Below, one piece after another: positions 1-64,000 of a stretch of DNA of 64,000 bases (the stretch's first letter is position 1; each line of letters starts with the position of its first letter). The position numbers were made by a program, and so were the translations under genes. Below the pieces are notes generated by a model. The model saw only the letters and a list, made by a program, of their open reading frames with translations. It was not told the DNA's origin and did not search any database. Source of the stretch: Bacteroidetes bacterium CG2_30_33_31 (GTDB taxonomy: Bacteria; Bacteroidota; Bacteroidia; Bacteroidales; UBA1556); NCBI GenBank assembly GCA_001872625.1, contig MNXP01000076.1:1-64000 (forward strand), in the 5' to 3' direction.

Positions 1-574
1 CCAAGAAAATCATTCCACGACTTTTGGCAATATTTTTTTCAGATCGTTTTTGATATTCTGACGCTGAGAATTCTCCTAGGCTTAAAGATTTTATTGTTTT
101 AATAGCGCTTTCTACTCCTTCATAATAATTTCCAGTTTTAAATTTTGGTATCATTTCCAAGTCAGAAATTCTATTGGCAATAGCATCAGGAATAACAGCT
201 TCGAGTCCATAGCCAACAGCAATAAAAGCTTTTCTCTGCCCCGATGCGCCAGTGGGTTTTATCAAAATTACTACACCGTTATCTTTACCTTTAGTGCCTA
301 CCTGCCACTTCTGTCCTAATTGTATTGCATAGTCAGAGACGTCATAGCCATGCAAATCGTCTATCACCACCACAGCAATTTGAGTTGTGCTGGAGCGGTC
401 AAATTCAACCAATTCGGTTTCCAAGCTATTAATCTGCTGCTGGGTAAATAAACCCACTAAATCGTTTACAAGTCGAGGTGGCGATGGCCTTTCAGGAAAA
501 TCTTGCGCCCATAAATTCGTAGCTCCAAAAGCGAAGAAGATAAAGAGAAGAATTTTTGTTTTATTAATATTCAT
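1..574 (-). CDS. TPM-domain (YgcG-like) exported protein, C-terminus beyond window edge
   Basis: The gene runs off the left edge, so only the N-terminal 191 codons are visible. The start ATG is at 574. It opens with a signal peptide (MNINKTKILLFIFFAFG, ending near LWAQ), followed by a TPM domain: the segments 'VNDLVGLFTQQQINSLE', 'TQIAVVVIDDL' and 'KDNGVVILI' are typical. TPM proteins of this kind are usually anchored by a C-terminal helix, which would lie outside the window. It is the third gene of a minus-strand LemA-TPM-TPM set, 36 bp after the preceding TPM gene. LemA and TPM genes are commonly neighbours; their biochemical role is not settled. The family call is firm, the function unknown. 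Confidence 0.85.
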   Translation of the reverse strand, partial: MNINKTKILLFIFFAFGATNLWAQDFPERPSPPRLVNDLVGLFTQQQINSLETELVEFDRSSTTQIAVVVIDDLHGYDVSDYAIQLGQKWQVGTKGKDNGVVILIKPTGASGQRKAFIAVGYGLEAVIPDAIANRISDLEMIPKFKTGNYYEGVESAIKTIKSLSLGEFSASEYQKRSEKNIAKSRGMIFL

Positions 575-610
575 TTGCTGTTTAATAATCAGTATTAGAA
601 TTAATTACCA

Positions 611-1054
611 TCATTTACCAAAAGAGATTTCATCACCTAATTCATTAATGTCGTCAGATTTATAAGGAAAATATTCTTTCAGTTTTTCGCCAACTTTTGC
701 AACAGCAGAAGCAATTCCATCGTCAAAATTTTCTTTTAGGAAGGATTCAAGCATCAAATCTTTAGCATCATTCCAGAAATCTTTTGGCACAAGTTTGTTT
801 ATTCCTTCATCGCCAATAATGGCAAATTTGCGGTCGGCAATAGCTAAATAAATGAGTACGCCATTTCTCAATTTTGTTTTTTGCATATCGAGGCTATAAA
901 AAACTTTTGCAGCTCTTTCAACAGCTTTCGGCTTACATTTGGATTCAATATGAACCCTAATTTCGCCAGAAGTATTTTTTTCCGCAGCTTCAATTGCTTC
1001 AACAATTTTTTGCTTTTGTTCTTTGCTGAAGAAGTTTTCTATATTTTTTGACAT
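611..1054 (-). CDS. TPM-domain protein without signal peptide
   Basis: This 147-residue protein has no signal peptide or membrane helix. It carries the core TPM pattern: 'EAAEKNTSGEIRVHIE' near residue 22, 'NGVLIYLAIADRKFAI' near 64 and 'GDEGINKLVP' near 80. It matches the short cytoplasmic TPM type that accompanies LemA in Bacteroidota. It lies 5 bp downstream of the lemA-like gene and 36 bp upstream of a second, exported TPM gene, so the three are almost certainly one transcript. TPM domains have been linked to phosphatase activity in a plant thylakoid protein; nothing in this sequence proves such activity here. Confidence 0.85.
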   Translation of the reverse strand: MSKNIENFFSKEQKQKIVEAIEAAEKNTSGEIRVHIESKCKPKAVERAAKVFYSLDMQKTKLRNGVLIYLAIADRKFAIIGDEGINKLVPKDFWNDAKDLMLESFLKENFDDGIASAVAKVGEKLKEYFPYKSDDINELGDEISFGK

Positions 1055-1059
1055 GATAT

Positions 1060-1641
1060 TTAAAAATTTACTGCTGGTGCATTTTCAGCGCCTTTGCTCG
1101 ATTCAAACATTTCTCTTTTGGCAAACTCATCTTGGTCAGCAAAAATTTTCAATGCTATTTTGCGAAAAAATCCACGAATATGCTGGTTAAAAGTTTTCAC
1201 AGCTTCATTGTAATTTTTTCTTGCAACCCCAACACGATTTTCGGTGCCTTCAAGTTGAGCCTGCAAATCAGCAAAGTTTTGTGTAGAGCGAATTTGAGGG
1301 TATGCTTCAAAAGCTAAGTTAATAGCGGTATTGATTCTCTTGCCCATAAGCTCCATTTCTTCTGGAGTCTTCGCATTCACTATACCAGCACGAGCTTGAG
1401 TTACCTCACGCAAAATTTTATTTTCATTTGCTGCAGCACCTTTCACTGTTGCTACTAAATTTGGTATCAAATCGGCTCTCCTTTGATATGAGGCTTGAAC
1501 ATTTCCCCATTGTGCATTAACTTCTTCTTGAAGGCTTACAGATTTGTCGTAAATACCACTGCCCCAACTAACAAAAATTAGAGCTGATAAAACTATTGCA
1601 GCTATGATAACTACTGGAATAAACCACTTTTTTTGTGTCAT
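1060..1641 (-). CDS. LemA family membrane protein
   Basis: This 193-residue protein has one N-terminal membrane helix (about residues 7-27, VVIIAAIVLSALIFVSW) and then the LemA helical domain. The family signature 'YQRRADLIPNLVATVKG' sits near residues 52-68 and 'LREVTQARAG' near 77. The remainder is a predicted helical bundle facing the periplasm. LemA proteins are widespread and poorly understood. It is the first gene of a minus-strand operon with two TPM-domain genes, separated by only 5 bp from the next one, which is the classic LemA/TPM arrangement. No TAnnTTTG element is obvious upstream. Confidence 0.92.
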   Translation of the reverse strand: MTQKKWFIPVVIIAAIVLSALIFVSWGSGIYDKSVSLQEEVNAQWGNVQASYQRRADLIPNLVATVKGAAANENKILREVTQARAGIVNAKTPEEMELMGKRINTAINLAFEAYPQIRSTQNFADLQAQLEGTENRVGVARKNYNEAVKTFNQHIRGFFRKIALKIFADQDEFAKREMFESSKGAENAPAVNF

Positions 1642-1729
1642 AATTTATGTATTTTAATATTGGATAAAAATAAATAATTTCTTCATCCTCTTGTCAATTT
1701 TATAATTTCTTTAACAAAATTTGGATATT

Positions 1730-2183
1730 TCAATCATAAATCAGTTTTTTTGCAATTACAAAAGCATTAAAATCAAAACCTGTAGAATATGTACAACTGG
1801 CAAAAGCATAATTGTTTTTTACTTGGAATGTGAGCCGAAGACCAACTTCCGGATTGAATAATAATTTGTGAGCCGCATGCCTCACTTTCAAAGCCCATCT
1901 TAAGTTTTATAATTCACCCTTGTTTCGGTATTTCAACAATTTCTCATTCCTCTCCTTGATAAAACTGCCAAATCTCATCAGATTTAATTCTGTGAAAAGA
2001 TGAAAAATCGCTTCCCTGTAAAAGATAAAATATTGCTGTTGTCAAATTTCTGTCACCAATATCAGCAATATTTAATCTCTGCGATGAACTGTAAGTTTCC
2101 TTATAGAATCCACCTTCAGTATGCGCTTTCAAATCAAAAGTCTTTATTAAGTTATCAACAGTTTTATTCGATTTGCTCTTCAT
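1730..2183 (-). pseudogene. Decayed DUF985 (cupin-like) gene
   Basis: The intact N-terminal part (79 codons from the ATG at 2183) matches the DUF985 cupin-like family: 'LIKTFDLKAHTEGGFYKETY' and 'FHRIKSDEIWQFYQGEE'. The family normally runs to about 150-170 residues, but here a TGA follows GEE. Reading on in the same frame gives EIVEIPKQG, a second TGA, then a recognisable 'GFESEACGSQIIIQSGSWSSAH'. After a one-base frameshift near 1822 the family's C-terminal motif follows, 'YAFASCTYSTGFDFNAFV', ending at a TGA at 1730-1732. Two in-frame stops plus one frameshift point to a dead gene. The start overlaps the end of the upstream barrel gene by 20 bp. Confidence 0.8.
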
Positions 2184-2820
2184 TGATTTTTTCGTTGAAA
2201 GTATATACTACTCTGAAAGTAAGTATGCTATTGTATTGATTACGCGTCCATGTATTGCCTGCAAAATCGGAATATTCTCGAGTTCTGATTTTTGAAACCG
2301 AGTATGCATAGCGGAAATTTATCCTAAAAGATTTATAAACCCTTAATCTTATGTCAACTATTGCATTTATGTCGTTGATGCTGTATATTCCATTTGTTGC
2401 ATTCGTAGTTGTTGGCAACCCCCATTCAATTTCTTTTGCTCCTACAAGTCTGTTGAAAGAAAAACCAGCGCCAAGCATTGCAAGTTTTTTGTCTTCATAA
2501 TGCATCAAAAAAGGCACTTCCACATAATTGAGTCTTAAATTATAGTATGGCAATGAATTGCTAGGATTGGCAACCAAAGGAAGCTTCTCGTAGGAACCTT
2601 TTTGACTAAATGCCACTTCCAAGCTTAAAAACCAGTTTTGTGTGATTGGGAGAAAAGATGCAACTCCAACATTGAAACCCAGTTTTTTAAAGCCAAAAAC
2701 TTCATCACCATCAACTTGGGTAAGATTTCCACCAAAAGCCAAAGCGCCTAAAAATCGCTGTGCTTCAGAGTGGTTTGAGAATGCAAAAAATATAAATATG
2801 ATAACAAATTTCTTCATCAA
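2164..2820 (-). CDS. PorT-like outer-membrane beta-barrel protein
   Basis: This 218-residue protein begins with a signal peptide (MMKKFVIIFIFFAF, cleavage near SEAQ). It continues with alternating aromatic/polar strands such as 'LGFNVGVASFLPI', 'WFLSLEVAFSQKGSY', 'VEVPFLMHYE', 'FRINFRYAYSVSKI' and 'NSILTFRVVYTF', the pattern of the small PorT/OMP_b-brl_2 barrels of Bacteroidota. It probably sits in the outer membrane; no ligand can be inferred. A TAnnTTTG-type promoter lies 32 bp upstream of the start. It is downstream of, and in the same direction as, the sigma/anti-sigma pair, but the 130-bp gap and own promoter suggest separate transcription. Confidence 0.8.
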   Translation of the reverse strand: MMKKFVIIFIFFAFSNHSEAQRFLGALAFGGNLTQVDGDEVFGFKKLGFNVGVASFLPITQNWFLSLEVAFSQKGSYEKLPLVANPSNSLPYYNLRLNYVEVPFLMHYEDKKLAMLGAGFSFNRLVGAKEIEWGLPTTTNATNGIYSINDINAIVDIRLRVYKSFRINFRYAYSVSKIRTREYSDFAGNTWTRNQYNSILTFRVVYTFNEKINEEQIE

Positions 2821-2851
2821 AAAGGAAACAATGCTGTAAATTTTAAAAAAT

Positions 2852-2859
2852 CAAAAGTA
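2852..2859 (-). promoter_or_regulatory. TAnnTTTG -7 element for the PorT-like gene
   Basis: On the minus strand this reads TACTTTTG, a full match to the Bacteroidota -7 consensus, and the predicted start of transcription falls about 25 bp before the ATG at 2820. No convincing -33 element is seen. Confidence 0.55.
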
Positions 2860-2950
2860 GATAATATTAATATTCAAAACACTATAATGCTTTCATTATT
2901 GGTTATAAAAATATCTTTGGTTAAAAGAAAAATGATAAACAATTGATAAG

Positions 2951-4390
2951 TTAAAACCAATAATTCAACTGAGGTCCAATGTAAAAAATGAATGGTTTGT
3001 GAGAAAAATCTGAAGACATGCTAACTGAATTTAGGTACATAATTAAGTCAGATTTTATTCCTAAATTTAATCCTTTTTTTCGAGCAAAAAACACTTCCCC
3101 GCCAAAATTTATGCCTGATATACTTGTTTTTATAGATTTCAACTTGCCATTGAGAAGCCAGCTTTTTTCATCGCCAATTTTTATTTGGTTATCAACAATT
3201 TTCCCAAAGCTAAAACCTGTCGTCGCATTAAATTTCCAATTATTCAAATTCCAATGATAGCCTAATGAAATCGGAATTTCTATCATGGAAATACTTTGGG
3301 TGATTTTAGATAATTTGCTCAAATAATCCACGGGGTTATAGCTTCTGGTGTTGTATAGAGTTTCGATATTTTGCACCGAATAAATTCCAGCTGTTGTATA
3401 TCCAAAGTTATCCACATTTACATAACGTACATTATTTTGTGGAATTTGAAACTCTCCATTAGTAATTAAATTAAAATGTTGTATTCCAAGACTTAAGCTC
3501 AAATTTTTTGTAAAATAAATTCCGATATTTAATCCAAAAACTGGCACTTTGCCATATTTTTCGTTAGTAGTCGATGTGCTGGTAAATTCTGTGAGTTTTG
3601 GCGCTTGCGAAATTTTGCTGGTAAACCCAAAAGCAATATTTGAGGAAATTACAAACTCTGGAATGAATCTATCTTTTAGCTTGTTTGTTTTTGCAATTGA
3701 ATCCCGACTTAAAGCAGAATTTGGTTGAAGATTATCGTCAATCTTAGTAGTAGAAATTATGCTATCTTCTATTTTGCTGAGCAAAATATCTGCTTTGACT
3801 AATTCTGCTGGACTTACTAAAACTTTAGAATTAATTTCTGCGTTTTCGATATTAAGTTTCAATCTATGGCTTTCGATTATATTATTATTTTGGATGCTTT
3901 TAGAAGATATAGAAGTTGGCTCTTGTAACTCAGATTGATTTTTATTTTTCGAAACATTATAATTTGGTTCAGATGGGATTTCTAATTTTTTTGATAGCTT
4001 CTTTGCCTTAGAAATTGGGTTAGAATTTTGATTTATTTTCGAAATTGTTAATGAATTTTCAGATGAAGGTTTTTCAAAATTTTGCAAAGTAGTAGTTGAG
4101 GAATCTACAGCTTTTCTTGAATTATACTTTTGTTTTTCAATTAGTTGTACTTTAGAATTATTCGGCATTAATGATTTGATTTGGTAGTCAAAATCGCTAA
4201 AAATAAATATTGAAAATAGTATTAAGAACAGCGAAAAGCTCGAGAAAGAAATCCAGAAAATCAAGCGGCGGCGTCTTTTTGTTTTCAGAGCAGCATCTAT
4301 CTTTTCCCAAGCATTTGAAGGCGTTGCGGCAGAATAGGCAATAGAAGCATTTCTAAAAATGTCGTCAATATTTTTTTTATCTTTCATCAT
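2951..4390 (-). CDS. Anti-sigma-like membrane protein with C-terminal outer-membrane barrel-like domain
   Basis: This 479-residue protein starts with a short cytoplasmic head (residues 1-40; 'IDDIFRNASIAYSAATPSNAWEKI') of the type found on anti-sigma partners of Bacteroidota ECF factors. A basic stretch 'KTKRRRR' and one strong hydrophobic helix (about 43-65) follow. Residues of about 70-235 are a Ser/Asn/Lys-rich low-complexity linker. From about 240 the chain shows beta strands ('PEFVISSNIAFGFTSK', 'GLNIGIYFTKNLSLSLG', 'ISMIEIPISLGYHWN', 'FIFYIGPQLNYWF') ending in an aromatic residue, as in small outer-membrane barrels. The ATG overlaps the sigma gene's stop by 4 bp, so translation is coupled. 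If both ends fold as they look, one chain would cross both membranes. The anti-sigma role is inferred from position and the head domain. Confidence 0.75.
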   Translation of the reverse strand: MMKDKKNIDDIFRNASIAYSAATPSNAWEKIDAALKTKRRRRLIFWISFSSFSLFLILFSIFIFSDFDYQIKSLMPNNSKVQLIEKQKYNSRKAVDSSTTTLQNFEKPSSENSLTISKINQNSNPISKAKKLSKKLEIPSEPNYNVSKNKNQSELQEPTSISSKSIQNNNIIESHRLKLNIENAEINSKVLVSPAELVKADILLSKIEDSIISTTKIDDNLQPNSALSRDSIAKTNKLKDRFIPEFVISSNIAFGFTSKISQAPKLTEFTSTSTTNEKYGKVPVFGLNIGIYFTKNLSLSLGIQHFNLITNGEFQIPQNNVRYVNVDNFGYTTAGIYSVQNIETLYNTRSYNPVDYLSKLSKITQSISMIEIPISLGYHWNLNNWKFNATTGFSFGKIVDNQIKIGDEKSWLLNGKLKSIKTSISGINFGGEVFFARKKGLNLGIKSDLIMYLNSVSMSSDFSHKPFIFYIGPQLNYWF

Positions 4391-4923
4391 TTAAAATCAA
4401 TTTCTTGAACTAATAATTGGCTTTGCAAGATTTGTCTTGCACGCGAAAGATTCGATTTGCTTGTGCCTTCATTTATACCAAGCATATCGGCAATTTCTCT
4501 ATGTTTATAACCTTCAATGGCATAAAGGTTAAAAACCATTCTATATTGTGTTGGCAATTTCATAATCAGCGCTATCAAATCATTGGCTTGCATTTCTGTA
4601 TTTTCTACAAAGGGAATTGAGCTGAGAGTAAAGCTGTTTATCTCATCAATTTCTTTTGCCAATTTCATCCTTCTAAATCTCATTAAAGCAATATTTATAA
4701 ATATTTTTCGCATCCAAGCTTCGAACTTATCTTGCGAATAATTACCTATATTATCAAATATTTTTAGGAATCCATCGTGAAGCAAATCTTCTGCATCTTC
4801 TTTATTATCAGTGTAATATAGACATGTTCCGAACATCTTATCCGAAAACATTTCAAAGAGTTCAGCCTGTGCCCAAGCCTTTTTCTTTTTACAACCCGCA
4901 ATGATATCTTCCAAAGACTTCAC
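4387..4923 (-). CDS. ECF-type RNA polymerase sigma factor
   Basis: The 178-residue length and both conserved regions fit the extracytoplasmic-function sigma-70 class. Region 2 includes 'DAEDLLHDGFLKIFDNIG' (about residues 42-59) and 'FEAWMRKIFINIALMRFRR'. Region 4 includes the helix-turn-helix 'GYKHREIADMLGINEGTSKS' near 138-157. ECF factors redirect RNA polymerase to a small regulon and are normally held by a membrane anti-sigma factor, here the overlapping downstream gene. It is transcribed away from the LVIVD lipoprotein cluster across a 155-bp intergenic region that contains a large palindrome and near-symmetric promoter-like boxes, so both sides may be co-regulated. Confidence 0.93.
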   Translation of the reverse strand: MKSLEDIIAGCKKKKAWAQAELFEMFSDKMFGTCLYYTDNKEDAEDLLHDGFLKIFDNIGNYSQDKFEAWMRKIFINIALMRFRRMKLAKEIDEINSFTLSSIPFVENTEMQANDLIALIMKLPTQYRMVFNLYAIEGYKHREIADMLGINEGTSKSNLSRARQILQSQLLVQEIDFK

Positions 4924-4937
4924 AAAAAATGTTTTCC

Positions 4938-4947
4938 TAAAAGTATA
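4938..4947 (-). promoter_or_regulatory. Promoter-like box TATACTTTTA before sigma gene
   Basis: The minus strand reads TATACTTTTA 15 bp before the sigma factor ATG. The identical ten bases occur on the plus strand at 5048-5057 before the divergent lipoprotein gene. It resembles TAnnTTTG but has A in the last place. Confidence 0.35.
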
Positions 4948-4968
4948 AAATATTTAAGTGCACAATAC

Positions 4969-5051
4969 TATAATGTTTGAAACCTAAGAATGGTTGCGTA
5001 TAAAAAAATTTTTTTATCCGACGCAACCATTTTATGCCCTCAAGCATTATA
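4969..5051. repeat. 83-bp imperfect palindrome between divergent genes
   Basis: The outer arms TATAATGTTTGA (4969-4980) and TCAAGCATTATA (5040-5051) pair at 11 of 12 positions. The inner arms AATGGTTGCGT (4989-4999) and ACGCAACCATT (5021-5031) pair perfectly over 11 bp. The centre is a self-complementary A/T run with a 3-nt CCG bulge. Eight unpaired bases on each side separate the two stems. Both neighbouring genes point away from it, so an ordinary terminator role is not expected. It may be an operator, a cruciform-forming site or a small mobile palindrome. Confidence 0.8.
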
Positions 5052-5057
5052 CTTTTA
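5048..5057 (+). promoter_or_regulatory. Promoter-like box TATACTTTTA before LVIVD cluster
   Basis: This is an exact copy of the box on the opposite strand before the sigma gene, placed 21 bp before the ATG at 5079. It overlaps the right arm of the palindrome. Confidence 0.35.
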
Positions 5058-5078
5058 TAAAACTTAATTTTGAAAATT

Positions 5079-5603
5079 ATGAAGAAAATATTGATTCCAG
5101 TTATTTTAGCAGCTATGATTTTCAGTTGCTCTAAAAGCACTCCATCTACAACTTATGAAGAAGGATTAAAGCCTGTTTACATTTCAAAAGCAAATGCATT
5201 TAATTTAAAAGTTGAGACTCCCACAACCTTTACTTATCCTGGCAAAATGTTTCTTTACCAGTCGCTTATTTTGGTAACGGATGTTGGAGAAGGAGTTCAT
5301 ATCTTAGACAATAGTAACCCTGTTAATCCAAAGAAAATAGCCTTTATTTCCATTCCAGGAGTGAACGATGCCAGCATAAAAAATGGGATTTTGTATGCCG
5401 ATAATTTTACGGATTTAGTGGCTTTTGATATAAGTAATATGTCGAATATACAATTTATTAAAAGATTAAAGAATATTTATCCACTTATAAACCAATTATA
5501 TCCTGAGTTTGCTACAGGATATTTTGAGTGTGCCGATACGACTAAAGGATATATTTTGAGATGGGAAAAATCCACACTTACAAATCCAAAATGCTATCGT
5601 TAA
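5079..5603 (+). CDS. LVIVD-repeat lipoprotein (short form)
   Basis: From the ATG at 5079 this encodes 174 residues; an in-frame TTG at 5070 is a weaker choice. The signal peptide MKKILIPVILAAMIFSC ends in a lipobox cysteine. The mature part has LVIVD-type beta-propeller blades, for example 'YQSLILVTDVGEGVHILDNS', 'IKNGILYADNFTDLVAFDIS' and the frequent 'SNPVNPKKIAFI' turn. It ends in 'YPEFATGYFECADTTKGYI...NPKCYR', which looks like a natural terminus for this short class, so I do not consider it truncated. LVIVD proteins are surface or periplasmic and of unknown function. It starts the plus-strand cluster divergent from the sigma factor. Confidence 0.82.
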   Translation: MKKILIPVILAAMIFSCSKSTPSTTYEEGLKPVYISKANAFNLKVETPTTFTYPGKMFLYQSLILVTDVGEGVHILDNSNPVNPKKIAFISIPGVNDASIKNGILYADNFTDLVAFDISNMSNIQFIKRLKNIYPLINQLYPEFATGYFECADTTKGYILRWEKSTLTNPKCYR

Positions 5604-5623
5604 AAAAATTAAAACAAGAAATC

Positions 5624-6418
5624 ATGAAAACAATAAATAAAATTTTTATTTCAGCAGTAATTATAGTTGTGATGGGGTTCGTGGCAAGTTGTTCCAAATC
5701 TGATGGAACAATAGGCACAGATAATCCTAAAAATTCTCCTGATGGCAAAAGTGGATCCACCGCCAGAATAATTATTAAAGGCGATTACCTCTATGCGGTT
5801 GACAATTCTTCCCTAAAAGTTGTGGACATATCTACCCCATCAAATCCATCTTATGTTCGGTCAGTCGAAATCGGTTTTGGTATAGAAACTATCTATACAT
5901 TTGGCGATTATCTTTTTATTGGTTCCAACCTCGGGATTTATATTTATGGACTATCTGACCCATCGAACCCCAATCAACTATCTCAATTCGAACATTTCAC
6001 AGCTTGTGATCCTGTTATTGCCAGCGACACTTTGGCTTTTGTAACCTTGAGAAATAATAATGTTTGTAATCAATGGATAGTTGCAAGTCGCGAAATAGAT
6101 GTTCTAAACGTGAAAGATATTTTTCACCCTTACCAGTTGGTCAATTACATACCACAATTCGATCCTTATGGTCTCGACAGACTCAATAATTATCTTTTCG
6201 TTTGCCATGGAACTGATGGAGTTGTGGTTTATGATATTAATAAAATGATTGCTGGTTATGGGAATGCTGTGATTTCAACAATAACTGGTATTACGGCTTT
6301 TGATGCTGTTATTTGGCAAAACAAGCTTTTTGTAATTGGTGAAAGTGGTTTCTATCAATATGATTATTCCGATATTCATAATATTTCTTTAATTTCTTCA
6401 ATTCTTAAAAATCAATAA
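5624..6418 (+). CDS. LVIVD-repeat lipoprotein (long form)
   Basis: I chose the ATG at 5624 (264 residues) because it gives a clean lipoprotein signal, MKTINKIFISAVIIVVMGF, with a lipobox cysteine in VASC; an upstream extension would overlap the preceding gene. The protein has four to five LVIVD-type blades: 'DYLYAVDNSSLKVVDISTPS', 'DYLFIGSNLGIYIYGLSDPS', 'NYLFVCHGTDGVVVYDINK' and 'NKLFVIGESGFYQYDYSD'. It is a paralogue of the short form 20 bp upstream and is 3 bp from the next gene. It is probably an outer-membrane-anchored propeller; the ligand is unknown. Confidence 0.85.
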   Translation: MKTINKIFISAVIIVVMGFVASCSKSDGTIGTDNPKNSPDGKSGSTARIIIKGDYLYAVDNSSLKVVDISTPSNPSYVRSVEIGFGIETIYTFGDYLFIGSNLGIYIYGLSDPSNPNQLSQFEHFTACDPVIASDTLAFVTLRNNNVCNQWIVASREIDVLNVKDIFHPYQLVNYIPQFDPYGLDRLNNYLFVCHGTDGVVVYDINKMIAGYGNAVISTITGITAFDAVIWQNKLFVIGESGFYQYDYSDIHNISLISSILKNQ

Positions 6419-6421
6419 ATT

Positions 6422-7120
6422 ATGGATTTTAGAAATAAACTTTTGGGAATAATTTTGGCTCTTTTGGTATGTTTTAATTATTCATCTTTCGCACAAAATC
6501 AATCTAAAATTGATTCAATAAACGCAAAAACACCATTCACAGGTAATTATTTAAAGTTTTCGCCAACTACATTCCTTGAGCTTGAGCCAGGTTTTCAGTT
6601 GGGTTATGAATATTCTGCAAGTCCCAAAATTCGATTGCAACATGAGATTGCCTACCTTTCATTATTTAATCCTGTTTATCAGTTATTCAATTGGGATTAT
6701 GACATAGCTAATTCAAAATCATCTGGAATAAGACTCCGTACAACAGCAAAATTTCCTTTAAAAATAGATAATTATTATGCAAGAATAAAATATAAATATC
6801 TTGGCATTGATATGATGTTTAAGTATTTATCTGTTACCGAACAGGATGTTAGTGTTCGCAAGATGAATGCTTATTGGGAGTTAATGGATATTACATCGAG
6901 CAAATATATTGCAGCTGTACATTTTTTATACGGCATGAATAATTATGTAAGCTTTTCTAATAATATCATTTCTGATTGGTATATAGGTATTGGATTAAGA
7001 TATAAGTATTTGAAGGACGATAGTGGAATAGATAATCTTAATTCAAATCGTCCATTTTATGATGAAAATGGAGTTATATTATCAATAATGGCTGGCGTTA
7101 AATTGGGATTTGGAATATAG
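6422..7120 (+). CDS. Predicted outer-membrane beta-barrel protein
   Basis: This 232-residue protein has a signal peptide (cleavage near SSFAQ) and then amphipathic strands such as 'FLELEPGFQLGYEYSAS', 'IRLQHEIAYLSLF', 'ARIKYKYLGIDMMFKY', 'SDWYIGIGLRYKYL' and 'ILSIMAGVKLGFGI'. I do not recognise a named family. The strand pattern and gene context suggest an outer-membrane protein working with the two LVIVD lipoproteins just upstream, with a 3-bp gap to the last of them. It may be a surface receptor or structural barrel. Confidence 0.7.
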   Translation: MDFRNKLLGIILALLVCFNYSSFAQNQSKIDSINAKTPFTGNYLKFSPTTFLELEPGFQLGYEYSASPKIRLQHEIAYLSLFNPVYQLFNWDYDIANSKSSGIRLRTTAKFPLKIDNYYARIKYKYLGIDMMFKYLSVTEQDVSVRKMNAYWELMDITSSKYIAAVHFLYGMNNYVSFSNNIISDWYIGIGLRYKYLKDDSGIDNLNSNRPFYDENGVILSIMAGVKLGFGI

Positions 7121-7142
7121 ATTTATTAATAAATAAGACTGT

Positions 7143-7583
7143 TTGAAATTGAAAAAATTATTGTTTTTTATACTAACTGCAACATTTTTAAATGCTTGCA
7201 ATCCTTGTAAAGACTACGCATGCTTCTCTCCACCAGAGCCATTAATATTTCAATTTGTAGATGCTGCAAGCGGGAAAGATTTATTTTATAATAATACTTT
7301 TGACACCATAAATTTTAAAGTTGTAAACTCAATTAAAATAAATCAGAACTTTAATTTCATCCACCAAGACAGCAGTATTTTTGTAATTATGCCAGATATT
7401 GGCTGGAATACTGGGCAGCAAATGTATAATATTCAGCTTGATAGCCTTACTAATTTGGACGTTTCGATTCAGATGGAGCAATTGAATGAGAATTGTTGTA
7501 CTTTCTTCAGGATGATCCTTTTTAATGTTAGCAATCATCTCTGGGAGCGGGGTCAGAATGGAATTATCAAAATCAAAATCTGA
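7143..7583 (+). CDS. Small hypothetical lipoprotein
   Basis: This 146-residue protein starts at a TTG (7143, or TTG 7149); there is no in-frame ATG before the signal peptide. The signal KKLLFFILTATFLNAC ends in a lipobox cysteine. The mature protein is cysteine-containing ('CNPCKDYACF', 'NENCCTF') and mainly beta. I do not recognise the family. It closes the plus-strand cluster of sigma-divergent envelope genes, 22 bp after the barrel gene. Confidence 0.65.
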   Translation: MKLKKLLFFILTATFLNACNPCKDYACFSPPEPLIFQFVDAASGKDLFYNNTFDTINFKVVNSIKINQNFNFIHQDSSIFVIMPDIGWNTGQQMYNIQLDSLTNLDVSIQMEQLNENCCTFFRMILFNVSNHLWERGQNGIIKIKI

Positions 7584-7617
7584 GTTTATAAATTCTTTGC
7601 GGCTTTGAGTAAAACAA

Positions 7618-7638
7618 TCTCTCGCTAAGGCGCTAAGG
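7618..7638 (+). repeat. Short REP-like repeat with CGCTAAGG in tandem
   Basis: Within the 282-bp gap between converging genes lies TCTCTCGCTAAGGCGCTAAGG, which contains two adjacent copies of CGCTAAGG (7623-7638). It is clearly more GC-rich than its surroundings. Similar short GC-rich repeats are scattered in many Bacteroidota genomes. Nothing else recognisable is seen in 7584-7865. Confidence 0.4.
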
Positions 7639-7865
7639 TAAATTTTTTGCTTCTCTACTGCTTTACAAGATTTATGTATGTAATATATACTTTTACCCAT
7701 CTCATTTTTCATCATCATGGATTTTTCCTTCGTTGATGACTACTTTTATGTTATTGGAAATTTCTAAAAAAATCTATTTTACCTACGTTAGTTGATGTTT
7801 TCTTTGTTTATATTGCAAGTTTTATAAGCTTTTTGAATCCTATCTTTTTACAATTCATAGAAATA

Positions 7866-10800
7866 TTAATCATTTAAACCATGGCATTGTTTATATTTTT
7901 TACCACTTCCGCAAGGACAAGGGTCATTTCTACCAACTTTTTTTTCTACTCTAATTGGCTGTGTAACTTGTTTTTCCTGAGTGTCGTGACCAAATTTATC
8001 TTGTTTGCTACTTTGGCTACCAACTTCAGAACGTCCTGTTTTCAGTTTACTAAAATCCATTCCTGCTGATTGCATTGAGCTTTGAATTTGTGGCTCTTTA
8101 TTCTCTGGCAGGTCGCATTTGACAAGGAAAGAAGTTATTTCACGATTTAGTCTATTTATCATTATTTTAAAAAGTTCAAAAGACTCGAATTTAAAAATTA
8201 ACAAAGGGTCTTTCTGTTCATAGGATGCATTTTGAACAGACTGCTTTAGGTCGTCCATTTCGCGCAGTTGCTCTTTCCAAGCATCGTCAATAAATTTTAG
8301 AGTTATGATTTTTTCTGTATCTACCATCACAGATTTGCCTTTTGATTTATTGGCTTTTTCCAAATTCGAAATAATATTCATGGTCTTTATACCATCAGTC
8401 ATTGGAATGGCAATATTTGTATATTGAGATGAATGACTTTTAAAAACATTTTCGATGGTTGGGAATGTTTGCCGGCCAATCTTTTCGGATTTTGAAATGT
8501 AGTTTGAATAGGATTGATGATAAATTTTATCAATTAAAGGCTCTGGTTTTGATTGAAGAAATTCAGCTTCTGTTACTGGCGCTTCAATGGCAAAATTACT
8601 TATTAAGTCTATCTCAAAATTTTCGAAATCGCCTGAATTTAAATTAGTTTCCACAATATTTTCCGTGAGGTCGTACATCATATTTGCCACATCGAGAGAA
8701 AGTCTTTCTCCATAAAGAGCATGTCTTCTTTTCTTGTAAATAACCTCTCTCTGTGCGTTCATCACATCGTCGTATTCGAGCAATCTTTTTCTAATGCCAA
8801 AGTTATTTTCTTCCACTTTGCGTTGGGCTCTTTCGATAGATTTTGTAATCATCGAATGTTGAATAACTTCACCATCATCGAGTCCCATTCTATCCATAAT
8901 TTTCGCAATACGCTCAGAACCAAATATTCTCATAAGATTATCTTCCAGCGAAACATAGAATTGTGAAGAACCTGGGTCACCTTGACGGCCAGCTCTACCA
9001 CGCAATTGGCGGTCAACGCGTCGAGATTCGTGACGTTCGGTGCCAATAATAGCCAAACCACCTTTTTCTATAACACCTTTGCCTAATTTTATATCAGTTC
9101 CACGACCAGCCATATTAGTAGCAATAGTTACATTTCCAGCCAATCCAGCTTCAGCAACAATATCAGCTTCACGTTGATGAAGTTTTGCATTTAACACATT
9201 GTGCTTTATGCGTTTACGCTGAAGCATTCGGCTTAAAAGTTCCGAAATTTCCACTGAAGTTGTCCCTACAAGTACCGGTCTGCCTTCGTTCACCAGCTTT
9301 TCTATTTCATCAATAACTGCATTATATTTCTCTCTAACAGTTTTATATACTAAATCTTCACGGTCGTCTCTAATAATAGGTTTGTTTGTAGGTATTACTG
9401 TAACATCCAATTTGTAGATATCCCATAACTCGCCAGCCTCTGTCTCAGCAGTACCAGTCATTCCAGCAAGTTTATTGTACATTCTGAAATAATTTTGAAG
9501 CGTAATAGTTGCATAAGTCTGTGTAGCAGCTTCAATTTTGCAGTTTTCTTTAGCTTCAATAGCCTGATGCAAACCATCGGAGTATCGCCTTCCATCGAGA
9601 ATTCTACCAGTTTGTTCATCAACTATTTTAATTTTGTTGTCCATCACCACATATTCTACATCTCTTTCGAAAAGAGTGTAGGCTTTAAATAGTTGATGCA
9701 TAGTATGAACACGCTCTGTTTTTATAGAATAATCTCTTAATAGTTCACTTTTTTTATCAGTAATTTCATGATGTGATAAACCAGATTTCTCCAAATCTGC
9801 AAGTACAGTGCCCATGTCGGGAAGTATATAAAATTTTGGGTCGCCAGTCATTTCGGTAACCATATCAATACCTTTATCAGTGAGCTCAATAGAATTTTGC
9901 TTTTCCTCGATAACGAAAAATAATTCGTCATCAATTATATGCATATTTTTTGATTGCTCGGCCATATAGAAATTCTCGGTCTTTTGAAGTCCAGCTTTCA
10001 TCCCGGATTCACTAAGAAATTTTATGAGGGCTTTATTTTTTGGAAGACCACGATAAGCTCTAAAAAGAAGAGCAAATCCTTCTTTCTCTTTTTCTTTATT
10101 GTTTTCAGAATTTGCTAAGAGACTTTTTGCCTCAGCCAAAATTTTGTTAATAAGCTGACGTTGTGAATTATACAATTTATCAACATAAGGTTTTAAATCA
10201 TCAAATTCTTGAGTATCTCCTTTAGGCGTTGGGCCTGAAATAATTAGAGGCGTGCGGGCATCATCAATCAAGACAGAGTCAACCTCATCAACAATAGTAA
10301 AGTTATGTTTTCGTTGAACAAGCTCAGAAGGCTCGGTGGCCATATTGTCGCGAAGATAATCAAAACCAAATTCATTGTTAGTGCCATAAGTGATATCAGC
10401 CAAATATGCGTTTCTTCTTGCGTCGCTATGAGGTTCATGATTATCGATGCTATCAACTCTAAGACCATGAAATTCCATCAACATTCCCATCCATTGTGAA
10501 TCTCTTCTTGCCAAATAGTCATTTACAGTTACCAAATGAACTCCTCTTCCGGGAAGTGCATTTAGATAAATTGGTAAAGTTGCAACAAGGGTTTTTCCTT
10601 CACCAGTAGCCATTTCAGCTATCTTTCCTTGATGCAAAACTATTCCTCCAATAAGCTGAACATCATAATGAACCATGTCCCATATAATTCTGTTTCCTCC
10701 TGCTTCCCATGAGTTGGAATAATGAGCTTTGTCGCCCACAATATTTATATTGTCGTGTTTGGAAGCCAAATTGCGGTCGTGTTCTGTTGCTGTAACTTCA

Positions 10801-11183
10801 ATAACTTCATTTTCATTAAATCTTCTTGCTGTAACTCTCATTACAGCAAAGGCTTCTGGTAAAAGCTCATTTAGAACGATTTCAATTTTCGCTTTAATAC
10901 TTTCTTCATGTTTGTCTATGAGGTTCCAGATATTTTCTTTTTCTTGGATGTCCATTTCTGGATTTTCTTCCACTTTTTCTTTCATAGAGCTAATTTCATC
11001 TTCTTCAAATTTTATCCTTTCGGATATAATATTTTTGAATTCGAGGGTTTTAGCCCTTAATTCGTCATTTGTAAGCTTGTTAATAGAAACTTCAGCTTTT
11101 TTGATTTCATCTAAAATTGGAAGGATATTTTTTATGTCTTTGTCTGACTTTTTTCCAAAAAGGTTTGATATAAAACTTAACAT
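7866..11183 (-). CDS. secA: Preprotein translocase ATPase SecA
   Basis: SecA is the motor that pushes unfolded preproteins through the SecYEG channel. This 1,105-residue version is longer than the about 900 residues of E. coli, as is usual in Bacteroidota. The Walker A motif 'MATGEGKT' lies at residues 191-198, the DEAD-type box '[17 protein letters not shown]' near 295, and the helicase-type motifs '[13 protein letters not shown]' and '[15 protein letters not shown]' in the second nucleotide-binding fold. A C-terminal SEC-C zinc motif, '[14 protein letters not shown]', closes the protein and normally contacts SecB and lipids. It stands alone on the minus strand, and no dedicated promoter or terminator is obvious. 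Confidence 0.98.
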
Positions 11184-11369
11184 ATTTGATATTGATTAAA
11201 TTGAGACATTTATATTGTCAATAATTGGGCAAAATAACTAATAAATTGTGAATTTGTGGAAATAATATTTTGAAAGCTAAAAATACTAAGGTTATGAAAT
11301 GAACTTTATATTAAGAAGCAGTATATCAAAGTGTTGCGATTTATATTTTTTGATGTCATAATGTCATAA

Positions 11370-11397
11370 AAAAAGGGACTTGAAGTCCCTAAATTTT
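11370..11397 (-). terminator. Rho-independent terminator of the DUF2795 gene
   Basis: On the minus strand the hairpin AGGGAC-TTCAA-GTCCCT (11374-11390) is followed directly by a run of seven T. It sits just after the stop of the gene at 11412. Confidence 0.75.
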
Positions 11398-11411
11398 TAT
11401 CTCGCAGAATT

Positions 11412-11633
11412 CTAATATTCATCTTCATGAAAGAAGAAGTCTTCCTTTGTTGGATAGTCGGGCCAAAGATCTTCTATTCGATCGTATTGCTCCCCTTCAT
11501 CCTCTATTTCACGCAAGTTTTCAATAATTTCCATAGGTGCACCCGATCTTAAGGCAAAGTCGATAAGCTCTTCTTTTGTTGCTGGCCAAGGTGCATCTTC
11601 GAGTTTTGAAGCTAATTCTAAGGTCCAATACAT
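11412..11633 (-). CDS. DUF2795 family protein
   Basis: This 73-residue acidic protein matches the short Bacteroidota DUF2795 proteins: 'LELASKLEDAPWPATKEELI' followed by 'FALRSGAPMEIIENLREIED' and an acidic tail 'YPTKEDFFFHEDEY'. It has no signal peptide and is presumably cytosolic. It is a single-gene unit with its own TAnnTTTG promoter and terminator. Function is unknown. Confidence 0.88.
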   Translation of the reverse strand: MYWTLELASKLEDAPWPATKEELIDFALRSGAPMEIIENLREIEDEGEQYDRIEDLWPDYPTKEDFFFHEDEY

Positions 11634-11660
11634 AATTTTAATGTTTAGTTCTTAATTTTG

Positions 11661-11668
11661 CAAAAATA
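11661..11668 (-). promoter_or_regulatory. TAnnTTTG -7 element for the DUF2795 gene
   Basis: The minus strand reads TATTTTTG 28 bp before the ATG at 11633, which matches the Bacteroidota -7 consensus. Confidence 0.5.
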
Positions 11669-11749
11669 TACTTTTTTTTAAATTTCACAATAAAAATAAT
11701 TTTTCTTTAAATTATTGAAATACAGAGGCTAATAGAGGCTTTTTATAAA

Positions 11750-12319
11750 TTATTTTTCTTTGGATTGCCATAAATTTTCTTTAATACCTTTATAATTAAG
11801 TATGTATCGCGAAAGGGTAAACAAGTAATCACTTAGTCGATTCAAATACTTTTCTACTGTAGGATTGTAAAGGGTTTTATTTACTTCCCAAAAGCGCAAA
11901 CAAGCTCTTTCCGCACGGCGGCAAACAGTTCGGGCTATGTGACTTTGGGAGTAACTTGCATCTCCGCCAGGCAAAATAAATGCAGTAAGTGGTGGCAATT
12001 TTTCATCCATCATATCAATATTTTTTTCCAGCCAGAGGACATCTTCTTCCGAAAGTTTAGGCATTTTACTGACGGCTTCTATGGTGGCACAAGCCACAAC
12101 GCTTTCAGCTTCAAAAAGATGTATAATTATTTTCTTTAGATTTTCATTTATATCCTCTGCTTTAATCATATCAGAAAGCAGAGCGATATGCGATTTTAAT
12201 TCATCGATAGTTCCATAAGCTTCCACCTGCAAATCAGATTTATTCACTCTTCTTCCACCAATAAGCGAAGTTTCTCCTTTGTCACCAGCTTTTGTATATA
12301 TTTTGAACTTATTTTTCAT
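11750..12319 (-). CDS. Cob(I)alamin adenosyltransferase, PduO/MMAB type
   Basis: This enzyme transfers the adenosyl group of ATP to cob(I)alamin to form adenosylcobalamin, the B12 cofactor of enzymes such as methylmalonyl-CoA mutase. The 189-residue length and motifs fit the PduO type: N-terminal 'YTKAGDKGETSLIGGRRV' (ATP site), 'VEAYGTIDELKSHI', 'FILPGGDASYSQSHIAR' and 'ARTVCRRAERACLRF'. It is the second gene of a two-gene unit, 4 bp after the ABC ATPase gene. No B12 riboswitch-like structure was recognised upstream of the pair. Confidence 0.93.
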   Translation of the reverse strand: MKNKFKIYTKAGDKGETSLIGGRRVNKSDLQVEAYGTIDELKSHIALLSDMIKAEDINENLKKIIIHLFEAESVVACATIEAVSKMPKLSEEDVLWLEKNIDMMDEKLPPLTAFILPGGDASYSQSHIARTVCRRAERACLRFWEVNKTLYNPTVEKYLNRLSDYLFTLSRYILNYKGIKENLWQSKEK

Positions 12320-12323
12320 TGAT

Positions 12324-13040
12324 TTACGATAGAATTTTTGATTTGGAAAATTTAGGGTTTATTTCGTCGGATTCTATTACACCATCACGAAGACGAATTA
12401 TTCGATGAGCTTGCTTTGCTATATCTTCTTCATGTGTTACAACTATTACGGTGTTGCCTCCTCTATGAATTTCATTGAAAAGCTCCATAATCTCCTCCGA
12501 AGTTTTTGAGTCGAGATTTCCTGTTGGCTCGTCGGCAAGAATTATTGAGGGTTTATTCACCAATGCTCTTGCAACTGCCACACGTTGTCGCTGTCCACCA
12601 GATAACTCATTGGGTTTATGCTCTATACGGTCGGTTAGATGTACTTGTTCGATAACTTCTTTGCCTCTTTCAATTCTATCTTTTTTGTTTTTTCCTGCAT
12701 ATATCATTGGCAAAATTACATTATCCAAAGCTGTGGCTCGAGGCAGAAGATTGAAGGTTTGAAATATGAATCCTATTTCTCTATTTCTTATTTCGGCGAG
12801 TTCATTATCAGTCATTCGGCTCACATCATGACCGTTCAAAATATATGTGCCCGAAGTTGGGGTATCAAGGCAGCCTAAAATATTCATCAAGGTAGATTTT
12901 CCAGAACCTGAAGCCCCCATGATTGCAACGTACTCGTTTTTCTGTATGATTAAGTCTATACCTTGCAATGCTTTCACTACTTGTGTGCCTACTTTGAAGT
13001 ACTTTTTGATATCGATAATATTAATAATAACTTCAGCCAT
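12324..13040 (-). CDS. ABC transporter ATP-binding protein (MacB/LolD-like)
   Basis: The 238-residue ATPase has all the expected motifs: Walker A 'GASGSGKST', Q-loop '[12 protein letters not shown]', signature '[15 protein letters not shown]', Walker B '[14 protein letters not shown]' and switch histidine 'VIVVTHE'. The sequence is closest to the MacB/LolD/FtsE-like class that powers lipoprotein release or efflux permeases. No permease gene is adjacent, so its partner must be elsewhere. I start it at the ATG at 13040 (MAEVIINI), because the alternative at 13064 lies inside the -7 promoter element. It is co-transcribed with the adenosyltransferase. Confidence 0.9.
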
Positions 13041-13061
13041 AATTTTCGTATTAGATGTCAA

Positions 13062-13069
13062 CAAAAGTA
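13062..13069 (-). promoter_or_regulatory. TAnnTTTG -7 element for ABC ATPase/adenosyltransferase pair
   Basis: The minus strand reads TACTTTTG. Its position excludes the upstream ATG at 13064 as a start and supports 13040. Confidence 0.55.
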
Positions 13070-13275
13070 GCCAAAAATGAAAATCAGAGTTAGCTTTTAT
13101 AAAGGAAATTACTTAATTTATTATAAATCTTTTGTTTCTTAAGAAAACCATCAAATTATTAGTCGAATATTTTTTAAATATTTTTGAGATATTTTTGAGA
13201 TAAGATGTTTTAACTCAATGAAATCTTAATTATCCTGCTTGAAGAAGAAAAAAATCGTAATACATTTTTAAATTA

Positions 13276-13283
13276 TAACTTTG
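13276..13283 (+). promoter_or_regulatory. TAnnTTTG -7 element for asd
   Basis: TAACTTTG followed by C is a full consensus match. The ATG at 13285 would lie at or before the transcription start, which supports the ATG at 13306. Confidence 0.6.
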
Positions 13284-13305
13284 CATGAATTTTAATTCTA
13301 AAATT

Positions 13306-14292
13306 ATGAAAATTGCAATTGTTGGCGCTACCGGTATGGTTGGCAGAGTAATGCTTAAAGTATTGGAAGAGAGAAATATAAATGCTGAAAGTTTGATTTT
13401 TGCCGCATCAGAAAAGTCAGTAGGAACTAAGATTGAATATTTTGGAAATAATTATACCGTAGTATCTGTTGAAAATGCTATTGAAGCCATGCCCCAAATT
13501 GCAATTTTTAGTGCTGGCGGTGAAGCTTCAAAAAAATATGCTCCTGAATTTGCCAAAAACAATTGTTTTGTGATAGATAATTCTTCTGCTTGGCGTATGG
13601 ATGAAAATGTACCTCTTGTGGTTCCCGAAATTAATGCTGATAAAATTACTAATACGACGAGAATAATTGCCAATCCCAATTGCTCAACAATACAAATGGT
13701 GCTGGCGCTGTGGCCTTTGCAGAGACATTACGGACTTGATAGAGTTGTAGTTTCAACATATCAATCGGTAACTGGTTCGGGAGTTAAAGGTTTGGAGCAG
13801 CTTATGAACGAAAGGGCAAATATCAATGGAATCAGAGCTTATGCTCATCGCATTGACTTAAATCTACTTCCTCACGCGGGCGATTTTTTGCCAAACGCTT
13901 ATACTACTGAAGAAATGAAACTGGTTTATGAAACACGTAAAATATTGAATGATAATGATATAAAAATTACAGCAACTGTTGTACGTGTGCCAGTTAAAGG
14001 AGGACATTCGGAATCCATAAACATAAGATTAAAAAATTCCTTTGAAATTGCCGATATAAAAAGACTCATTCGCGCTGCTCCAGGGATTAAACTTCATGAT
14101 GAGCCTTTTGACAATATTTACCCAATGCCATATTATGCCGAGGGAAAAGACTTTGTTTATGTAGGAAGATTGAGAATTGATGAATCAGAGCCTAACAGCC
14201 TGAATATGTGGGTTGTTTCGGATAACCTTCGCAAAGGTGCTGCAACAAATGCAATTCAAATTGCTGAATTTATCATCGAAAAATTTTTCTAG
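13306..14292 (+). CDS. asd: Aspartate-semialdehyde dehydrogenase
   Basis: This enzyme reduces aspartyl phosphate to aspartate semialdehyde, the branch point to lysine, diaminopimelate, threonine and methionine. The 328-residue protein begins with the NADP-binding motif 'KIAIVGATGMVGRVMLKVL'. The catalytic cysteine sits in 'ANPNCSTIQMV' and the catalytic histidine in 'VPVKGGHSESINI'. 'SGSGVKG'-like substrate-loop residues ('VTGSGVKGLEQL') are present. The start at 13306 rather than 13285 is set by the promoter position. It is monocistronic: its own promoter precedes it and a strong hairpin follows it. Confidence 0.97.
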   Translation: MKIAIVGATGMVGRVMLKVLEERNINAESLIFAASEKSVGTKIEYFGNNYTVVSVENAIEAMPQIAIFSAGGEASKKYAPEFAKNNCFVIDNSSAWRMDENVPLVVPEINADKITNTTRIIANPNCSTIQMVLALWPLQRHYGLDRVVVSTYQSVTGSGVKGLEQLMNERANINGIRAYAHRIDLNLLPHAGDFLPNAYTTEEMKLVYETRKILNDNDIKITATVVRVPVKGGHSESINIRLKNSFEIADIKRLIRAAPGIKLHDEPFDNIYPMPYYAEGKDFVYVGRLRIDESEPNSLNMWVVSDNLRKGAATNAIQIAEFIIEKFF

Positions 14293-14297
14293 AAAAA

Positions 14298-14325
14298 ATC
14301 GCTCTGGAAAAAGCTCCAGAGCGAT
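14298..14325. terminator. Hairpin between converging asd and DUF4139 genes
   Basis: A perfect 10-bp stem, ATCGCTCTGG/CCAGAGCGAT, has an 8-nt loop and lies 5 bp after asd. The A-run just before it gives a T-run on the minus strand (complement of 14293-14298), so it can serve at least the minus-strand gene, which ends at 14352, and probably both. Confidence 0.75.
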
Positions 14326-14351
14326 AGATGAAATACATGTAGATTAGGTGC

Positions 14352-15989
14352 CTATTCCATATTAATGAAGTAATAATCTTTTGGATATTTCACCTGATAA
14401 GAGAAGTTTAATGTGTTAGTATTCTTGGGTTTCAAATCAAATTCCCAGCTCAATTTTCCAGTAATAGCATCATATTTAGCTCCTGAGTTCTCAAGCATTT
14501 CAACTTCAATTTCTTTATTTCGTGATAGTGGAATTTGGTCTTCTATCACCAAATGAATATCTTGATTTTTAGCATTTCTTATGCTGATTTTCCAATTTCT
14601 CTCAATTTTCTTGCTTCCACCAATGAGGCTATTTTTGTTTTTATCTTCAGTTTTTTCGCGCTTAACAATTATACTTTTATCTCGTCCCAAAGAAATATCC
14701 AACGTATCGATGAATGATTCTGGATTTAAGTATGATTTTGATACATAAGTGCCTTCAAAGAAAATATTCACGTTGCCAGGGACCAATTTCAAATCTTCCC
14801 ATCCAGTAATTCTTGCTTGCAGAAATACATCCTCGTCAAGTTTTGGCACACAGAAATATCTATAAGAAGCTGCTAAATTATATTTCTGAATTTTTACGCT
14901 TGTAACTTTATTTGAAGATGGAACATTGTAAGGTATGGAAATCTCATATTTTACATTGGTTTGTGTTTGAGTGGCAGTTGTATAATTTGCACTATTTGAG
15001 GCATCTGATTTGCTTTTCATTAGTGCTCTGCCTTGTGCAGGAGCATAAGCCATTCCCATTAAAGCTTTATCCTCAGTGGCTCCTGCATTAGAGTATGAAG
15101 TTGCTTCCAATCTCCTATTCTTACTACCAACAGTTCTATAATTTAAATACCAAGTATATAAAGTTGGCATAATTCCACTTTGATTTGGATTCCCTGTAGA
15201 AATTGTAAGCATTACATTTTTCCAATCCACACCTGTATTCTGATAAATTAGAGCTCTTGCATGAAGTTCTATAGGTTTATTTATATCAATAGCTCTAATA
15301 TCATACTCAGGATTCCACCCAGCTTCATTTACAATATAGCTCAAATCGACAGATGCGTTTACAGTTTTTTCTGCAATTACCTCAACTACAATCTCACTCA
15401 CAGCTTCAGTACTATTGCTCGAAAGTGTATTTAATTGATTTTGAAGTTGATTTTTTGTTTTGTTCAAATTTTTTAATTTATAATTCAAATCAAGTGTTTT
15501 AGTGAATATTTCTGTAAGTCTTTTTCTAAAGAAATTGGCGGCTAATTCTAATTCTGAAACTTTAACACCTTGCTGTTGGCTTCCAATCACTTTATTTGCC
15601 CGTATCATTGAAGATTCTTCAGTATAAACATTTATTTCACTATTAATATACTCCATTTGCTTAGAGATTAGCTCAATAGAATCAGTGAGTTCTACTATTC
15701 TAAGGTTTTGTTTTAGTTTATCTAAATAATTCAATCTGTGATATACCGAAAGAATAGTGAAGTCGCCTTTGCCTGAAACTTGTATGCTTTCAGCATTTAG
15801 CGACATTGCAAGTTTAGAAAATACCAGCTCGTTTCGACCAGCATTTATAATCATTGAGGCAGATTGGTTTACTTGTGCTCCATTACGAAAAACAGTAACC
15901 GATTTAATGACCGATTTTACGTTTATCTCTTTGGCATTTAAATTATTAACTGCTGTTAGAATAAGCGCAATAAAAAATAATTTCTTCAT
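14352..15989 (-). CDS. MuiA-like protein with DUF4140 and DUF4139 domains
   Basis: This 545-residue exported protein has a signal peptide (MKKLFFIALILTAVNNLNA). A DUF4140-type N-terminal domain contains 'VKSVIKSVTVFRNGAQVNQS'. A coiled-coil segment follows at about residues 95-200 (rich in Lys, Leu and Asn). The DUF4139 beta domain then runs to the end ('VDLSYIVNEAGWNPEYDIRA', 'GVDWKNVMLTISTGNPNQSG', 'TLNFSYQVKYPKDYYF'). Members are annotated as mucoidy inhibitor MuiA, but the molecular role is not known. It is a single minus-strand gene. Confidence 0.9.
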   Translation of the reverse strand: MKKLFFIALILTAVNNLNAKEINVKSVIKSVTVFRNGAQVNQSASMIINAGRNELVFSKLAMSLNAESIQVSGKGDFTILSVYHRLNYLDKLKQNLRIVELTDSIELISKQMEYINSEINVYTEESSMIRANKVIGSQQQGVKVSELELAANFFRKRLTEIFTKTLDLNYKLKNLNKTKNQLQNQLNTLSSNSTEAVSEIVVEVIAEKTVNASVDLSYIVNEAGWNPEYDIRAIDINKPIELHARALIYQNTGVDWKNVMLTISTGNPNQSGIMPTLYTWYLNYRTVGSKNRRLEATSYSNAGATEDKALMGMAYAPAQGRALMKSKSDASNSANYTTATQTQTNVKYEISIPYNVPSSNKVTSVKIQKYNLAASYRYFCVPKLDEDVFLQARITGWEDLKLVPGNVNIFFEGTYVSKSYLNPESFIDTLDISLGRDKSIIVKREKTEDKNKNSLIGGSKKIERNWKISIRNAKNQDIHLVIEDQIPLSRNKEIEVEMLENSGAKYDAITGKLSWEFDLKPKNTNTLNFSYQVKYPKDYYFINME

Positions 15990-16195
15990 AATTTTTATGT
16001 GTTTTGTGAATATTGAAGCCCTCCTTATGCAAATAGTTTGCCAATTGTTTTTTGGGTGTTTTTATAGTCTTTGTAGATTTGCTTCATATTCTACTTTCAT
16101 GATTATCTAACAGCGCTACTATTTAATAAAAAAGCAATTTAACCTTTTTTAATGCAACTTTATTGTATGTATATAAGTCGTATAAAGGTTTTAAT

Positions 16196-16203
16196 TATAT
16201 TTG
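16196..16203 (+). promoter_or_regulatory. TAnnTTTG -7 element for the T9SS cargo gene
   Basis: TATATTTG followed by C lies 66 bp before the ATG at 16270. The rest of the 280-bp gap 15990-16269 shows nothing else recognisable. Confidence 0.5.
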
Positions 16204-16269
16204 CAATCTGCGATTTTAGGTATAATTATTGCTTAAGTTTTGAAATCTAAATTTAATAAATTTAAAATT

Positions 16270-17001
16270 ATGAAGAAATTAATACTTTTTTTAAGCTTTA
16301 TTTATTTAGGAAGTCTTGTGGTTTTTGCACAAAGTCTTAGCCTAAGAAATCTTGCTGGAGCAGTAAATAATGGCGACACAATAACCTACGTTTCTACTGA
16401 TAATAATGTCATATTTTCAAGTTTCATTTGGATTAAAAACAACTCGGCCCAACCAATTTCGGTAAGAGTTAAAAAAATTGAATTGAATGTTCTTTCTGGA
16501 ACCGAGAATTATTTCTGCTGGACTTCTTGTTATCTGCCAAGCCAATTTATAGGCGACACTCTTCGACTTAATGCAGGTCAAACTAATAAAACAAATTTTT
16601 CTGGAGATTATGGTGCACAGGGAGTTAGCGGTAAATCACAAATTATGTATGTTTTCTATGACGATGCAAATCATAATGATTCCGTTGCTTTTGTAGCTGA
16701 ATATTACGCTGGCTCAGGTGTTGGTATTGCTAATTCAGATATGCAAAAAACATTTGCCAATTTATATCCAAGCCCTGCAAAAAATTCTGTTACTTTAGAT
16801 TATTATCTTACAAAATATTCGGATGCTGCCACCTTTGAGTTGAGAAATATTCTGGGCTCTATAGTAAAAAGCTTTAAATTAAACAATTCTGCTGGAAAGA
16901 TGAAATTTGATGTAGGCGATTTGCAAAATGGAATTTATTTCTACACTATTAAAGTTGATGATAAAGTGCTGGTTTCGCACAAAATGGTGGTTCAGAAATA
17001 G
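16270..17001 (+). CDS. Secreted protein with T9SS type A sorting domain
   Basis: This 243-residue protein starts at the ATG at 16270 with a signal peptide (MKKLILFLSFIYLGSLVVFAQ). Residues of about 25-155 form a beta-rich domain with 'FIWIKNNSAQPISVRVKKIE' and two close cysteines in 'YFCWTSCYL'. The last about 75 residues are a type IX sorting domain: 'NLYPSPAKNSVTLDYYL', 'ATFELRNILGSIVKSF', 'LQNGIYFYTIKVDDKVLVSH'. It is therefore expected to cross the outer membrane through the T9SS and be attached or released at the surface. The passenger domain is not recognised. Confidence 0.85.
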   Translation: MKKLILFLSFIYLGSLVVFAQSLSLRNLAGAVNNGDTITYVSTDNNVIFSSFIWIKNNSAQPISVRVKKIELNVLSGTENYFCWTSCYLPSQFIGDTLRLNAGQTNKTNFSGDYGAQGVSGKSQIMYVFYDDANHNDSVAFVAEYYAGSGVGIANSDMQKTFANLYPSPAKNSVTLDYYLTKYSDAATFELRNILGSIVKSFKLNNSAGKMKFDVGDLQNGIYFYTIKVDDKVLVSHKMVVQK

Positions 17002-17013
17002 AAAATTTCTTAT

Positions 17014-17050
17014 CAAAAAAAACTCGCAATTTAAATTGCGAGTTTTTTTT
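17014..17050. terminator. Bidirectional terminator
   Basis: AAAAAACTCGCAA-TTTAAA-TTGCGAGTTTTTT is flanked by A- and T-runs. It lies between converging genes and can end both. Confidence 0.9.
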
Positions 17051-17073
17051 ATACCATTTCATTTTGAAAAAAA

Positions 17074-17802
17074 TTAATTATTGTTAGTAATAGAAGAAGC
17101 TCCAAAAATTTCTTTTCTTAAAATTTTTGCATCGCCATAATAATTTAAACTTGAAGCACCACTTAAGCTAACATTTAAGTCGCCATTAACATTCAGATGT
17201 GCCGTTGACGCTCCAGATAAATCCACAATACAATTATTTATAACAAAGCCTTTAGCGCTAATTTCGCTGGCTCCTGAAGCATCAATAATTGCCATATTAG
17301 ACTTCCCAATCAATTTTATATCGGAAGCACCACTTAAATCAAACTCCGTTTCAGCTGCTTCCATATCTACACTTAACTCAGCTGCACCGCTGATTTCCAT
17401 TTCTATTTTTTTAAATTTTAAATGGTTCTCGCCAATAACTTCACAAGCTCCTGAAATATCAAACGATGAAATATCAATAAAAGTTAGGTAAATTATCGCC
17501 TCCTTTGAGGGTTTTATATTTTCATGGGTTTCAATTATTAATCTGTTGGATTGATTTCTAATAGAAATATATTCCATAAGATTTTCATCAGTTTCTATTG
17601 AAATGGAATTTATAGAACCTTGAATCAAATATATTTTAAAAGCACCACTCGCCTCTACCTCTTGAAAATCCTTTATATTTAATTCTTTCTTTATAATATT
17701 TCCATTTCCTCCTATTGTATTGAAAGAAGTTTGTACACAAGAGATTAAAATTATAGAATAAGAAAGAACTATTGCTATGGAAATTATCTTAAGATTTTTC
17801 AT
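17074..17802 (-). CDS. GIN-domain (DUF2807) lipoprotein
   Basis: This 242-residue protein carries a lipoprotein signal with the lipobox cysteine at residue 22 (ILISC). A GIN/DUF2807 domain follows, starting 'GNGNIIKKELNIKDFQEVEA' and 'FKIYLIQG'. The C-terminal half repeats an SGA motif at residues 52, 117, 138, 157, 176, 196 and 214, with a last FGA at 233. The spacing of about 19 residues suggests the rungs of a parallel beta-helix with an Ala/Ser ladder. Such proteins are called putative auto-transporter adhesin heads, but experimental support is thin. Single gene, minus strand. Confidence 0.88.
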   Translation of the reverse strand: MKNLKIISIAIVLSYSIILISCVQTSFNTIGGNGNIIKKELNIKDFQEVEASGAFKIYLIQGSINSISIETDENLMEYISIRNQSNRLIIETHENIKPSKEAIIYLTFIDISSFDISGACEVIGENHLKFKKIEMEISGAAELSVDMEAAETEFDLSGASDIKLIGKSNMAIIDASGASEISAKGFVINNCIVDLSGASTAHLNVNGDLNVSLSGASSLNYYGDAKILRKEIFGASSITNNN

Positions 17803-17881
17803 GATTTGGTTATTTGAATTATCTGCCTTGGACGAAGCGAACGAATATAAAGTTACAAATATTAAAATTCATCGAGTAAAA

Positions 17882-18526
17882 TCATCTAACTTTATCTTTA
17901 AGGAAAGGTACGAAAGCAAAATTGCCATTTTCACTTTTGTCGAATTCATTTTCACTAATTTTTTTTATCCTAATCATTTTTTGTGTTTTTTCGTTGCCTA
18001 CAGGTATTACCATTATTCCCCCAACTTGAAGTTGTTTCAAAACATCTTCGGGCACCTCAATCGCACCAGCAGTAACAATTACCTTGTCAAAAGGCGCAAA
18101 AGCAGGAAGCCCTTTGTAACCATCACCATAAAACATCTTAGGATTATAACCAAGCGAAGGCAATAAAAGTCGAGTTTTGTCAAAGAGATTTCGCTGCCGT
18201 TCAATGGAATAAACTTTGGCTCCCATTTCCAGAAGCACACAAGCCTGATAGCCAGAGCCTGTACCAATTTCCAAGATTTTATCACCTTTTTTTACTTCGA
18301 GAAGTTCGGTTTGAACTGCCACAGTATAAGGTTGAGAAATTGTTTGTCCAGAGCCAATTGGGAAAGGAACATCGCTATAAGCAAACTTCTCAAAAGATGA
18401 ATCCATAAAAAGATGTCGTGGAATTTTATTTATTGCCTCAATTATTCGCTCATCTGTAATCCCTTTGTCTCTAATAGCTTCGGCCAATTTGTGCCTCATA
18501 CCCTTATGCTTATAGCTATCAATCAT
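17882..18526 (-). CDS. pcm: Protein-L-isoaspartate O-methyltransferase
   Basis: This enzyme uses S-adenosylmethionine to methylate isoaspartyl residues in damaged proteins so that they can revert to aspartate. The 214-residue length is normal. The family segment 'PRHLFMDSSFEKFAYSD' precedes 'PIGSGQTISQPYTVA' (substrate loop), then the SAM motif 'KILEIGTGSGYQACVL' and 'FDKVIVTAGAIEVPEDVLKQ'. No signal peptide, so cytosolic. It lies 79 bp upstream of the GIN gene in the same direction. Confidence 0.95.
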   Translation of the reverse strand: MIDSYKHKGMRHKLAEAIRDKGITDERIIEAINKIPRHLFMDSSFEKFAYSDVPFPIGSGQTISQPYTVAVQTELLEVKKGDKILEIGTGSGYQACVLLEMGAKVYSIERQRNLFDKTRLLLPSLGYNPKMFYGDGYKGLPAFAPFDKVIVTAGAIEVPEDVLKQLQVGGIMVIPVGNEKTQKMIRIKKISENEFDKSENGNFAFVPFLKDKVR

Positions 18527-18668
18527 TTATGAATATTATTAAGGTTAAATTTATTTGGCGAAATTAATCATATTGTTGTTATAAAAAGATAACGTTCTTT
18601 TTTTCGATTTCAACTTTTAAACGTTAATAAGATTTGATGGCAAACTTTTTCGCCTTTGATAAGAAAGA

Positions 18669-18676
18669 TAAATTTG
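18669..18676 (+). promoter_or_regulatory. TAnnTTTG -7 element for the Gfo/Idh/MocA gene
   Basis: TAAATTTG lies 21 bp before the ATG at 18698. Confidence 0.5.
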
Positions 18677-18697
18677 TAGAAATTTATTTAGGCAAAT

Positions 18698-19666
18698 ATG
18701 CAAAGAATAGGAGTTTTGGGGGTAGGTCATCTAGGAAAAATTCATTTAAATTGCATAAAAGAAATTCCTGAATTCGAGCTTGTTGGATTTTATGATCCTG
18801 ATGAAATTGTAGCCGAAAAAGTTGCTCATGATTATAATATTCATAAATTTAATACCATAGAAGACCTTATTCAAGCTGTTGATATAGTGGATATTGTAAC
18901 GCCTACCATTGAACATTTTGTTTGTGCCCAAATGGCACTAAAAAACTCCAAGCATGTTTTTATAGAAAAGCCAATAGTGGCTACCGTGGAGGAAGCACAT
19001 AAAATAATGTCGCTTGCACAAGAGGCAAGAGTAAAAGTGCAAGTGGGTCATGTAGAAAGATTTAATCCTGCTTTTATTGCTGCCAAACCTTATATAGATT
19101 CTCCAATGTTTATTGAAGTTCACCGTCTGGCTCAATTCAATCCTCGTGGTATAGATGTGCCTGTGGTGTTAGATTTAATGATACATGATTTGGATATAAT
19201 TTTGAGTGTTGTCAATAGTAGCATAAAACGTGTTTCGGCCTCTGGAATTCCAGTTATAAGCGATTCTCCTGATATTGCAAATGTGAGACTCGAATTCGAT
19301 AATGGTTGCGTAGCTAATATTACAGCAAGCAGAATCTCAATGAAAAATATGCGTAAAGCCAGATTTTTCCAACGCAATGCCTATATCTCTGTCGATTTTC
19401 TTAATAAATCTGCCGAGATTGTTGAGATAAAAGATTTAGAAGGCGAGCCAGGCCCATTTTCGTTGATAATTGATAACGAATTTATAAAAAATAAAAAAGA
19501 GCTGAAAATAATTAAACCAAATATAATTCCTATCAACGCTATAAAAACTGAACTATACGAATTTTATAAATCGATAGAAAACAATTATATACCTCCTGTT
19601 TCTCTCGCAGATGGAGTTAATGCTTTGACTCTTGCCCACCAAATTATTGAGAAAATTTCGTACTAA
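18698..19666 (+). CDS. Gfo/Idh/MocA family oxidoreductase
   Basis: This 322-residue NAD(P)-dependent dehydrogenase starts with the Rossmann motif 'GVLGVGHLGKIHLNCIKE'. The family motif 'HVFIEKPIVATVEEAHKIM' is near residue 88, with 'VGHVERFNPAFIAAK' following. The C-terminal alpha/beta domain contains 'DLMIHDLDIIL', with the likely catalytic His/Asp region. The family acts on sugars and related polyols; the substrate cannot be read from sequence. The gene sits about 1 kb before a WcaJ-like sugar transferase, so a nucleotide-sugar role is possible but not shown. Confidence 0.88.
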   Translation: MQRIGVLGVGHLGKIHLNCIKEIPEFELVGFYDPDEIVAEKVAHDYNIHKFNTIEDLIQAVDIVDIVTPTIEHFVCAQMALKNSKHVFIEKPIVATVEEAHKIMSLAQEARVKVQVGHVERFNPAFIAAKPYIDSPMFIEVHRLAQFNPRGIDVPVVLDLMIHDLDIILSVVNSSIKRVSASGIPVISDSPDIANVRLEFDNGCVANITASRISMKNMRKARFFQRNAYISVDFLNKSAEIVEIKDLEGEPGPFSLIIDNEFIKNKKELKIIKPNIIPINAIKTELYEFYKSIENNYIPPVSLADGVNALTLAHQIIEKISY

Positions 19667-19920
19667 AAAAATTTCTCCTTATTATGATTACATACCTATA
19701 TTTTCGCTAATATCTTATTAATTAATAATTTAAATATAAAATACAAATTTAAAATAAATATGATTTTTTTCATATAAATTTAAAATATCTACAATAATTA
19801 ACCGTTAAGATTCAGCATTTGATAACACAATTTTTTTTAATTCTTCAAAAGCACAATAATTTAATTTTTAGAAAATTGTCAAATTCTGCTTAAAGACAAT
19901 TTTTAAATACTGAAAAGCTG

Positions 19921-20790
19921 ATGACAAACAAATACATCTTCGTATTTTTCTTTTTGATAACCCTTTTATCTTCATGCAAAAAGAGTTCAATTGACAAAGG
20001 CGTACCTTCATTTATTCATATTGATAAAATTAATTTCAATGCTGGTTTTGGACAAGGTAGCGATTCGGCATTTATAGCAGATGCTTGGATTTACATCGAC
20101 AACAAATATATTGGCACTTTTGAATTGCCAGCAACCATACCAATTTTAGATGCTGGTTTGAAGAATATTACCATAAAACCAGGCGTGATAATCAATGGTA
20201 TAGCAGCCACCAGATCTATTTATCCATTTATGGAAAAAATCGATATGGCCGTAAATCTGATACGCGATAGCATTGCAAACCTAAATTTATCAACCAAATA
20301 TCTTAGCGAAGCAAAATTTGTCTGGAATAGCGTTGGTCAAGAAGATTTTGAACAAGCAGGAATTACAATCGACTCTATATCAGGAAGCTCCACTAATATT
20401 ATAAAATCAAAACTCGATGTTTACGAAGGCGATTATTCGGGTTTGATACATCTCGATAGTATTCACAACAAATTCATTGCCCAATCTATCACAGTTTTCG
20501 ATATTCCTACAAATAAAAATGGCACTGTGATGGAGATAAATTACAAAAATCCGGATAATGTTTTTTCTATAGGAATCTTTTTCAATTTGCCAGGAGGAAC
20601 TGTTTCTAAGGTTGAATACCTTTTTCTGAACCCCAGTAATAAATGGAAAAAAATCTATGTCAATTTTACGGAACTGATAAATCAATATTCAAATGCAGTA
20701 AATTTTAAAATATTTTTTTCGGCCAATCTTTCAGCCAATCTTAGCCAAAGCAATATTTTTTTAGACAATGTTAAACTCATTCATTTTTAA
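19921..20790 (+). CDS. Hypothetical lipoprotein
   Basis: This 289-residue protein has a lipoprotein signal, MTNKYIFVFFFLITLLSSC. Residues of about 40-100 resemble a carrier-like beta domain ('DAWIYIDNKYIGTFELPATI'), and the C-terminal half is a predicted beta-sandwich ('SNIFLDNVKLIHF' at the end, as in carbohydrate-binding jelly-rolls). I do not recognise a named family. It ends 5 bp before the sugar-phosphate transferase gene, so the two are co-transcribed and it may serve the cell envelope. The 254 bp before it are extremely AT-rich with no clear promoter box. Confidence 0.65.
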   Translation: MTNKYIFVFFFLITLLSSCKKSSIDKGVPSFIHIDKINFNAGFGQGSDSAFIADAWIYIDNKYIGTFELPATIPILDAGLKNITIKPGVIINGIAATRSIYPFMEKIDMAVNLIRDSIANLNLSTKYLSEAKFVWNSVGQEDFEQAGITIDSISGSSTNIIKSKLDVYEGDYSGLIHLDSIHNKFIAQSITVFDIPTNKNGTVMEINYKNPDNVFSIGIFFNLPGGTVSKVEYLFLNPSNKWKKIYVNFTELINQYSNAVNFKIFFSANLSANLSQSNIFLDNVKLIHF

Positions 20791-20795
20791 TAATT

Positions 20796-22208
20796 ATGAA
20801 TAAAACTCTTCAAGTAATAAAATATGTTATAGCTGATTTATTAGCAGCTATATTGGCTTGGGGATTCTTTTTTGCCTATCGTAAACATACTTATTCTTCC
20901 GATTTAAATTTATGGAAGAGCATAATTTCCGACGAAAAATTTATCTATGGTATTAGCTTGATACCATTAATGTGGGTAATATTTTACTACATTTTAGGAA
21001 GCTACAATCGCATTTATCACAGATCGCGACTTAAGGAAATCGGGCAAACTTTAGGAGCCTCGTTAATTGGAGTTACTGTATTGTTCTTTGTATTAATTTT
21101 AGATGATTTAGTTGTAAAAAACTATCAATTATTTATGTTTTTTTTAGTTCTATTGGTCTTACAATTTGGTCTGACAGCCATTTTTAGAATGATATTAACA
21201 TCAATAACTGCCTATAAAATTCACAATCGTACTATTGGCTTTAATACTCTAATTGTTGGAGGCAACGGAAGAGCCACTGAAACCTATTTGGAAATTGAAA
21301 AGGAATTTCGCTCCTCAGGAAATAAATTTGTAGGATTTGTAAATGTAAAAGATGCCAAGGAATATTTGCTAAGCAATTACTTGCCACATTTTGGTAATTA
21401 TGAAGATTTGGAAAGAATATTACAAGAACAAAATATTGAAGAAGTAATTATAGCCATCGACCCATCTGAACACGAATATATTAAATCAATTATTACTTCT
21501 TTGAATAGCGGCAATGTGATAATAAAGATTATTCCCGATATGCACGACATTCTATTGGGTTCTGTGAAGATGACAGCAATTTTCCAAGCACCATTAATTC
21601 AGATTTTCCCCGATATAATGCCAAACTGGCAATTTGTATTGAAAAGAATAATTGATATAGTTTTTTCAAGCATGGCAATAATTTTACTTTCACCATTGTT
21701 TTTGTTTACTGCTCTTGGAGTTTATTTCACTTCGAAAGGACCAATATTTTATTCGCATCAAAGAATTGGCCTTAATGGCAAACCATTTAAAATGGTGAAA
21801 TTTAGATCTATGCATATAAATGCTGAGGATTCGCAGCCGCTATTATCATCAAAAAATGACATCAGAATTACCAACTTTGGGAAATTTATGCGCAAAGTAA
21901 GACTCGATGAGATTCCACAATTTTTTACTGTGTTAAAAGGCGAAATGTCGCTTGTGGGTTTTCGTCCTGAGAGAAAATATTTTATTGATCAAATTGTGCA
22001 ACAAGCTCCGCATTACAAATTATTACTAAAAATCAAACCAGGAATTACCTCTTGGGGGCAAGTTAAATATGGCTATGCCGAAAATGTTGATGAAATGGTC
22101 GACAGGCTTAAATATGATATTTTATATTTAGAAAATATGTCCATCGCAGTTGACCTGAAGATATTATTCTATACCTTTCTTATCGTGATGATGGGTCGTG
22201 GAAAATAA
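20796..22208 (+). CDS. WcaJ-like undecaprenyl-phosphate sugar phosphotransferase
   Basis: This 470-residue membrane enzyme transfers a sugar-1-phosphate to undecaprenyl phosphate and so starts polysaccharide repeat-unit synthesis. It has four N-terminal membrane helices (residues about 5-140), a central nucleotide-fold domain ('NTLIVGGNGRATETYLEIEK'), a fifth hydrophobic segment, and the catalytic bacterial-transferase domain: 'KRIIDIVFSSMAIILLSPLF', 'FYSHQRIGLNGKPFKMVKFR', 'MRKVRLDEIPQFFTVLKGEM', 'VGFRPER'. The sugar specificity is unknown. It follows a lipoprotein gene by 5 bp and converges on the DUF4294 gene with only a 16-bp gap. Confidence 0.93.
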   Translation: MNKTLQVIKYVIADLLAAILAWGFFFAYRKHTYSSDLNLWKSIISDEKFIYGISLIPLMWVIFYYILGSYNRIYHRSRLKEIGQTLGASLIGVTVLFFVLILDDLVVKNYQLFMFFLVLLVLQFGLTAIFRMILTSITAYKIHNRTIGFNTLIVGGNGRATETYLEIEKEFRSSGNKFVGFVNVKDAKEYLLSNYLPHFGNYEDLERILQEQNIEEVIIAIDPSEHEYIKSIITSLNSGNVIIKIIPDMHDILLGSVKMTAIFQAPLIQIFPDIMPNWQFVLKRIIDIVFSSMAIILLSPLFLFTALGVYFTSKGPIFYSHQRIGLNGKPFKMVKFRSMHINAEDSQPLLSSKNDIRITNFGKFMRKVRLDEIPQFFTVLKGEMSLVGFRPERKYFIDQIVQQAPHYKLLLKIKPGITSWGQVKYGYAENVDEMVDRLKYDILYLENMSIAVDLKILFYTFLIVMMGRGK

Positions 22209-22224
22209 TTTGTGTCTATTGGTC

Positions 22225-22806
22225 TTATATTACGCCAGCTTCAATTAACTCAACAATTTGTTCTATCTGTTGGTCTTCTCCCTTTGGGTCATAATGAACT
22301 TTTAAATTGTATCCAAAAATATAGCCTACACCCTGCCAAATAGAGGCGTAAAATCCACTTCTGAGTTGCTGTAAAAGGTCGTAAGAAGTATGTGCAGTCT
22401 CTCTATCAATAAGCTTTATAAGAATTTTCCCTTGGCTAAAAGTAAAATTTCTTAGAGTTCCTTCGTATTCATCGCGTAGTTCTTTTTCGGCCTTTTTCAT
22501 AAGTTTTTTCCTTTCAGCATCATTTTTGGCAGCCTTCAATATTGCATCATATTTATTCAATTTGTTACCAGCAAGCTTTGCATAAGGATAAACTTTTTTT
22601 ACATACCTCACAAGTCTTTCGTAATCTCTCCTTTCTTTTAATGATGTGAAAACTTTATAAGAAACGATATATGCAGTAGGTAAAATATAGACAGCTAAAG
22701 TATCATTTTCAAAAATCTCGGCACGATGAATATGTTCATTTTGAGCATTCAAAGTGATTGAGCCTGAAATTAAGAATAATAATATTAAGGTAAATTTTAA
22801 AATCAT
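22225..22806 (-). CDS. DUF4294 family exported protein
   Basis: This 193-residue protein has a signal peptide (MILKFTLILLFLISGSITLNAQ). It matches the Bacteroidota DUF4294 family by 'RDYERLVRYVKKVYPYAKLA', 'LRDEYEGTLRNFTFSQGKIL' and 'RETAHTSYDLLQQLRSGFYA'. No function has been assigned to the family that I know of. It ends the minus-strand run after fabH, separated by a terminator, so it should have its own promoter. Confidence 0.88.
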   Translation of the reverse strand: MILKFTLILLFLISGSITLNAQNEHIHRAEIFENDTLAVYILPTAYIVSYKVFTSLKERRDYERLVRYVKKVYPYAKLAGNKLNKYDAILKAAKNDAERKKLMKKAEKELRDEYEGTLRNFTFSQGKILIKLIDRETAHTSYDLLQQLRSGFYASIWQGVGYIFGYNLKVHYDPKGEDQQIEQIVELIEAGVI

Positions 22807-22880
22807 GATGCAATTTTATCAACTTCTATGCCTAACAATTCTTTGAAAAAATTTTAATTTCTTTTCAAAATATGGCCATT

Positions 22881-22917
22881 AAAAAAATAGCCGCTTGAAA
22901 CAAACGGCTATCTAAAA
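22881..22917 (-). terminator. Terminator after fabH
   Basis: On the minus strand a 7-bp stem, ATAGCCG/CGGCTAT (22887-22893 and 22905-22911), is followed by a run of seven T. It lies 16 bp after the fabH stop. Confidence 0.75.
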
Positions 22918-22932
22918 AAAATATTTTATTCT

Positions 22933-23934
22933 TTATTTGCTGTCGTAGCCCCATTTTAAGAGAATAGCTCCCCAAGTAAATCCAGCTCCAAAAGTAGATA
23001 GAATTAGATAATCACCTTTTTTAAGCTGCGATTCCCAATCGCTAAGGCAAAGAGGAAGAGTAGCAGATGTAGTATTGCCATATTTTTGAATATTTATCAT
23101 CACTTTTTCTTTTTCCAATCCCATACGGCGGGCAGTAGCATCTATAATTCTTAAATTTGCTTGATGAGGTACAAGAAAAGCAAGTTGGTCGGCTGTGATA
23201 TTATTTCTCTTCATAATTTCATCCGAAACATCTGCCATTTTGGATACAGCCCATTTAAAAACCGGTTGTCCTTCTTGATAAATAAAATGTTCACGAGCAT
23301 CAACGGTAGCATGAGAGGCAGGCTTTACAGAACCACCGGCTTTTTGATGTAAGTAATGACGACCAACGCCATCAACTTCTAAAAGTTCATCAATAATTCC
23401 ATTTTCACCCGTTGTAGGTTCTAATAAAACTGCACCCGAACCATCGCCAAAAATTGGACTTACTGACCTGTCGGTATAATCAACTATAGAAGACATAACC
23501 TCAGCGCCCAACACAATAACTTTCTTGCACTTTCCAGTTTCAATAAATTTGGAACCCACTGAAAGAGCAAACAAAAACCCTGAACAACCAGCATTTACAT
23601 CAAAACTAAACGCATTTTTAATCCCGACTTTATCGCAAATAATATTTGCTGTAGCTGGAAATACATGGTCTGGCGTTACGGTAGCACAAATGAGTAAATC
23701 AATTTCTTCGGGCTTGGTATTAGTTTTTTCAAGAAGATTCAGAACGGCTTTTGAGCCTAAATATGAACTTCCCAATCCTTCTTCAGGTTTTAAAATTCTC
23801 CTTTCCTTGATGCCTATTCGAGTCATAATCCACTCGTCGTTAGTATCCACCATAGTGGATAATTCATCATTGGTAAGTATATATTTTGGTATGTAAGAAC
23901 CTACACCAGTAATAACGGCTTTAATTTTATTCAT
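22933..23934 (-). CDS. fabH: Beta-ketoacyl-ACP synthase III
   Basis: FabH condenses acetyl-CoA (or branched starters) with malonyl-ACP to begin fatty-acid synthesis. I start it at 23934 ([16 protein letters not shown]), giving 333 residues; the upstream ATG at 23973 would add a non-conserved leader. The active-site cysteine is in '[13 protein letters not shown]', the histidine in 'VPHQANLRI' and the asparagine in '[11 protein letters not shown]'. It ends with '[15 protein letters not shown]'. It is the last gene of the yceD-rpmF-fabH operon, 69 bp after rpmF; plsX, which often sits between them in other phyla, is absent. Confidence 0.96.
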
Positions 23935-24003
23935 CAATTTTATATTTAAAATAGATAAGCCAAACAAGATCAAAATCTATGCTTGCTTTGCTTGTAAAAT
24001 TAA

Positions 24004-24195
24004 TTAATCTTTAACCGTTTCGCCCATATCAATTGCTGGTTTGCCTTTGTAGTAGCCACAATCGGGACATACTCTGTGGAAAAGCACCGATGTTCCACAA
24101 TTTGAACAAGTTGCATAAGTTGGTGCAACAGCTTTGTAATGCGTCCTTCTTTTGTCGCGACGTGTAGTTGAAATCTTTCTCTTAGGATGTGCCAT
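24004..24195 (-). CDS. rpmF: 50S ribosomal protein L32
   Basis: This 63-residue basic protein starts 'MAHPKRKISTTRRDKRRTHY' and has the four zinc-ligand cysteines in 'CSNCGTSVLFHRVCPDC', the zinc-ribbon form of L32. It lies 24 bp after yceD and is upstream of fabH, a conserved order linking ribosome and lipid synthesis. Confidence 0.98.
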   Translation of the reverse strand: MAHPKRKISTTRRDKRRTHYKAVAPTYATCSNCGTSVLFHRVCPDCGYYKGKPAIDMGETVKD

Positions 24196-24219
24196 TATTA
24201 TTATTTTAATAATTAAATG

Positions 24220-24738
24220 TTAATTTTCAAATTTAATATCTTTCAATGCGTCCCAATTTGAATTCTGAGTTTTATGATTTTTGAATTTCTCAAGTAAATC
24301 AAGTTGCTCTTTATTACAGCTTGGGTTTCCTTTTTTATCGTTTTGATGGACTTTTCTAATAGGAATATTCAAGATAATATCTTCAAAAATTATTTGTGAA
24401 ACATCTATCTCATATTCCGTAGGTGAAATGAATATAAAGTCATCATTATTAGTATCTTTATTGCCAATTTTAACAATTAAATCATGCTTGAAATCGAGGT
24501 TATAATCAAATTTATCAAGACATAAGTCGCAGTCAAATTTTATAATCCCTTGAGTATGAAAGCTTAAAGTCATCAATAAAGGCTGCTTGTTTAGCAGCAT
24601 ATTCACCATTAAATCGCAATCAATTTCTTCCAAAGATTGCATTGAATCAAAGAACTTCTTAGTGATATGAAATTGAAAAATATGCTCCCCAAGGTTTAAG
24701 CCTAAAAAAGGCACTTTGTATTTTATCAATTCATTCAC
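24220..24738 (-). CDS. DUF177 (YceD) family protein
   Basis: This 172-residue protein matches DUF177/YceD, including the cysteine pair 'CDLCLDKFDYNLDFKHDL' near residue 75 and the C-terminal 'DLLEKFKNHKTQ...NWDALKDI', which is the usual ending. YceD is encoded upstream of rpmF across bacteria, and its homologues have been tied to 23S rRNA processing in plants and E. coli. It is the first gene of the operon and has its own TAnnTTTG promoter. Confidence 0.9.
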   Translation of the reverse strand: MNELIKYKVPFLGLNLGEHIFQFHITKKFFDSMQSLEEIDCDLMVNMLLNKQPLLMTLSFHTQGIIKFDCDLCLDKFDYNLDFKHDLIVKIGNKDTNNDDFIFISPTEYEIDVSQIIFEDIILNIPIRKVHQNDKKGNPSCNKEQLDLLEKFKNHKTQNSNWDALKDIKFEN

Positions 24739-24758
24739 TTCTAATAGTTTTGGGGCTG

Positions 24759-24766
24759 CAAAATTA
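24759..24766 (-). promoter_or_regulatory. TAnnTTTG -7 element for yceD-rpmF-fabH
   Basis: The minus strand reads TAATTTTG followed by C, 20 bp before the ATG at 24738. Confidence 0.55.
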
Positions 24767-24966
24767 TATATTTTTTGCTAATAGCAAGCATTTAGCGCGA
24801 TAAATTTTTTATGCTATTTATATTTTTCAATAAAAAGCAGTCCAATAATATTAATATCAACAGTTTACAAATAAAAAACAATGGCTTTTTGATTGTTTTA
24901 AAAATATTTTATCTCTGAATAAGAAACCTTACTAAGGTAAAGATATTCTATAATACTTTAGTTTTT

Positions 24967-27051
24967 CTATTTTGAATCGCCAAATCTTTTAGAAAATTCC
25001 TTAAGACCTTTATCTAAGAATTCTTTATAGGATTTTACATTTAATTCGTAGGCGATTGGTGCTGTCAAAGGTTTGCCATTAAAATCTATTGCAAAATAAT
25101 ATGGTTGCGACGATTGCCCAAATTTGCTAATCTGCAAGTCGCTCCATAGGTTTCCAATGTTTCTAATTTTATTATTAGAGAAAGTGGAAACATGGATTTT
25201 ATCTTTAGATAATGGAGTTTTATCATCGACATAAAGAGATATAAGAACATATTTTTCTTCGAGAATTTCTTTTACCATAGGGTCGGACCAAACGGCAAGT
25301 TCCATGTTTCGACAATTCACACACCCCCAGCCAGTAAAATCTATCAGCACAGGTTTATTATGTGCTTTTGCATAAGACATACCTTCTTCATAATTATCAA
25401 ATTTGGCCTCCACGGTACCATCATAAAGATTAAAATCCTGTGTATTTATTGGTGGCGAGAATGCAGAAATTGCTTTTAGAGGTGCTCCCCATAAGCCAGG
25501 AATCATATAAAGTGCAAAGGCAAGCGAAATTGTAGATAGGAATAGTCTAAAGACACCAATCTTTTCAATTTTGGTATCGTGGCTGAAATTAAGCTTACCC
25601 AATAAATATAAGCCCAATAAAGCGAAAATTACTATCCAAAGAACCAGAAAAACTTCTCGGTCGAGTAAATGCCAATGATAGGTCATATCGGCTACTGACA
25701 AAAATTTTAAAGCTAAAGCAAGCTCAAGAAATCCTAAAACAACTTTTACTGAATTGAGCCAACCTCCAGATTTTGGCATCGACTTCATCATAGAAGGGAA
25801 TATTGCAAAAAGAGTAAAAGGTAATGCAAGCGCGATAGAAAACCCAGTCATGCCAATGGCTGGACCCCAAATTCCTTTTGTTACAGTTTCTACCAACAGG
25901 GTTCCTATGATTGGCCCAGTGCATGAAAAAGAAACTAAAACAAGTGTGAATGCCATAAAAAATATACTTATCAATCCAGAAGTTGTGTCAGCTTTTTGAT
26001 CCATCTTGTTTGTCCATTTTGTTGGAAGTTGAATCTCAAATGCTCCAAGAAATGAAATAGCAAAAACTAATAATAAAACAAAGAATATCAGGTTGAAAAT
26101 TGCCGAAGTGGCAAGTGCATTCAATGCATCAGCACCAAAAATTCCAGTTACTCCTAAGCCAACTAATACATAAATTACAACTATTGACAAGCCATAAATT
26201 ATTGCATCTTTTTTGCCTTTGGCTTTATCTTTTTTTATAAAAAAACTTACTGTCATTGGAATCATAGGCCATACACATGGAGTCATAAGAGCTATCAATC
26301 CACCAATAAAACCTAAGAAAAATATCACTAAAAAACTTTTGTTGCTTATCGAATTTTCGTTTCCATAAGCTTTCAATTCTTCAATTACTGGTTCCCATAG
26401 CATTTTTTCCCAAGCACCATTATTTAAATTAGCTTCGGGCTTATCAATTGCAGAATCTTGAAAATTGTCTTTATCATTGGCTTTAGCGGCAGTGGTATCG
26501 CTGTCATTCATCGAATTATCAACTGGATTTTCGGAAAAATTATTTTCGCCATTCTTTGCCCCTTCCAAATCAAACTTGAAATTATATGTCAATGCTGTGC
26601 AAGCTCCATTTATACAGGCTTGATATTCTATAGAGCCGTGCGCGTTAGATGCTTTTGTTGAAGTAATTTTTATCTTTTGCGTGAAGGTTGCCTTTGAATC
26701 CCAATATTTTGTCATTCCTTTTAAAAGCTCGTCATATTCTTCCTTAGGTTTGGGCGATTCTATAACTTTCCCTATAAGTGCGTAGCCTTTTATATCGTCG
26801 AAATAAAAAGCCATAGGCATTGTTCCCTCTGAATATTGGCTATAGAAATGCCATTTTGGTGAAGCTGTGGCAGTAAAAATAAGTTTGTATTCATTGTCGC
26901 TTATCTTCTGAGCTTTGCTCGTCCAGCTTACAGGCTTAATATCTTTTTCATTATTGCCCATCAGATTTTTTAAACCCTGAGCTTCAACAATATAAATAGG
27001 AGTAGCAAATAAAAAAAATACTAAAAATAATTTTGCAAAGATGATTTTCAT
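24967..27051 (-). CDS. dsbD: DsbD-type protein-disulfide reductase
   Basis: DsbD passes reducing power from cytoplasmic thioredoxin across the inner membrane to periplasmic proteins. This 694-residue protein has a signal peptide (ending near VEAQG). An N-terminal DsbD-alpha-like beta domain comes first ('SPKWHFYSQYSEGTMPMAFY', 'CINGACTALTY'), then a Ser/Asn/Asp-rich linker. About eight membrane helices with 'LMTPCVWPMIPMTVSFF' and 'SFSCTGPIIGTLL' hold the CcdA-like cysteines. A C-terminal thioredoxin fold contains 'GWGCVNCRNMEL' (CxxC). All three expected cysteine centres are present, so it should be active. Single gene on minus. Confidence 0.93.
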   Translation of the reverse strand: MKIIFAKLFLVFFLFATPIYIVEAQGLKNLMGNNEKDIKPVSWTSKAQKISDNEYKLIFTATASPKWHFYSQYSEGTMPMAFYFDDIKGYALIGKVIESPKPKEEYDELLKGMTKYWDSKATFTQKIKITSTKASNAHGSIEYQACINGACTALTYNFKFDLEGAKNGENNFSENPVDNSMNDSDTTAAKANDKDNFQDSAIDKPEANLNNGAWEKMLWEPVIEELKAYGNENSISNKSFLVIFFLGFIGGLIALMTPCVWPMIPMTVSFFIKKDKAKGKKDAIIYGLSIVVIYVLVGLGVTGIFGADALNALATSAIFNLIFFVLLLVFAISFLGAFEIQLPTKWTNKMDQKADTTSGLISIFFMAFTLVLVSFSCTGPIIGTLLVETVTKGIWGPAIGMTGFSIALALPFTLFAIFPSMMKSMPKSGGWLNSVKVVLGFLELALALKFLSVADMTYHWHLLDREVFLVLWIVIFALLGLYLLGKLNFSHDTKIEKIGVFRLFLSTISLAFALYMIPGLWGAPLKAISAFSPPINTQDFNLYDGTVEAKFDNYEEGMSYAKAHNKPVLIDFTGWGCVNCRNMELAVWSDPMVKEILEEKYVLISLYVDDKTPLSKDKIHVSTFSNNKIRNIGNLWSDLQISKFGQSSQPYYFAIDFNGKPLTAPIAYELNVKSYKEFLDKGLKEFSKRFGDSK

Positions 27052-27112
27052 AATAAGTCTGTTTTGTTGAAAATATTAAAATCAGCATATTTATTACAGT
27101 ACTGAATGCTGG

Positions 27113-27120
27113 CAAAAATA
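27113..27120 (-). promoter_or_regulatory. TAnnTTTG -7 element for dsbD
   Basis: The minus strand reads TATTTTTG followed by CC, 61 bp before the dsbD ATG. Confidence 0.45.
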
Positions 27121-27429
27121 ATTATATTTTGCTTCAATCCTATTAGACCTTTATTGATTTAATTCCTTACAAAACTTTTAATAATTTATAAATTTTGGGA
27201 GATTAAGCGTTGAAAATTAGTAAAAAGAGATTCTGTTAATAAACGTTTTGCCAAAATTGCAATTAACCATAATAATGAAAGCATGCCTACTCGACTAAGA
27301 AATAGTGAAATTTTTTGATTATTTATAATTTTAAATCCTATAAAGTATATATACCTCAAACAGATTATTAAATGATTGTTAAGTCTTTATTTTCAAACAT
27401 TTCAATTAGCTAAAATCCTCTACTCTTTT

Positions 27430-27480
27430 AAAATCCATTTGTGAAATTTTAATTAATATTTCAACAATCAAATGGATTTT
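27430..27480. repeat. Two-part hairpin upstream of the glnS promoter
   Basis: A perfect 12-bp stem, AAAATCCATTTG (27430-27441) with CAAATGGATTTT (27469-27480), encloses a second perfect 6-bp stem, TGAAAT/ATTTCA (27442-27447 and 27458-27463). There is a 10-nt loop and a 5-nt bulge on the 3' side. It ends 37 bp before the glnS -7 element. Neither neighbour should end here, so it is probably not a terminator. Confidence 0.75.
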
Positions 27481-27517
27481 GCAGCTATTATTAGTTAAAA
27501 AGTTTCGCTTAAAATTA

Positions 27518-27525
27518 TACTTTTG
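27518..27525 (+). promoter_or_regulatory. TAnnTTTG -7 element for glnS-aspS
   Basis: TACTTTTG followed by C lies 23 bp before the glnS ATG. Confidence 0.55.
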
Positions 27526-27548
27526 CAGCAAATTAAATTATTTGATAG

Positions 27549-29240
27549 ATGGAAGCAGCAGAAAGCAAGACATTAAATTTTATCGAACAAATTATTGAAG
27601 AAGATTTGGCAAGTCAGAAAAATGGAGACCTTATTTGCACAAGATTTCCCCCTGAACCCAATGGTTATCTACATATTGGACATGCTAAATCTATATGCCT
27701 GAACTTTGGTTTGGGGCAGAAATATCATGGTAAAACCAATCTAAGATTTGATGATACCAATCCATCTAAAGAGGAAGACAAGTATGTAAAAGCCATAGTT
27801 GAAGATGTTAAATGGCTGGGTTTCAATTGGGATGGCGATATTAAATATACTTCCGATTATTTCAATCAATTATATCAATGGGCTATAGAATTTATAAAAA
27901 AAGGTTTAGCTTATGTCGACGACCAAAAATCTGAGGAAATTAGTCTGCAAAGAGGCACTCCGCAAAAACCAGGAATAATGAGTCCCTTTCGCAGCAGAAC
28001 AATTGAAGAAAATTTAGAACTTTTTGAAAGGATGTATAAAGGCGAATTCCCCGATGGAAGCCGTGTACTGCGCGCCAAAGCCGATATGTCATCGCCAAAT
28101 ATGCAATTGCGCGACCCTGTGATGTACAGAATTATGCACTCTACTCATCATCGCACTGGCGATTTGTGGTGCATATACCCAATGTATGATTTCGCTCATG
28201 GACAATCCGATTATATCGAAGGAATTACACACAGCATTTGTACTTTGGAATTTGAAAATCATCGGCCTCTTTACAATTGGTATTTAGATAAAATTGCTGA
28301 TAGCAAAAAAGTTAGACCACAGCAAATTGAGTTTGCTCGCCTAAATCTCTCTTACACAGTAATGAGCAAAAGAAAACTTCTACAACTTGTAGAAGAAGGA
28401 AATGTATCTGGCTGGGACGACCCACGTATGCCGACAATTTCTGGATTACGCCGTCGTGGTTATACCCCCGAATCAATAAGAAATTTTTCAGAAAGAATTG
28501 GCGTTGCCAAGCGCGATAATATTATTGATGTTGGACTTTTAGAATTTAGCCTACGCGAACATTTAAATAAAATTGCCCCAAGAGTAATGGCTGTTTTAGA
28601 CCCAGTTAAACTTATTATAACAAACTATCCAAAAGATAAAACCGAATTTATTGAGCTCGAAAACAATCCTGAGGACTTAAGTAGCGGCACAAGAGAACTT
28701 CCTTTTGGGCGCGAAATTTATATCGAAAGAGAGGATTTTTTGGAAGACCCTCCAAAGAAATTTTTTAGACTTGGACCTCAAAGAGAAGTTCGATTAAAAG
28801 GCGCATATATTATTAAATGTGAAGATTTTAAGAAAGATTCAGAAGGAAAAATTGCTGAGGTTTACTGTAGCTACGACCCCGAAACCAAGAGCGGCACTGG
28901 CATAAGCAGAAAAGTTAAAGGTACACTTCATTGGGTGAGTGCTCCACAAGCAATTGATGCGGAAATTAGAATTTACGACCGTCTTTTCTCTGTGGAAGAT
29001 ACAGCTGCCGATAAAGATATCGACTTCAAAGAGCTTATCAATCCAAACTCACTGCAGATTATTAATCACTGCAAATTAGAACCATCACTGGCATCAGCAA
29101 AACCTGAAGATAAATTTCAATTTCAACGCATGGGATATTTTTGCGTCGATAAAGATTCTACAAAAGAAAAATTAGTATTCAACAGAACAGTTCCTCTGAA
29201 AGATGGCTGGAATAAAACAAACATTATTGCAAATGTATAG
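27549..29240 (+). CDS. glnS: Glutamine-tRNA ligase
   Basis: GlnRS charges tRNA-Gln directly with glutamine. The 563-residue class I synthetase has the HIGH motif in '[18 protein letters not shown]', '[12 protein letters not shown]' and the KMSKS-type loop '[16 protein letters not shown]'. The specificity region '[20 protein letters not shown]' is diagnostic of GlnRS rather than GluRS, and the C-terminal anticodon-binding beta-barrels are complete. Its last 8 bp overlap the aspS start, so the two synthetases are translationally coupled. Confidence 0.98.
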
Positions 29241-30996
29241 GACAAAAACTTGTGGTGAGCTAAGAATTAGCGACATAGCAACAAAAGTTGTGCTGGCTGG
29301 CTGGGTGCAGAAATCCCGTGATCTTGGAGGCATGACCTTCATAGATTTGCGCGACAGATATGGCATCACACAATTGGTTTTTAATATGGAAACCAACGAA
29401 AAATTATGCAAAGAAGCTCGAAGCCTTGCTCGTGAATTTGTGATTCAAATTTCGGGCATTGTTACCGAAAGAAGTAATAAAAATATTAATATAGCCACTG
29501 GCGATATTGAAATAATTGTAGAGGAATTTAAAATTCTTAACAAATCTAAAACTCCACCTTTTACCATAGAAAATAATACTGATGGCGGTGAGGAAATTAG
29601 AATGAAATACCGCTATCTCGATTTGCGTCGAGAACCTTTGAAAAAGAATTTGATACTACGCCATAAACTCTCCATGACTGTACGTAACTTCTTGAGTGAG
29701 AACAATTTTATAGAAATAGAAACTCCATATCTTATTAAATCTACTCCCGAAGGTGCAAGAGATTTTGTTGTACCCTCGAGAATGAATAAAGGAGGCTTTT
29801 ATGCTTTACCACAATCTCCTCAAACATTCAAACAACTGCTGATGATTGCAGGCTATGATAGATATTTTCAGCTGGTAAGATGCTTCCGCGATGAGGATTT
29901 ACGAGCCGATCGACAGCCCGAATTTACTCAGATTGACTGTGAGATGGCTTTTGTAGAGCAAGATGATGTTCTTAAAGTTTTTGAAAATCTGACAAAACAT
30001 CTTTTCAAAGAAATCAAGAATATTGCTTTTGATAATTTCCCTAAGATGCTATACGACGATGCCATTCGTTATTACGGTAGCGATAAGCCTGACATTCGTT
30101 TTGAAATGAGATTCGTCGAAATTACCGATTTTGCTAAAGGCAAAGATTTTAAAATATTTGATGATGCTGAAATAATAGTGGGAATAAATGTAAAAGGTGC
30201 CGCCGAATATACAAGAAAACAACTCGATGCGCTGACAGATTTCGTTAGAAAACCTCAGATTGGAGCCAAAGGAATGGTTTATGTAAAATATAATGCTGAT
30301 GGAAGTATTAAATCTTCTGTAGATAAATTTTATTCCTTAGATGACTTACAAAAGTGGACTTCTATTTTTGATGCCAAAGAGGGTGATTTGATGCTTATTC
30401 TTTCGGGTGACACTGAAAAAACACAAAAAGCTTTAGGCGAACTACGTTTGGAAATGGCCAACCAGCTTGGGTTAAGAGATAGAAAAGTTTACAAACCTCT
30501 GTGGGTAGTGGATTTCCCATTGCTCGAGTGGGACGATGAGAACAGCAGATATCATGCAATGCATCACCCTTTTACTTCTCCCAAACCAGAAGATGAACAT
30601 TTCTTAGAAACCTCCCCCGAAAAAGCTCATGCCAATGCCTACGACTTGGTAATAAATGGAGTAGAAATTGGCGGCGGTTCTATCAGAATTCATGATGCTA
30701 AACTTCAAGCAAAAATGTTTAAAGTTTTAGGCTTTACTGATGAAGATGCACGAAATCAGTTTGGTTTTTTGATGGATGCTTTTGAATATGGTGCACCACC
30801 TCACGGTGGAATTGCTTTTGGTTTCGATAGACTTGCTGCCATGTTTGGTGGCACAGATTCTATAAGAGATTATATTGCTTTTCCCAAAAATAATCATGGT
30901 CAAGATATAATGATTTCTTCACCATCAGCAATATCTGATTTACAGTTGGAGGAGCTTTCTCTAAAGATTGATTTGCGAAAAAAAGAAGATAATTAG
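29233..30996 (+). CDS. aspS: Aspartate-tRNA ligase
   Basis: This class IIb synthetase charges tRNA-Asp. I place the start at 29233 ([15 protein letters not shown]), which matches the conserved bacterial AspRS N-terminus; an ATG at 29203 would add ten residues encoded inside glnS. That gives 587 residues. An N-terminal OB-fold anticodon domain ('[20 protein letters not shown]') is followed by the catalytic core with '[20 protein letters not shown]', '[15 protein letters not shown]' and motif 3 '[15 protein letters not shown]'. The bacterial insertion domain is present. Confidence 0.98.
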
Positions 30997-31045
30997 TCCC
31001 TTTTTTTGATTAAAAATCAGCTGTAATAGATTATCATAAAGTTTG

Positions 31046-31053
31046 TACATTTG
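31046..31053 (+). promoter_or_regulatory. TAnnTTTG -7 element, decides the downstream start
   Basis: TACATTTG followed by C ends at 31053. A TTG start at 31051 would be inside it, so the lipoprotein starts at ATG 31072. Confidence 0.55.
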
Positions 31054-31071
31054 CTCAAATCAAATTTTAGT

Positions 31072-31770
31072 ATGAATAGAATTTTCATAAAAGATACTTT
31101 TTTAGCAATCACAATATTTTTTTTGATGATTTCTTTCCCGTCTTGCAAGAAAGAAACCATTATGCTGCCACCAGATTTGGGAGAAAAATATTTTCCTATA
31201 AAACAAGGCTCATGGATATCTTATAAAGTCGATTCTATAGTTTGGAATAACTTCTATACTCCCGTAAAAATAGATACTTTCTCTTTTTATTTGAAAATGA
31301 AAATCGATAGTCAATATACTGATAACGAAGGCAGAACAATTTATTATTATCGCAAATATTATAGCCTAACCAACTCAAATTGGCAATTGTCAAAAAATTA
31401 CTCGATTAACAAAACTGCACAGCGCATTGAGACTTTTGAGGAGAATTATACTTATATAAAAATGGTTTTCCCAGTAAAAAACTCAACAATTTGGGATATG
31501 AATGCTTTCAACATATTTGACAAAACTGAAAGCTATTTTCAAAATTATGATGTTTCAAAAACATATAATGGCGAATTCTTTGATTCTTGTGCTGTAGTTA
31601 ATCACCAAAACTTAGAAACACTCATAAGCAAAAACTATCATGAAGAAGTTTATGGGAAAAATATTGGACTACTTTATAAAAAACTTATAAAAATAGAAAA
31701 GGCCATAAATGGCACTTGGAATAATGGAGTCTCCTGCACATATTCTATAGTTGGAAGAGGACAAGATTAA
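31072..31770 (+). CDS. Hypothetical lipoprotein
   Basis: This 232-residue protein has a lipoprotein signal ending in 'ISFPSC' at about residue 24. The mature part opens 'PPDLGEKYFPIKQGSWISYK', a pattern seen in several Bacteroidota lipoproteins that begin with a 'YFPL..G..W.Y' segment, and is otherwise mostly beta. I do not recognise a functional family. It lies 12 bp upstream of the T9SS subtilase gene and is probably co-transcribed with it, which suggests a surface role. Confidence 0.75.
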   Translation: MNRIFIKDTFLAITIFFLMISFPSCKKETIMLPPDLGEKYFPIKQGSWISYKVDSIVWNNFYTPVKIDTFSFYLKMKIDSQYTDNEGRTIYYYRKYYSLTNSNWQLSKNYSINKTAQRIETFEENYTYIKMVFPVKNSTIWDMNAFNIFDKTESYFQNYDVSKTYNGEFFDSCAVVNHQNLETLISKNYHEEVYGKNIGLLYKKLIKIEKAINGTWNNGVSCTYSIVGRGQD

Positions 31771-31782
31771 TAGAATTTATTA

Positions 31783-33447
31783 ATGAAAAAATTAATTCCT
31801 ATTTATATTATATTCATAATCAGTTTAATAAGCTCGCTTTCATTTGCTCAGGTTTCATTTCCTGGAAATTTTTCTTTAAGCCTTAAAGACAAAAATAATT
31901 CAACATATTCATTTGATAATCCAAGTGATTATCTTTCGCGGCGTGCAATTGTACGTCGCCAAAAACAAAACATTAAATTAGATTCATCAGATTTGCCAGT
32001 GAATACTTTTTACTTATCGACCTTATCTAATTACGGTTTGGTAAAATACACCTCACGCTGGCAAAATTCAGTCTTAATGCGCATTGAGGATAGCTTGTCT
32101 TATGTCTTTATATCGAATTTAAATTTTGTAAAAAATCTTGAATATTTAAGCCCCGCCAGTGGTTCTGCTAAAACTAAAAGGGTTAATAAGTTAATAGCCA
32201 AAGCCAATAAAAACGATAATTCTTTTGAATATATTGAACATGGAAAATCTCAACGGCAAATAGATATTATAAACCTATTACCTCTTCATAATGAAGGCAA
32301 TATAGGTAGCGGAATATTAATTACAGTGCTTGATGCAGGATTCAATAATGTAAATAATATGAAGGCATTTGAGAGATTGCGCAGCCGCAATGGGATAATT
32401 GTTGCCAAAGATTTTGTGATGCCAGGCAATAATGTGTACAACGAATTCACTCATGGTTGCTACGTGCTTTCTACAATTGCTGGAGATATAACAAGCAGCT
32501 ATTATGGCACAGCACCTCAAGCGGATTTCATTTTGCTGCGAACCGAAGATGTAAATTCTGAATTCCCAATTGAAGAATATTATTGGCTTATTGGTGCTGA
32601 GTTTGCCGATTCAGCAGGAAGCGATATAATTAGCTCTTCTTTAGGTTATAATCAATTCGACGACAGCACTTTGAATCACAATTGGGCTCAATTAGATGGC
32701 AAAACAACAATAGTAAGCAAAGCAGCCACAATGGCTTTCTCCAAAGGTATGGTGGTGATAAATTCTGCTGGAAATGATGGAGAAAGTGCATGGAGAAAAA
32801 TTGGTTTCCCTGCTGATGCAATTGGAATTATATCTGTTGGAGCTATCGATTCATTGGGAAAATATGCAAGTTTTAGCTCGGTAGGAAATTCCTCCGATGG
32901 GCGTATCAAACCCGAAATAGTAGCTGTTGGAAAATCAACTGCTCTTGTATCTACTGCCGATAAAATTTTTTATGGAAATGGCACTTCCTTCAGTACACCA
33001 ACCATTGCTGGAGCTATCGCTTCGCTAATGCAAGCAAATCCCTCAGCATCAGCAGAAAACATTAGAAAAGCGGTACTCATGTCAGCAAATAATTTTAATA
33101 ATCCAGACTCATTAACAGGCTATGGGATTCCTAATTTCTTTGTGGCAAATCTGATATTGAAAAGTATTAATATTGATACAAGCTCAAAAGAATTGTCTTT
33201 CAAAAGTTATCCAAATCCTTTTAGCACAGGCTTTTATTTGGTTTTTTCCTCTCCTGAAAATCAGTTTGTTTCTGTTTCTCTTGCCGATTTGAGTGGTAAA
33301 ATGATTTGGGGGAAATCGATACAAATTAATACAGGTGCTCAAGCATTCTACTTTAGTGATTTTCAAAATATTAATAATGGCATTTATTTTTTAATAATAA
33401 ACACCAACCAAAAAGTTTATACAACAAAGATAATTAAACAAAATTGA
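31783..33447 (+). CDS. Subtilisin-like serine protease with T9SS sorting domain
   Basis: This 554-residue protein has a signal peptide (ending SLSFAQ) and a propeptide-like region to about residue 155. The S8 peptidase core carries the catalytic Asp in 'ILITVLDAGFNN', the His in 'NEFTHGCYVLS', the oxyanion Asn in 'VINSAGNDGES' and the nucleophile Ser in 'GNGTSFSTPTIAGAIASL'. The last about 75 residues are a type IX sorting domain ('FKSYPNPFSTGFYLVF', 'INNGIYFLIINTNQKVYTTK'). It should be exported by Sec and then the T9SS to the cell surface. All triad residues are present, so it is likely active. Confidence 0.93.
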   Translation: MKKLIPIYIIFIISLISSLSFAQVSFPGNFSLSLKDKNNSTYSFDNPSDYLSRRAIVRRQKQNIKLDSSDLPVNTFYLSTLSNYGLVKYTSRWQNSVLMRIEDSLSYVFISNLNFVKNLEYLSPASGSAKTKRVNKLIAKANKNDNSFEYIEHGKSQRQIDIINLLPLHNEGNIGSGILITVLDAGFNNVNNMKAFERLRSRNGIIVAKDFVMPGNNVYNEFTHGCYVLSTIAGDITSSYYGTAPQADFILLRTEDVNSEFPIEEYYWLIGAEFADSAGSDIISSSLGYNQFDDSTLNHNWAQLDGKTTIVSKAATMAFSKGMVVINSAGNDGESAWRKIGFPADAIGIISVGAIDSLGKYASFSSVGNSSDGRIKPEIVAVGKSTALVSTADKIFYGNGTSFSTPTIAGAIASLMQANPSASAENIRKAVLMSANNFNNPDSLTGYGIPNFFVANLILKSINIDTSSKELSFKSYPNPFSTGFYLVFSSPENQFVSVSLADLSGKMIWGKSIQINTGAQAFYFSDFQNINNGIYFLIINTNQKVYTTKIIKQN

Positions 33448-33460
33448 TGCTTAAATATAT

Positions 33461-33468
33461 TATATTTG
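33461..33468 (+). promoter_or_regulatory. TAnnTTTG -7 element for ssb
   Basis: TATATTTG followed by C lies 41 bp before the ssb ATG. Confidence 0.55.
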
Positions 33469-33509
33469 CTTCTCATAAATCACAATAATAATTCATAAAT
33501 ATAAAAATC

Positions 33510-33980
33510 ATGGCAGGAATTAACAAAGTAATTTTATTAGGAAATGTGGGAAGAGACCCCGAAATTAGATCTTTAGAAAATGGCGGTAAGGTGGCTCAAT
33601 TTAGTTTGGCAACCAATGAAAACTATAAAGAAAAAGATGGAAACTGGAAGGAACAAACTGAATGGCACAACATAGTTGCGTGGAATTATCAAGCTGACAA
33701 AGCTGAACAATTTCTTCACAAAGGAGCCCAAGTTTATATCGAAGGCAAAATAAGAACTCGTCAATGGACTGATAAAGAAAATGTAATTAGATATACTACC
33801 GATATTATTGCTGAGAAAATATTGCTACTTGGCCGCAAAAATGAAGGTCAAAACTTTCCACCAATCCCTGATGAAAATAACTATGTAAAACCAAAATCTT
33901 CCACTACAACTCCAGATTCAAATATTAATGAGCCTGAAATAACCTCAGATGATCAAAAAGAAGATGATTTACCGTTTTAA
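33510..33980 (+). CDS. ssb: Single-stranded DNA-binding protein
   Basis: SSB coats single-stranded DNA in replication, recombination and repair. The 156-residue protein has the OB-fold start 'MAGINKVILLGNVGRDPEIR', 'WHNIVAWNYQADKAEQFLHK' and 'QVYIEGKIRTRQWTDKE'. A flexible tail follows, ending in the acidic tip 'DDLPF' that recruits partner proteins. It is a single gene with its own promoter. The next 275 bp carry only the promoter of the following operon. Confidence 0.96.
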   Translation: MAGINKVILLGNVGRDPEIRSLENGGKVAQFSLATNENYKEKDGNWKEQTEWHNIVAWNYQADKAEQFLHKGAQVYIEGKIRTRQWTDKENVIRYTTDIIAEKILLLGRKNEGQNFPPIPDENNYVKPKSSTTTPDSNINEPEITSDDQKEDDLPF

Positions 33981-34183
33981 AATAATTTATAAAAGCATGA
34001 ATTTTTGAGATCTGGGAAAACATTATTGAAAACCTTTTAAATATTTTCGTTTTAAAAACATCCCTTAACTATTGATTTTATTAATGTTAAATGCATAAAT
34101 CTCTTTCTGAAGAACTTTGATTTTCAGTCTTATTTAAAATAATTCTGAATTATGTAAATATATCTAACAATCAAATTCTTTAT

Positions 34184-34191
34184 TAATTTTG
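34184..34191 (+). promoter_or_regulatory. TAnnTTTG -7 element for the redox operon
   Basis: TAATTTTG lies 64 bp before the ATG at 34256. No clear FNR- or Crp-like palindrome was recognised in 33981-34255. Confidence 0.45.
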
Positions 34192-34255
34192 TGCATTCAA
34201 ATACTCTAACAGATTAGGATTTTAAACAACATATTAATAATTCATACAAAAGACT

Positions 34256-35206
34256 ATGGATCAAACTAATGAAAGCGTAAAGCCTTCAAGAAGGGCTTTT
34301 CTGAAAAAATTCGGAATGACTCTCGGAGCAGTAGGTGTAGTAGGAGCTTTAGGTGTTCTAAACTCGTGCTCAACAAAAGAAGCTGGGAAGAAATTTCGAT
34401 TTATAAATGCAAAAGGCGAATGGGAAGAAGTTGATGTTTCAAATATGAAACTCCATTTGACAGAACTTCAAAAACGTGGTAGAGAAGGAATTCACAACAA
34501 GAAGTTTGTGAAAGTAATAGACCTTTCAAAATGTAAAAATGCCCAGATATGTATGTCAGCCTGTCAAAAAGCACATCATCTTCGTCCAGAACAGCCAATT
34601 ATGAATGTTCTAAGAATGGAAAATTCAAACGGAACGGGATTCTATTTTATGCCAAAACCTTGTCAACATTGCGATAACCCACCATGCACAAAAGTTTGCC
34701 CCGTAGATGCAACCTTTAAACGTGAAGATGGGATAGTTCTAATAGATAATGAGCGTTGCATTGGCTGTCGATTCTGTATTGCAGCTTGCCCTTATTCTGC
34801 ACGTGTTTTCAATTGGTCAGATGTTGACCCACGCTATGCCGAAGAGGAAAAAGACCTCATTTATAATATTGAGTTAAACGTGCCACAAAAGAAAGGAACA
34901 ATTTCAAAATGTATTTTCAGCGCCGATAGAGTACGAATTGGAAAACTTCCTTACTGCGTAAGTGCTTGTCCTAATGGTGTTTACTGGTTTGGTGATTTCA
35001 ACGAGGATGTTGTAACAAATGGTACCTCGAAGGAAAGCACAAGACTGAGCACTCTTCTCGAAGAAAAAGGAGCTTATACTTTAATTCCAGAATTAGGCAC
35101 AAAACCGAGAGTTTATTATCTGCCTCCTGTAGATCGATTATCAAAATACGATTATAATGGAATCAATTATCTCGGCGAAAAAGAAGCCGACCAAAGTGAA
35201 GAATAG
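34256..35206 (+). CDS. Tat-exported NrfC/DsrO-like iron-sulfur protein
   Basis: This 316-residue electron-transfer subunit has a twin-arginine signal 'SRRAFLKKFGMTLGAVG' with a possible lipobox cysteine at residue 38 (VLNSC). Four cysteine groups follow. Groups II (136, 139, 144, 148) and III (168, 171, 174, 178) are complete. Group I has Cys 93, 99 and 103 but Ala at 96. Group IV has Cys 219, 234 and 238 but Ser at 222. The canonical family has 16 cysteines for four [4Fe-4S] clusters; here two clusters each lack one ligand. It would face the periplasm and pass electrons between the NrfD-like membrane subunit encoded next and the cytochrome c after it. No molybdopterin catalytic gene adjoins. 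Confidence 0.88.
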   Translation: MDQTNESVKPSRRAFLKKFGMTLGAVGVVGALGVLNSCSTKEAGKKFRFINAKGEWEEVDVSNMKLHLTELQKRGREGIHNKKFVKVIDLSKCKNAQICMSACQKAHHLRPEQPIMNVLRMENSNGTGFYFMPKPCQHCDNPPCTKVCPVDATFKREDGIVLIDNERCIGCRFCIAACPYSARVFNWSDVDPRYAEEEKDLIYNIELNVPQKKGTISKCIFSADRVRIGKLPYCVSACPNGVYWFGDFNEDVVTNGTSKESTRLSTLLEEKGAYTLIPELGTKPRVYYLPPVDRLSKYDYNGINYLGEKEADQSEE

Positions 35207-35239
35207 TTTTTATAATTATGAATTTTAAGATAAAATATA

Positions 35240-36583
35240 ATGTCAGATATTAAAATTATAGATCAGAAGGCCACTTTTGAAAATATAAAAGAAGATCTTT
35301 TAAGGCCTATAAAAACCAAGAATTGGAAGTATACCTTATGGATTATTAGCTTAGTAATCTTTGTGGCTATTTCATTATGGTGTTATGGTCTTCAGCTCAA
35401 AGACGGTTTGGTTGTAACCGGAATGCGAGATTATGTTTCGTGGGGTATTTATATTTCCACCTTCGTATTTTTTGTTGCTGTTGCATTGGTGGGGATGCTT
35501 ATTTCTGCTGTAGTTGGCTTATTAGGTCAAAAATGGATTACTCCTATAAGTAGAATAGCGGAAATGATAGCGCTTGCCTTTGTAATGATGGCTGGTCTTA
35601 TTATTATTGTTGACATGGGGCGTCCAGATAGACTACTAAATGTTTTTATTTATTTTAGATATCAGTCTCCAATCTTTTGGGATGTAACTGTTGTAACAAC
35701 TTACGTTTTCATAAGCGCATTACTTCTATTTTTACCGATGTTACCTGATTTGGGTATAATGAGAAACCATTTAAAAGGTGATGTGCCAAAATGGAAATGG
35801 AATCTTTATAATGTACTTTCTTTGGGATGGATTGGAACACCTCAACAATATAAAATTTTGCACAAAACCACAAGAGTGCTTTTAATATTGGTTGTACCTG
35901 TTGCTTTAGCCATTCACACAGTAACTTCATGGTTATCAGCTATGACCTTAAGACCAGGATGGGATTCAACAATATTTGGCCCTTATTACGTAACAGGTGC
36001 TTTTGTGGCTGGTTCTGGAGCGGTGCTTATAGCAATGTATTTTATTCGTCGTGGATTTCATCTCGAAGAATATATTACAGAGGTTCAGTTTGATAAAATG
36101 GGGAAACTTATGGTTTTAGTATCATTAGTATATTTATACTTTAACATAAACGAATTTATTGTGCCTGCATATAAAATGAAGACTATTGAAGCAGTTTATT
36201 TAAAGACTTTATTCGCAGGAAGCTATGTTTATACTTTTTGGTTTACACAGATTTTTGGACTTTTGCTGCCAATCATATTAGGGTTTTTCAAAAAAATGAG
36301 AAAACCATTCCCCCTTATGCTAATAGGCGTTTCGTTAGTTGTTGGCGCTTGGTTCAAAAGACTTATAATTATTGTACCAGCTCTTATTCACTCATATTTG
36401 CCTCAACAAAATTATCCTGCAAATTTTCATGGATATGAACCTACTGGCATTGAATTAACCATAACACTTGGAACAATTGCCTTAGCTGTGCTAATTGTTT
36501 CCATCTTAGTAAAGCTATTTCCTGTTATGTCAATTTGGGAGATTGCTCATGAAAAAGGTGTTGATGTTGAAAAAGATTTATAA
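35240..36583 (+). CDS. NrfD/PsrC-like quinone-interacting membrane subunit
   Basis: This 447-residue protein has nine or ten predicted membrane helices, as in NrfD/PsrC/DsrP proteins. Typical segments are 'GMRDYVSWGIYISTFVFFVA' (the helix with the WG-Y pattern), 'MIALAFVMMAGLIIIVDMGR' with the conserved D-x-GRPDR sequence, 'LLILVVPVALAIHTVTSWLS' with a His/Trp pair, and 'LRPGWDSTIFGPYYVTGA'. NrfD proteins oxidise or reduce (mena)quinone and work with an NrfC-type iron-sulfur subunit. It lies 33 bp after that subunit and 19 bp before the cytochrome gene, so the three form one operon. Confidence 0.93.
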   Translation: MSDIKIIDQKATFENIKEDLLRPIKTKNWKYTLWIISLVIFVAISLWCYGLQLKDGLVVTGMRDYVSWGIYISTFVFFVAVALVGMLISAVVGLLGQKWITPISRIAEMIALAFVMMAGLIIIVDMGRPDRLLNVFIYFRYQSPIFWDVTVVTTYVFISALLLFLPMLPDLGIMRNHLKGDVPKWKWNLYNVLSLGWIGTPQQYKILHKTTRVLLILVVPVALAIHTVTSWLSAMTLRPGWDSTIFGPYYVTGAFVAGSGAVLIAMYFIRRGFHLEEYITEVQFDKMGKLMVLVSLVYLYFNINEFIVPAYKMKTIEAVYLKTLFAGSYVYTFWFTQIFGLLLPIILGFFKKMRKPFPLMLIGVSLVVGAWFKRLIIIVPALIHSYLPQQNYPANFHGYEPTGIELTITLGTIALAVLIVSILVKLFPVMSIWEIAHEKGVDVEKDL

Positions 36584-36602
36584 TAGAGTAAAACTAATTA
36601 TT

Positions 36603-37514
36603 ATGAAAAATATATTTAAAATATTTGGTTTTGTTGGTTTAGGATTGATTATTACCAGCGGAATACAAGCGCAAGACTGGAATATTACCAGCGAACAAAA
36701 AGCTACACAACTTCAAATTCCTTTCACTGGAACCAACCAAGAAGCTGGCGAGATACTTTATAATAAAAATTGTAAAATGTGTCATTCTACAATCAAAGTT
36801 GTCCCTAAAAATGATAGGGTTCTGCCAATTGCTCCTAACTTAGGTTGTCAGGTAATTCAAAGCACTAATACCGATGGTGAGCTTTTCTGGAAAATTACTA
36901 ACGGCAAAGGCGGAATGCCTCCTTACGCAAATTCTCTCTCCGATGATGAACGTTGGAAATTGGTGGTTTTTCTACGCATGTATTTTAATTCTTATGCAGC
37001 CCCAACAATAGGAGGTGTTGCTCCAGAAGCTCCTGGCCAGAAATTTCAAGGGACAATAAAAAGCATGAAATTGAGCTTTGATGATAAAACAAATAAAATT
37101 TCTGCCAAACTTACTGCTGTAGATGCAGAGGGAAATCCAACTATACCTAAAAATATAAAAGTCAAAATTTATGTAAAACGTTATTTTGGTAATCTACTTC
37201 TTGGAACTGTAAAAACTAATGATGCTGGTGTATCTTCAGTAGAATGCCCAAAAGATATACCCGCTGATACAGGAGGATATATTTTTATTTCGGCCACAAC
37301 TGCTGATAGCTCTGCTACAGCAATTGAACAGGTAAAATTTGGACAAAAATTAGTTTGGGATAATCCCAACAATCACCCTTCTCTCTGGGGAACAAGCAAA
37401 AGAAGCCCTTTGTGGTTGAAAGCTTCCTATATTTCTATGGTATTGGCAGCTTGGGCTGTAATATTTTGGGCTTTCTTTCAACTTTATAAAATAAGGTCAA
37501 TAAAAGAAAATTAA
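36603..37514 (+). CDS. Membrane-anchored monohaem c-type cytochrome
   Basis: The 303-residue protein starts at 36603 with a signal peptide (cleavage near IQAQ). One haem-c site, CKMCH at residues 57-61, is followed by a likely axial methionine in 'GKGGMPPYANSLSDDERWKL', the normal cytochrome c fold order. Residues of about 145-255 form an immunoglobulin-like beta domain without recognised relatives. A C-terminal membrane helix, 'SYISMVLAAWAVIFWAFFQL', anchors the protein with its haem in the periplasm. It is the third gene of the NrfC/NrfD operon and the probable electron exit or entry point of the module. A strong terminator follows. Confidence 0.88.
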   Translation: MKNIFKIFGFVGLGLIITSGIQAQDWNITSEQKATQLQIPFTGTNQEAGEILYNKNCKMCHSTIKVVPKNDRVLPIAPNLGCQVIQSTNTDGELFWKITNGKGGMPPYANSLSDDERWKLVVFLRMYFNSYAAPTIGGVAPEAPGQKFQGTIKSMKLSFDDKTNKISAKLTAVDAEGNPTIPKNIKVKIYVKRYFGNLLLGTVKTNDAGVSSVECPKDIPADTGGYIFISATTADSSATAIEQVKFGQKLVWDNPNNHPSLWGTSKRSPLWLKASYISMVLAAWAVIFWAFFQLYKIRSIKEN

Positions 37515-37535
37515 AATAGAAATTTAAACGAAAAC

Positions 37536-37572
37536 AAACATGCAGCAATTAAATGATTGCTGCATGTTTTTA
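37536..37572 (+). terminator. Terminator of the redox operon
   Basis: A perfect 14-bp stem (37536-37549 and 37556-37569) with a 6-nt loop is followed by T-rich sequence, 22 bp after the cytochrome stop. Confidence 0.85.
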
Positions 37573-37589
37573 TTATAGGAGTTTTTTTT

Positions 37590-37630
37590 AAAAAATAAAG
37601 CCCTCACAATTAAATTGTAAGGGCTTTTTT
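37590..37630. terminator. Bidirectional terminator, serves tRNA-Ala on minus
   Basis: The stem AAAGCCCT/AGGGCTTT with an inner ACAATT/AATTGT has A- and T-runs on the two sides. On the minus strand it lies just after the tRNA 3' end. Confidence 0.8.
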
Positions 37631-37635
37631 TAAAG

Positions 37636-37709
37636 TGGAGAATATCGGAGTCGAACCGATGACCTCTTGACTGCCAGTCAAACGCTCTAGCCAACTGAGC
37701 TAATCCCCC
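37636..37709 (-). tRNA. tRNA-Ala (anticodon GGC)
   Basis: The 74-nt cloverleaf is complete. The acceptor stem GGGGGAT/ATTCTCC includes the G3:U70 pair that marks alanine tRNAs. The D-arm is GCTC/GAGC. The anticodon stem TTTGA/TCAAG carries loop CTGGCAG, giving anticodon GGC. The T-arm is ATCGG-TTCGACT-CCGAT, and the discriminator is A. CCA is not encoded. A minus-strand TAnnTTTG element lies about 140 bp upstream, beyond two pseudo-tRNA repeats, and a terminator follows. Confidence 0.96.
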
Positions 37710-37774
37710 AAATAATTTCAATATGATTCAAACGCTCATGCCATCCCGATAGCTATCGGGAGAGCTAAGCCCAC
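37710..37774 (-). repeat. 65-bp repeat, copy 1: tRNA 5'-end copy with palindrome in D-loop
   Basis: This copy abuts the 5' end of tRNA-Ala. In the tRNA direction it reads like the tRNA 5' end: TTAGCTC and GAGCGTTTGA are shared with the real gene. However, the D-loop start is replaced by TCCCGATAGCTATCGGGA (37744-37761), a perfect 18-bp palindrome. It is identical to copy 2 over all 65 bp. It cannot encode a working tRNA because everything 3' of the D-arm is missing. Confidence 0.9.
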
Positions 37775-37839
37775 AAATAATTTCAATATGATTCAAACGC
37801 TCATGCCATCCCGATAGCTATCGGGAGAGCTAAGCCCAC
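37775..37839 (-). repeat. 65-bp repeat, copy 2
   Basis: An exact tandem copy of 37710-37774, with its palindrome at 37809-37826. The first few bases of the unit (AAATAA) occur once more after it. Confidence 0.9.
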
Positions 37840-37851
37840 AAATAAAGTTGG

Positions 37852-37859
37852 CAAATATA
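37852..37859 (-). promoter_or_regulatory. TAnnTTTG -7 element upstream of the pseudo-tRNA repeats and tRNA-Ala
   Basis: The minus strand reads TATATTTG followed by CC. If used, the transcript would contain both 65-nt repeats before the tRNA. Confidence 0.5.
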
Positions 37860-37893
37860 TGGTTTTTTGATTAAAATAACTGATTAAAAATTA

Positions 37894-38115
37894 TTATGTG
37901 TTTTTACTTTTTGAACTTGCTATAGCCTGCAATTCGGCAATAAATCTTTCTATATCATTCGAGCTGAAACCCTTCTCCAAAGCTGCTTCTTCAAGCGACC
38001 CCCAAATTGGTTCGCCACATACAATACACCTAATGCCTTCATTCATAAGGTATTTAATCGATTCGGGAAGATTCTCGGTAAGTTCTTCAATGGAAATTTC
38101 TTTAGATATTATCAT
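37894..38115 (-). CDS. DUF1858 domain protein
   Basis: This 73-residue protein is a free-standing DUF1858 domain: 'ELTENLPESIKYLMNEGIRC', then CxxC in 'CIVCGEPIWGSLEEAALEKG', ending in a short helix. The two cysteines suggest redox or metal binding; DUF1858 often accompanies hybrid-cluster and iron-sulfur proteins. It has no signal peptide. It is a single gene on minus, upstream of the tRNA and divergent from the next lipoprotein. Confidence 0.85.
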   Translation of the reverse strand: MIISKEISIEELTENLPESIKYLMNEGIRCIVCGEPIWGSLEEAALEKGFSSNDIERFIAELQAIASSKSKNT

Positions 38116-38165
38116 CTTAATACGAATTGATTTAAAAATGCAAAAATAATAATAAAGATAATAAT

Positions 38166-38173
38166 TACCTTTG
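38166..38173 (+). promoter_or_regulatory. TAnnTTTG -7 element for the YwqK-like lipoprotein gene
   Basis: TACCTTTG lies 23 bp before the ATG at 38197. Confidence 0.5.
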
Positions 38174-38196
38174 TATAAATTTAGAATTTATGGACT

Positions 38197-38775
38197 ATGA
38201 AAAAATTAGATTCAAAATTATTGCTTGTAATAATAGCAATATTAATACTTTCAGTATCATGTAGCAAAGAGGGGTTATTTATAAAAGGATCTGTCGACTA
38301 CTACGCTGATGGTTCAATAAGTAAAGGCAAATTAATTGAAGATAGTATAATAGAAGGATATCCCGTGATTTCATGGATTCACTTTTATGAAAATGGAAAA
38401 TTGAAGCAGTTTGATTTATCGGAGAATTTTTCTATTTCAAATTTAGAATTTCCCAAAGGCAGCACCATTTTTTTAAATAGCGAAGGAATTATGGTGCAGG
38501 CATATTTATCCAAAGACTTGGAGATTCAAGGATACAAATGTCCAGGTGGAAATTTAAAGGAAGCAGTAGGATTTTATCCTTCTGGAAAGCTGAGATTTTT
38601 TTTCCCAAAAACCGACGTCTTAATTGACGGTGTTCCCTGTAAAGGCGGGGGTTTACATGGTATTTGGCTGTACGAAACTGCACATTTAGAGAAAGCATAT
38701 TTGTCAGAAAATTATAAGAAAGATGGCAGAATATTCAAGGAAGGCGATGAAATAAGATTCGACGACAAAAAATAA
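38197..38775 (+). CDS. Lipoprotein with MORN/YwqK-like repeats
   Basis: This 192-residue protein has a lipoprotein signal ending 'LSVSC'. The mature part contains the spaced '..FY.NGKL...' pattern of MORN/YwqK-type repeats: 'VDYYADGSISKGKL', 'IHFYENGKLKQFDL', 'VGFYPSGKLRFFF' and 'IWLYETAHLEKAYL'. Alternating 'I.G..C.GG' segments ('IQGYKCPGGNL', 'IDGVPCKGGGL') are unusual. It is probably an envelope structural or binding protein; the role is unknown. It is followed 40 bp later by the conserved protein at 38816. Confidence 0.75.
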   Translation: MKKLDSKLLLVIIAILILSVSCSKEGLFIKGSVDYYADGSISKGKLIEDSIIEGYPVISWIHFYENGKLKQFDLSENFSISNLEFPKGSTIFLNSEGIMVQAYLSKDLEIQGYKCPGGNLKEAVGFYPSGKLRFFFPKTDVLIDGVPCKGGGLHGIWLYETAHLEKAYLSENYKKDGRIFKEGDEIRFDDKK

Positions 38776-38815
38776 AACCTTTGCTTTAATCTTTATAAAT
38801 TTAAAATTAGCATTT

Positions 38816-40213
38816 ATGGAACATGAAATTATACCGACAAATAGAAAAGCTTTAAAAATAAATATCGACACCAATTTTTATGGATCATTTGCTGAAATTG
38901 GTGGAGGTCAGGAAGTTGCCAGATATTTTTTTCAGGCAGGCGGTTCGTCTCGAACTGTAGCAAAAAGCATTTCAGCTTACGATAAATCGTTCAGCGACGA
39001 ACTATATAATAAAGGTAATCAAGGTAGATATGTTTCTGAAGATAGACTTCTAAAAATGCTTCATGAAGAATATTCGCAGCTCACCAATGTTTTGGAGAAG
39101 ACAAGCAGTGAATCGAAGTTTTTTGCCTTTGCCGATACTTTTGAGATATTAAATTTTGCTAAAACAAATCAAGGTCATGGATGGATGGGAGTGAAATTTC
39201 AATTAACTCCTGATGGACAAGTTAATACGGTGCTGCTAAATGTTAAACTTCTTGAAAATGATGGGCTTCTACAGCAGCGCACTGTTGGAACTCTTGGAGT
39301 AAATCTTTTGTATGCTTGTATAAATTATTATGAACATCCGAATGTTTTCTTGCTTTCATTGCTCGACAATCTTTCTAAAGATAGGTTACGAATTACAATG
39401 ATAAGAATGGAAGGAGCTGATTTAGAATATGTTGATAATAGACTTCTGGCTGTTCAGCTTGTAAAAAACGGGATGACACATGCTATAATGTTCGACAAAG
39501 ATGGAAATGTAGCACCTCCATCAGATATGCTATATAAAAAAAATGTATTGGTACTAAGAGGAAGTTTCCGTCCAATCACAAATATTGCTTTGGATATTTT
39601 GAATAGAAGCATGAATCTTTTTCAACTTGATGAAGACTACGAGCCAGACAATACTCTGTCATTCTGCGAATTAACTCTTAATGCTATCTCACATGAAGGT
39701 ATAATTGACGAGAAAGATTTTCTGGAAAGAGTAAATATGCTCAACGATATTGGTCAAAATGTAATGGTTTCAGATTTAAAAGAATTTTATAAATTAGTTT
39801 CCTTTTTCTCGCAATTTGCTCTGAAACAACTTCGCATAATAATTGGCGTACCCACGCTTGAAAAAGTTCTTGACAAAAAATATTATGAAGATTTGAATGG
39901 TGGTATTTTAGAAGCATTGGGATATATGTTTCCAAAAGATACCAAAATGTATATTTATCCTACCATGAAGAAAGGCAGTGAAAATATTTTTAATTCCAAA
40001 AATATAAATCTCGAAAAGGATGTAGCCATACTATATGAATATTTATTAAACAATCGCTTTATCCTTGATATTCAAACAAGTATGATGAAGGAGCTTTACA
40101 TAAAATCGCATGAAGTTTTGCAAATGATTAAAGATGACAATAAAGATTGGATTCGATATGTACCAATTTCTACTGCAAAAACAATAAAAGAGAGAAAACT
40201 TTTTAGAGAATAG
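38816..40213 (+). CDS. Conserved protein of unknown function, 465 residues
   Basis: The 465-residue protein is cytosolic (no signal, no membrane helix). Its N-terminal segment 'IDTNFYGSFAEIGGGQEVAR' followed by 'AKSISAYDKSFSDELYNKG' and 'RYVSEDRLLKMLHEEY' looks strongly conserved and I recall similar proteins in several bacterial phyla. I cannot name a function. The middle contains 'QGHGWMGVKFQLTPDGQ' and 'VLRGSFRPITNIALDILN'. The neighbouring lipoprotein may be co-transcribed. The odd sharpness of conserved Gly/Gln/Tyr motifs suggests an enzyme or nucleotide-binding protein, but no known motif matches. Confidence 0.8.
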   Translation: MEHEIIPTNRKALKINIDTNFYGSFAEIGGGQEVARYFFQAGGSSRTVAKSISAYDKSFSDELYNKGNQGRYVSEDRLLKMLHEEYSQLTNVLEKTSSESKFFAFADTFEILNFAKTNQGHGWMGVKFQLTPDGQVNTVLLNVKLLENDGLLQQRTVGTLGVNLLYACINYYEHPNVFLLSLLDNLSKDRLRITMIRMEGADLEYVDNRLLAVQLVKNGMTHAIMFDKDGNVAPPSDMLYKKNVLVLRGSFRPITNIALDILNRSMNLFQLDEDYEPDNTLSFCELTLNAISHEGIIDEKDFLERVNMLNDIGQNVMVSDLKEFYKLVSFFSQFALKQLRIIIGVPTLEKVLDKKYYEDLNGGILEALGYMFPKDTKMYIYPTMKKGSENIFNSKNINLEKDVAILYEYLLNNRFILDIQTSMMKELYIKSHEVLQMIKDDNKDWIRYVPISTAKTIKERKLFRE

Positions 40214-40245
40214 ATTTCTGCGTTTTTGTAATAAAAAAACAAATC

Positions 40246-40293
40246 CCCTTAAGTGGTTTTATTCTAATCGAAAAACAAAAAATCACTTCAGGG
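40246..40293. terminator. Imperfect hairpin between converging genes
   Basis: CCCTTAAGTGGTTTT pairs with AAAAATCACTTCAGGG with one mismatch and a wobble pair, across a loop of about 18 nt. It follows the gene ending at 40213. The stretch 40294-40425 shows nothing else. Confidence 0.4.
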
Positions 40294-40425
40294 CTATGGA
40301 ATTATTAAAATTGAGCATTGGCAAAACATAGTAGGCAAGTATTTTTGGGCAAGATCAAAAAAATATTTTGGCTTCTCAAAGGTAAAATGCTAAAAAAAAG
40401 TTTTGAAATCAATATTTAATGGGTA

Positions 40426-40959
40426 TTACTTAAGGAATTTTAAATACAATTTTTTCAGAATCAAAATTATTATCAGCCCAATGGTAATATATGCAAGCAG
40501 CCATTTTGCAATAGTAAAGACAGATGAAATTTGAACCAAATTGTCATCCATTTTTGGAAAACTGATGATGATATCTCGCAATAAAATATTCTCAAAATAA
40601 TCGGCAATAGCGCCAATCCAAGGCAAATAAATCCAAAAATTTATAGTTTTTATTGAGTTGAGTCTAATAAAAATACCAAGAAGTAAAGAGCTATAAATCA
40701 ACGGATAAACATAGTCGTAAAATTGAAAATCAAGATAATTGCTGCGCCCTTGTTTTCCAAAATTTTCTAACAAAGTGTAGAGTGAATTATAATTATATCC
40801 AAACATCAAATCAGGAATTTCAATGTCTTCATTGAGTTGAATTAGTGAATTTGTACCGGCGCTTCCGAACTTCATCAGTAGGTTCATTAATATCCATAAA
40901 ATTGCCAAAACAACAATAATTCGGTTGGTGAAAAAGGTTTTAAGTTTAAGATAAAACAT
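40426..40959 (-). CDS. Hypothetical four-helix membrane protein
   Basis: This 177-residue protein has four predicted membrane helices: 'IIVVLAILWILMNLLMKF', 'YVYPLIYSSLLLGIFI', 'INFWIYLPWIGAIADYFENI' and 'LLAYITIGLIIILILKK'. A polar loop containing 'DLMFGYNYNSLYTLLENFG' lies between helices 1 and 2. The motif 'GAIADYFENILL' is the most distinctive part. I do not recognise a named family. It is a single gene on minus, divergent from ftsX. Confidence 0.7.
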   Translation of the reverse strand: MFYLKLKTFFTNRIIVVLAILWILMNLLMKFGSAGTNSLIQLNEDIEIPDLMFGYNYNSLYTLLENFGKQGRSNYLDFQFYDYVYPLIYSSLLLGIFIRLNSIKTINFWIYLPWIGAIADYFENILLRDIIISFPKMDDNLVQISSVFTIAKWLLAYITIGLIIILILKKLYLKFLK

Positions 40960-41105
40960 AGAAAAACTGAAAGTTAAATTAAGATTTTGATAAAGTTATT
41001 TAGGTAATAATCGATAGCGAGGTAAAATTACAATAATTTCTTACCAGCCTATATTTTTTATTAATTTAGCGACTTATTTATAATTACCGAAAACAAAGAA
41101 TAGAA

Positions 41106-41990
41106 ATGTCGAAACAAGAGGATAGATTTGCGAAAAGGCGTCTGCGTACTTCCTACCTTACTTCCCTTACCAGCATTACTTTAATGCTGTTTATATTAGG
41201 ATTTTTTGGTTTGTTGATTATGCATGCCAAAACAATTAGGAAGCATGTAAAAGAGAATATCCAAATGAATGTTTTCATTAATAAAGACGTGAAAGAAGCC
41301 GAAATATTTCGATTGAAAAAAATACTTGATGCTTCTGACGGGATAAAAACCGTAAAATATATTTCAGCAGCAGAAGCAGCGGAAAGCTATAAAAAGGAAA
41401 TTGGAGAGGATTTTATAGATTTTTTGGATGGCGTAAATCCAATTCATGCAAGCCTCGAAGTGCATCTTAACGAAGACTACGCAAATGTGGATAGTTTGCA
41501 GAATTTTTCCAAAATCATTCAGGCATATAGCATAGTGGAGGAAGTAAAATATCACAAAGATTACGTTCAAAAAATTAATGAAAACATTGCCAACATAAGC
41601 CTTTTCTTGTTGATATTCATAAGCTTACTTTTATTAATTTCTATTATTTTAATTAGCAACACTATTAGATTATCAATATATTCTCATAGGTTTATGATTC
41701 GTACCATGAAGCTTATTGGTGCCACAAAATCATTTATCCGTTGGCCATTTGTATGGAAAAGTATGATTCAAGGATTTATCGCTTCGCTTTTATCCATTGG
41801 GCTTTTATCATTAATCATCCTGAAAATGCAAGAAAATTACGGCGATCTTGTGAACGCCAGCAATTTGAATATTTATTTAATTGTCTTCGCAGGAGTTATA
41901 GTTGCTGGAATACTAATCACTTGGATTTCAACATTCTTTGCTGTAAATAAATATCTTAATATTTCCATGGACAAACTTTATATAATGTAA
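41106..41990 (+). CDS. ftsX: Cell-division permease-like protein FtsX
   Basis: FtsX with FtsE couples cell division to peptidoglycan hydrolase activation. The 294-residue protein has the expected four membrane helices: one after the basic N-terminus ('SLTSITLMLFILGFFGLLIM') and three in the C-terminal half. Between them is a periplasmic domain beginning 'IQMNVFINKDVKEAEIFRLK' with 'VKYISAAEAAESYKKEIGED'. The family motif 'MIRTMKLIGATKSFIRWPF' lies at about residues 197-215. It is the first of four plus-strand genes, ftsX-DUF3098-uppP-truB. No ftsE adjoins. Confidence 0.94.
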   Translation: MSKQEDRFAKRRLRTSYLTSLTSITLMLFILGFFGLLIMHAKTIRKHVKENIQMNVFINKDVKEAEIFRLKKILDASDGIKTVKYISAAEAAESYKKEIGEDFIDFLDGVNPIHASLEVHLNEDYANVDSLQNFSKIIQAYSIVEEVKYHKDYVQKINENIANISLFLLIFISLLLLISIILISNTIRLSIYSHRFMIRTMKLIGATKSFIRWPFVWKSMIQGFIASLLSIGLLSLIILKMQENYGDLVNASNLNIYLIVFAGVIVAGILITWISTFFAVNKYLNISMDKLYIM

Positions 41991-42008
41991 TTTTAAACAA
42001 TAAAATAT

Positions 42009-42260
42009 ATGAGCAAAAATTCAAAAACAAACAGCGCAGAGGTAAAAATGATTTTCGAAAAGAAAAATTATATTTTAATGATTGTTGGTGTTGCCTTCAT
42101 ATTATTAGGCTTAGTATTGCTTGGTGGCGGAGGTTCACAAAACCCAGAAGTTTTCAATCCAGAAATTTTCAATTCACAAAGAATAGTAATAGCTCCCACA
42201 CTTATGTTAATAGGTTTTGTAATAGAGATTTACGCCATAATGTGGAAATCGAAAAAATAG
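42009..42260 (+). CDS. DUF3098 family membrane protein
   Basis: This 83-residue protein has two membrane helices ('YILMIVGVAFILLGLVLLGG' and 'IVIAPTLMLIGFVIEIYAIM') around a short loop with 'NPEVFNPEIFNSQR'. The length, motif and position between ftsX and uppP fit DUF3098 of Bacteroidota. Function is unknown, possibly linked to cell-wall synthesis by context. Confidence 0.9.
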   Translation: MSKNSKTNSAEVKMIFEKKNYILMIVGVAFILLGLVLLGGGGSQNPEVFNPEIFNSQRIVIAPTLMLIGFVIEIYAIMWKSKK

Positions 42261-42324
42261 AAATGTTTTTTTGTAAACGTATCTATCGCGTACTACAATT
42301 CAAATTTCATTTAAAACAAAAATC

Positions 42325-43104
42325 ATGAGTTGGTTAGAAGCTTTTATACTTGCAGTTGTAGAAGGTATTACTGAATTTTTACCTGTGTCTTCCACGGGAC
42401 ACATGATTCTGGCAGAAGGAGTTATGGGAATGAAATCTAATGATTTCGTTCAAGCATTTTTAATTAACATTCAATTTGGAGCCATCCTTTCAGTGGTTGT
42501 TCTTTATTGGAAACGTTTTTTTCAGTCGCTCAAATTTTATTATAAACTATTCATTGCTTTTTTGCCAGCAGCATTTTTTGGTTTGCTTTTCAGCGATTAC
42601 ATCGATAAGTTTCTCGAGAATGTGTATGTGGTTGCTGTAATGCTTGTGATTGGTGGAATTGTTTTGGTATTTGTAGATCGCTGGTTCAAAGAGCCTACAC
42701 AGGACCAAGATATTACTTATCCAAAAGCTTTTAAAATTGGATTGTTTCAAGTGATTTCCATGATACCAGGAGTTTCGCGTTCGGCTGCCACAATCATTGG
42801 TGGAATGACACAAAAACTTAGCAAAAAAGCCGCAGCAGAATTCTCATTCTTCCTTGCAGTTCCCACTATGTTTGCTGCTTCAGGCTACAAACTCATAGAA
42901 AACCATAAAGCAATAAACATTGATAATATTGGTATATTGATATTTGGTAATGTAGTTGGTTTCGTTGTCGCGCTTTTTGCCATTAAGTCTTTTATAAATT
43001 TTCTTACAAATCATGGCTTTGCTGCTTTTGGATACTACAGAATAGCAGTGGGTTTACTAATAATTGCACTCTATTATTATGGAGTGGATTTGAGCATTAA
43101 TTAA
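42325..43104 (+). CDS. uppP: Undecaprenyl-diphosphatase UppP (BacA)
   Basis: UppP recycles undecaprenyl diphosphate, the lipid carrier of cell-wall precursors, to the monophosphate. The 259-residue protein has about eight membrane helices and the two signature motifs: '[17 protein letters not shown]' near residue 14 and '[16 protein letters not shown]' near 148, which hold the catalytic Glu, Ser, His and Arg residues. Its stop overlaps the truB ATG by 1 bp. Confidence 0.97.
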
Positions 43105-43796
43105 TGATTTTCGACTTTATAAAAGGTGAGGTTATTCTCATAGATAAAGAAAAAGATTGGACATCTTTTGATGTTGTTAAATCTGTGAGAAACAGTGTTT
43201 TAAAAACTCTTAACCAAAAGAAAATTAAAGTAGGACATGCCGGCACTTTAGACCCACTGGCAACAGGGCTCCTAATAGTTTGTACTGGCAGAAAAACCAA
43301 AGAAATTGATTTGTACCAAGGGGCAGACAAGGTTTATGAGGGAATTATTACCATTGGTGCTGTTCGCCCTTCTTACGATTTAGAGACAGAAATTAGCGAA
43401 ACTTTCGACATAAGTAATATTACGCGTGAAAATATTTTCGATGCAGCTAAAACTTTTGAAGGACAAATTGAGCAAATACCACCAATGTTTTCGGCAGTAA
43501 AAGTAAATGGTTTTAGAGCTTACCAACTAGCACGCGATAATCAGGAAGTTGAATTAAAAAAACGCCAAATAAATATTCATTATTTTAATATCACCAAGAT
43601 AGAATTCCCTGATATTTATTTTGAAGTAAAATGTAGTAAAGGAACTTATATCAGGTCTTTAGCTCGCGACTTTGGTCTTTATCTCAATAATGGTGCACAT
43701 CTCAAAGAGTTGAGAAGGCTCTCTATAGGCGAGTTTTCGGTTTCAGATGCTCTAACAATTTCAAGAGTGAAACAATTAATTTCTGGAATTAGTTAA
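43104..43796 (+). CDS. truB: tRNA pseudouridine(55) synthase
   Basis: TruB makes pseudouridine 55 in the T-loop of tRNAs. The 230-residue protein has the catalytic Asp in 'GHAGTLDPLATGLLIVC', plus 'KVYEGIITIGAVRPSYDLET', 'QIPPMFSAVKVNGFRAYQLA' and 'KGTYIRSLARDFG'. It lacks the C-terminal PUA extension, as is common in this phylum. It overlaps uppP by 1 bp and is the last gene of its operon. Confidence 0.96.
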   Translation: MIFDFIKGEVILIDKEKDWTSFDVVKSVRNSVLKTLNQKKIKVGHAGTLDPLATGLLIVCTGRKTKEIDLYQGADKVYEGIITIGAVRPSYDLETEISETFDISNITRENIFDAAKTFEGQIEQIPPMFSAVKVNGFRAYQLARDNQEVELKKRQINIHYFNITKIEFPDIYFEVKCSKGTYIRSLARDFGLYLNNGAHLKELRRLSIGEFSVSDALTISRVKQLISGIS

Positions 43797-44204
43797 AATA
43801 ATTTGCAAAATCTACTCTCGTTTGGATGTATTAACAAAGTAATATTGACAATTTCCGAAGCATAAATTGACTAATACTTTAAACCCCATAATTTATTATA
43901 AGCAAGTAATATTGATGCAAAAATAACATAATTCAATTTTTGCAAAAACTATATAATTTCTTAACAACAATAATTTATAAGGTCTATAATGCTGATATAA
44001 AATAAGTTGAAAAGCGAGGAGATTAAAAGAAATTATTATTGACAAAGGGGTTTTTATGCATTATCTTTGCACGCCTTATTTTAACAAGTCGAAAACCTAT
44101 TTTTACCTTTTTAAACATTTATTTTATTGATGATTCCAAATTTAATAGTAAAAATAATTCCCCACAGAAGAGGCTTTACATTCTCGAAAATTAATTTATA
44201 ACAA
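43797..44204 (+). other. 408-bp intergenic region with queA promoter and leader
   Basis: Apart from the promoter at 44062-44069, this AT-rich gap holds two copies of AAGTAATATTGA (near 43838 and 43905) and a 17-codon open frame in the queA leader (ATG at 44130) that has no recognisable features. I see no gene or structured RNA. Confidence 0.5.
44062..44069 (+). promoter_or_regulatory. Promoter for queA-ispD with -33 and -7 elements
   Basis: TATCTTTG followed by C is the -7 element. TTGAC at 44039-44043 gives a start-to-start spacing of 23 bp, close to the Bacteroidota TTTG-N19-TAnnTTTG pattern. This is the best promoter match in the window. The leader would be about 130 nt. Confidence 0.65.
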
Positions 44205-45248
44205 ATGAAACTATCCCAATTCAGATACGAATTACCAGAAGAATTAATAGCAAAATATCCAAAACCCAACCGCGATGACTCACGCTTGATGGTTGTAAAT
44301 AGAAAAACCAAAGAAATAGAACATAAAAGCTTCAAAGATGTGATGGAATACTTTGGCGATGGCGATTTGTTTGTGTTGAACAATACCAAAGTTTTTCCAG
44401 CAAAACTAATAGGTTTTAAAGAAAAAACCAAAGCAAAGATTGAAGTTTTTTTGCTTAGAGAGCTTAACAAAGAATCGCGCCTTTGGGATGCTCTGGTAAA
44501 TCCAGCACGAAAAATTAGAATAGGAAATAAACTCTATTTTGGCGAAAACGATGAGCTTGTAGCCGAAGTTATAGATAACACAACCTCAAGAGGTAGAACT
44601 TTGAGGTTTTTCTTCGATGGAGAATATGAAGACTTCAAGAAGACAATTACGTCATTGGGACAAACTCCAATACCACTAAATAGAGCCGCAATTCCAGAAG
44701 ATGAAGAACGCTATCAGACAATTTATGCAAAGCACGAAGGTGCTGTGGCTGCTCCTACTGCTGGACTGCATTTTAGTAGAGAGCTTCTTAAAAGACTCGA
44801 AATAAAAGGAGTAAACTTTACAGAAATTACACTTCATCCTGGCTTAGGAAATTTTAGAACTATTGAAGTAGAAGATTTGTCGAAACACAAAATGGACTCC
44901 GAAAGAGTTATTGTAGGCTCTGAATCAGTGGAACTAATTAACTCGACAAAAGCAAGAAGGAAAAAAGTAGTTGCCGTTGGCACAACAACTATCAAGGCTC
45001 TTGAAGCCGCTGTTACCATTTCCAAAGAAGTAAAACCCATTGATGGTTGGACCAATCTATTTATTTTTCCTCCTTACGATTTTTCACTTGCTGATGCATT
45101 AATCACCAATTTTCATGCTCCGAAATCTCCAATGATGATGCTCACTGCTACTTTTATGGGCTACGATTTTTTGATGAAATGTTATAAGGAAGCTATTAAA
45201 GAAAAATATAATTTTCTTACTTACGGCGACGCTATGTTGATACTCTAA
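44205..45248 (+). CDS. queA: S-adenosylmethionine:tRNA ribosyltransferase-isomerase
   Basis: QueA transfers and isomerises the ribosyl part of SAM onto preQ1-tRNA to give epoxyqueuosine. The 347-residue protein shows '[20 protein letters not shown]', '[15 protein letters not shown]', '[19 protein letters not shown]', '[20 protein letters not shown]' and '[20 protein letters not shown]', all hallmark segments. The stop codon overlaps the ispD ATG by 1 bp. Its own promoter lies 136 bp upstream. I did not recognise a preQ1 riboswitch in the leader. Confidence 0.97.
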
Positions 45249-45922
45249 TGATGGAAATCTATGCTCTTATAACTGCTGCTGGAAGAGGAAGAAGAATAAA
45301 ATCTATTTTTCCAAAGCAATTTATACCTATTGCTGGACGCCCTCTTCTGATGCGTACCATAGAAGTAATTAAAGATTTTGATGCAAAGATTAAAATCGTT
45401 TTGGTAATTCCTGAAGAGCATATTAAATTGTGGAAAGATTTATGTACAGAATTCGATTTTCAAATTGAACATCAGATAGTTAGGGGCGGGAAAGAGAGAT
45501 TTAACTCAGTTCAAAACGGACTTCATTTTATTCCACAAGACAGCATTGTTTTAATTCATGATGGCGTTAGGCCTTTGGTACATCAAGACACAATACAAAG
45601 AGTGGTGGATAAAACCATTGAGAAAGGCAATGCTGTACCTTGTATAGTTCCAACGCAAACTATCAGAAGAATTGTAAGCGAGGGTGAAAATGAGCCTCTC
45701 TTGCGGGAAAATCTGAGAATTATTCAAACACCTCAAGGATTTCATTCTAATATAATTAAACTTGCTTATAATCAAGAATTCGACGCCAAATTTACTGATG
45801 ATGCTTCTGTTTTAGAAACATTGGGATATCGCATAAATCTGGTTGAGGGGAATTATTCTAACATAAAAATTACTCATCCTGCTGATATTAAAACTGCTGA
45901 AGCTCTGATGGTTGTAGATTAA
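45248..45922 (+). CDS. ispD: 2-C-methyl-D-erythritol 4-phosphate cytidylyltransferase
   Basis: IspD activates methylerythritol phosphate with CTP in the non-mevalonate isoprenoid pathway. The 224-residue protein has the nucleotide loop 'ALITAAGRGRRIKSIFPKQF', 'IVRGGKERFNSVQNGLHF', 'VLIHDGVRPLVHQDTIQRV' and the C-terminal 'ITHPADIKTAEALM'. Two adjacent ATGs (45248 and 45251) are possible starts. It is translationally coupled to queA. Confidence 0.96.
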   Translation: MMEIYALITAAGRGRRIKSIFPKQFIPIAGRPLLMRTIEVIKDFDAKIKIVLVIPEEHIKLWKDLCTEFDFQIEHQIVRGGKERFNSVQNGLHFIPQDSIVLIHDGVRPLVHQDTIQRVVDKTIEKGNAVPCIVPTQTIRRIVSEGENEPLLRENLRIIQTPQGFHSNIIKLAYNQEFDAKFTDDASVLETLGYRINLVEGNYSNIKITHPADIKTAEALMVVD

Positions 45923-45955
45923 TTGATTCCTGATATTTTTTTTCTTCCGATTTTC

Positions 45956-47095
45956 TCAGAATCTTCTCCCCTTCCAATAAAAAGGCATAAACTGCCCCAA
46001 AATCGCAATGGAAATAATATAAAATGGGTAAATTAATTGAAGAGGTAATAAATAAATCATCAACTTATTAGAGCTAAACTGTCGATTAAAAATCACTAAT
46101 AAGGCTGCATCAAAAAGGCTTTTTGAGAAAAATAGCACAAAATAGATTTTGAAATACTCCCAGCCGAAAAAGAGAGCTAAAAAAAATGTTGTTGCAAGAA
46201 TTAAATTTATAACAAAAATAAAAAAAGCTATGGCGATAATATTTCCATCATTGTATTTTTTACTTTTTGATGCCCATCTAATACGTTGATTTATAAATGC
46301 TTTAATGTTTTTAGGAGATTGCGTACAAACTAATGCATTTGGGTGATTTAAAAACCCAATGCAATCAAAACCATTTTTTTTTCTTGCTTCCGACATCAAA
46401 AAAACATCATCGCCTGAGGCAATATCAGAAAAATAAACTCTGTCGCCAATATCTTCAATAAGTTCGCGGCGCACAGCTAAATTTGCACCATTAGCCATTA
46501 TTGGGATTCCCATTTCAATAGCAGCAGCGCCAGAAGCTACCAAGCTGGCAAATTCTAATCTAAAAAAATTATTAAGCACTGTATTGCTCGTTTCAAAAAC
46601 TACTGGGCCAGAAATAAGCATTAGCTTTGACTTCGAAAATTTAATATTGAATGATGTTACCCATTTTGAATATAGTCGACAATCGGCGTCAGTAAAGAGA
46701 ATTATTTCATTTTTTGATTCATTAATTCCCTTTGCCAAAGCATTTTTTTTGCCTCCAGCGCTTTGCAGTAATTTATACGGAATCGTACTATCATACAAAA
46801 GTTTTTCTGCCAAATATAAGCTGTTGTCATTACTTTCATCATCCACCAAAATCAACTCAAAGTTAGAGTGAAGATATTCTTGTTTTTCAATATCAGAAAT
46901 CAGATTGCTAATATTCTTCGACTCATTGCGCATGGCTACTATTATGCTGAATGTGTGATGTTTGTATATCTTGTCTTTAGCCTTAATCAATTTAAAATCA
47001 GCTGAAGCACTTCTTTTAAAGGCGAAAAAAAAAGCAATAATAAGAAGGCAATATAAACCACCAAAAATTAAGATAATTATTGTAAAATTTTCCAT
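45956..47095 (-). CDS. Family 2 glycosyltransferase, membrane-bound
   Basis: This 379-residue enzyme has one N-terminal helix, then a GT-A domain with 'HTFSIIVAMRNESKNISNLI', the metal-binding 'ILFTDADCRLYSKW' (DxD type), 'ASGDDVFLMSEARKK' and 'FINQRIRWASKSKKY' (QRxRW motif of processive-type GT2 enzymes). Three or four C-terminal helices follow. The substrate is unknown; the QRxRW motif and helices suggest lipid- or polysaccharide-linked synthesis. It overlaps the flippase-like gene by 1 bp and works with it by context. Confidence 0.92.
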   Translation of the reverse strand: MENFTIIILIFGGLYCLLIIAFFFAFKRSASADFKLIKAKDKIYKHHTFSIIVAMRNESKNISNLISDIEKQEYLHSNFELILVDDESNDNSLYLAEKLLYDSTIPYKLLQSAGGKKNALAKGINESKNEIILFTDADCRLYSKWVTSFNIKFSKSKLMLISGPVVFETSNTVLNNFFRLEFASLVASGAAAIEMGIPIMANGANLAVRRELIEDIGDRVYFSDIASGDDVFLMSEARKKNGFDCIGFLNHPNALVCTQSPKNIKAFINQRIRWASKSKKYNDGNIIAIAFFIFVINLILATTFFLALFFGWEYFKIYFVLFFSKSLFDAALLVIFNRQFSSNKLMIYLLPLQLIYPFYIISIAILGQFMPFYWKGRRF

Positions 47096-48105
47096 TATAG
47101 TTTGCTTTCTTTCTTGAAGAATTTCAAATCTTTAATAAAGAACAGACCGATTATTGCTGGTAGCACAATATTTATTAACCAAATAAAGCTTGTAACCACA
47201 ACAACTTCGCTATTTGGATAAGTATTTTGCCCCAAAATGTCGATAAAATATATTTTAAAGATCAGTAAAGCCGAAACTGAACGCATTCCAATTTCTATCA
47301 AAGCTATTGATGGCCTGATGGTATTAAATAAAAACATGCAAGAGATAAGCATAAGCCCAACAAGGTAATTTAATTCTACTGAGGCTCCTTTGAGAAGCAG
47401 GTAGAACTGAGTGGAAAAAACCAAATACCTAAAAGTGCTTAACAACATTATGCTTATAAGTGTTCTATTATCAATACTTTTTAATATTGAAACAGCTCGA
47501 ATGGTTTTCTTCCATGTAGGTTTTATAAGATATTTAAGCCATGAAATTTTAAAATAGAAAAATAGAAAAATTATTAAGGAAACGAAAATTATTAAAAACA
47601 CAAAAATCAAAAGAAGCTTGTTGATGCCAAAATTTATATCGCTGGAAAACAATAATATACAAGCCGAAATGCTTCCCCACAAAAAAGTATTGAAAGTTTG
47701 AGCATAACTTCCTACAAATGTTACAACAGTACCTTGCCAGAAGGAGTGTTTTTTCAAAACAGAAACTCTACCAATAAATTCTCCAGTTCTATTTACAGAA
47801 ACAGAGCTAATGGTGGTTCCTGCAAAAACGGCTTTTAGAGCAGTGGATATTGAAATATGCTCGTTGGAAGCAACTGATTTTTGCCATTTTATTGCTTCTA
47901 ATAGCCAGTTCAGAGGCATAAGCAAAAGCACAGGAATTGTATAAATCAGAAATTTTTCTTTTGAAATCAATGATTCTAATAATGCGAATATTTCACTTAG
48001 ATTATCCTTTATAAAAAATTGATTATAGAGAAAAAACACAGCAAAAATTACAATGATGGTTTTAATGATTCGGTTGTAAGTTTTATATAAATTTGCTGCG
48101 ACCAT
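47095..48105 (-). CDS. Lysylphosphatidylglycerol synthase TM-region-like flippase
   Basis: This 336-residue integral membrane protein has about eight helices and fits the UPF0104/LPG-synthase transmembrane family ('WLLEAIKWQKSVASNEHIS', 'ALKAVFAGTTISSVSVNRTG', 'FIGRVSVLKKHSFWQGTVV'). Related proteins move lipids or lipid-linked sugars across membranes. It is the first gene of a two-gene operon with a glycosyltransferase, which supports a role in glycolipid or exopolysaccharide formation. It is divergent from ruvC. Confidence 0.88.
   Translation of the reverse strand: MVAANLYKTYNRIIKTIIVIFAVFFLYNQFFIKDNLSEIFALLESLISKEKFLIYTIPVLLLMPLNWLLEAIKWQKSVASNEHISISTALKAVFAGTTISSVSVNRTGEFIGRVSVLKKHSFWQGTVVTFVGSYAQTFNTFLWGSISACILLFSSDINFGINKLLLIFVFLIIFVSLIIFLFFYFKISWLKYLIKPTWKKTIRAVSILKSIDNRTLISIMLLSTFRYLVFSTQFYLLLKGASVELNYLVGLMLISCMFLFNTIRPSIALIEIGMRSVSALLIFKIYFIDILGQNTYPNSEVVVVTSFIWLINIVLPAIIGLFFIKDLKFFKKESKL
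48088..48095 (+). promoter_or_regulatory. TAnnTTTG -7 element for ruvC
   Basis: TAAATTTG followed by C lies inside the 5' end of the divergent flippase gene. It excludes a TTG start at 48093 and supports TTG 48126. Confidence 0.5.
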
Positions 48106-48125
48106 TTATAAATAATTTATTTCAT

Positions 48126-48677
48126 TTGAATACAGAAAGAATAATTTTAGGCATAGACCCAGGCACAACCATAATGGGTTATGGGTTAATACTTATCCAA
48201 GGTAAAAAACTAAGTTTGATATCTCTTGGAGTCGTAAAATTAAATAAACTAAGCAATCATGCACTAAAACTTCAAAAAATTTTCAACAAAACTATTTCTC
48301 TTATAGATGAATACCATCCTGATGAGATGGCTATTGAAGCTCAATTTTTTGGAAAAAATGTTCAATCAATGCTCAAACTTGGTAGAGCTCAGGGAGTTGC
48401 AATTGCTGCTGCCTTAAGTCGCAACATATCTTATGTAGAATATGAGCCTAAAAAAATTAAAAAGGCCGTTACTGGAAATGGTAGTGCTTCGAAGGAGCAA
48501 GTGGCTGCAATGCTAAAATATCTTATTGGATTGAAGGAAGTTCCTGAATTATTAGACGCTACTGACGCTCTTGCTACCGCAGTTTGTCATTATTATCAAA
48601 ATAATATTCCTCAAGGCGACAAAAAACATAATAGTTGGAAGGCATTTCTTACTGAAAATCCTAATAGGCAAGCATAA
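48126..48677 (+). CDS. ruvC: Crossover junction endodeoxyribonuclease RuvC
   Basis: RuvC cuts Holliday junctions in recombination with RuvAB. I start it at the TTG at 48126 (MNTERIILGIDPGTTIMGYG), which fits the family N-terminus and leaves a short leader after the promoter. This gives 183 residues. Catalytic acidic residues are visible in 'LGIDPGTT', 'EMAIEAQFFGKNVQS' and 'LLDATDALATAVCH'. Reading from the earlier TTG would add eleven residues overlapping the divergent gene. Confidence 0.95.
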   Translation: MNTERIILGIDPGTTIMGYGLILIQGKKLSLISLGVVKLNKLSNHALKLQKIFNKTISLIDEYHPDEMAIEAQFFGKNVQSMLKLGRAQGVAIAAALSRNISYVEYEPKKIKKAVTGNGSASKEQVAAMLKYLIGLKEVPELLDATDALATAVCHYYQNNIPQGDKKHNSWKAFLTENPNRQA

Positions 48678-48723
48678 TATCAGAATACATTTGTGAGGGA
48701 AATTGGCCTAATCTAAAAAGAAA

Positions 48724-49116
48724 TTATAAAGCTGCTTTAATGTCTTTGGCAATTTTAGAGAGCTCTTCGGGAGAAAGTTTCAATTTAGGTTTGCTAAAAT
48801 CTATGTCATACACAGCGTTTATTGGTACAAGATGAATATGTGTGTGAGCTACCTCCAAGCCAATTACTGCCACTCCAATACGTTTACATGCTTGAGTTTT
48901 TCTTAAAGCTTTGGCAATATTTTTTGCGAACAACCAAAATTTAGAATATTCATCATTCTCCATTTCAAAAATATAATCGCTTTCTTTTTTTGGTATCACA
49001 AGTGTATGACCCTTTGCCAAAGGGTTGATGTCTAAAAAAGCTAAAAAATCTTCGTTTTCTGCAATTTTATATGATGGAATTTCTCCACTTATTATTTTTG
49101 AAAAAATACTGCTCAT
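48724..49116 (-). CDS. HIT family protein
   Basis: This 130-residue protein is a histidine-triad nucleotide-binding hydrolase. 'MSSIFSKIISGEIPSYKIAE' is the family start, and the triad HxHxH is in 'LEVAHTHIHLVPINAV'. Members cleave nucleoside phosphoramidates or related compounds. It follows greA by 14 bp in the same operon. Confidence 0.95.
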   Translation of the reverse strand: MSSIFSKIISGEIPSYKIAENEDFLAFLDINPLAKGHTLVIPKKESDYIFEMENDEYSKFWLFAKNIAKALRKTQACKRIGVAVIGLEVAHTHIHLVPINAVYDIDFSKPKLKLSPEELSKIAKDIKAAL

Positions 49117-49130
49117 AATTATAGATAATT

Positions 49131-49604
49131 TTAGCGACTTATTTCTATTATTTCGAAAGGAATGAGACCTGCTGGAACTTTTATTTCAGCAATATCGCCG
49201 ACTTTTTTCCCTAATAATCCTCTTGATATTGGCGAATTTACAGAGATCTTCCCTTTTTTCAAATCTGCTTCATTTTCTGGCACCAAGGTATAAACCATAG
49301 TGGATTTATTAATACAGTTTTTAATTGTTACTTTATTGAATATCAAAACTTTATCGACTCCAAGTTTAGTTTCATCTACCACTCTGGCATTGATAATTTT
49401 ATTTTGAAGTTTAGAAATTTTCATTTCCAACATTCCTTGAGCTTCTTTTGCAGCATCATATTCAGCATTCTCCGATAAATCTCCTTTATCTCTTGCTTCA
49501 GCAATCTGTTGAGAAATTGAAGATCTTTCAATTGTCTCTAATTTTCTTAATTCCTCTCTAAGGTTGTCTAAACCTTCCTGAGTAAAATATTGTGTTTCAG
49601 GCAT
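49131..49604 (-). CDS. greA: Transcription elongation factor GreA
   Basis: GreA rescues backtracked RNA polymerase by stimulating transcript cleavage. The 157-residue protein has an N-terminal coiled coil with 'YFTQEGLDNLREELRKLETI', the acidic tip 'ARDKGDLSENAEYDAAKEAQ' and the C-terminal FKBP-like domain ending 'ISRGLLGKKVGDIAEIKVPA'. It is the first gene of a greA-HIT operon. A strong hairpin lies in its apparent leader. Confidence 0.97.
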   Translation of the reverse strand: MPETQYFTQEGLDNLREELRKLETIERSSISQQIAEARDKGDLSENAEYDAAKEAQGMLEMKISKLQNKIINARVVDETKLGVDKVLIFNKVTIKNCINKSTMVYTLVPENEADLKKGKISVNSPISRGLLGKKVGDIAEIKVPAGLIPFEIIEISR

Positions 49605-49665
49605 AATATATTATGTTTTGAACTTCTAAACTTAATTAAATCTCTAACGCATGACTAATAAAGAA

Positions 49666-49696
49666 CCGAAGACCCTTTATATCCAAGGGTCTTCGG
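49666..49696 (-). terminator. 12-bp hairpin: terminator of the envelope operon and/or greA leader structure
   Basis: CCGAAGACCCTT and AAGGGTCTTCGG pair perfectly around a 7-nt loop. On the minus strand it follows the PorV-like gene and is trailed by TTCTTTATT, a moderate T-tract. A TAnnTTTG element just upstream means it could also form the very 5' end of the greA mRNA. Confidence 0.7.
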
Positions 49697-49704
49697 TCAC
49701 TTTG

Positions 49705-49712
49705 CAAATATA
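49705..49712 (-). promoter_or_regulatory. TAnnTTTG -7 element for greA-HIT
   Basis: The minus strand reads TATATTTG followed by C. Transcription would start around 49698, at the edge of the hairpin. Confidence 0.45.
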
Positions 49713-49823
49713 TAATTTATTTTGATATTTTATTACAAGATTTTTAAGTCTTAACCATGGGCTATTTTGTGAATAAATATTACAAAAAGCTTTTGAAAAT
49801 CTTATATATTACTAATTTTAAAG

Positions 49824-50876
49824 TTATAATTTTATTGATACTCCAATGCTATGAGTTCCTTGAAATGGATTTGAGGTTTGATAAGCATAGTCTATAGAAA
49901 ATGCTCCTCCCTCTTTATTAATGGGAACCATAACAGAAAGACCTGCAGTAGGACCAGTAAGAGCAGTGGCTCTGCTGTTGTCGAAAATACCTTTTTCATA
50001 TACAAATCCAGCTCTAAGCACAAGATATTTGCTCCACATATAGTTTAGTCCAACAGCATGTTGGTCGTTAGTAAATGAGTTTGCAGTAAAAGTATATCCT
50101 GGAGTCAAGATGTTGTCATCATTTAAATGTAAATCGTAGCTAAAAGCGATTCTTATTAATGATGGTAATTCAAGACTTGCTGAACGTTGTTCTAAAGTCA
50201 TTTGGTTTGGCTGTTGATTTACAAATCCTCTAATAGATAAACCATCTCCAGAATATTTCATATTGGGGCCAACATTTTTAAGAGCCACACCAAATTTCAC
50301 TTGTTCTTTTTTACCGGTAACATATTGAATACCTGCATCAATAGCAACGCCACCAGTTTTAACATTAGAAATTGATTCGGAAAGCACTTTTAGGTTGATA
50401 CCGCCATAAATACTGTTTGAGAACGCTTTTGAATAGCTAATATTGATATTCATAGTACGTGGAGAAAAGGTGGAGCCATTGCCTTCGGGCTGATTGACGG
50501 TGGTAACAGGAATGTCGCCATAACTAATTGAAATAACAGAAATTCCTAAAACGCCAGAATTTTCGCCCATTTTTTGGGTTAATCCAAAGGCAGAAATATT
50601 TGTTCCTGAACCTTTAAGCCATTGTGATTGCGAAAAAATAATCTCTGTTTTTTTTGTGTGAGCAATACCAGCAACATTCAAAAATTGAGATTCGAGTCCT
50701 CGAACATAAGCAGCGTTGGAGCCTCCCAGACCGTTGCTTCTTGCCCATGGATTTATGAGCAATTGCATGCCACCAGCTTCACCTGCTCTATCTTTATTTC
50801 CTGCATAAGCTGTGGTAGCACCAAAGACTAAAGTTGTCAGTAGGCTAAATACTAATATCTTATATAAATGCTTCAT
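49824..50876 (-). CDS. PorV/PorQ family outer-membrane protein
   Basis: This 350-residue protein has a signal peptide (ending AYAG). The PorV/PorQ pattern follows: 'MQLLINPWARSNGLGGSNAA', 'FLNVAGIAHTKKTEIIFSQS', 'TMNINISYSKAFSNSIYGGI' and 'VKFGVALKNVGPNMKYSGDG', with a FadL-type barrel ending 'TSNPFQGTHSIGVSIKL'. In type IX secretion PorV carries cargo from the translocon to the attachment complex. Here it is the last gene of an operon with a T9SS cargo and a TonB receptor, so it may be a dedicated shuttle or a partner barrel. Confidence 0.9.
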   Translation of the reverse strand: MKHLYKILVFSLLTTLVFGATTAYAGNKDRAGEAGGMQLLINPWARSNGLGGSNAAYVRGLESQFLNVAGIAHTKKTEIIFSQSQWLKGSGTNISAFGLTQKMGENSGVLGISVISISYGDIPVTTVNQPEGNGSTFSPRTMNINISYSKAFSNSIYGGINLKVLSESISNVKTGGVAIDAGIQYVTGKKEQVKFGVALKNVGPNMKYSGDGLSIRGFVNQQPNQMTLEQRSASLELPSLIRIAFSYDLHLNDDNILTPGYTFTANSFTNDQHAVGLNYMWSKYLVLRAGFVYEKGIFDNSRATALTGPTAGLSVMVPINKEGGAFSIDYAYQTSNPFQGTHSIGVSIKL

Positions 50877-50903
50877 TATTTATATTATTTAAATTTCTAT
50901 TTA

Positions 50904-53900
50904 TTAAAATGCATTTAGGTCAACAGGACGCAAAGCTCCAAACCATTTAATTACTCTCTCCCCAATTCCTGGAGCAGTAATATGAATTAAATAAATTCCA
51001 CTTGCTATAGGGATATTTGCTTGATTCTTCAGATCCCAATCTATTGAAGTCATTGAATTATCTTTGGTAAGAGTACGAACCAGTGTACCATTAACAGCAT
51101 ATATTTTAACGGTACAATTTTCAGGAAGATTAACAAGTTTTACTCTATTATCCAGCTGATTTATTTCGTAATCAGAATAAGCAAAATATGGATTTGGAAC
51201 TATATTAATTAAATCCAAGGCGGTTTTTGCGACGGCGTTATTAGCTGTTTCTGTGGCTATATCTTTAGTTGTGAAACCATAAGAAGGTAAGCCTAGCTGA
51301 TTAACGAGAGGAGCATCTTTCCACATATTTTTTGCATAAGGCACTGTTACTCTAATTTTAACAGTAGCTTCGTTGCTTAACCAATTTTGGCCAGCAGTTG
51401 CCATAGGAATTCCACACCACATAACTTCGCGATATATTTGCATCAGTTTGATGGCACTTGGGTTAAAAGAGTTATTGTCAGATAAGCGTGTATATAGCCA
51501 GCTTCCATGATCATAAGCTGGGCAGCCATCAGTTTCCTCGGAGTGGCGAAATACGTATACGAAATGCTTGCCTCCAAACAATATATCACCCAAAGATGTT
51601 GTCCAGTTTGCTGTTGGATTAAAGAGCATATCTCTTCCATTTTCGCCTACAAGCCATGAAGATTCGCCAAACATTACGTTAAGTCGTTCGCCAGTTTCTA
51701 AGTCGATAGCATATCCTGGGAACCAACCCATTCCTGTAGGAGCTATATAATTTGGGTCATTTGGATCAGTGCTAACATTTGTGGCGGTTGCATAAACTCC
51801 ATTTTTATCCACAGAGGCATGTGAACGCAAAAGCAATTTGTTTCTGTGTCCTTCCGAAGCAATACCGTCATCACCAGCTTCAACCACTGGGCAACGCGTC
51901 CACTTTGATTTATCAGATGTAAATACAATATCGACGGAATGGAGTATTGAAAGTTTGTAAGAATTATGTGTAGTTGTTCCTGCAGGGCCATCGGCATATT
52001 TAGAAGCCATGCGGTAAGCAGTCCACGTTCCATTTACAATTTTCTCGTAGTATTCTTTTGAATCTAAGTAAGCTCCTGGGTCATAATCGTTATTTGTAGG
52101 AGTTGTTCTGTCTTCCAGAGTTCCAGAACGTATCCAGTTAAATGCCACTACATTACTTCCGTCGAAGTCGCTTATTCCAGAAAGCCATCTTTTGGAGCTA
52201 TCCTGATAAGAAATGGAAGAGCTAATAATTCCGTTTTGAAATGCTTTTGCATCACCAGGATAAGGAACTTGCCCAATAGAAATGCTCAATCCCAAATCTA
52301 ATAAAAGTTGTTCGTTTCCAATGGCAATAGATCTTTCAGAAGAATCTATTAGCACTCCGTCGGCATAAAGCATCCAAGTGGAGATATCTATGGTTTTAGA
52401 ACTATCCCTTAGCACAAAATCTAATCTATAATCGGCAGATTTTACACTCAGTGGGTCTATAACTTTAATGTTTATTGGGCCATAACCATTTTTATAAACG
52501 AGCTTTTCTGCTTTTCCGTTTTTCAAAATTTCTTCCTTTGTTGCATCTGTCAATTCTAATTCCATTCCTCCATTTCCTCTACCATCTAATCGAGTTATTT
52601 GTGGACCATCACCATATACAGAATGTGCTACAGTTCCATTAGCTTCAGGAGTTGGAATATGAGGAATTGCCGTTACTACTCTGATAGGACCAAGAGCCGA
52701 TTTACGACCAGCTAAATATGGGGTTTGCTGACCTAACAATCCATCTGGATTATTAACATCTTGAGCATATTTCTTATATTCGTTATAAGAATAAGCAATG
52801 GCAACAAAATAATATTTCTTGTGATTTACCAATTTGGTATTGCCAGTAGCAAATTTATCCTCAGTAACTTTAAAGCTATGTCTGATGCCAATATTTTGTC
52901 CTTCAACCATGATATTAGGAACAGCTAAGCCAGATTTTTCATCTTTTGTCATGTTTACAAGCATGGTAGCGCTATCTTTCAAATCGCATTGAGCTACAAG
53001 CCTTGCTTTATCTAAATTGTTGATGTCGGCAATAGAAACTTCATTATCTCTAAGCTGAAATATCTGGTATCCTTGAAAATTATATGTAGAGTCGTAACGA
53101 CTATTATGAGCAGTTCCAGCTGGATTTAAAGGAGGAATAGTTACATCTTCTTCAATATATTTTTCATTATAATTATTTGATCCTTTAACATTTGTAAGAT
53201 AAATAAGTATTTCTTTATCCAATTCTTGTATTGTTACCTCAGGTGCATCAGGGCCATCGAGCACTTTGAAACAGTTGTCGAAAAGAGCTTGGCATTTGTC
53301 ATCGACAATGCGTAGCAATTCAACAGAGGCGAAAGGCCCCCCGACTGCTGCTCTTGCCCAAGGAATACCAACAGTGATATAGTTTACTGCACCAGGTTCC
53401 AAGGTAAATGGGCCAGCAGATTGCATAAAACGGCGGTCTTCAGGAGGATTTCCAGCAGTTTCTTCAGTCCAGTTCACTGGACCGTTAGGAGGTTGTCCTC
53501 CTGTGCCCCAATTACATGGGTCGGTAAGAGCTGGGAACATAAAATCGCAAGCAGGTCCATAAGTATTTAAAGTATGAGCATCTCCGCCATAAACCATTTT
53601 AGTTCCATCTTTCCAAATACCTTTAAGCATATTATAATATTCGGTAGCCAAATTTGGGTCTCCAATTGAGCCAGATGAATTATTATGATATAAAAATTTA
53701 CGCATTCCAAAACGCTCATTATCAACTATTCCATCACCAAAATTTACTCCGTTGATGCTCTCATCGCACACAATTGTAACATTACCAGCTGAATCGGTAA
53801 TAGTCTTTGGGTTATCTTTCTCATCGGCATCCATGTAAGGACCTTGGAAGAAATCGACACCAATGGCAGGAGGCTGAGCGCCGTAAGCTTCTGGCGTTCC

Positions 53901-54923
53901 GTTTCCGTCGATTGCTTTTCCATTATAGCAATATCCTAAACCTCTTTTAACATCACATCCAACATAATCGTCGCGAGCATAACCAAGGTCAGTATCTACC
54001 CATTGACTAAAATGAGTTTCGGTAAGTCTAAATGTCGAGCGGTTAATTATCTCATAAGAATAAAAAGTCATATTATTGATAACGTCATTGGTAGAGAAAG
54101 CAAATGCCTGGGCTCTAACTTCAACACCTATTGAATTGCCCTTAGATTCGGTATGAATATTTCCATTATCATTGAAAACCCACCAAAGAGTTTGGTCACC
54201 TTTGAGCACTTGGTCTACTAAAATTCCATTGCCTTCCATAGTTGGCTCAGAGCTTTTGCAAAGAACATTTGAAACATCATAATATGGATAATCACCTTGA
54301 GTGTAGTCATATATTTTATCGCCATCGACATCAAAAAAAGGAGCAAGATAAAAACTTTGATTTTTGGAGACATCGCCATGAGCAGGCCAGTTTTTAATAA
54401 TATCTGGCACGGTATAATCTGGAAATGCTGCGGGGTTCTTGAACCAAAGTTTAAATTGGTCAACTTCTCTTCGAGTTATCACAAAATGCTTATCATATTC
54501 AGCACAAGTTTGCACATCAATAGCAGCTTTACCATCTTTTGAAAGTGGCCCAGGCCAGAAGTCGTTACCGAAGCCTCTATATCTTTGGAAAGCACCTTTC
54601 AATTGACCGTTTACATCCACACCACCCATCCAAAGTGAAGCACTAAACATGGAGGTTTTGGTAGATTTTGCTGGAATATAATACTCGGCTTTAGTTTGCA
54701 AATCCCACCACATATCGCCACCAGTATTTATACGAGCGCGAACGTTATTTAAATTCAAATCTGTAGCAGCTTTGCCGGGCAAACATCCAGCTGCACTAAT
54801 GCGGGCGTTTGCTTTTTTGCTGTTTGCCGAAATCCCTTCACCTTCACGCTTTAGAGAATATGCGTTTGTTACCGTCAAAGTACTGAGGGCAATAACTAAT
54901 AAAATATTAAAGATTCTTTTCAT
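50904..54923 (-). CDS. Very large secreted protein with C-terminal T9SS-like sorting domain
   Basis: This 1,339-residue protein has a signal peptide (ending TNAYSLK). Early segments such as 'ARINTGGDMWWDLQTKAEYY' and 'AKSTKTSMFSASLWMGGVDV' are followed by a calcium-like Asp-rich stretch 'PFFDVDGDKIYDYTQGDYPY'. A long beta-rich body of about 1,000 residues follows. The last about 100 residues ('NIVPNPYFAYSDYEINQ', 'TVKIYAVNGTLVRTL', 'IASGIYLIHITAPGIGERVI') resemble a sorting domain or FlgD-like fold. I recognise no catalytic motif. It lies between a TonB receptor gene and a PorV-like gene, 25 and 27 bp from them, and is probably a surface protein that works with both. Confidence 0.85.
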   Translation of the reverse strand: MKRIFNILLVIALSTLTVTNAYSLKREGEGISANSKKANARISAAGCLPGKAATDLNLNNVRARINTGGDMWWDLQTKAEYYIPAKSTKTSMFSASLWMGGVDVNGQLKGAFQRYRGFGNDFWPGPLSKDGKAAIDVQTCAEYDKHFVITRREVDQFKLWFKNPAAFPDYTVPDIIKNWPAHGDVSKNQSFYLAPFFDVDGDKIYDYTQGDYPYYDVSNVLCKSSEPTMEGNGILVDQVLKGDQTLWWVFNDNGNIHTESKGNSIGVEVRAQAFAFSTNDVINNMTFYSYEIINRSTFRLTETHFSQWVDTDLGYARDDYVGCDVKRGLGYCYNGKAIDGNGTPEAYGAQPPAIGVDFFQGPYMDADEKDNPKTITDSAGNVTIVCDESINGVNFGDGIVDNERFGMRKFLYHNNSSGSIGDPNLATEYYNMLKGIWKDGTKMVYGGDAHTLNTYGPACDFMFPALTDPCNWGTGGQPPNGPVNWTEETAGNPPEDRRFMQSAGPFTLEPGAVNYITVGIPWARAAVGGPFASVELLRIVDDKCQALFDNCFKVLDGPDAPEVTIQELDKEILIYLTNVKGSNNYNEKYIEEDVTIPPLNPAGTAHNSRYDSTYNFQGYQIFQLRDNEVSIADINNLDKARLVAQCDLKDSATMLVNMTKDEKSGLAVPNIMVEGQNIGIRHSFKVTEDKFATGNTKLVNHKKYYFVAIAYSYNEYKKYAQDVNNPDGLLGQQTPYLAGRKSALGPIRVVTAIPHIPTPEANGTVAHSVYGDGPQITRLDGRGNGGMELELTDATKEEILKNGKAEKLVYKNGYGPINIKVIDPLSVKSADYRLDFVLRDSSKTIDISTWMLYADGVLIDSSERSIAIGNEQLLLDLGLSISIGQVPYPGDAKAFQNGIISSSISYQDSSKRWLSGISDFDGSNVVAFNWIRSGTLEDRTTPTNNDYDPGAYLDSKEYYEKIVNGTWTAYRMASKYADGPAGTTTHNSYKLSILHSVDIVFTSDKSKWTRCPVVEAGDDGIASEGHRNKLLLRSHASVDKNGVYATATNVSTDPNDPNYIAPTGMGWFPGYAIDLETGERLNVMFGESSWLVGENGRDMLFNPTANWTTSLGDILFGGKHFVYVFRHSEETDGCPAYDHGSWLYTRLSDNNSFNPSAIKLMQIYREVMWCGIPMATAGQNWLSNEATVKIRVTVPYAKNMWKDAPLVNQLGLPSYGFTTKDIATETANNAVAKTALDLINIVPNPYFAYSDYEINQLDNRVKLVNLPENCTVKIYAVNGTLVRTLTKDNSMTSIDWDLKNQANIPIASGIYLIHITAPGIGERVIKWFGALRPVDLNAF

Positions 54924-54948
54924 AGTTGAAAATTTACATTTTTCTAAA

Positions 54949-57900
54949 TTAAAAATTAAACATTAAACCAAGTCTTATCCTTCTGGGCACACTATAATTG
55001 TATGGGTCATTAACTCTTACCGAATACAAATCGCTGAAGGATTGTGGGTCAACATTAGACATTATTTGTGCTTGATATTCAGCGGCAGTTAGATATCCAT
55101 CGTCGTTTGGATTGCCAGTGTAGCGATAAACATCCATAATATTTTGGGTATTTAAGACATTGAGCACGAGTAAATATACATTCAAATAATGTGGATTTTT
55201 GGCAGCAACTTTTCTTTTGAGGTAGAAATCTCTGTCGATACGCATGTCAGCGCGGAATTGCCATGGCAATCTGGAACCATTGATAGAGCCTTCTAAAACA
55301 GCGGAGCCTCCGCCTAAAATTGCTGAGGTAACGTTGCTTTGGCGGCTGTAAGGCAGTCCGCTGCCACCGTTTAAAGTTAGGTTTACGCCAGTATTTTCAA
55401 AAAGTCTTATGACTTTAACTGTTTCGGTACCTTTTATTCTTTTTGTGATTGTTGGTCCATCATATTTTTTGCCTCTGCCATAGCGATAGTCTAAAATTAA
55501 ACTTGTGGAATGGTTTCTATCTTGACTAATTGGGCTTAAATTACGTAAGTTGGGTTGTCCTGAGGAAACCAAATTAAGTCCAGAAGTAGCACTTGAACCA
55601 GTGGCATTAGCATATTGCAAAGTATATGTTAATTTTAGCCATAGATTTTTGGTTTTTCTTAAGTCGTAAGCTACTGTGAGACCTTTGGCTGTTCCAAAGT
55701 CGATGTTATTGTATGATAGATAATGAATTGGATAAGCATCGGTATAACGGAAAGCCTGAATTTGATCACGGAATTCGCGATAGTAAGCAGAGAATTTTAA
55801 AGAAGAAGAGTTGGTAAGTTTCTGTTGAAAACCTAATTCATAATCTGTTGTTCTTTCAGGTTTTAAGTTCGGGTTGTTGATTAATGTATTTCCAATTTGA
55901 TTGATGAAAAAATATGATATAGGATCTAATCTGTTTCCTGAAGTAGGTCTTGAAGTTAACACATCGTAGTGAGCAAAAAACAAAGCTTCATCAGAAATTG
56001 GAAAAGAGAAGGAGATACGGGGCATAAAAGTAGTTTGAGGATTATAATCAACAAAAGCTGCCGAGGAGAGTCCTTCTTTATTGGGATCTACCAAATAAGG
56101 TGCAATACCATTTGAAGTTTCTAAAACTGTTGGGTCAGAGATTTCAGCTCCTTGAGCGTTGTACCAAGTAAGTCCATTACGATAACCAACAATTGCTGAT
56201 GGATTGAAAAGGTCATTAACATATACTACATAATTATCGCCCATATTTGAAGGATGGGAGCCTAAATTGCTAACTTCTTTTACCGTTTTTGCTTCGGAAA
56301 GAAGGTATGGGTCTTTTAGAACTTTTTGATTTGCATCGAATCTATCCATACGCAAGCCAATAGTAAAAATAAGATCTTTAAATGCAAATTGGTCTTGTAA
56401 ATATCCTGCCATATAAATTGGCTCATAAGCTCCAACGGTTCTGGTAAAATTGCCATTGGCATCTTGTTTAGTAAAGAAATCTTCGAAGGATGGTTTTCCT
56501 GTTAGTTTTTTCCCAGTATGGTCGTAACCATAATAACTTACGTATGAATTTCCGCTATTTAGAAGCTCATCGGCACTGAACATATCTACAGAGAATGTCT
56601 TTGGATCGTAGCTGTCTAAATCAATCCAATCTGTACCATTTACATCATAACCTAATTTGCTTCTAAGATTTTTGTCGAAATATGCCTGAGTATTAGCATC
56701 AAAAAGTCTATTGTAGTTTATAGTATCTTGAAATATGCCTGTTGCATCATAAACAGGAATTGGGTTTGCAAGGTCGAGCTGAGTAATATGACGATTTACA
56801 AGACCTCTCATCAAAGTCCATAATCCAGCAGGGTTTACAGAATAAGCATTTTCAACTCTTTGCTCATATTGAATTCCGAATTGAATAGCATGGTCGCCAA
56901 TATCGGCTGAACCGCTGGCATTAAATCCAATTCTTGAGTTATCAACTTTAGAATAACCGTTATAAGGTGTTCCAGTATTTGCCCATAAGCCATAAACCGA
57001 TGCAGGAAGTTGTCCATTTAGAAGGGCACCACCACTTTGTACCGTGAGTAAATTTCTATAAAATCCGGAGTTCAAATCGTATAAATTATAGTACTGGTCT
57101 GTATAATTTGAAAGATTAGGATTTATTTCGCTTCTCTCAAAATCGAAAAGTGTATCTCTAAAACCATTGTGAATCATAACGTTGGTGTAGCCTAAAACGG
57201 TATCACTACCTAATTCATAGGAATTAATGCTATAAGTTTTGAATTTTCCCACATAGCCATATCCGAAAAGGTTATCACCGAGGTAGGCATTTTGAGTTGT
57301 TTGATTGAATTTTGAATAATCGGCCTGTATGCTGTAATATACATTTTTTATTAGCGAACGGCTATCTTTGGCTGTTGGAAATCGTTGAGTAAATTTTCCA
57401 TACACGCGCCAAGTCAGATTGTTATATATACCATTATTTTCATAATTGTACAAGGTATTTGCTAAATTCCAATTTTTGCCGCTATTATAATTCACTGAAC
57501 CTCCAAAAGTTAAGTTGGTATAGTCAGTAGTTCTAACATCGAGTTTTCCAGAAATATTAACGCCAACGGCATCTGAATTGATTCTGGTATGTACATTTTC
57601 CAAATCGCTCATGTGAATAAATTCAGAATTTGGATATGAGCCAAAACCTGTTCCTGAAGGACGAACAGGATTGCTTCTTAACATTCCTAATGTTTGGTCA
57701 TTAACCTTGTAAGTTCCTATTGATGCAGGATTTCCATCGCGATTGTAGCTGCCTTCACCTGAGATAAAAAATCCAAGAAGTGAAGTATTTTTTGTTGTAT
57801 CTTTTCCTTTGATAAGAGGTCCTTGAATATTAAATCCAAGAAGGCTATAACCATAACCATCGAGCAATTCTGAGGTAATTCCCTCAAATCCAGCACTAAA

Positions 57901-58587
57901 ATCTCTTGAAGGGCCTTTTGTTGTGATATTTACAATACCACCAGTAAAGTCTCCATACATTGCAGGTGTTCCACCAGTGATAACGGATACCTGATCGATA
58001 GCCGACTGTGGAATGCTTGCTGAACCAATTACTCGGACCCCATCGATATAAGTAGCAGTACCACCTGAACGACCGCCACGAATACCACCCATATTTCCAT
58101 TTTCATCGGAGAAAACTCCACCAACAGTCACAGCCACAGAAGTTGCAGAACGACCAGCCATTTTGCTAATTTCTTCAGAAGTCATGGTGCCTCCAGTAGA
58201 TGTTTGGTCTTTATCGATAAGAGGAACTTTATATTCTACTACTTCAAAAGTATTTAAGGTAGTAGTTGTTGATTCTAAATCTACATCTAAAAACATAATT
58301 TTGTTGGCGTTTATAACTACGCCTCTAACCATAAGGTTTTTATATCCCACAAAACTGGCTTTAATATCATATTTTCCTGGAGGAATAGGTTTGATATTGT
58401 AATTTCCGTCAAAGTCAGTTGTTGCTCCGTTGACAATTTTGCCTCCTAATTCAACTACTACATTTGCAAAAGGAATTGGCTCTTTTGTTTCTTTATCTAT
58501 TACTTTCCCTTTTAAAGAGCCCGACTGGGCAAAGGTATAAAAGGAAAACATCATTACGATTGCTGATAATAGTAACTTTCGAATCAT
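54949..58587 (-). CDS. TonB-dependent receptor with carboxypeptidase-regulatory-like domain
   Basis: This 1,212-residue outer-membrane receptor has a signal peptide (ending FAQS). A CarboxypepD_reg-like domain follows ('GSLKGKVIDKETKEPIPFAN', 'DGNYNIKPIPPGKYDIKASF'), then a plug domain near residues 120-235 ('ATSVAVTVGGVFSDENGNMG', 'GGIRGGRSGGTATYIDGVRV', 'VITGGTPAMYGDFTGGIVNI') and a barrel ending in 'RRIRLGLMFNF' with the usual terminal Phe. It lacks the SusC 'DG' signature set and no SusD gene follows, so a SusCD glycan system is unlikely. It heads a three-gene operon. Confidence 0.93.
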   Translation of the reverse strand: MIRKLLLSAIVMMFSFYTFAQSGSLKGKVIDKETKEPIPFANVVVELGGKIVNGATTDFDGNYNIKPIPPGKYDIKASFVGYKNLMVRGVVINANKIMFLDVDLESTTTTLNTFEVVEYKVPLIDKDQTSTGGTMTSEEISKMAGRSATSVAVTVGGVFSDENGNMGGIRGGRSGGTATYIDGVRVIGSASIPQSAIDQVSVITGGTPAMYGDFTGGIVNITTKGPSRDFSAGFEGITSELLDGYGYSLLGFNIQGPLIKGKDTTKNTSLLGFFISGEGSYNRDGNPASIGTYKVNDQTLGMLRSNPVRPSGTGFGSYPNSEFIHMSDLENVHTRINSDAVGVNISGKLDVRTTDYTNLTFGGSVNYNSGKNWNLANTLYNYENNGIYNNLTWRVYGKFTQRFPTAKDSRSLIKNVYYSIQADYSKFNQTTQNAYLGDNLFGYGYVGKFKTYSINSYELGSDTVLGYTNVMIHNGFRDTLFDFERSEINPNLSNYTDQYYNLYDLNSGFYRNLLTVQSGGALLNGQLPASVYGLWANTGTPYNGYSKVDNSRIGFNASGSADIGDHAIQFGIQYEQRVENAYSVNPAGLWTLMRGLVNRHITQLDLANPIPVYDATGIFQDTINYNRLFDANTQAYFDKNLRSKLGYDVNGTDWIDLDSYDPKTFSVDMFSADELLNSGNSYVSYYGYDHTGKKLTGKPSFEDFFTKQDANGNFTRTVGAYEPIYMAGYLQDQFAFKDLIFTIGLRMDRFDANQKVLKDPYLLSEAKTVKEVSNLGSHPSNMGDNYVVYVNDLFNPSAIVGYRNGLTWYNAQGAEISDPTVLETSNGIAPYLVDPNKEGLSSAAFVDYNPQTTFMPRISFSFPISDEALFFAHYDVLTSRPTSGNRLDPISYFFINQIGNTLINNPNLKPERTTDYELGFQQKLTNSSSLKFSAYYREFRDQIQAFRYTDAYPIHYLSYNNIDFGTAKGLTVAYDLRKTKNLWLKLTYTLQYANATGSSATSGLNLVSSGQPNLRNLSPISQDRNHSTSLILDYRYGRGKKYDGPTITKRIKGTETVKVIRLFENTGVNLTLNGGSGLPYSRQSNVTSAILGGGSAVLEGSINGSRLPWQFRADMRIDRDFYLKRKVAAKNPHYLNVYLLVLNVLNTQNIMDVYRYTGNPNDDGYLTAAEYQAQIMSNVDPQSFSDLYSVRVNDPYNYSVPRRIRLGLMFNF

Positions 58588-58630
58588 ACTTGTATTTTTA
58601 ATGTTATTTATTTCCCATGCTAAAAGTCGC

Positions 58631-58638
58631 CAAAGTTA
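58631..58638 (-). promoter_or_regulatory. TAnnTTTG -7 element for the TonB receptor operon
   Basis: The minus strand reads TAACTTTG, 43 bp before the ATG at 58587. Confidence 0.5.
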
Positions 58639-58692
58639 AAAAAAAACCACAATGGCAATACAAAAATTGAAAAGATTGAATATTTAGAATCA

Positions 58693-59175
58693 TTAAGCAT
58701 AAGGTCTATTTAGAATGGCGCTATAAATAATGGCTTTTTCGAAGTCAAAATCCTCAGCAATATTTTTATCGTCGTTGGCATGAAGCGCTAAATACTTTAA
58801 TTTTTTTTCTTCATTGCGGGCGTGATTACCTAAAACATATTCGTCCTCAACACTATGCAATGAATTATCTGTTTTAGGATTATAATAATCTATGGGCTCG
58901 CTTTGAGGTATTATTTCTTCTACTTTTGAATAATCGTCTTCAACAGTGTTAAAGGCAGATTCCTGAAAATCAGCAAATGGAGATTTTTTTTGTACCGTTG
59001 GCTCAAAAAACTGACTTAATATTTCCTCGAAATTTTGCTGTGGCTCTGAGGTAACTTCATCAGCTTCTATGGTTTCATTTTTTTTCAACTGCTTGCGCAA
59101 ATTTTCTTGGTTTTTGTTATACATCTTAAATCCAAGCCAAATAATTCCTATCAGTATGGGTAAAAATTCTTTCAT
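58693..59175 (-). CDS. Hypothetical membrane-anchored protein
   Basis: I start it at 59175 (MKEFLPILIGIIWLGF), giving 160 residues. Longer starts at 59220 or 59205 would lie at the predicted transcription start. It has one N-terminal helix, a charged linker rich in Glu and Lys, and a C-terminal motif 'FDFEKAIIYSAILNRPYA' that is likely conserved, since similar endings occur in other Bacteroidota membrane proteins of this size. The role is unknown; it is a single gene. Confidence 0.7.
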   Translation of the reverse strand: MKEFLPILIGIIWLGFKMYNKNQENLRKQLKKNETIEADEVTSEPQQNFEEILSQFFEPTVQKKSPFADFQESAFNTVEDDYSKVEEIIPQSEPIDYYNPKTDNSLHSVEDEYVLGNHARNEEKKLKYLALHANDDKNIAEDFDFEKAIIYSAILNRPYA

Positions 59176-59217
59176 CTTTATGTAATTTATTGTTATTTGC
59201 CTATTCATAGCAAAGTT

Positions 59218-59225
59218 CAAAAGTA
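59218..59225 (-). promoter_or_regulatory. TAnnTTTG -7 element, decides the downstream start
   Basis: The minus strand reads TACTTTTG. The ATG at 59220 lies within it, so a later ATG (59175) must be used. Confidence 0.5.
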
Positions 59226-59325
59226 CAAATTAATTTCTTAGATCTGAAATATTATATCAGCCATCGGGCATAAAAAATCAGATTAAGGAATTTTAAAGCT
59301 TGCAACCGACAATATTTTCTTTTTT

Positions 59326-60087
59326 TTACAACATTCCGAGGGCTTCCATAAGCACTTCTCTTTTTCTTCGCGACACAGGAATCTGCTCGCCATTGGTCAT
59401 GATAAGATAGCCTCCACCAGATTTTACATAGGTTTTTATATAATCTACGTTAGCTAAATGTGTTTTATGAACTCTTACAAAAGTATGGTTCGAGAGCATT
59501 TTGTCAACTTCTTTAAGAGTTTTGGATATCATGATAAGCTTGCGCCCTTCAACAAAAATTCTTGTATAGTAGTCATCGGCTTCGCAGCGGATTATCTTTT
59601 TTATTTCTATTATGTGCATTCCTTCAGCAGTGGAAAACACTATCTTTTGCATAGATTCGGGATTAAAATTGTTGTTAACCAGCACATTGAGTTGCTTTAC
59701 TTGGCTTATGTTAGAAGTATTTATAGCGTTTTCGGCTTTGTTAACTGCAGTTTGAAGCTCCTCAATATCAATAGGTTTTAAAAGATAATCTAAGGCAGAA
59801 TATTTTATAGCTTTTATTGCAAATTGGTCGTAAGCGGTAGTAAAAATTATTTGGAAATCTTTTAATTCAATTTGCTTAAGTAGGTCGAAACCAGTGCCAT
59901 CATTCATTTTAATATCCAGAAAAATTAAATTTGGTGATAGGTTTTTAATCAATTCCACACCAGAACTTACGCCGCCAGCCTCGCCTATAATGTTTAAATC
60001 GCAATAGCGATTCAACATTGTCTTTAAAGTTCTACGCGAATTAGGTTCGTCATCAATAATTACTGCTCTCAGAATATTTTCTTCCAT
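59326..60087 (-). CDS. LytTR-family response regulator
   Basis: This 253-residue regulator has a receiver domain with the acidic pair Asp12-Asp13, the phospho-acceptor Asp58 in 'NLIFLDIKMNDGTGFDLLKQ', a Thr in 'IIFTTAYDQFAIKAIKYSAL' and Lys in 'DYLLKPIDIEEL'. A LytTR DNA-binding domain follows ('IIRCEADDYYTRIFVEGRKL', 'FVRVHKTHLANVDYIKTYVK', 'IPVSRRKREVLMEAL'). It should be phosphorylated by the kinase encoded 25 bp upstream and bind direct repeats in target promoters. Confidence 0.96.
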   Translation of the reverse strand: MEENILRAVIIDDEPNSRRTLKTMLNRYCDLNIIGEAGGVSSGVELIKNLSPNLIFLDIKMNDGTGFDLLKQIELKDFQIIFTTAYDQFAIKAIKYSALDYLLKPIDIEELQTAVNKAENAINTSNISQVKQLNVLVNNNFNPESMQKIVFSTAEGMHIIEIKKIIRCEADDYYTRIFVEGRKLIMISKTLKEVDKMLSNHTFVRVHKTHLANVDYIKTYVKSGGGYLIMTNGEQIPVSRRKREVLMEALGML

Positions 60088-60112
60088 GATTTTATAGCTT
60101 TATATTAAAATT

Positions 60113-63100
60113 CTAATCATCATCAATATTAGTAAATTGTATCAAGATTTCAACCTTTGTGCCCAAAGAGTTATTTTGCTCATCTTTCAAATCTGTAACT
60201 TTCAAGCTCGATTTATCAGAAAACTGAGTGTTGATAAGCTCCAAACGTTTTTGAGTTATTAAAATTCCACTAGGTCGATGCAATTTATCTTGCTGATTTT
60301 CCTGATAATAATTTCTTCCAACGCCATTGTCTTCAATATTCACTTTGATAAAATTTTTTTCCTGAGAGATTGAAATCTGAAGTTTGCCTCTTCTCTCTTT
60401 CAAAGGCAGGAGCCCATGAATCACAGCGTTTTCAACAAAAGGTTGAATTATCATTGGCGGAATTCCTATAAATTCTTTTTCTATGTTTTCATCAACATTT
60501 ATCACAAAATCGAAACCTTCTTGATGTCTCAAATTTTCCAATTCGAGATAAGATTGCAAAAGATATATTTCGCTCTCCAAAGAAATATTACTTTCTCTTG
60601 AATTAATCAACAAAAGTCGCATTAATTTAGAAAATTTCGACAAATAAGAAATTGATTTGTCAACATCATTTTGCAAAATAAAACTTTGGATAGAATTGAG
60701 AGTATTGAAAATAAAATGAGGATTCATTTGAAGCTTAAGCGTTTGACTTTCAAGTTCTAAGAGTTGTTTTTCTGATTCATGTTCAAAGTTTATTCTTTTT
60801 ATCCTATTGCGAATAAGCATAAATAAAATTGCTGCAATAACAAGAAGTGCGGCGATTTTTAACCACAAAAGATTATACCAAGCATCCTTAATAATGATTT
60901 TATATTTACTGTCGCTGGTCCAAACTCCCAAAGAATTAAGTCCTTTCACCTGCAAAGTGTAAGTGCCTGGAGGTAACTTATAAAAATTTATTAAAGGGTC
61001 ATCTGAGTTAGCGGTTTTCCATTCGTTGTTCACTCCTTCAAGTTTATATTGATAAATATCTTTGTTTGGATTTTTATAATCGAGAAGTGAGAATCTTATA
61101 GAAAAGGAGTTTTGATTATAATTCAGGCGAATAGTTTCCTTGGGCAAAACATAATAAATTGTTGTACCATTATTTACAGAAAATTCGGAAATTAGCATTT
61201 TTAAATTGTTAGATGCTATCTGTATATCTTTAGGTTTCAACACATTAAAACCAAACATTCCTCCAAAATAAATATTGCCAAAATTATCTTTTAAGGCAGC
61301 GCCAAAATTAAATTCGTTGCTCTGAAGCCCATCGCTAACGGTGTAATTTGTGAAGACTTTATTTTTAAGGTTGAAAGATGAAATACCACAATTTGTGCTT
61401 AGCCAAAGATTTCCAAAATTGTCGTCAATTATATCATAAACAATATTATTGGATAAGCCCTCTTTGGTTGTAAAGCTTGTTATCTCGTTGGTTTTATGGT
61501 TTATATAATTTAGTCCACCGCCGATAGTGCCTATCCAATAATCCATTGAATTATCTTGATAAATGGCAAATATTTTATTCGTATTCAAGCTTTTTTTATT
61601 CGCAGAATGGTGTTTATATATTATAGATTTATAAGTTTTAGTGTCAAATTTATTCAATCCATCAAAAGTTGAAAGCCATAAAAAACCTTGCTTATCGAAA
61701 TATACATTGTAAATCACATTGTTGCTTATGGAAGTGGAATCCATAGGATTATGTTTGAAAACGATGGTTTTTCCTGAGGTAAGATTTGTCATTTGAAGCC
61801 CGTTATGCGTAGCCATCCAAAGGTTTTTGTGTTTATCCTCTACAATTTTCCACACAGTAGCATCCGCCACAAAATGTGAATTTTTGGCTTCGGGCAGATA
61901 AACCTCTATGCGGCCATTTTCGGGAAAATATTTATTTAGACCTTGCTGAAAAGTTCCTATCCAAAAATGTCCCTCTGAATCTTTGAATATCGAGCGTATA
62001 TTGTTGGACGAAAAACGGTAGCCAATTTTGCCTCTGCTTGTCAAATGAGTCATTTTATGGCTTGTTTTATTGTATATATCTATGCCTTTTTGTGTTCCTA
62101 TCCATAATTTGTCGCCATCATTGTAGAAAGACCAAATCTGGTTGTCGCTTAAGCCATTGCCTTTGTTAGATTTTTGAAATCCCTCAAAAATATTCTTGTC
62201 GGATACGAGTTTAAAAATTCCACTCCAAGCGGAACCCAGCCACACTGTTCCATCGCGGCTTTTTAACAAAGAATAATAATATAATTCTTCACGAATTTCT
62301 TCGGTGAGTCTGTTTCCATTGAGGTTTTCAGCTTTTAGTTTCTCTACAGAATATTTGCTTTTAGCAATATTTCTTAATAAGAAAACCCCTTTTCCAGATG
62401 TTGCCAGCCAAATCAAACTGTCAGAAGCTTTAATCATGGCCATTATTAAATCTGGATTATATGGTAGTGAATTTTTGTCGAGCTTTATCACTTTGTTTAT
62501 CATTTTATTGATATCGAGCCTATTAAGTCCATTTTCTGTACCGATGAGAATTTTACTTTCATCAATTTTCAGTAATGATAATATTGAATTTGAAGAAATT
62601 GTTGGTGTGCGAATGACCTTAATAATTTGAAATGTATTTATGTCAATAATCACCAAACCATCGTTGGTGCCAAGCAAAAGCTGATTCGCAGAAAATTTCA
62701 CTATCGACCTAATTTCCTTGTCGGCAATGTATTTGGTGTTGACAAAAGTTTTCGGGACAAAAAAGCTGTCTTTATTATTTAATTTTAATACCAGTCCTTT
62801 ATGCGTTCCAATCCACAAATATTTGCTGCTGGAGTGTAGTGAATAAATGGTGTCGCTATGATTTTTATAAAATGGTTTTGCAATTTCATTGAAGGATTTT
62901 ATAGCGAAAGTTCTGGTATTTAGTTTGTTGAGGCCACTTTCTGTAGCAATCCATAAAAATCCGTTTTTATCTTCAGCAAGAGCGTTTATTACAGCATTGC
63001 TAATAGATTTTGTGGGATTGTTGATATCAGGGAGAAATATTTTGAAGTTAAGGCCATCAAATCTGTTTAGTCCCGACCAAGTACCAATCCATATAAATCC

Positions 63101-63265
63101 TTTGGAATCTTGAAAAATATTGCGCACAGTATTCTGAGAGAGTCCTTTTTCCACCCTGCTTATTTCAGTGGTAATCTTCTCGTATTTGAAGTTATTTTCT
63201 TGATTATAAGCATATTTTGAAAAAAGCAAGCCAAAAATAAAAGCCAAAAATATTTTATTAATCAT
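60113..63265 (-). CDS. Propeller-type sensor histidine kinase (LytS-like kinase core)
   Basis: I start it at 63265 (MINKIFLAFIFGLLF), which gives a clean signal peptide; the earlier ATG at 63304 adds a non-hydrophobic leader. The 1,050-residue protein has two seven-bladed Reg_prop-type propellers with repeated 'DSKGFIWIGTWSGLNRFD', 'DKNGFLWIATESGLNKL' and 'DNFGNLWLSTNCGISSF' blades over about residues 35-700. A Y_Y_Y domain (about 710-775, 'YKLEGVNNEWKTA') and one membrane helix 'IAALLVIAAILFMLI' follow. The His_kinase core has 'LKLQMNPHFIFNTLNSIQSF' and ATPase box 'IPPMIIQPFVENAVIHGLLP'. It senses a periplasmic signal and passes phosphate to the adjacent LytTR regulator. Confidence 0.93.
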   Translation of the reverse strand: MINKIFLAFIFGLLFSKYAYNQENNFKYEKITTEISRVEKGLSQNTVRNIFQDSKGFIWIGTWSGLNRFDGLNFKIFLPDINNPTKSISNAVINALAEDKNGFLWIATESGLNKLNTRTFAIKSFNEIAKPFYKNHSDTIYSLHSSSKYLWIGTHKGLVLKLNNKDSFFVPKTFVNTKYIADKEIRSIVKFSANQLLLGTNDGLVIIDINTFQIIKVIRTPTISSNSILSLLKIDESKILIGTENGLNRLDINKMINKVIKLDKNSLPYNPDLIMAMIKASDSLIWLATSGKGVFLLRNIAKSKYSVEKLKAENLNGNRLTEEIREELYYYSLLKSRDGTVWLGSAWSGIFKLVSDKNIFEGFQKSNKGNGLSDNQIWSFYNDGDKLWIGTQKGIDIYNKTSHKMTHLTSRGKIGYRFSSNNIRSIFKDSEGHFWIGTFQQGLNKYFPENGRIEVYLPEAKNSHFVADATVWKIVEDKHKNLWMATHNGLQMTNLTSGKTIVFKHNPMDSTSISNNVIYNVYFDKQGFLWLSTFDGLNKFDTKTYKSIIYKHHSANKKSLNTNKIFAIYQDNSMDYWIGTIGGGLNYINHKTNEITSFTTKEGLSNNIVYDIIDDNFGNLWLSTNCGISSFNLKNKVFTNYTVSDGLQSNEFNFGAALKDNFGNIYFGGMFGFNVLKPKDIQIASNNLKMLISEFSVNNGTTIYYVLPKETIRLNYNQNSFSIRFSLLDYKNPNKDIYQYKLEGVNNEWKTANSDDPLINFYKLPPGTYTLQVKGLNSLGVWTSDSKYKIIIKDAWYNLLWLKIAALLVIAAILFMLIRNRIKRINFEHESEKQLLELESQTLKLQMNPHFIFNTLNSIQSFILQNDVDKSISYLSKFSKLMRLLLINSRESNISLESEIYLLQSYLELENLRHQEGFDFVINVDENIEKEFIGIPPMIIQPFVENAVIHGLLPLKERRGKLQISISQEKNFIKVNIEDNGVGRNYYQENQQDKLHRPSGILITQKRLELINTQFSDKSSLKVTDLKDEQNNSLGTKVEILIQFTNIDDD

Positions 63266-63309
63266 ATCCTTTTCAGAATGTTTTGCCACATGAATTTTTC
63301 TCATGAAAT

Positions 63310-63483
63310 TTATTTGTAGCCTTTTTGAATTTCTGCCCTTTTCTTTTTAGCAATGCCACTTCTTTTTTTCTGCATTTCTTTTTTCTCTCTTTTAGGGTTT
63401 AGAATTGATGCACAATCGGTGAAGCCAAGAGTTAAAGCTACAATCAAAAATACTGCTAATAATTTTGAATAGAATGTTCTCAT
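63310..63483 (-). CDS. 57-residue basic lipoprotein
   Basis: This short gene encodes 57 residues starting MRTFYSKLLAVFLIVALTL, with a lipobox cysteine in 'GFTDCAS'. The mature peptide is extremely Lys/Arg-rich ('NPKREKKEMQKKRSGIAKKK'). It resembles the 110-residue lipoprotein upstream in design. It lies 44 bp before the kinase gene, on the same strand. Function is unknown. Confidence 0.7.
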   Translation of the reverse strand: MRTFYSKLLAVFLIVALTLGFTDCASILNPKREKKEMQKKRSGIAKKKRAEIQKGYK

Positions 63484-63545
63484 AATTAATGCTTTGAAAT
63501 CAATCTTTCAAAAATAGCAAATAAATAGTATGTATTAAAAAAAAA

Positions 63546-63878
63546 TTATTCGCGATTTTTTCTTTGAGGAGCATTTTGTGTTTTCTTGCCACCTTTAAAC
63601 CATCGCTTGAGGAAAAATTCGCGCTTATGACTGTTGTATTGCTGAGCTTGTTTGTATTTACGTTTCATTATTTTACGCGTATTTTTATCTTGAATAGAAG
63701 CCTGTCTTTTCACTGCTTCTTCATATTTCTTGGCATTTTCGACATCTTTTTCTCTTTGCTTTTGGCGCAATGCCCTTAAATCTTGTTTTTCTTTATGTAT
63801 TACTTGCCATTTTTTACAGCCATTTCCAAAGGGAATAAATGCGATAAGGACAAAAATAATTATTCTTGATATCTTCAT
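63546..63878 (-). CDS. 110-residue basic lipoprotein
   Basis: This protein has a signal peptide with a lipobox cysteine in 'PFGNGCKKW', followed by a Lys/Arg/Gln-rich, probably helical or coiled-coil region ('EKQDLRALRQKQREKDVENA', 'EEAVKRQASIQDKNTRKIMK'). The end is basic as well ('KRWFKGGKKTQNAPQRKNRE'). No family is recognised. The design is the same as in the 57-residue lipoprotein 62 bp downstream. Such small basic lipoproteins are common near envelope genes in Bacteroidota. Confidence 0.75.
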   Translation of the reverse strand: MKISRIIIFVLIAFIPFGNGCKKWQVIHKEKQDLRALRQKQREKDVENAKKYEEAVKRQASIQDKNTRKIMKRKYKQAQQYNSHKREFFLKRWFKGGKKTQNAPQRKNRE

Positions 63879-63919
63879 GAAATGTAAATATTTGCTCTTT
63901 TAACGAAATCTTTCATCAA

Positions 63920-64000
63920 TTATTTCTTTTTTGAAATATCTTGATAAGATATATTGGCATTTGGAAACCAGTCTTTTAAGTTTTTCTTTATATCTTTATT
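63920..64000 (-). CDS. C-terminal fragment of a gene continuing beyond the window
   Basis: The last 26 codons and stop (TAA at 63920-63922) of an open frame enter from the right edge. They encode 'NKDIKKNLKDWFPNANISYQ' and a short Lys-rich tail. It is open to the edge and not identifiable from this piece. It is probably a real gene because the following lipoprotein gene sits only 41 bp away in the same direction. Confidence 0.45.
   Translation of the reverse strand, partial: NKDIKKNLKDWFPNANISYQDISKKK

Follow-up and report, generated by a model that had tools for sequence, protein, structure and literature searches.

The tRNA-Ala locus and its tandem units

The locus lies on the minus strand of contig MNXP01000076.1 of Bacteroidetes bacterium CG2_30_33_31, the first 64,000 nucleotides of which constitute the whole stretch of DNA analyzed here (hereafter the window). 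It contains an intact tRNA-Ala gene with the anticodon GGC (37635..37709; called by ARAGORN and matched by Rfam RF00005 with 63.9 bits), flanked on its 3' side by a terminator-like hairpin with a T-run (37599..37634) and preceded by two tandem 65-bp units, namely the promoter-proximal unit 1 (37775..37839) and unit 2 (37710..37774), which adjoins the tRNA. The two units are the same in every letter, as recognized in the original prediction, and the TAnnTTTG element that it placed upstream of both is present as TATATTTG (37852..37859), which we take to be a Bacteroidota -7-like promoter box. Being situated between this box and the tRNA, the array lies within the tRNA leader, and the units are probably co-transcribed with tRNA-Ala. 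The intact tRNA is the sole Rfam match in the window stretch, with no leader or other RNA family scoring above the gathering threshold.

On the minus strand, each unit is composed, in order, of GTGGGCTTAGCTC, TCCCGATAGCTATCGGGA, TGGCATGAGCGTTTGA, and ATCATATTGAAATTATTT, and corresponds to positions 1 to ~31 of tRNA-Ala with the AGT of the D-loop swapped for the 18-nt palindrome TCCCGATAGCTATCGGGA, followed by an 18-bp linker. In unit 1, the successive parts are tRNA positions 1–13 (37827..37839), the palindrome (37809..37826), the 3' side of the D-arm with the 5' strand of the anticodon stem (37793..37808), and an A+T-rich linker (37775..37792); their counterparts in unit 2 are found at 37762..37774, 37744..37761, 37728..37743, and 37710..37727. 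The first block matches tRNA-Ala except at positions 2 and 6, mismatches within the first seven positions that distinguish the copies from the real gene, and the second matching block covers D-arm and anticodon-stem positions up to ~31. The palindrome was thus correctly predicted to stand in place of the D-loop AGT in both units. The predicted likeness to the 5' end of tRNA-Ala likewise stands, but not the letters given after TGGC, which are ATGAGC in the copy rather than TAGAGC.

Palindromes and capped tRNA fragments across Bacteroidota

The 16-bp core of the palindrome has seven exact copies in the genome of the window and none in the reversed control. Among the 52 exact core copies examined in nine genomes, 11 are situated in the arm of a tRNA (Ala, Val, Pro, Leu, or His), as against a chance expectation of ~0.02, estimated from ~45 tRNAs × 20 bp in 3 Mb. 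The palindrome strongly prefers tRNA D-loops, and the genomes do not show the random spread without a link to tRNA genes that had been named as the contrary outcome. At a further locus of the genome of the window (L002), a tRNA-Leu(CAG)-like copy of full length, adjoining the intact gene, has the core in its D-loop, and a truncated tRNA-Leu contains a variant of the palindrome that differs by one letter. Palindromes also occur away from tRNAs, either in intergenic regions or in-frame in RHS-type ORFs, and therefore have a life of their own.

Several such sites deserve separate mention. In the RHS-type ORFs of the genome of the window (L003:6086, L004:3011, and L005:2993), the in-frame palindrome is read as PDSYRD or PIAIG, and two of the copies are at one LP-GE site of homologous ORFs. 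The variant TGCGATAGCTATCGGG follows a common CTTAAGTTGACGCCTA at four sites ~200 bp from contig ends in this genome (L022:219, L025:175, L029:234, and L027:1060), where a repeated insertion element may end. At L073:1510, L077:1510, and L098:339, older palindromes have further ones nested in their center or loop, where 18 nt apparently took the place of 3.

The tRNA-Ala leader varies between relatives. It is plain and fragment-free in two genomes of the same genus (G001 and G008); bears capped fragments of its own with different hairpins in another member of the genus (G002) and in a genome of a different genus (G023); and contains a fragment, partly masked, in G006.

Starting from the hairpin, we scanned 84,980 species genomes for D-arms into which a TCCCGA...TCGGGA hairpin is set and listed 140 matches, in at least 117 stretches. 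These are nearly all from Bacteroidota, inclusive of isolates (cultured Arenibacter, Gelidibacter, Euzebyella, and Algoriphagus have the same design), with a few from Gracilibacteria, Ignavibacteria, PVC, and others. A tRNA lies within 200 bp downstream in 93 of the 140 listed matches. After removal of duplicates, at least 99 unique fragments, covering at least 20 tRNA types, are directly upstream of their intact cognate tRNA; 77 of the 99 listed are identical to it over the first 12–15 nt, indicating that they are young, and the match mostly ends at positions 25–33. The outer arms of the hairpin were held fixed by the search pattern, and its loop is variable among the listed matches (AGCT in 68, AGTT in 19, and others in the remainder). 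One locus (L182) has four matching units and a slightly altered fifth one upstream of tRNA-Val. Rfam searches of 19 sister loci recovered matches to tRNA and tmRNA only.

We also searched 396 Bacteroidota genomes for tandem half-tRNAs with no hairpin in the pattern. Of the ~20 matches, as against five in the reversed control, some are attributable to chance, and none shows a second intact D-loop. The recognizable tRNA halves have hairpin-like D-loop inserts, some of them unrelated in sequence (TCCGTCAGCCGACGGA; AGTCCC..GGGACT). In one genome (G481), a single variant is common to two tRNA loci, which suggests copying between loci. A separate configuration is seen in a member of Saprospiraceae (L216:7597-7872), where four tandem tRNA-like copies 86 bp apart have the anticodon arm replaced by TCCCGATCCATATCGGGA. 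What the earlier reading of the locus missed is that hairpins of other sequence occupy the same place at other loci, that anticodon and T-loops are also capped, and that the units belong to a recurrent class with GIY-YIG nuclease genes.

Co-oriented GIY-YIG nuclease genes

A small GIY-YIG ORF is found at the fragment or the tRNA in 34 of the 117 listed hairpin loci; well under one such association is expected by chance, as estimated from ~100 matches in 14 genomes. The ORF, of ~80–100 amino acids, belongs to Pfam PF01541 (GIY-YIG), with UPF0213 and SLX1 being the nearest solved structures in profile searches. In several Flavobacteriaceae (L115, L127, L146, L151, and L211), the order is hairpin, GIY-YIG gene, and tRNA-Asn. 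The genome of the window itself has GIY-YIG genes with a capped fragment at tRNA-Ser(TGA) (L268), tRNA-Asp(GTC) (L282), and tRNA-Leu(CAA) (L259).

A nuclease-first search in 14 genomes, which had been picked for carrying hairpins, with the nuclease loci themselves picked irrespective of the hairpin, recovered 64 loci or arrays. Half of these (32/64) have a tRNA or tmRNA no more than 350 bp away, and in all 32 the nuclease gene is co-oriented with that neighbor. One of them (L254) adjoins a called tRNA-SeC that is probably itself a capped copy. In an automatic search for copies of the neighboring tRNA, nearly all the inspected tRNA-side loci contain tRNA fragments (the two exceptions being L283 and L308, where none was found), and nearly all the fragments are hairpin-capped, with several caps called by eye since their arms are shorter than the minimum of the script. 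The cap is in the D-loop in 5' fragments and in the anticodon arm or T-loop in 3' fragments, and its palindrome differs between loci (e.g., TCCCGAT..ATCGGGA, CCTGCCTGCCGGCAGGCAGG, and CCCGCCCG...CGGGCGGG). Full-length tRNA-Leu copies are likewise capped (L002, L298, and L304).

About half of the GIY-YIG relatives lie off tRNA genes, and 32 of them form a separate branch of the tree. Specificity of the nuclease for a tRNA type was considered and rejected: the tRNA labels cluster on the GIY-YIG tree beyond shuffled ones (34 vs 44.8 changes), yet many switches would be needed. As further observations, GIY-YIG genes are found on the same strand 108–353 bp from tmRNA genes (L318 and L319, also L316), and one locus (L280; G225:C13:73426-75587) repeats a GIY-YIG gene about six times in tandem, every 395 bp; each copy is accompanied by a 3' fragment of tRNA-Val with caps in the anticodon and T arms, and no intact tRNA was called nearby.

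Complete cassettes have one of two organizations. The first has tRNA positions 1 to ~30 with the hairpin-capped D-loop, followed by the GIY-YIG ORF and the intact tRNA. The mirror version has the intact tRNA and a terminator, followed by the GIY-YIG ORF, a tRNA 3' part capped in the anticodon or T-loop, and a terminator. Both are on the strand of the tRNA and often form tandem units of ~300–415 bp.

A candidate tRNA-nested nuclease cassette and the alternatives

The window units have no GIY-YIG ORF or recognizable remnant of one, and their membership in this class accordingly rests on architecture; as their linker stands in the place of the ORF found at other loci, they can be read as ORF-less derivatives. 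We propose, with a probability of roughly 0.6, that they are tandem armored 5' fragments of tRNA-Ala that most likely derive from a mobile, tRNA-nested GIY-YIG cassette, either as remains without the ORF or as a non-autonomous form of it. No syntenic pair with and without the element was found; hence, its mobility is something we infer.

According to this proposal, the nuclease would cut tRNA genes, and repair of the break would duplicate half of the tRNA, with this long duplication flanking either the nuclease gene or no more than a linker, so that an intact tRNA would always be kept, as in the case of phage SegB. With less certainty, the hairpin might ruin the conserved loop sequence of the surplus half and thereby render the duplication stable and harmless. 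As to the role of the cap, we favor the possibility that the surplus half with its spoiled loop would cease to be a target of the nuclease; alternatively, it might become unable to act as a competing tRNA half. However, the loops of the neighboring intact tRNA are unaltered, and spoiling the target in the fragment would therefore not suffice to protect the locus. The original suggestion that a palindrome was inserted into a partial tRNA copy that was then duplicated fits the end state seen in the window but leaves the near-universal capping, even of young fragments, unexplained. A bolder version, for which we would not claim better than long odds, is that the arms of tRNA genes are attacked by GIY-YIG nucleases guided by structure and that breaks in the surplus copies are capped when short palindromes, interchangeable with one another, are copied and pasted into the tips of hairpins, which would make this a categorically new mobile system.

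In a doubtful alternative, independent, dispersed palindromes of a REP-like kind would have hairpin tips as their preferred insertion sites (the D, anticodon, and T loops of tRNAs and the centers of older palindromes) and would survive only in surplus tRNA copies, the GIY-YIG gene being a mere neighbor. Palindromes outside tRNAs, those with 3 nt replaced by 18 in their own centers (L073 and L077), the use of several unrelated palindromes as caps, and the capping of the full-length tRNA-Leu copies are all in keeping with it. The far-above-chance association with co-oriented GIY-YIG genes argues against it, as does the capping already seen in young fragments identical to the parent tRNA, among which no uncapped ones were observed; moreover, no mobilizing enzyme was identified for the palindromes. 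A RAYT/REP origin was separately examined and rejected: the hairpin is near one of 30 RAYT loci, and the genome of the window has no match to PF01797 (Y1_Tnp). The palindromes do share with REP/BIME elements and their RAYT transposases (PMC3733652, PMC3116915) the form of short dispersed palindromes, sometimes inside ORFs, but differ in their placement in tRNA arms and in having no RAYT link and no recognized terminal tag, with neither GTAG nor CGTC seen by eye at the edges of TCCCGATAGCTATCGGGA in the contexts listed.

A leader RNA whose structure influences tRNA processing had also been put forward in the original prediction. We consider it unlikely that the units are a selected leader of this kind, with the capped 5' halves tuning how the downstream tRNA folds or is processed by RNase P. 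In its favor are the probable co-transcription and the unusually stable predicted fold of the window leader (z=–5.5), with the two units paired together and the cloverleaf free; however, two perfect 18-bp palindromes would be expected to give a low energy in any case. Across 63 loci, the folding model predicts mispairing with or without the hairpin (median 0.91 and 0.95), an outcome to which its multiloop parameters probably contribute. The patchy presence within the genus and the capped 3' fragments downstream of tRNAs also speak against a leader function. Such modeling was also applied, on 63–66 single-unit loci, to a competing tRNA half as the reason for the hairpin, and it favors neither reading of the cap: native acceptor pairing is slightly higher with the hairpin (mean 0.10 to 0.20, p~0.002), but mispairing is predicted either way. 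Common use of tRNA genes as attachment sites, with partial tRNA copies arising from integration, brings up scars of ICE or prophage integrases; nevertheless, this is very improbable, as the usual attachment-site duplication is the tRNA 3' end and not, as mostly seen here, the 5' half with its hairpin cap, no integrase is present among the window ORFs listed for 34–42 kb, and the recurrent neighbor is the GIY-YIG ORF. An assembly artefact or chance repeat is hardly credible: the window is from a 76-contig genome and identical tandem units are hard for short reads, but the same architecture in many independent assemblies of unrelated genomes, including those of the cultured isolates, makes an artefact unlikely in general.

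Returning to the tRNA-nested cassette, it would, by analogy, work most like an element of the SegB type, though we do not claim membership. In phage T6, the nuclease activity of SegB, which cuts inside tRNA genes, is needed for the tandem amplification of tRNA-Tyr together with segB (PMC13096335). As with free-standing GIY-YIG homing endonucleases, SegB among them (PMC13096335; PMC2988022), the present elements place a GIY-YIG gene beside tRNA genes of many isotypes, and they share with SegB the tandem segmental amplification of a tRNA and nuclease unit. We read GTTCSAWTY, the T-loop sequence of tRNAs, as the reverse complement of the RAWTSGAAC motif of SegB. Unlike SegB, the present elements are at chromosomal loci of Bacteroidota, with an ORF of just ~80–100 amino acids, ORF-less minimal units, and truncated tRNA copies with hairpins in the D, anticodon, or T loops. 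Of the nucleases with the nearest solved structures, SLX1 is structure-specific, and tRNA-nested arrays were not found reported for either it or UPF0213 in the literature examined. Tiny palindromic units within RNA or protein genes are also typical of the very small mobile repeats of cyanobacteria and the Rickettsia palindromic elements, but the present units are set apart by their association with a GIY-YIG gene and with duplicated halves of tRNAs.

No description of such capped tRNA fragments was found in the open-access literature searched (including that on GIY-YIG and tRNA in Bacteroidetes and on UPF0213), nor one of such a means by which the host would retain an intact tRNA; the wider pattern appears new to that literature. 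The capped tRNA pieces resemble the traces of a mobile element that lives on tRNA genes and is hardly known so far. Such an element would account for pseudo-tRNAs overlooked in annotation and offers an origin that can be tested for the abundant, unexplained palindromes of Bacteroidota; were structure-guided capping to hold, the dispersed palindromes would be the marks of tRNA-targeting nucleases. In the cassette reading, transfer RNA genes would permanently house tiny, selfish nuclease cassettes throughout one bacterial phylum, carrying the recent finding of nuclease-driven tRNA amplification by SegB in phage over to bacterial chromosomes.
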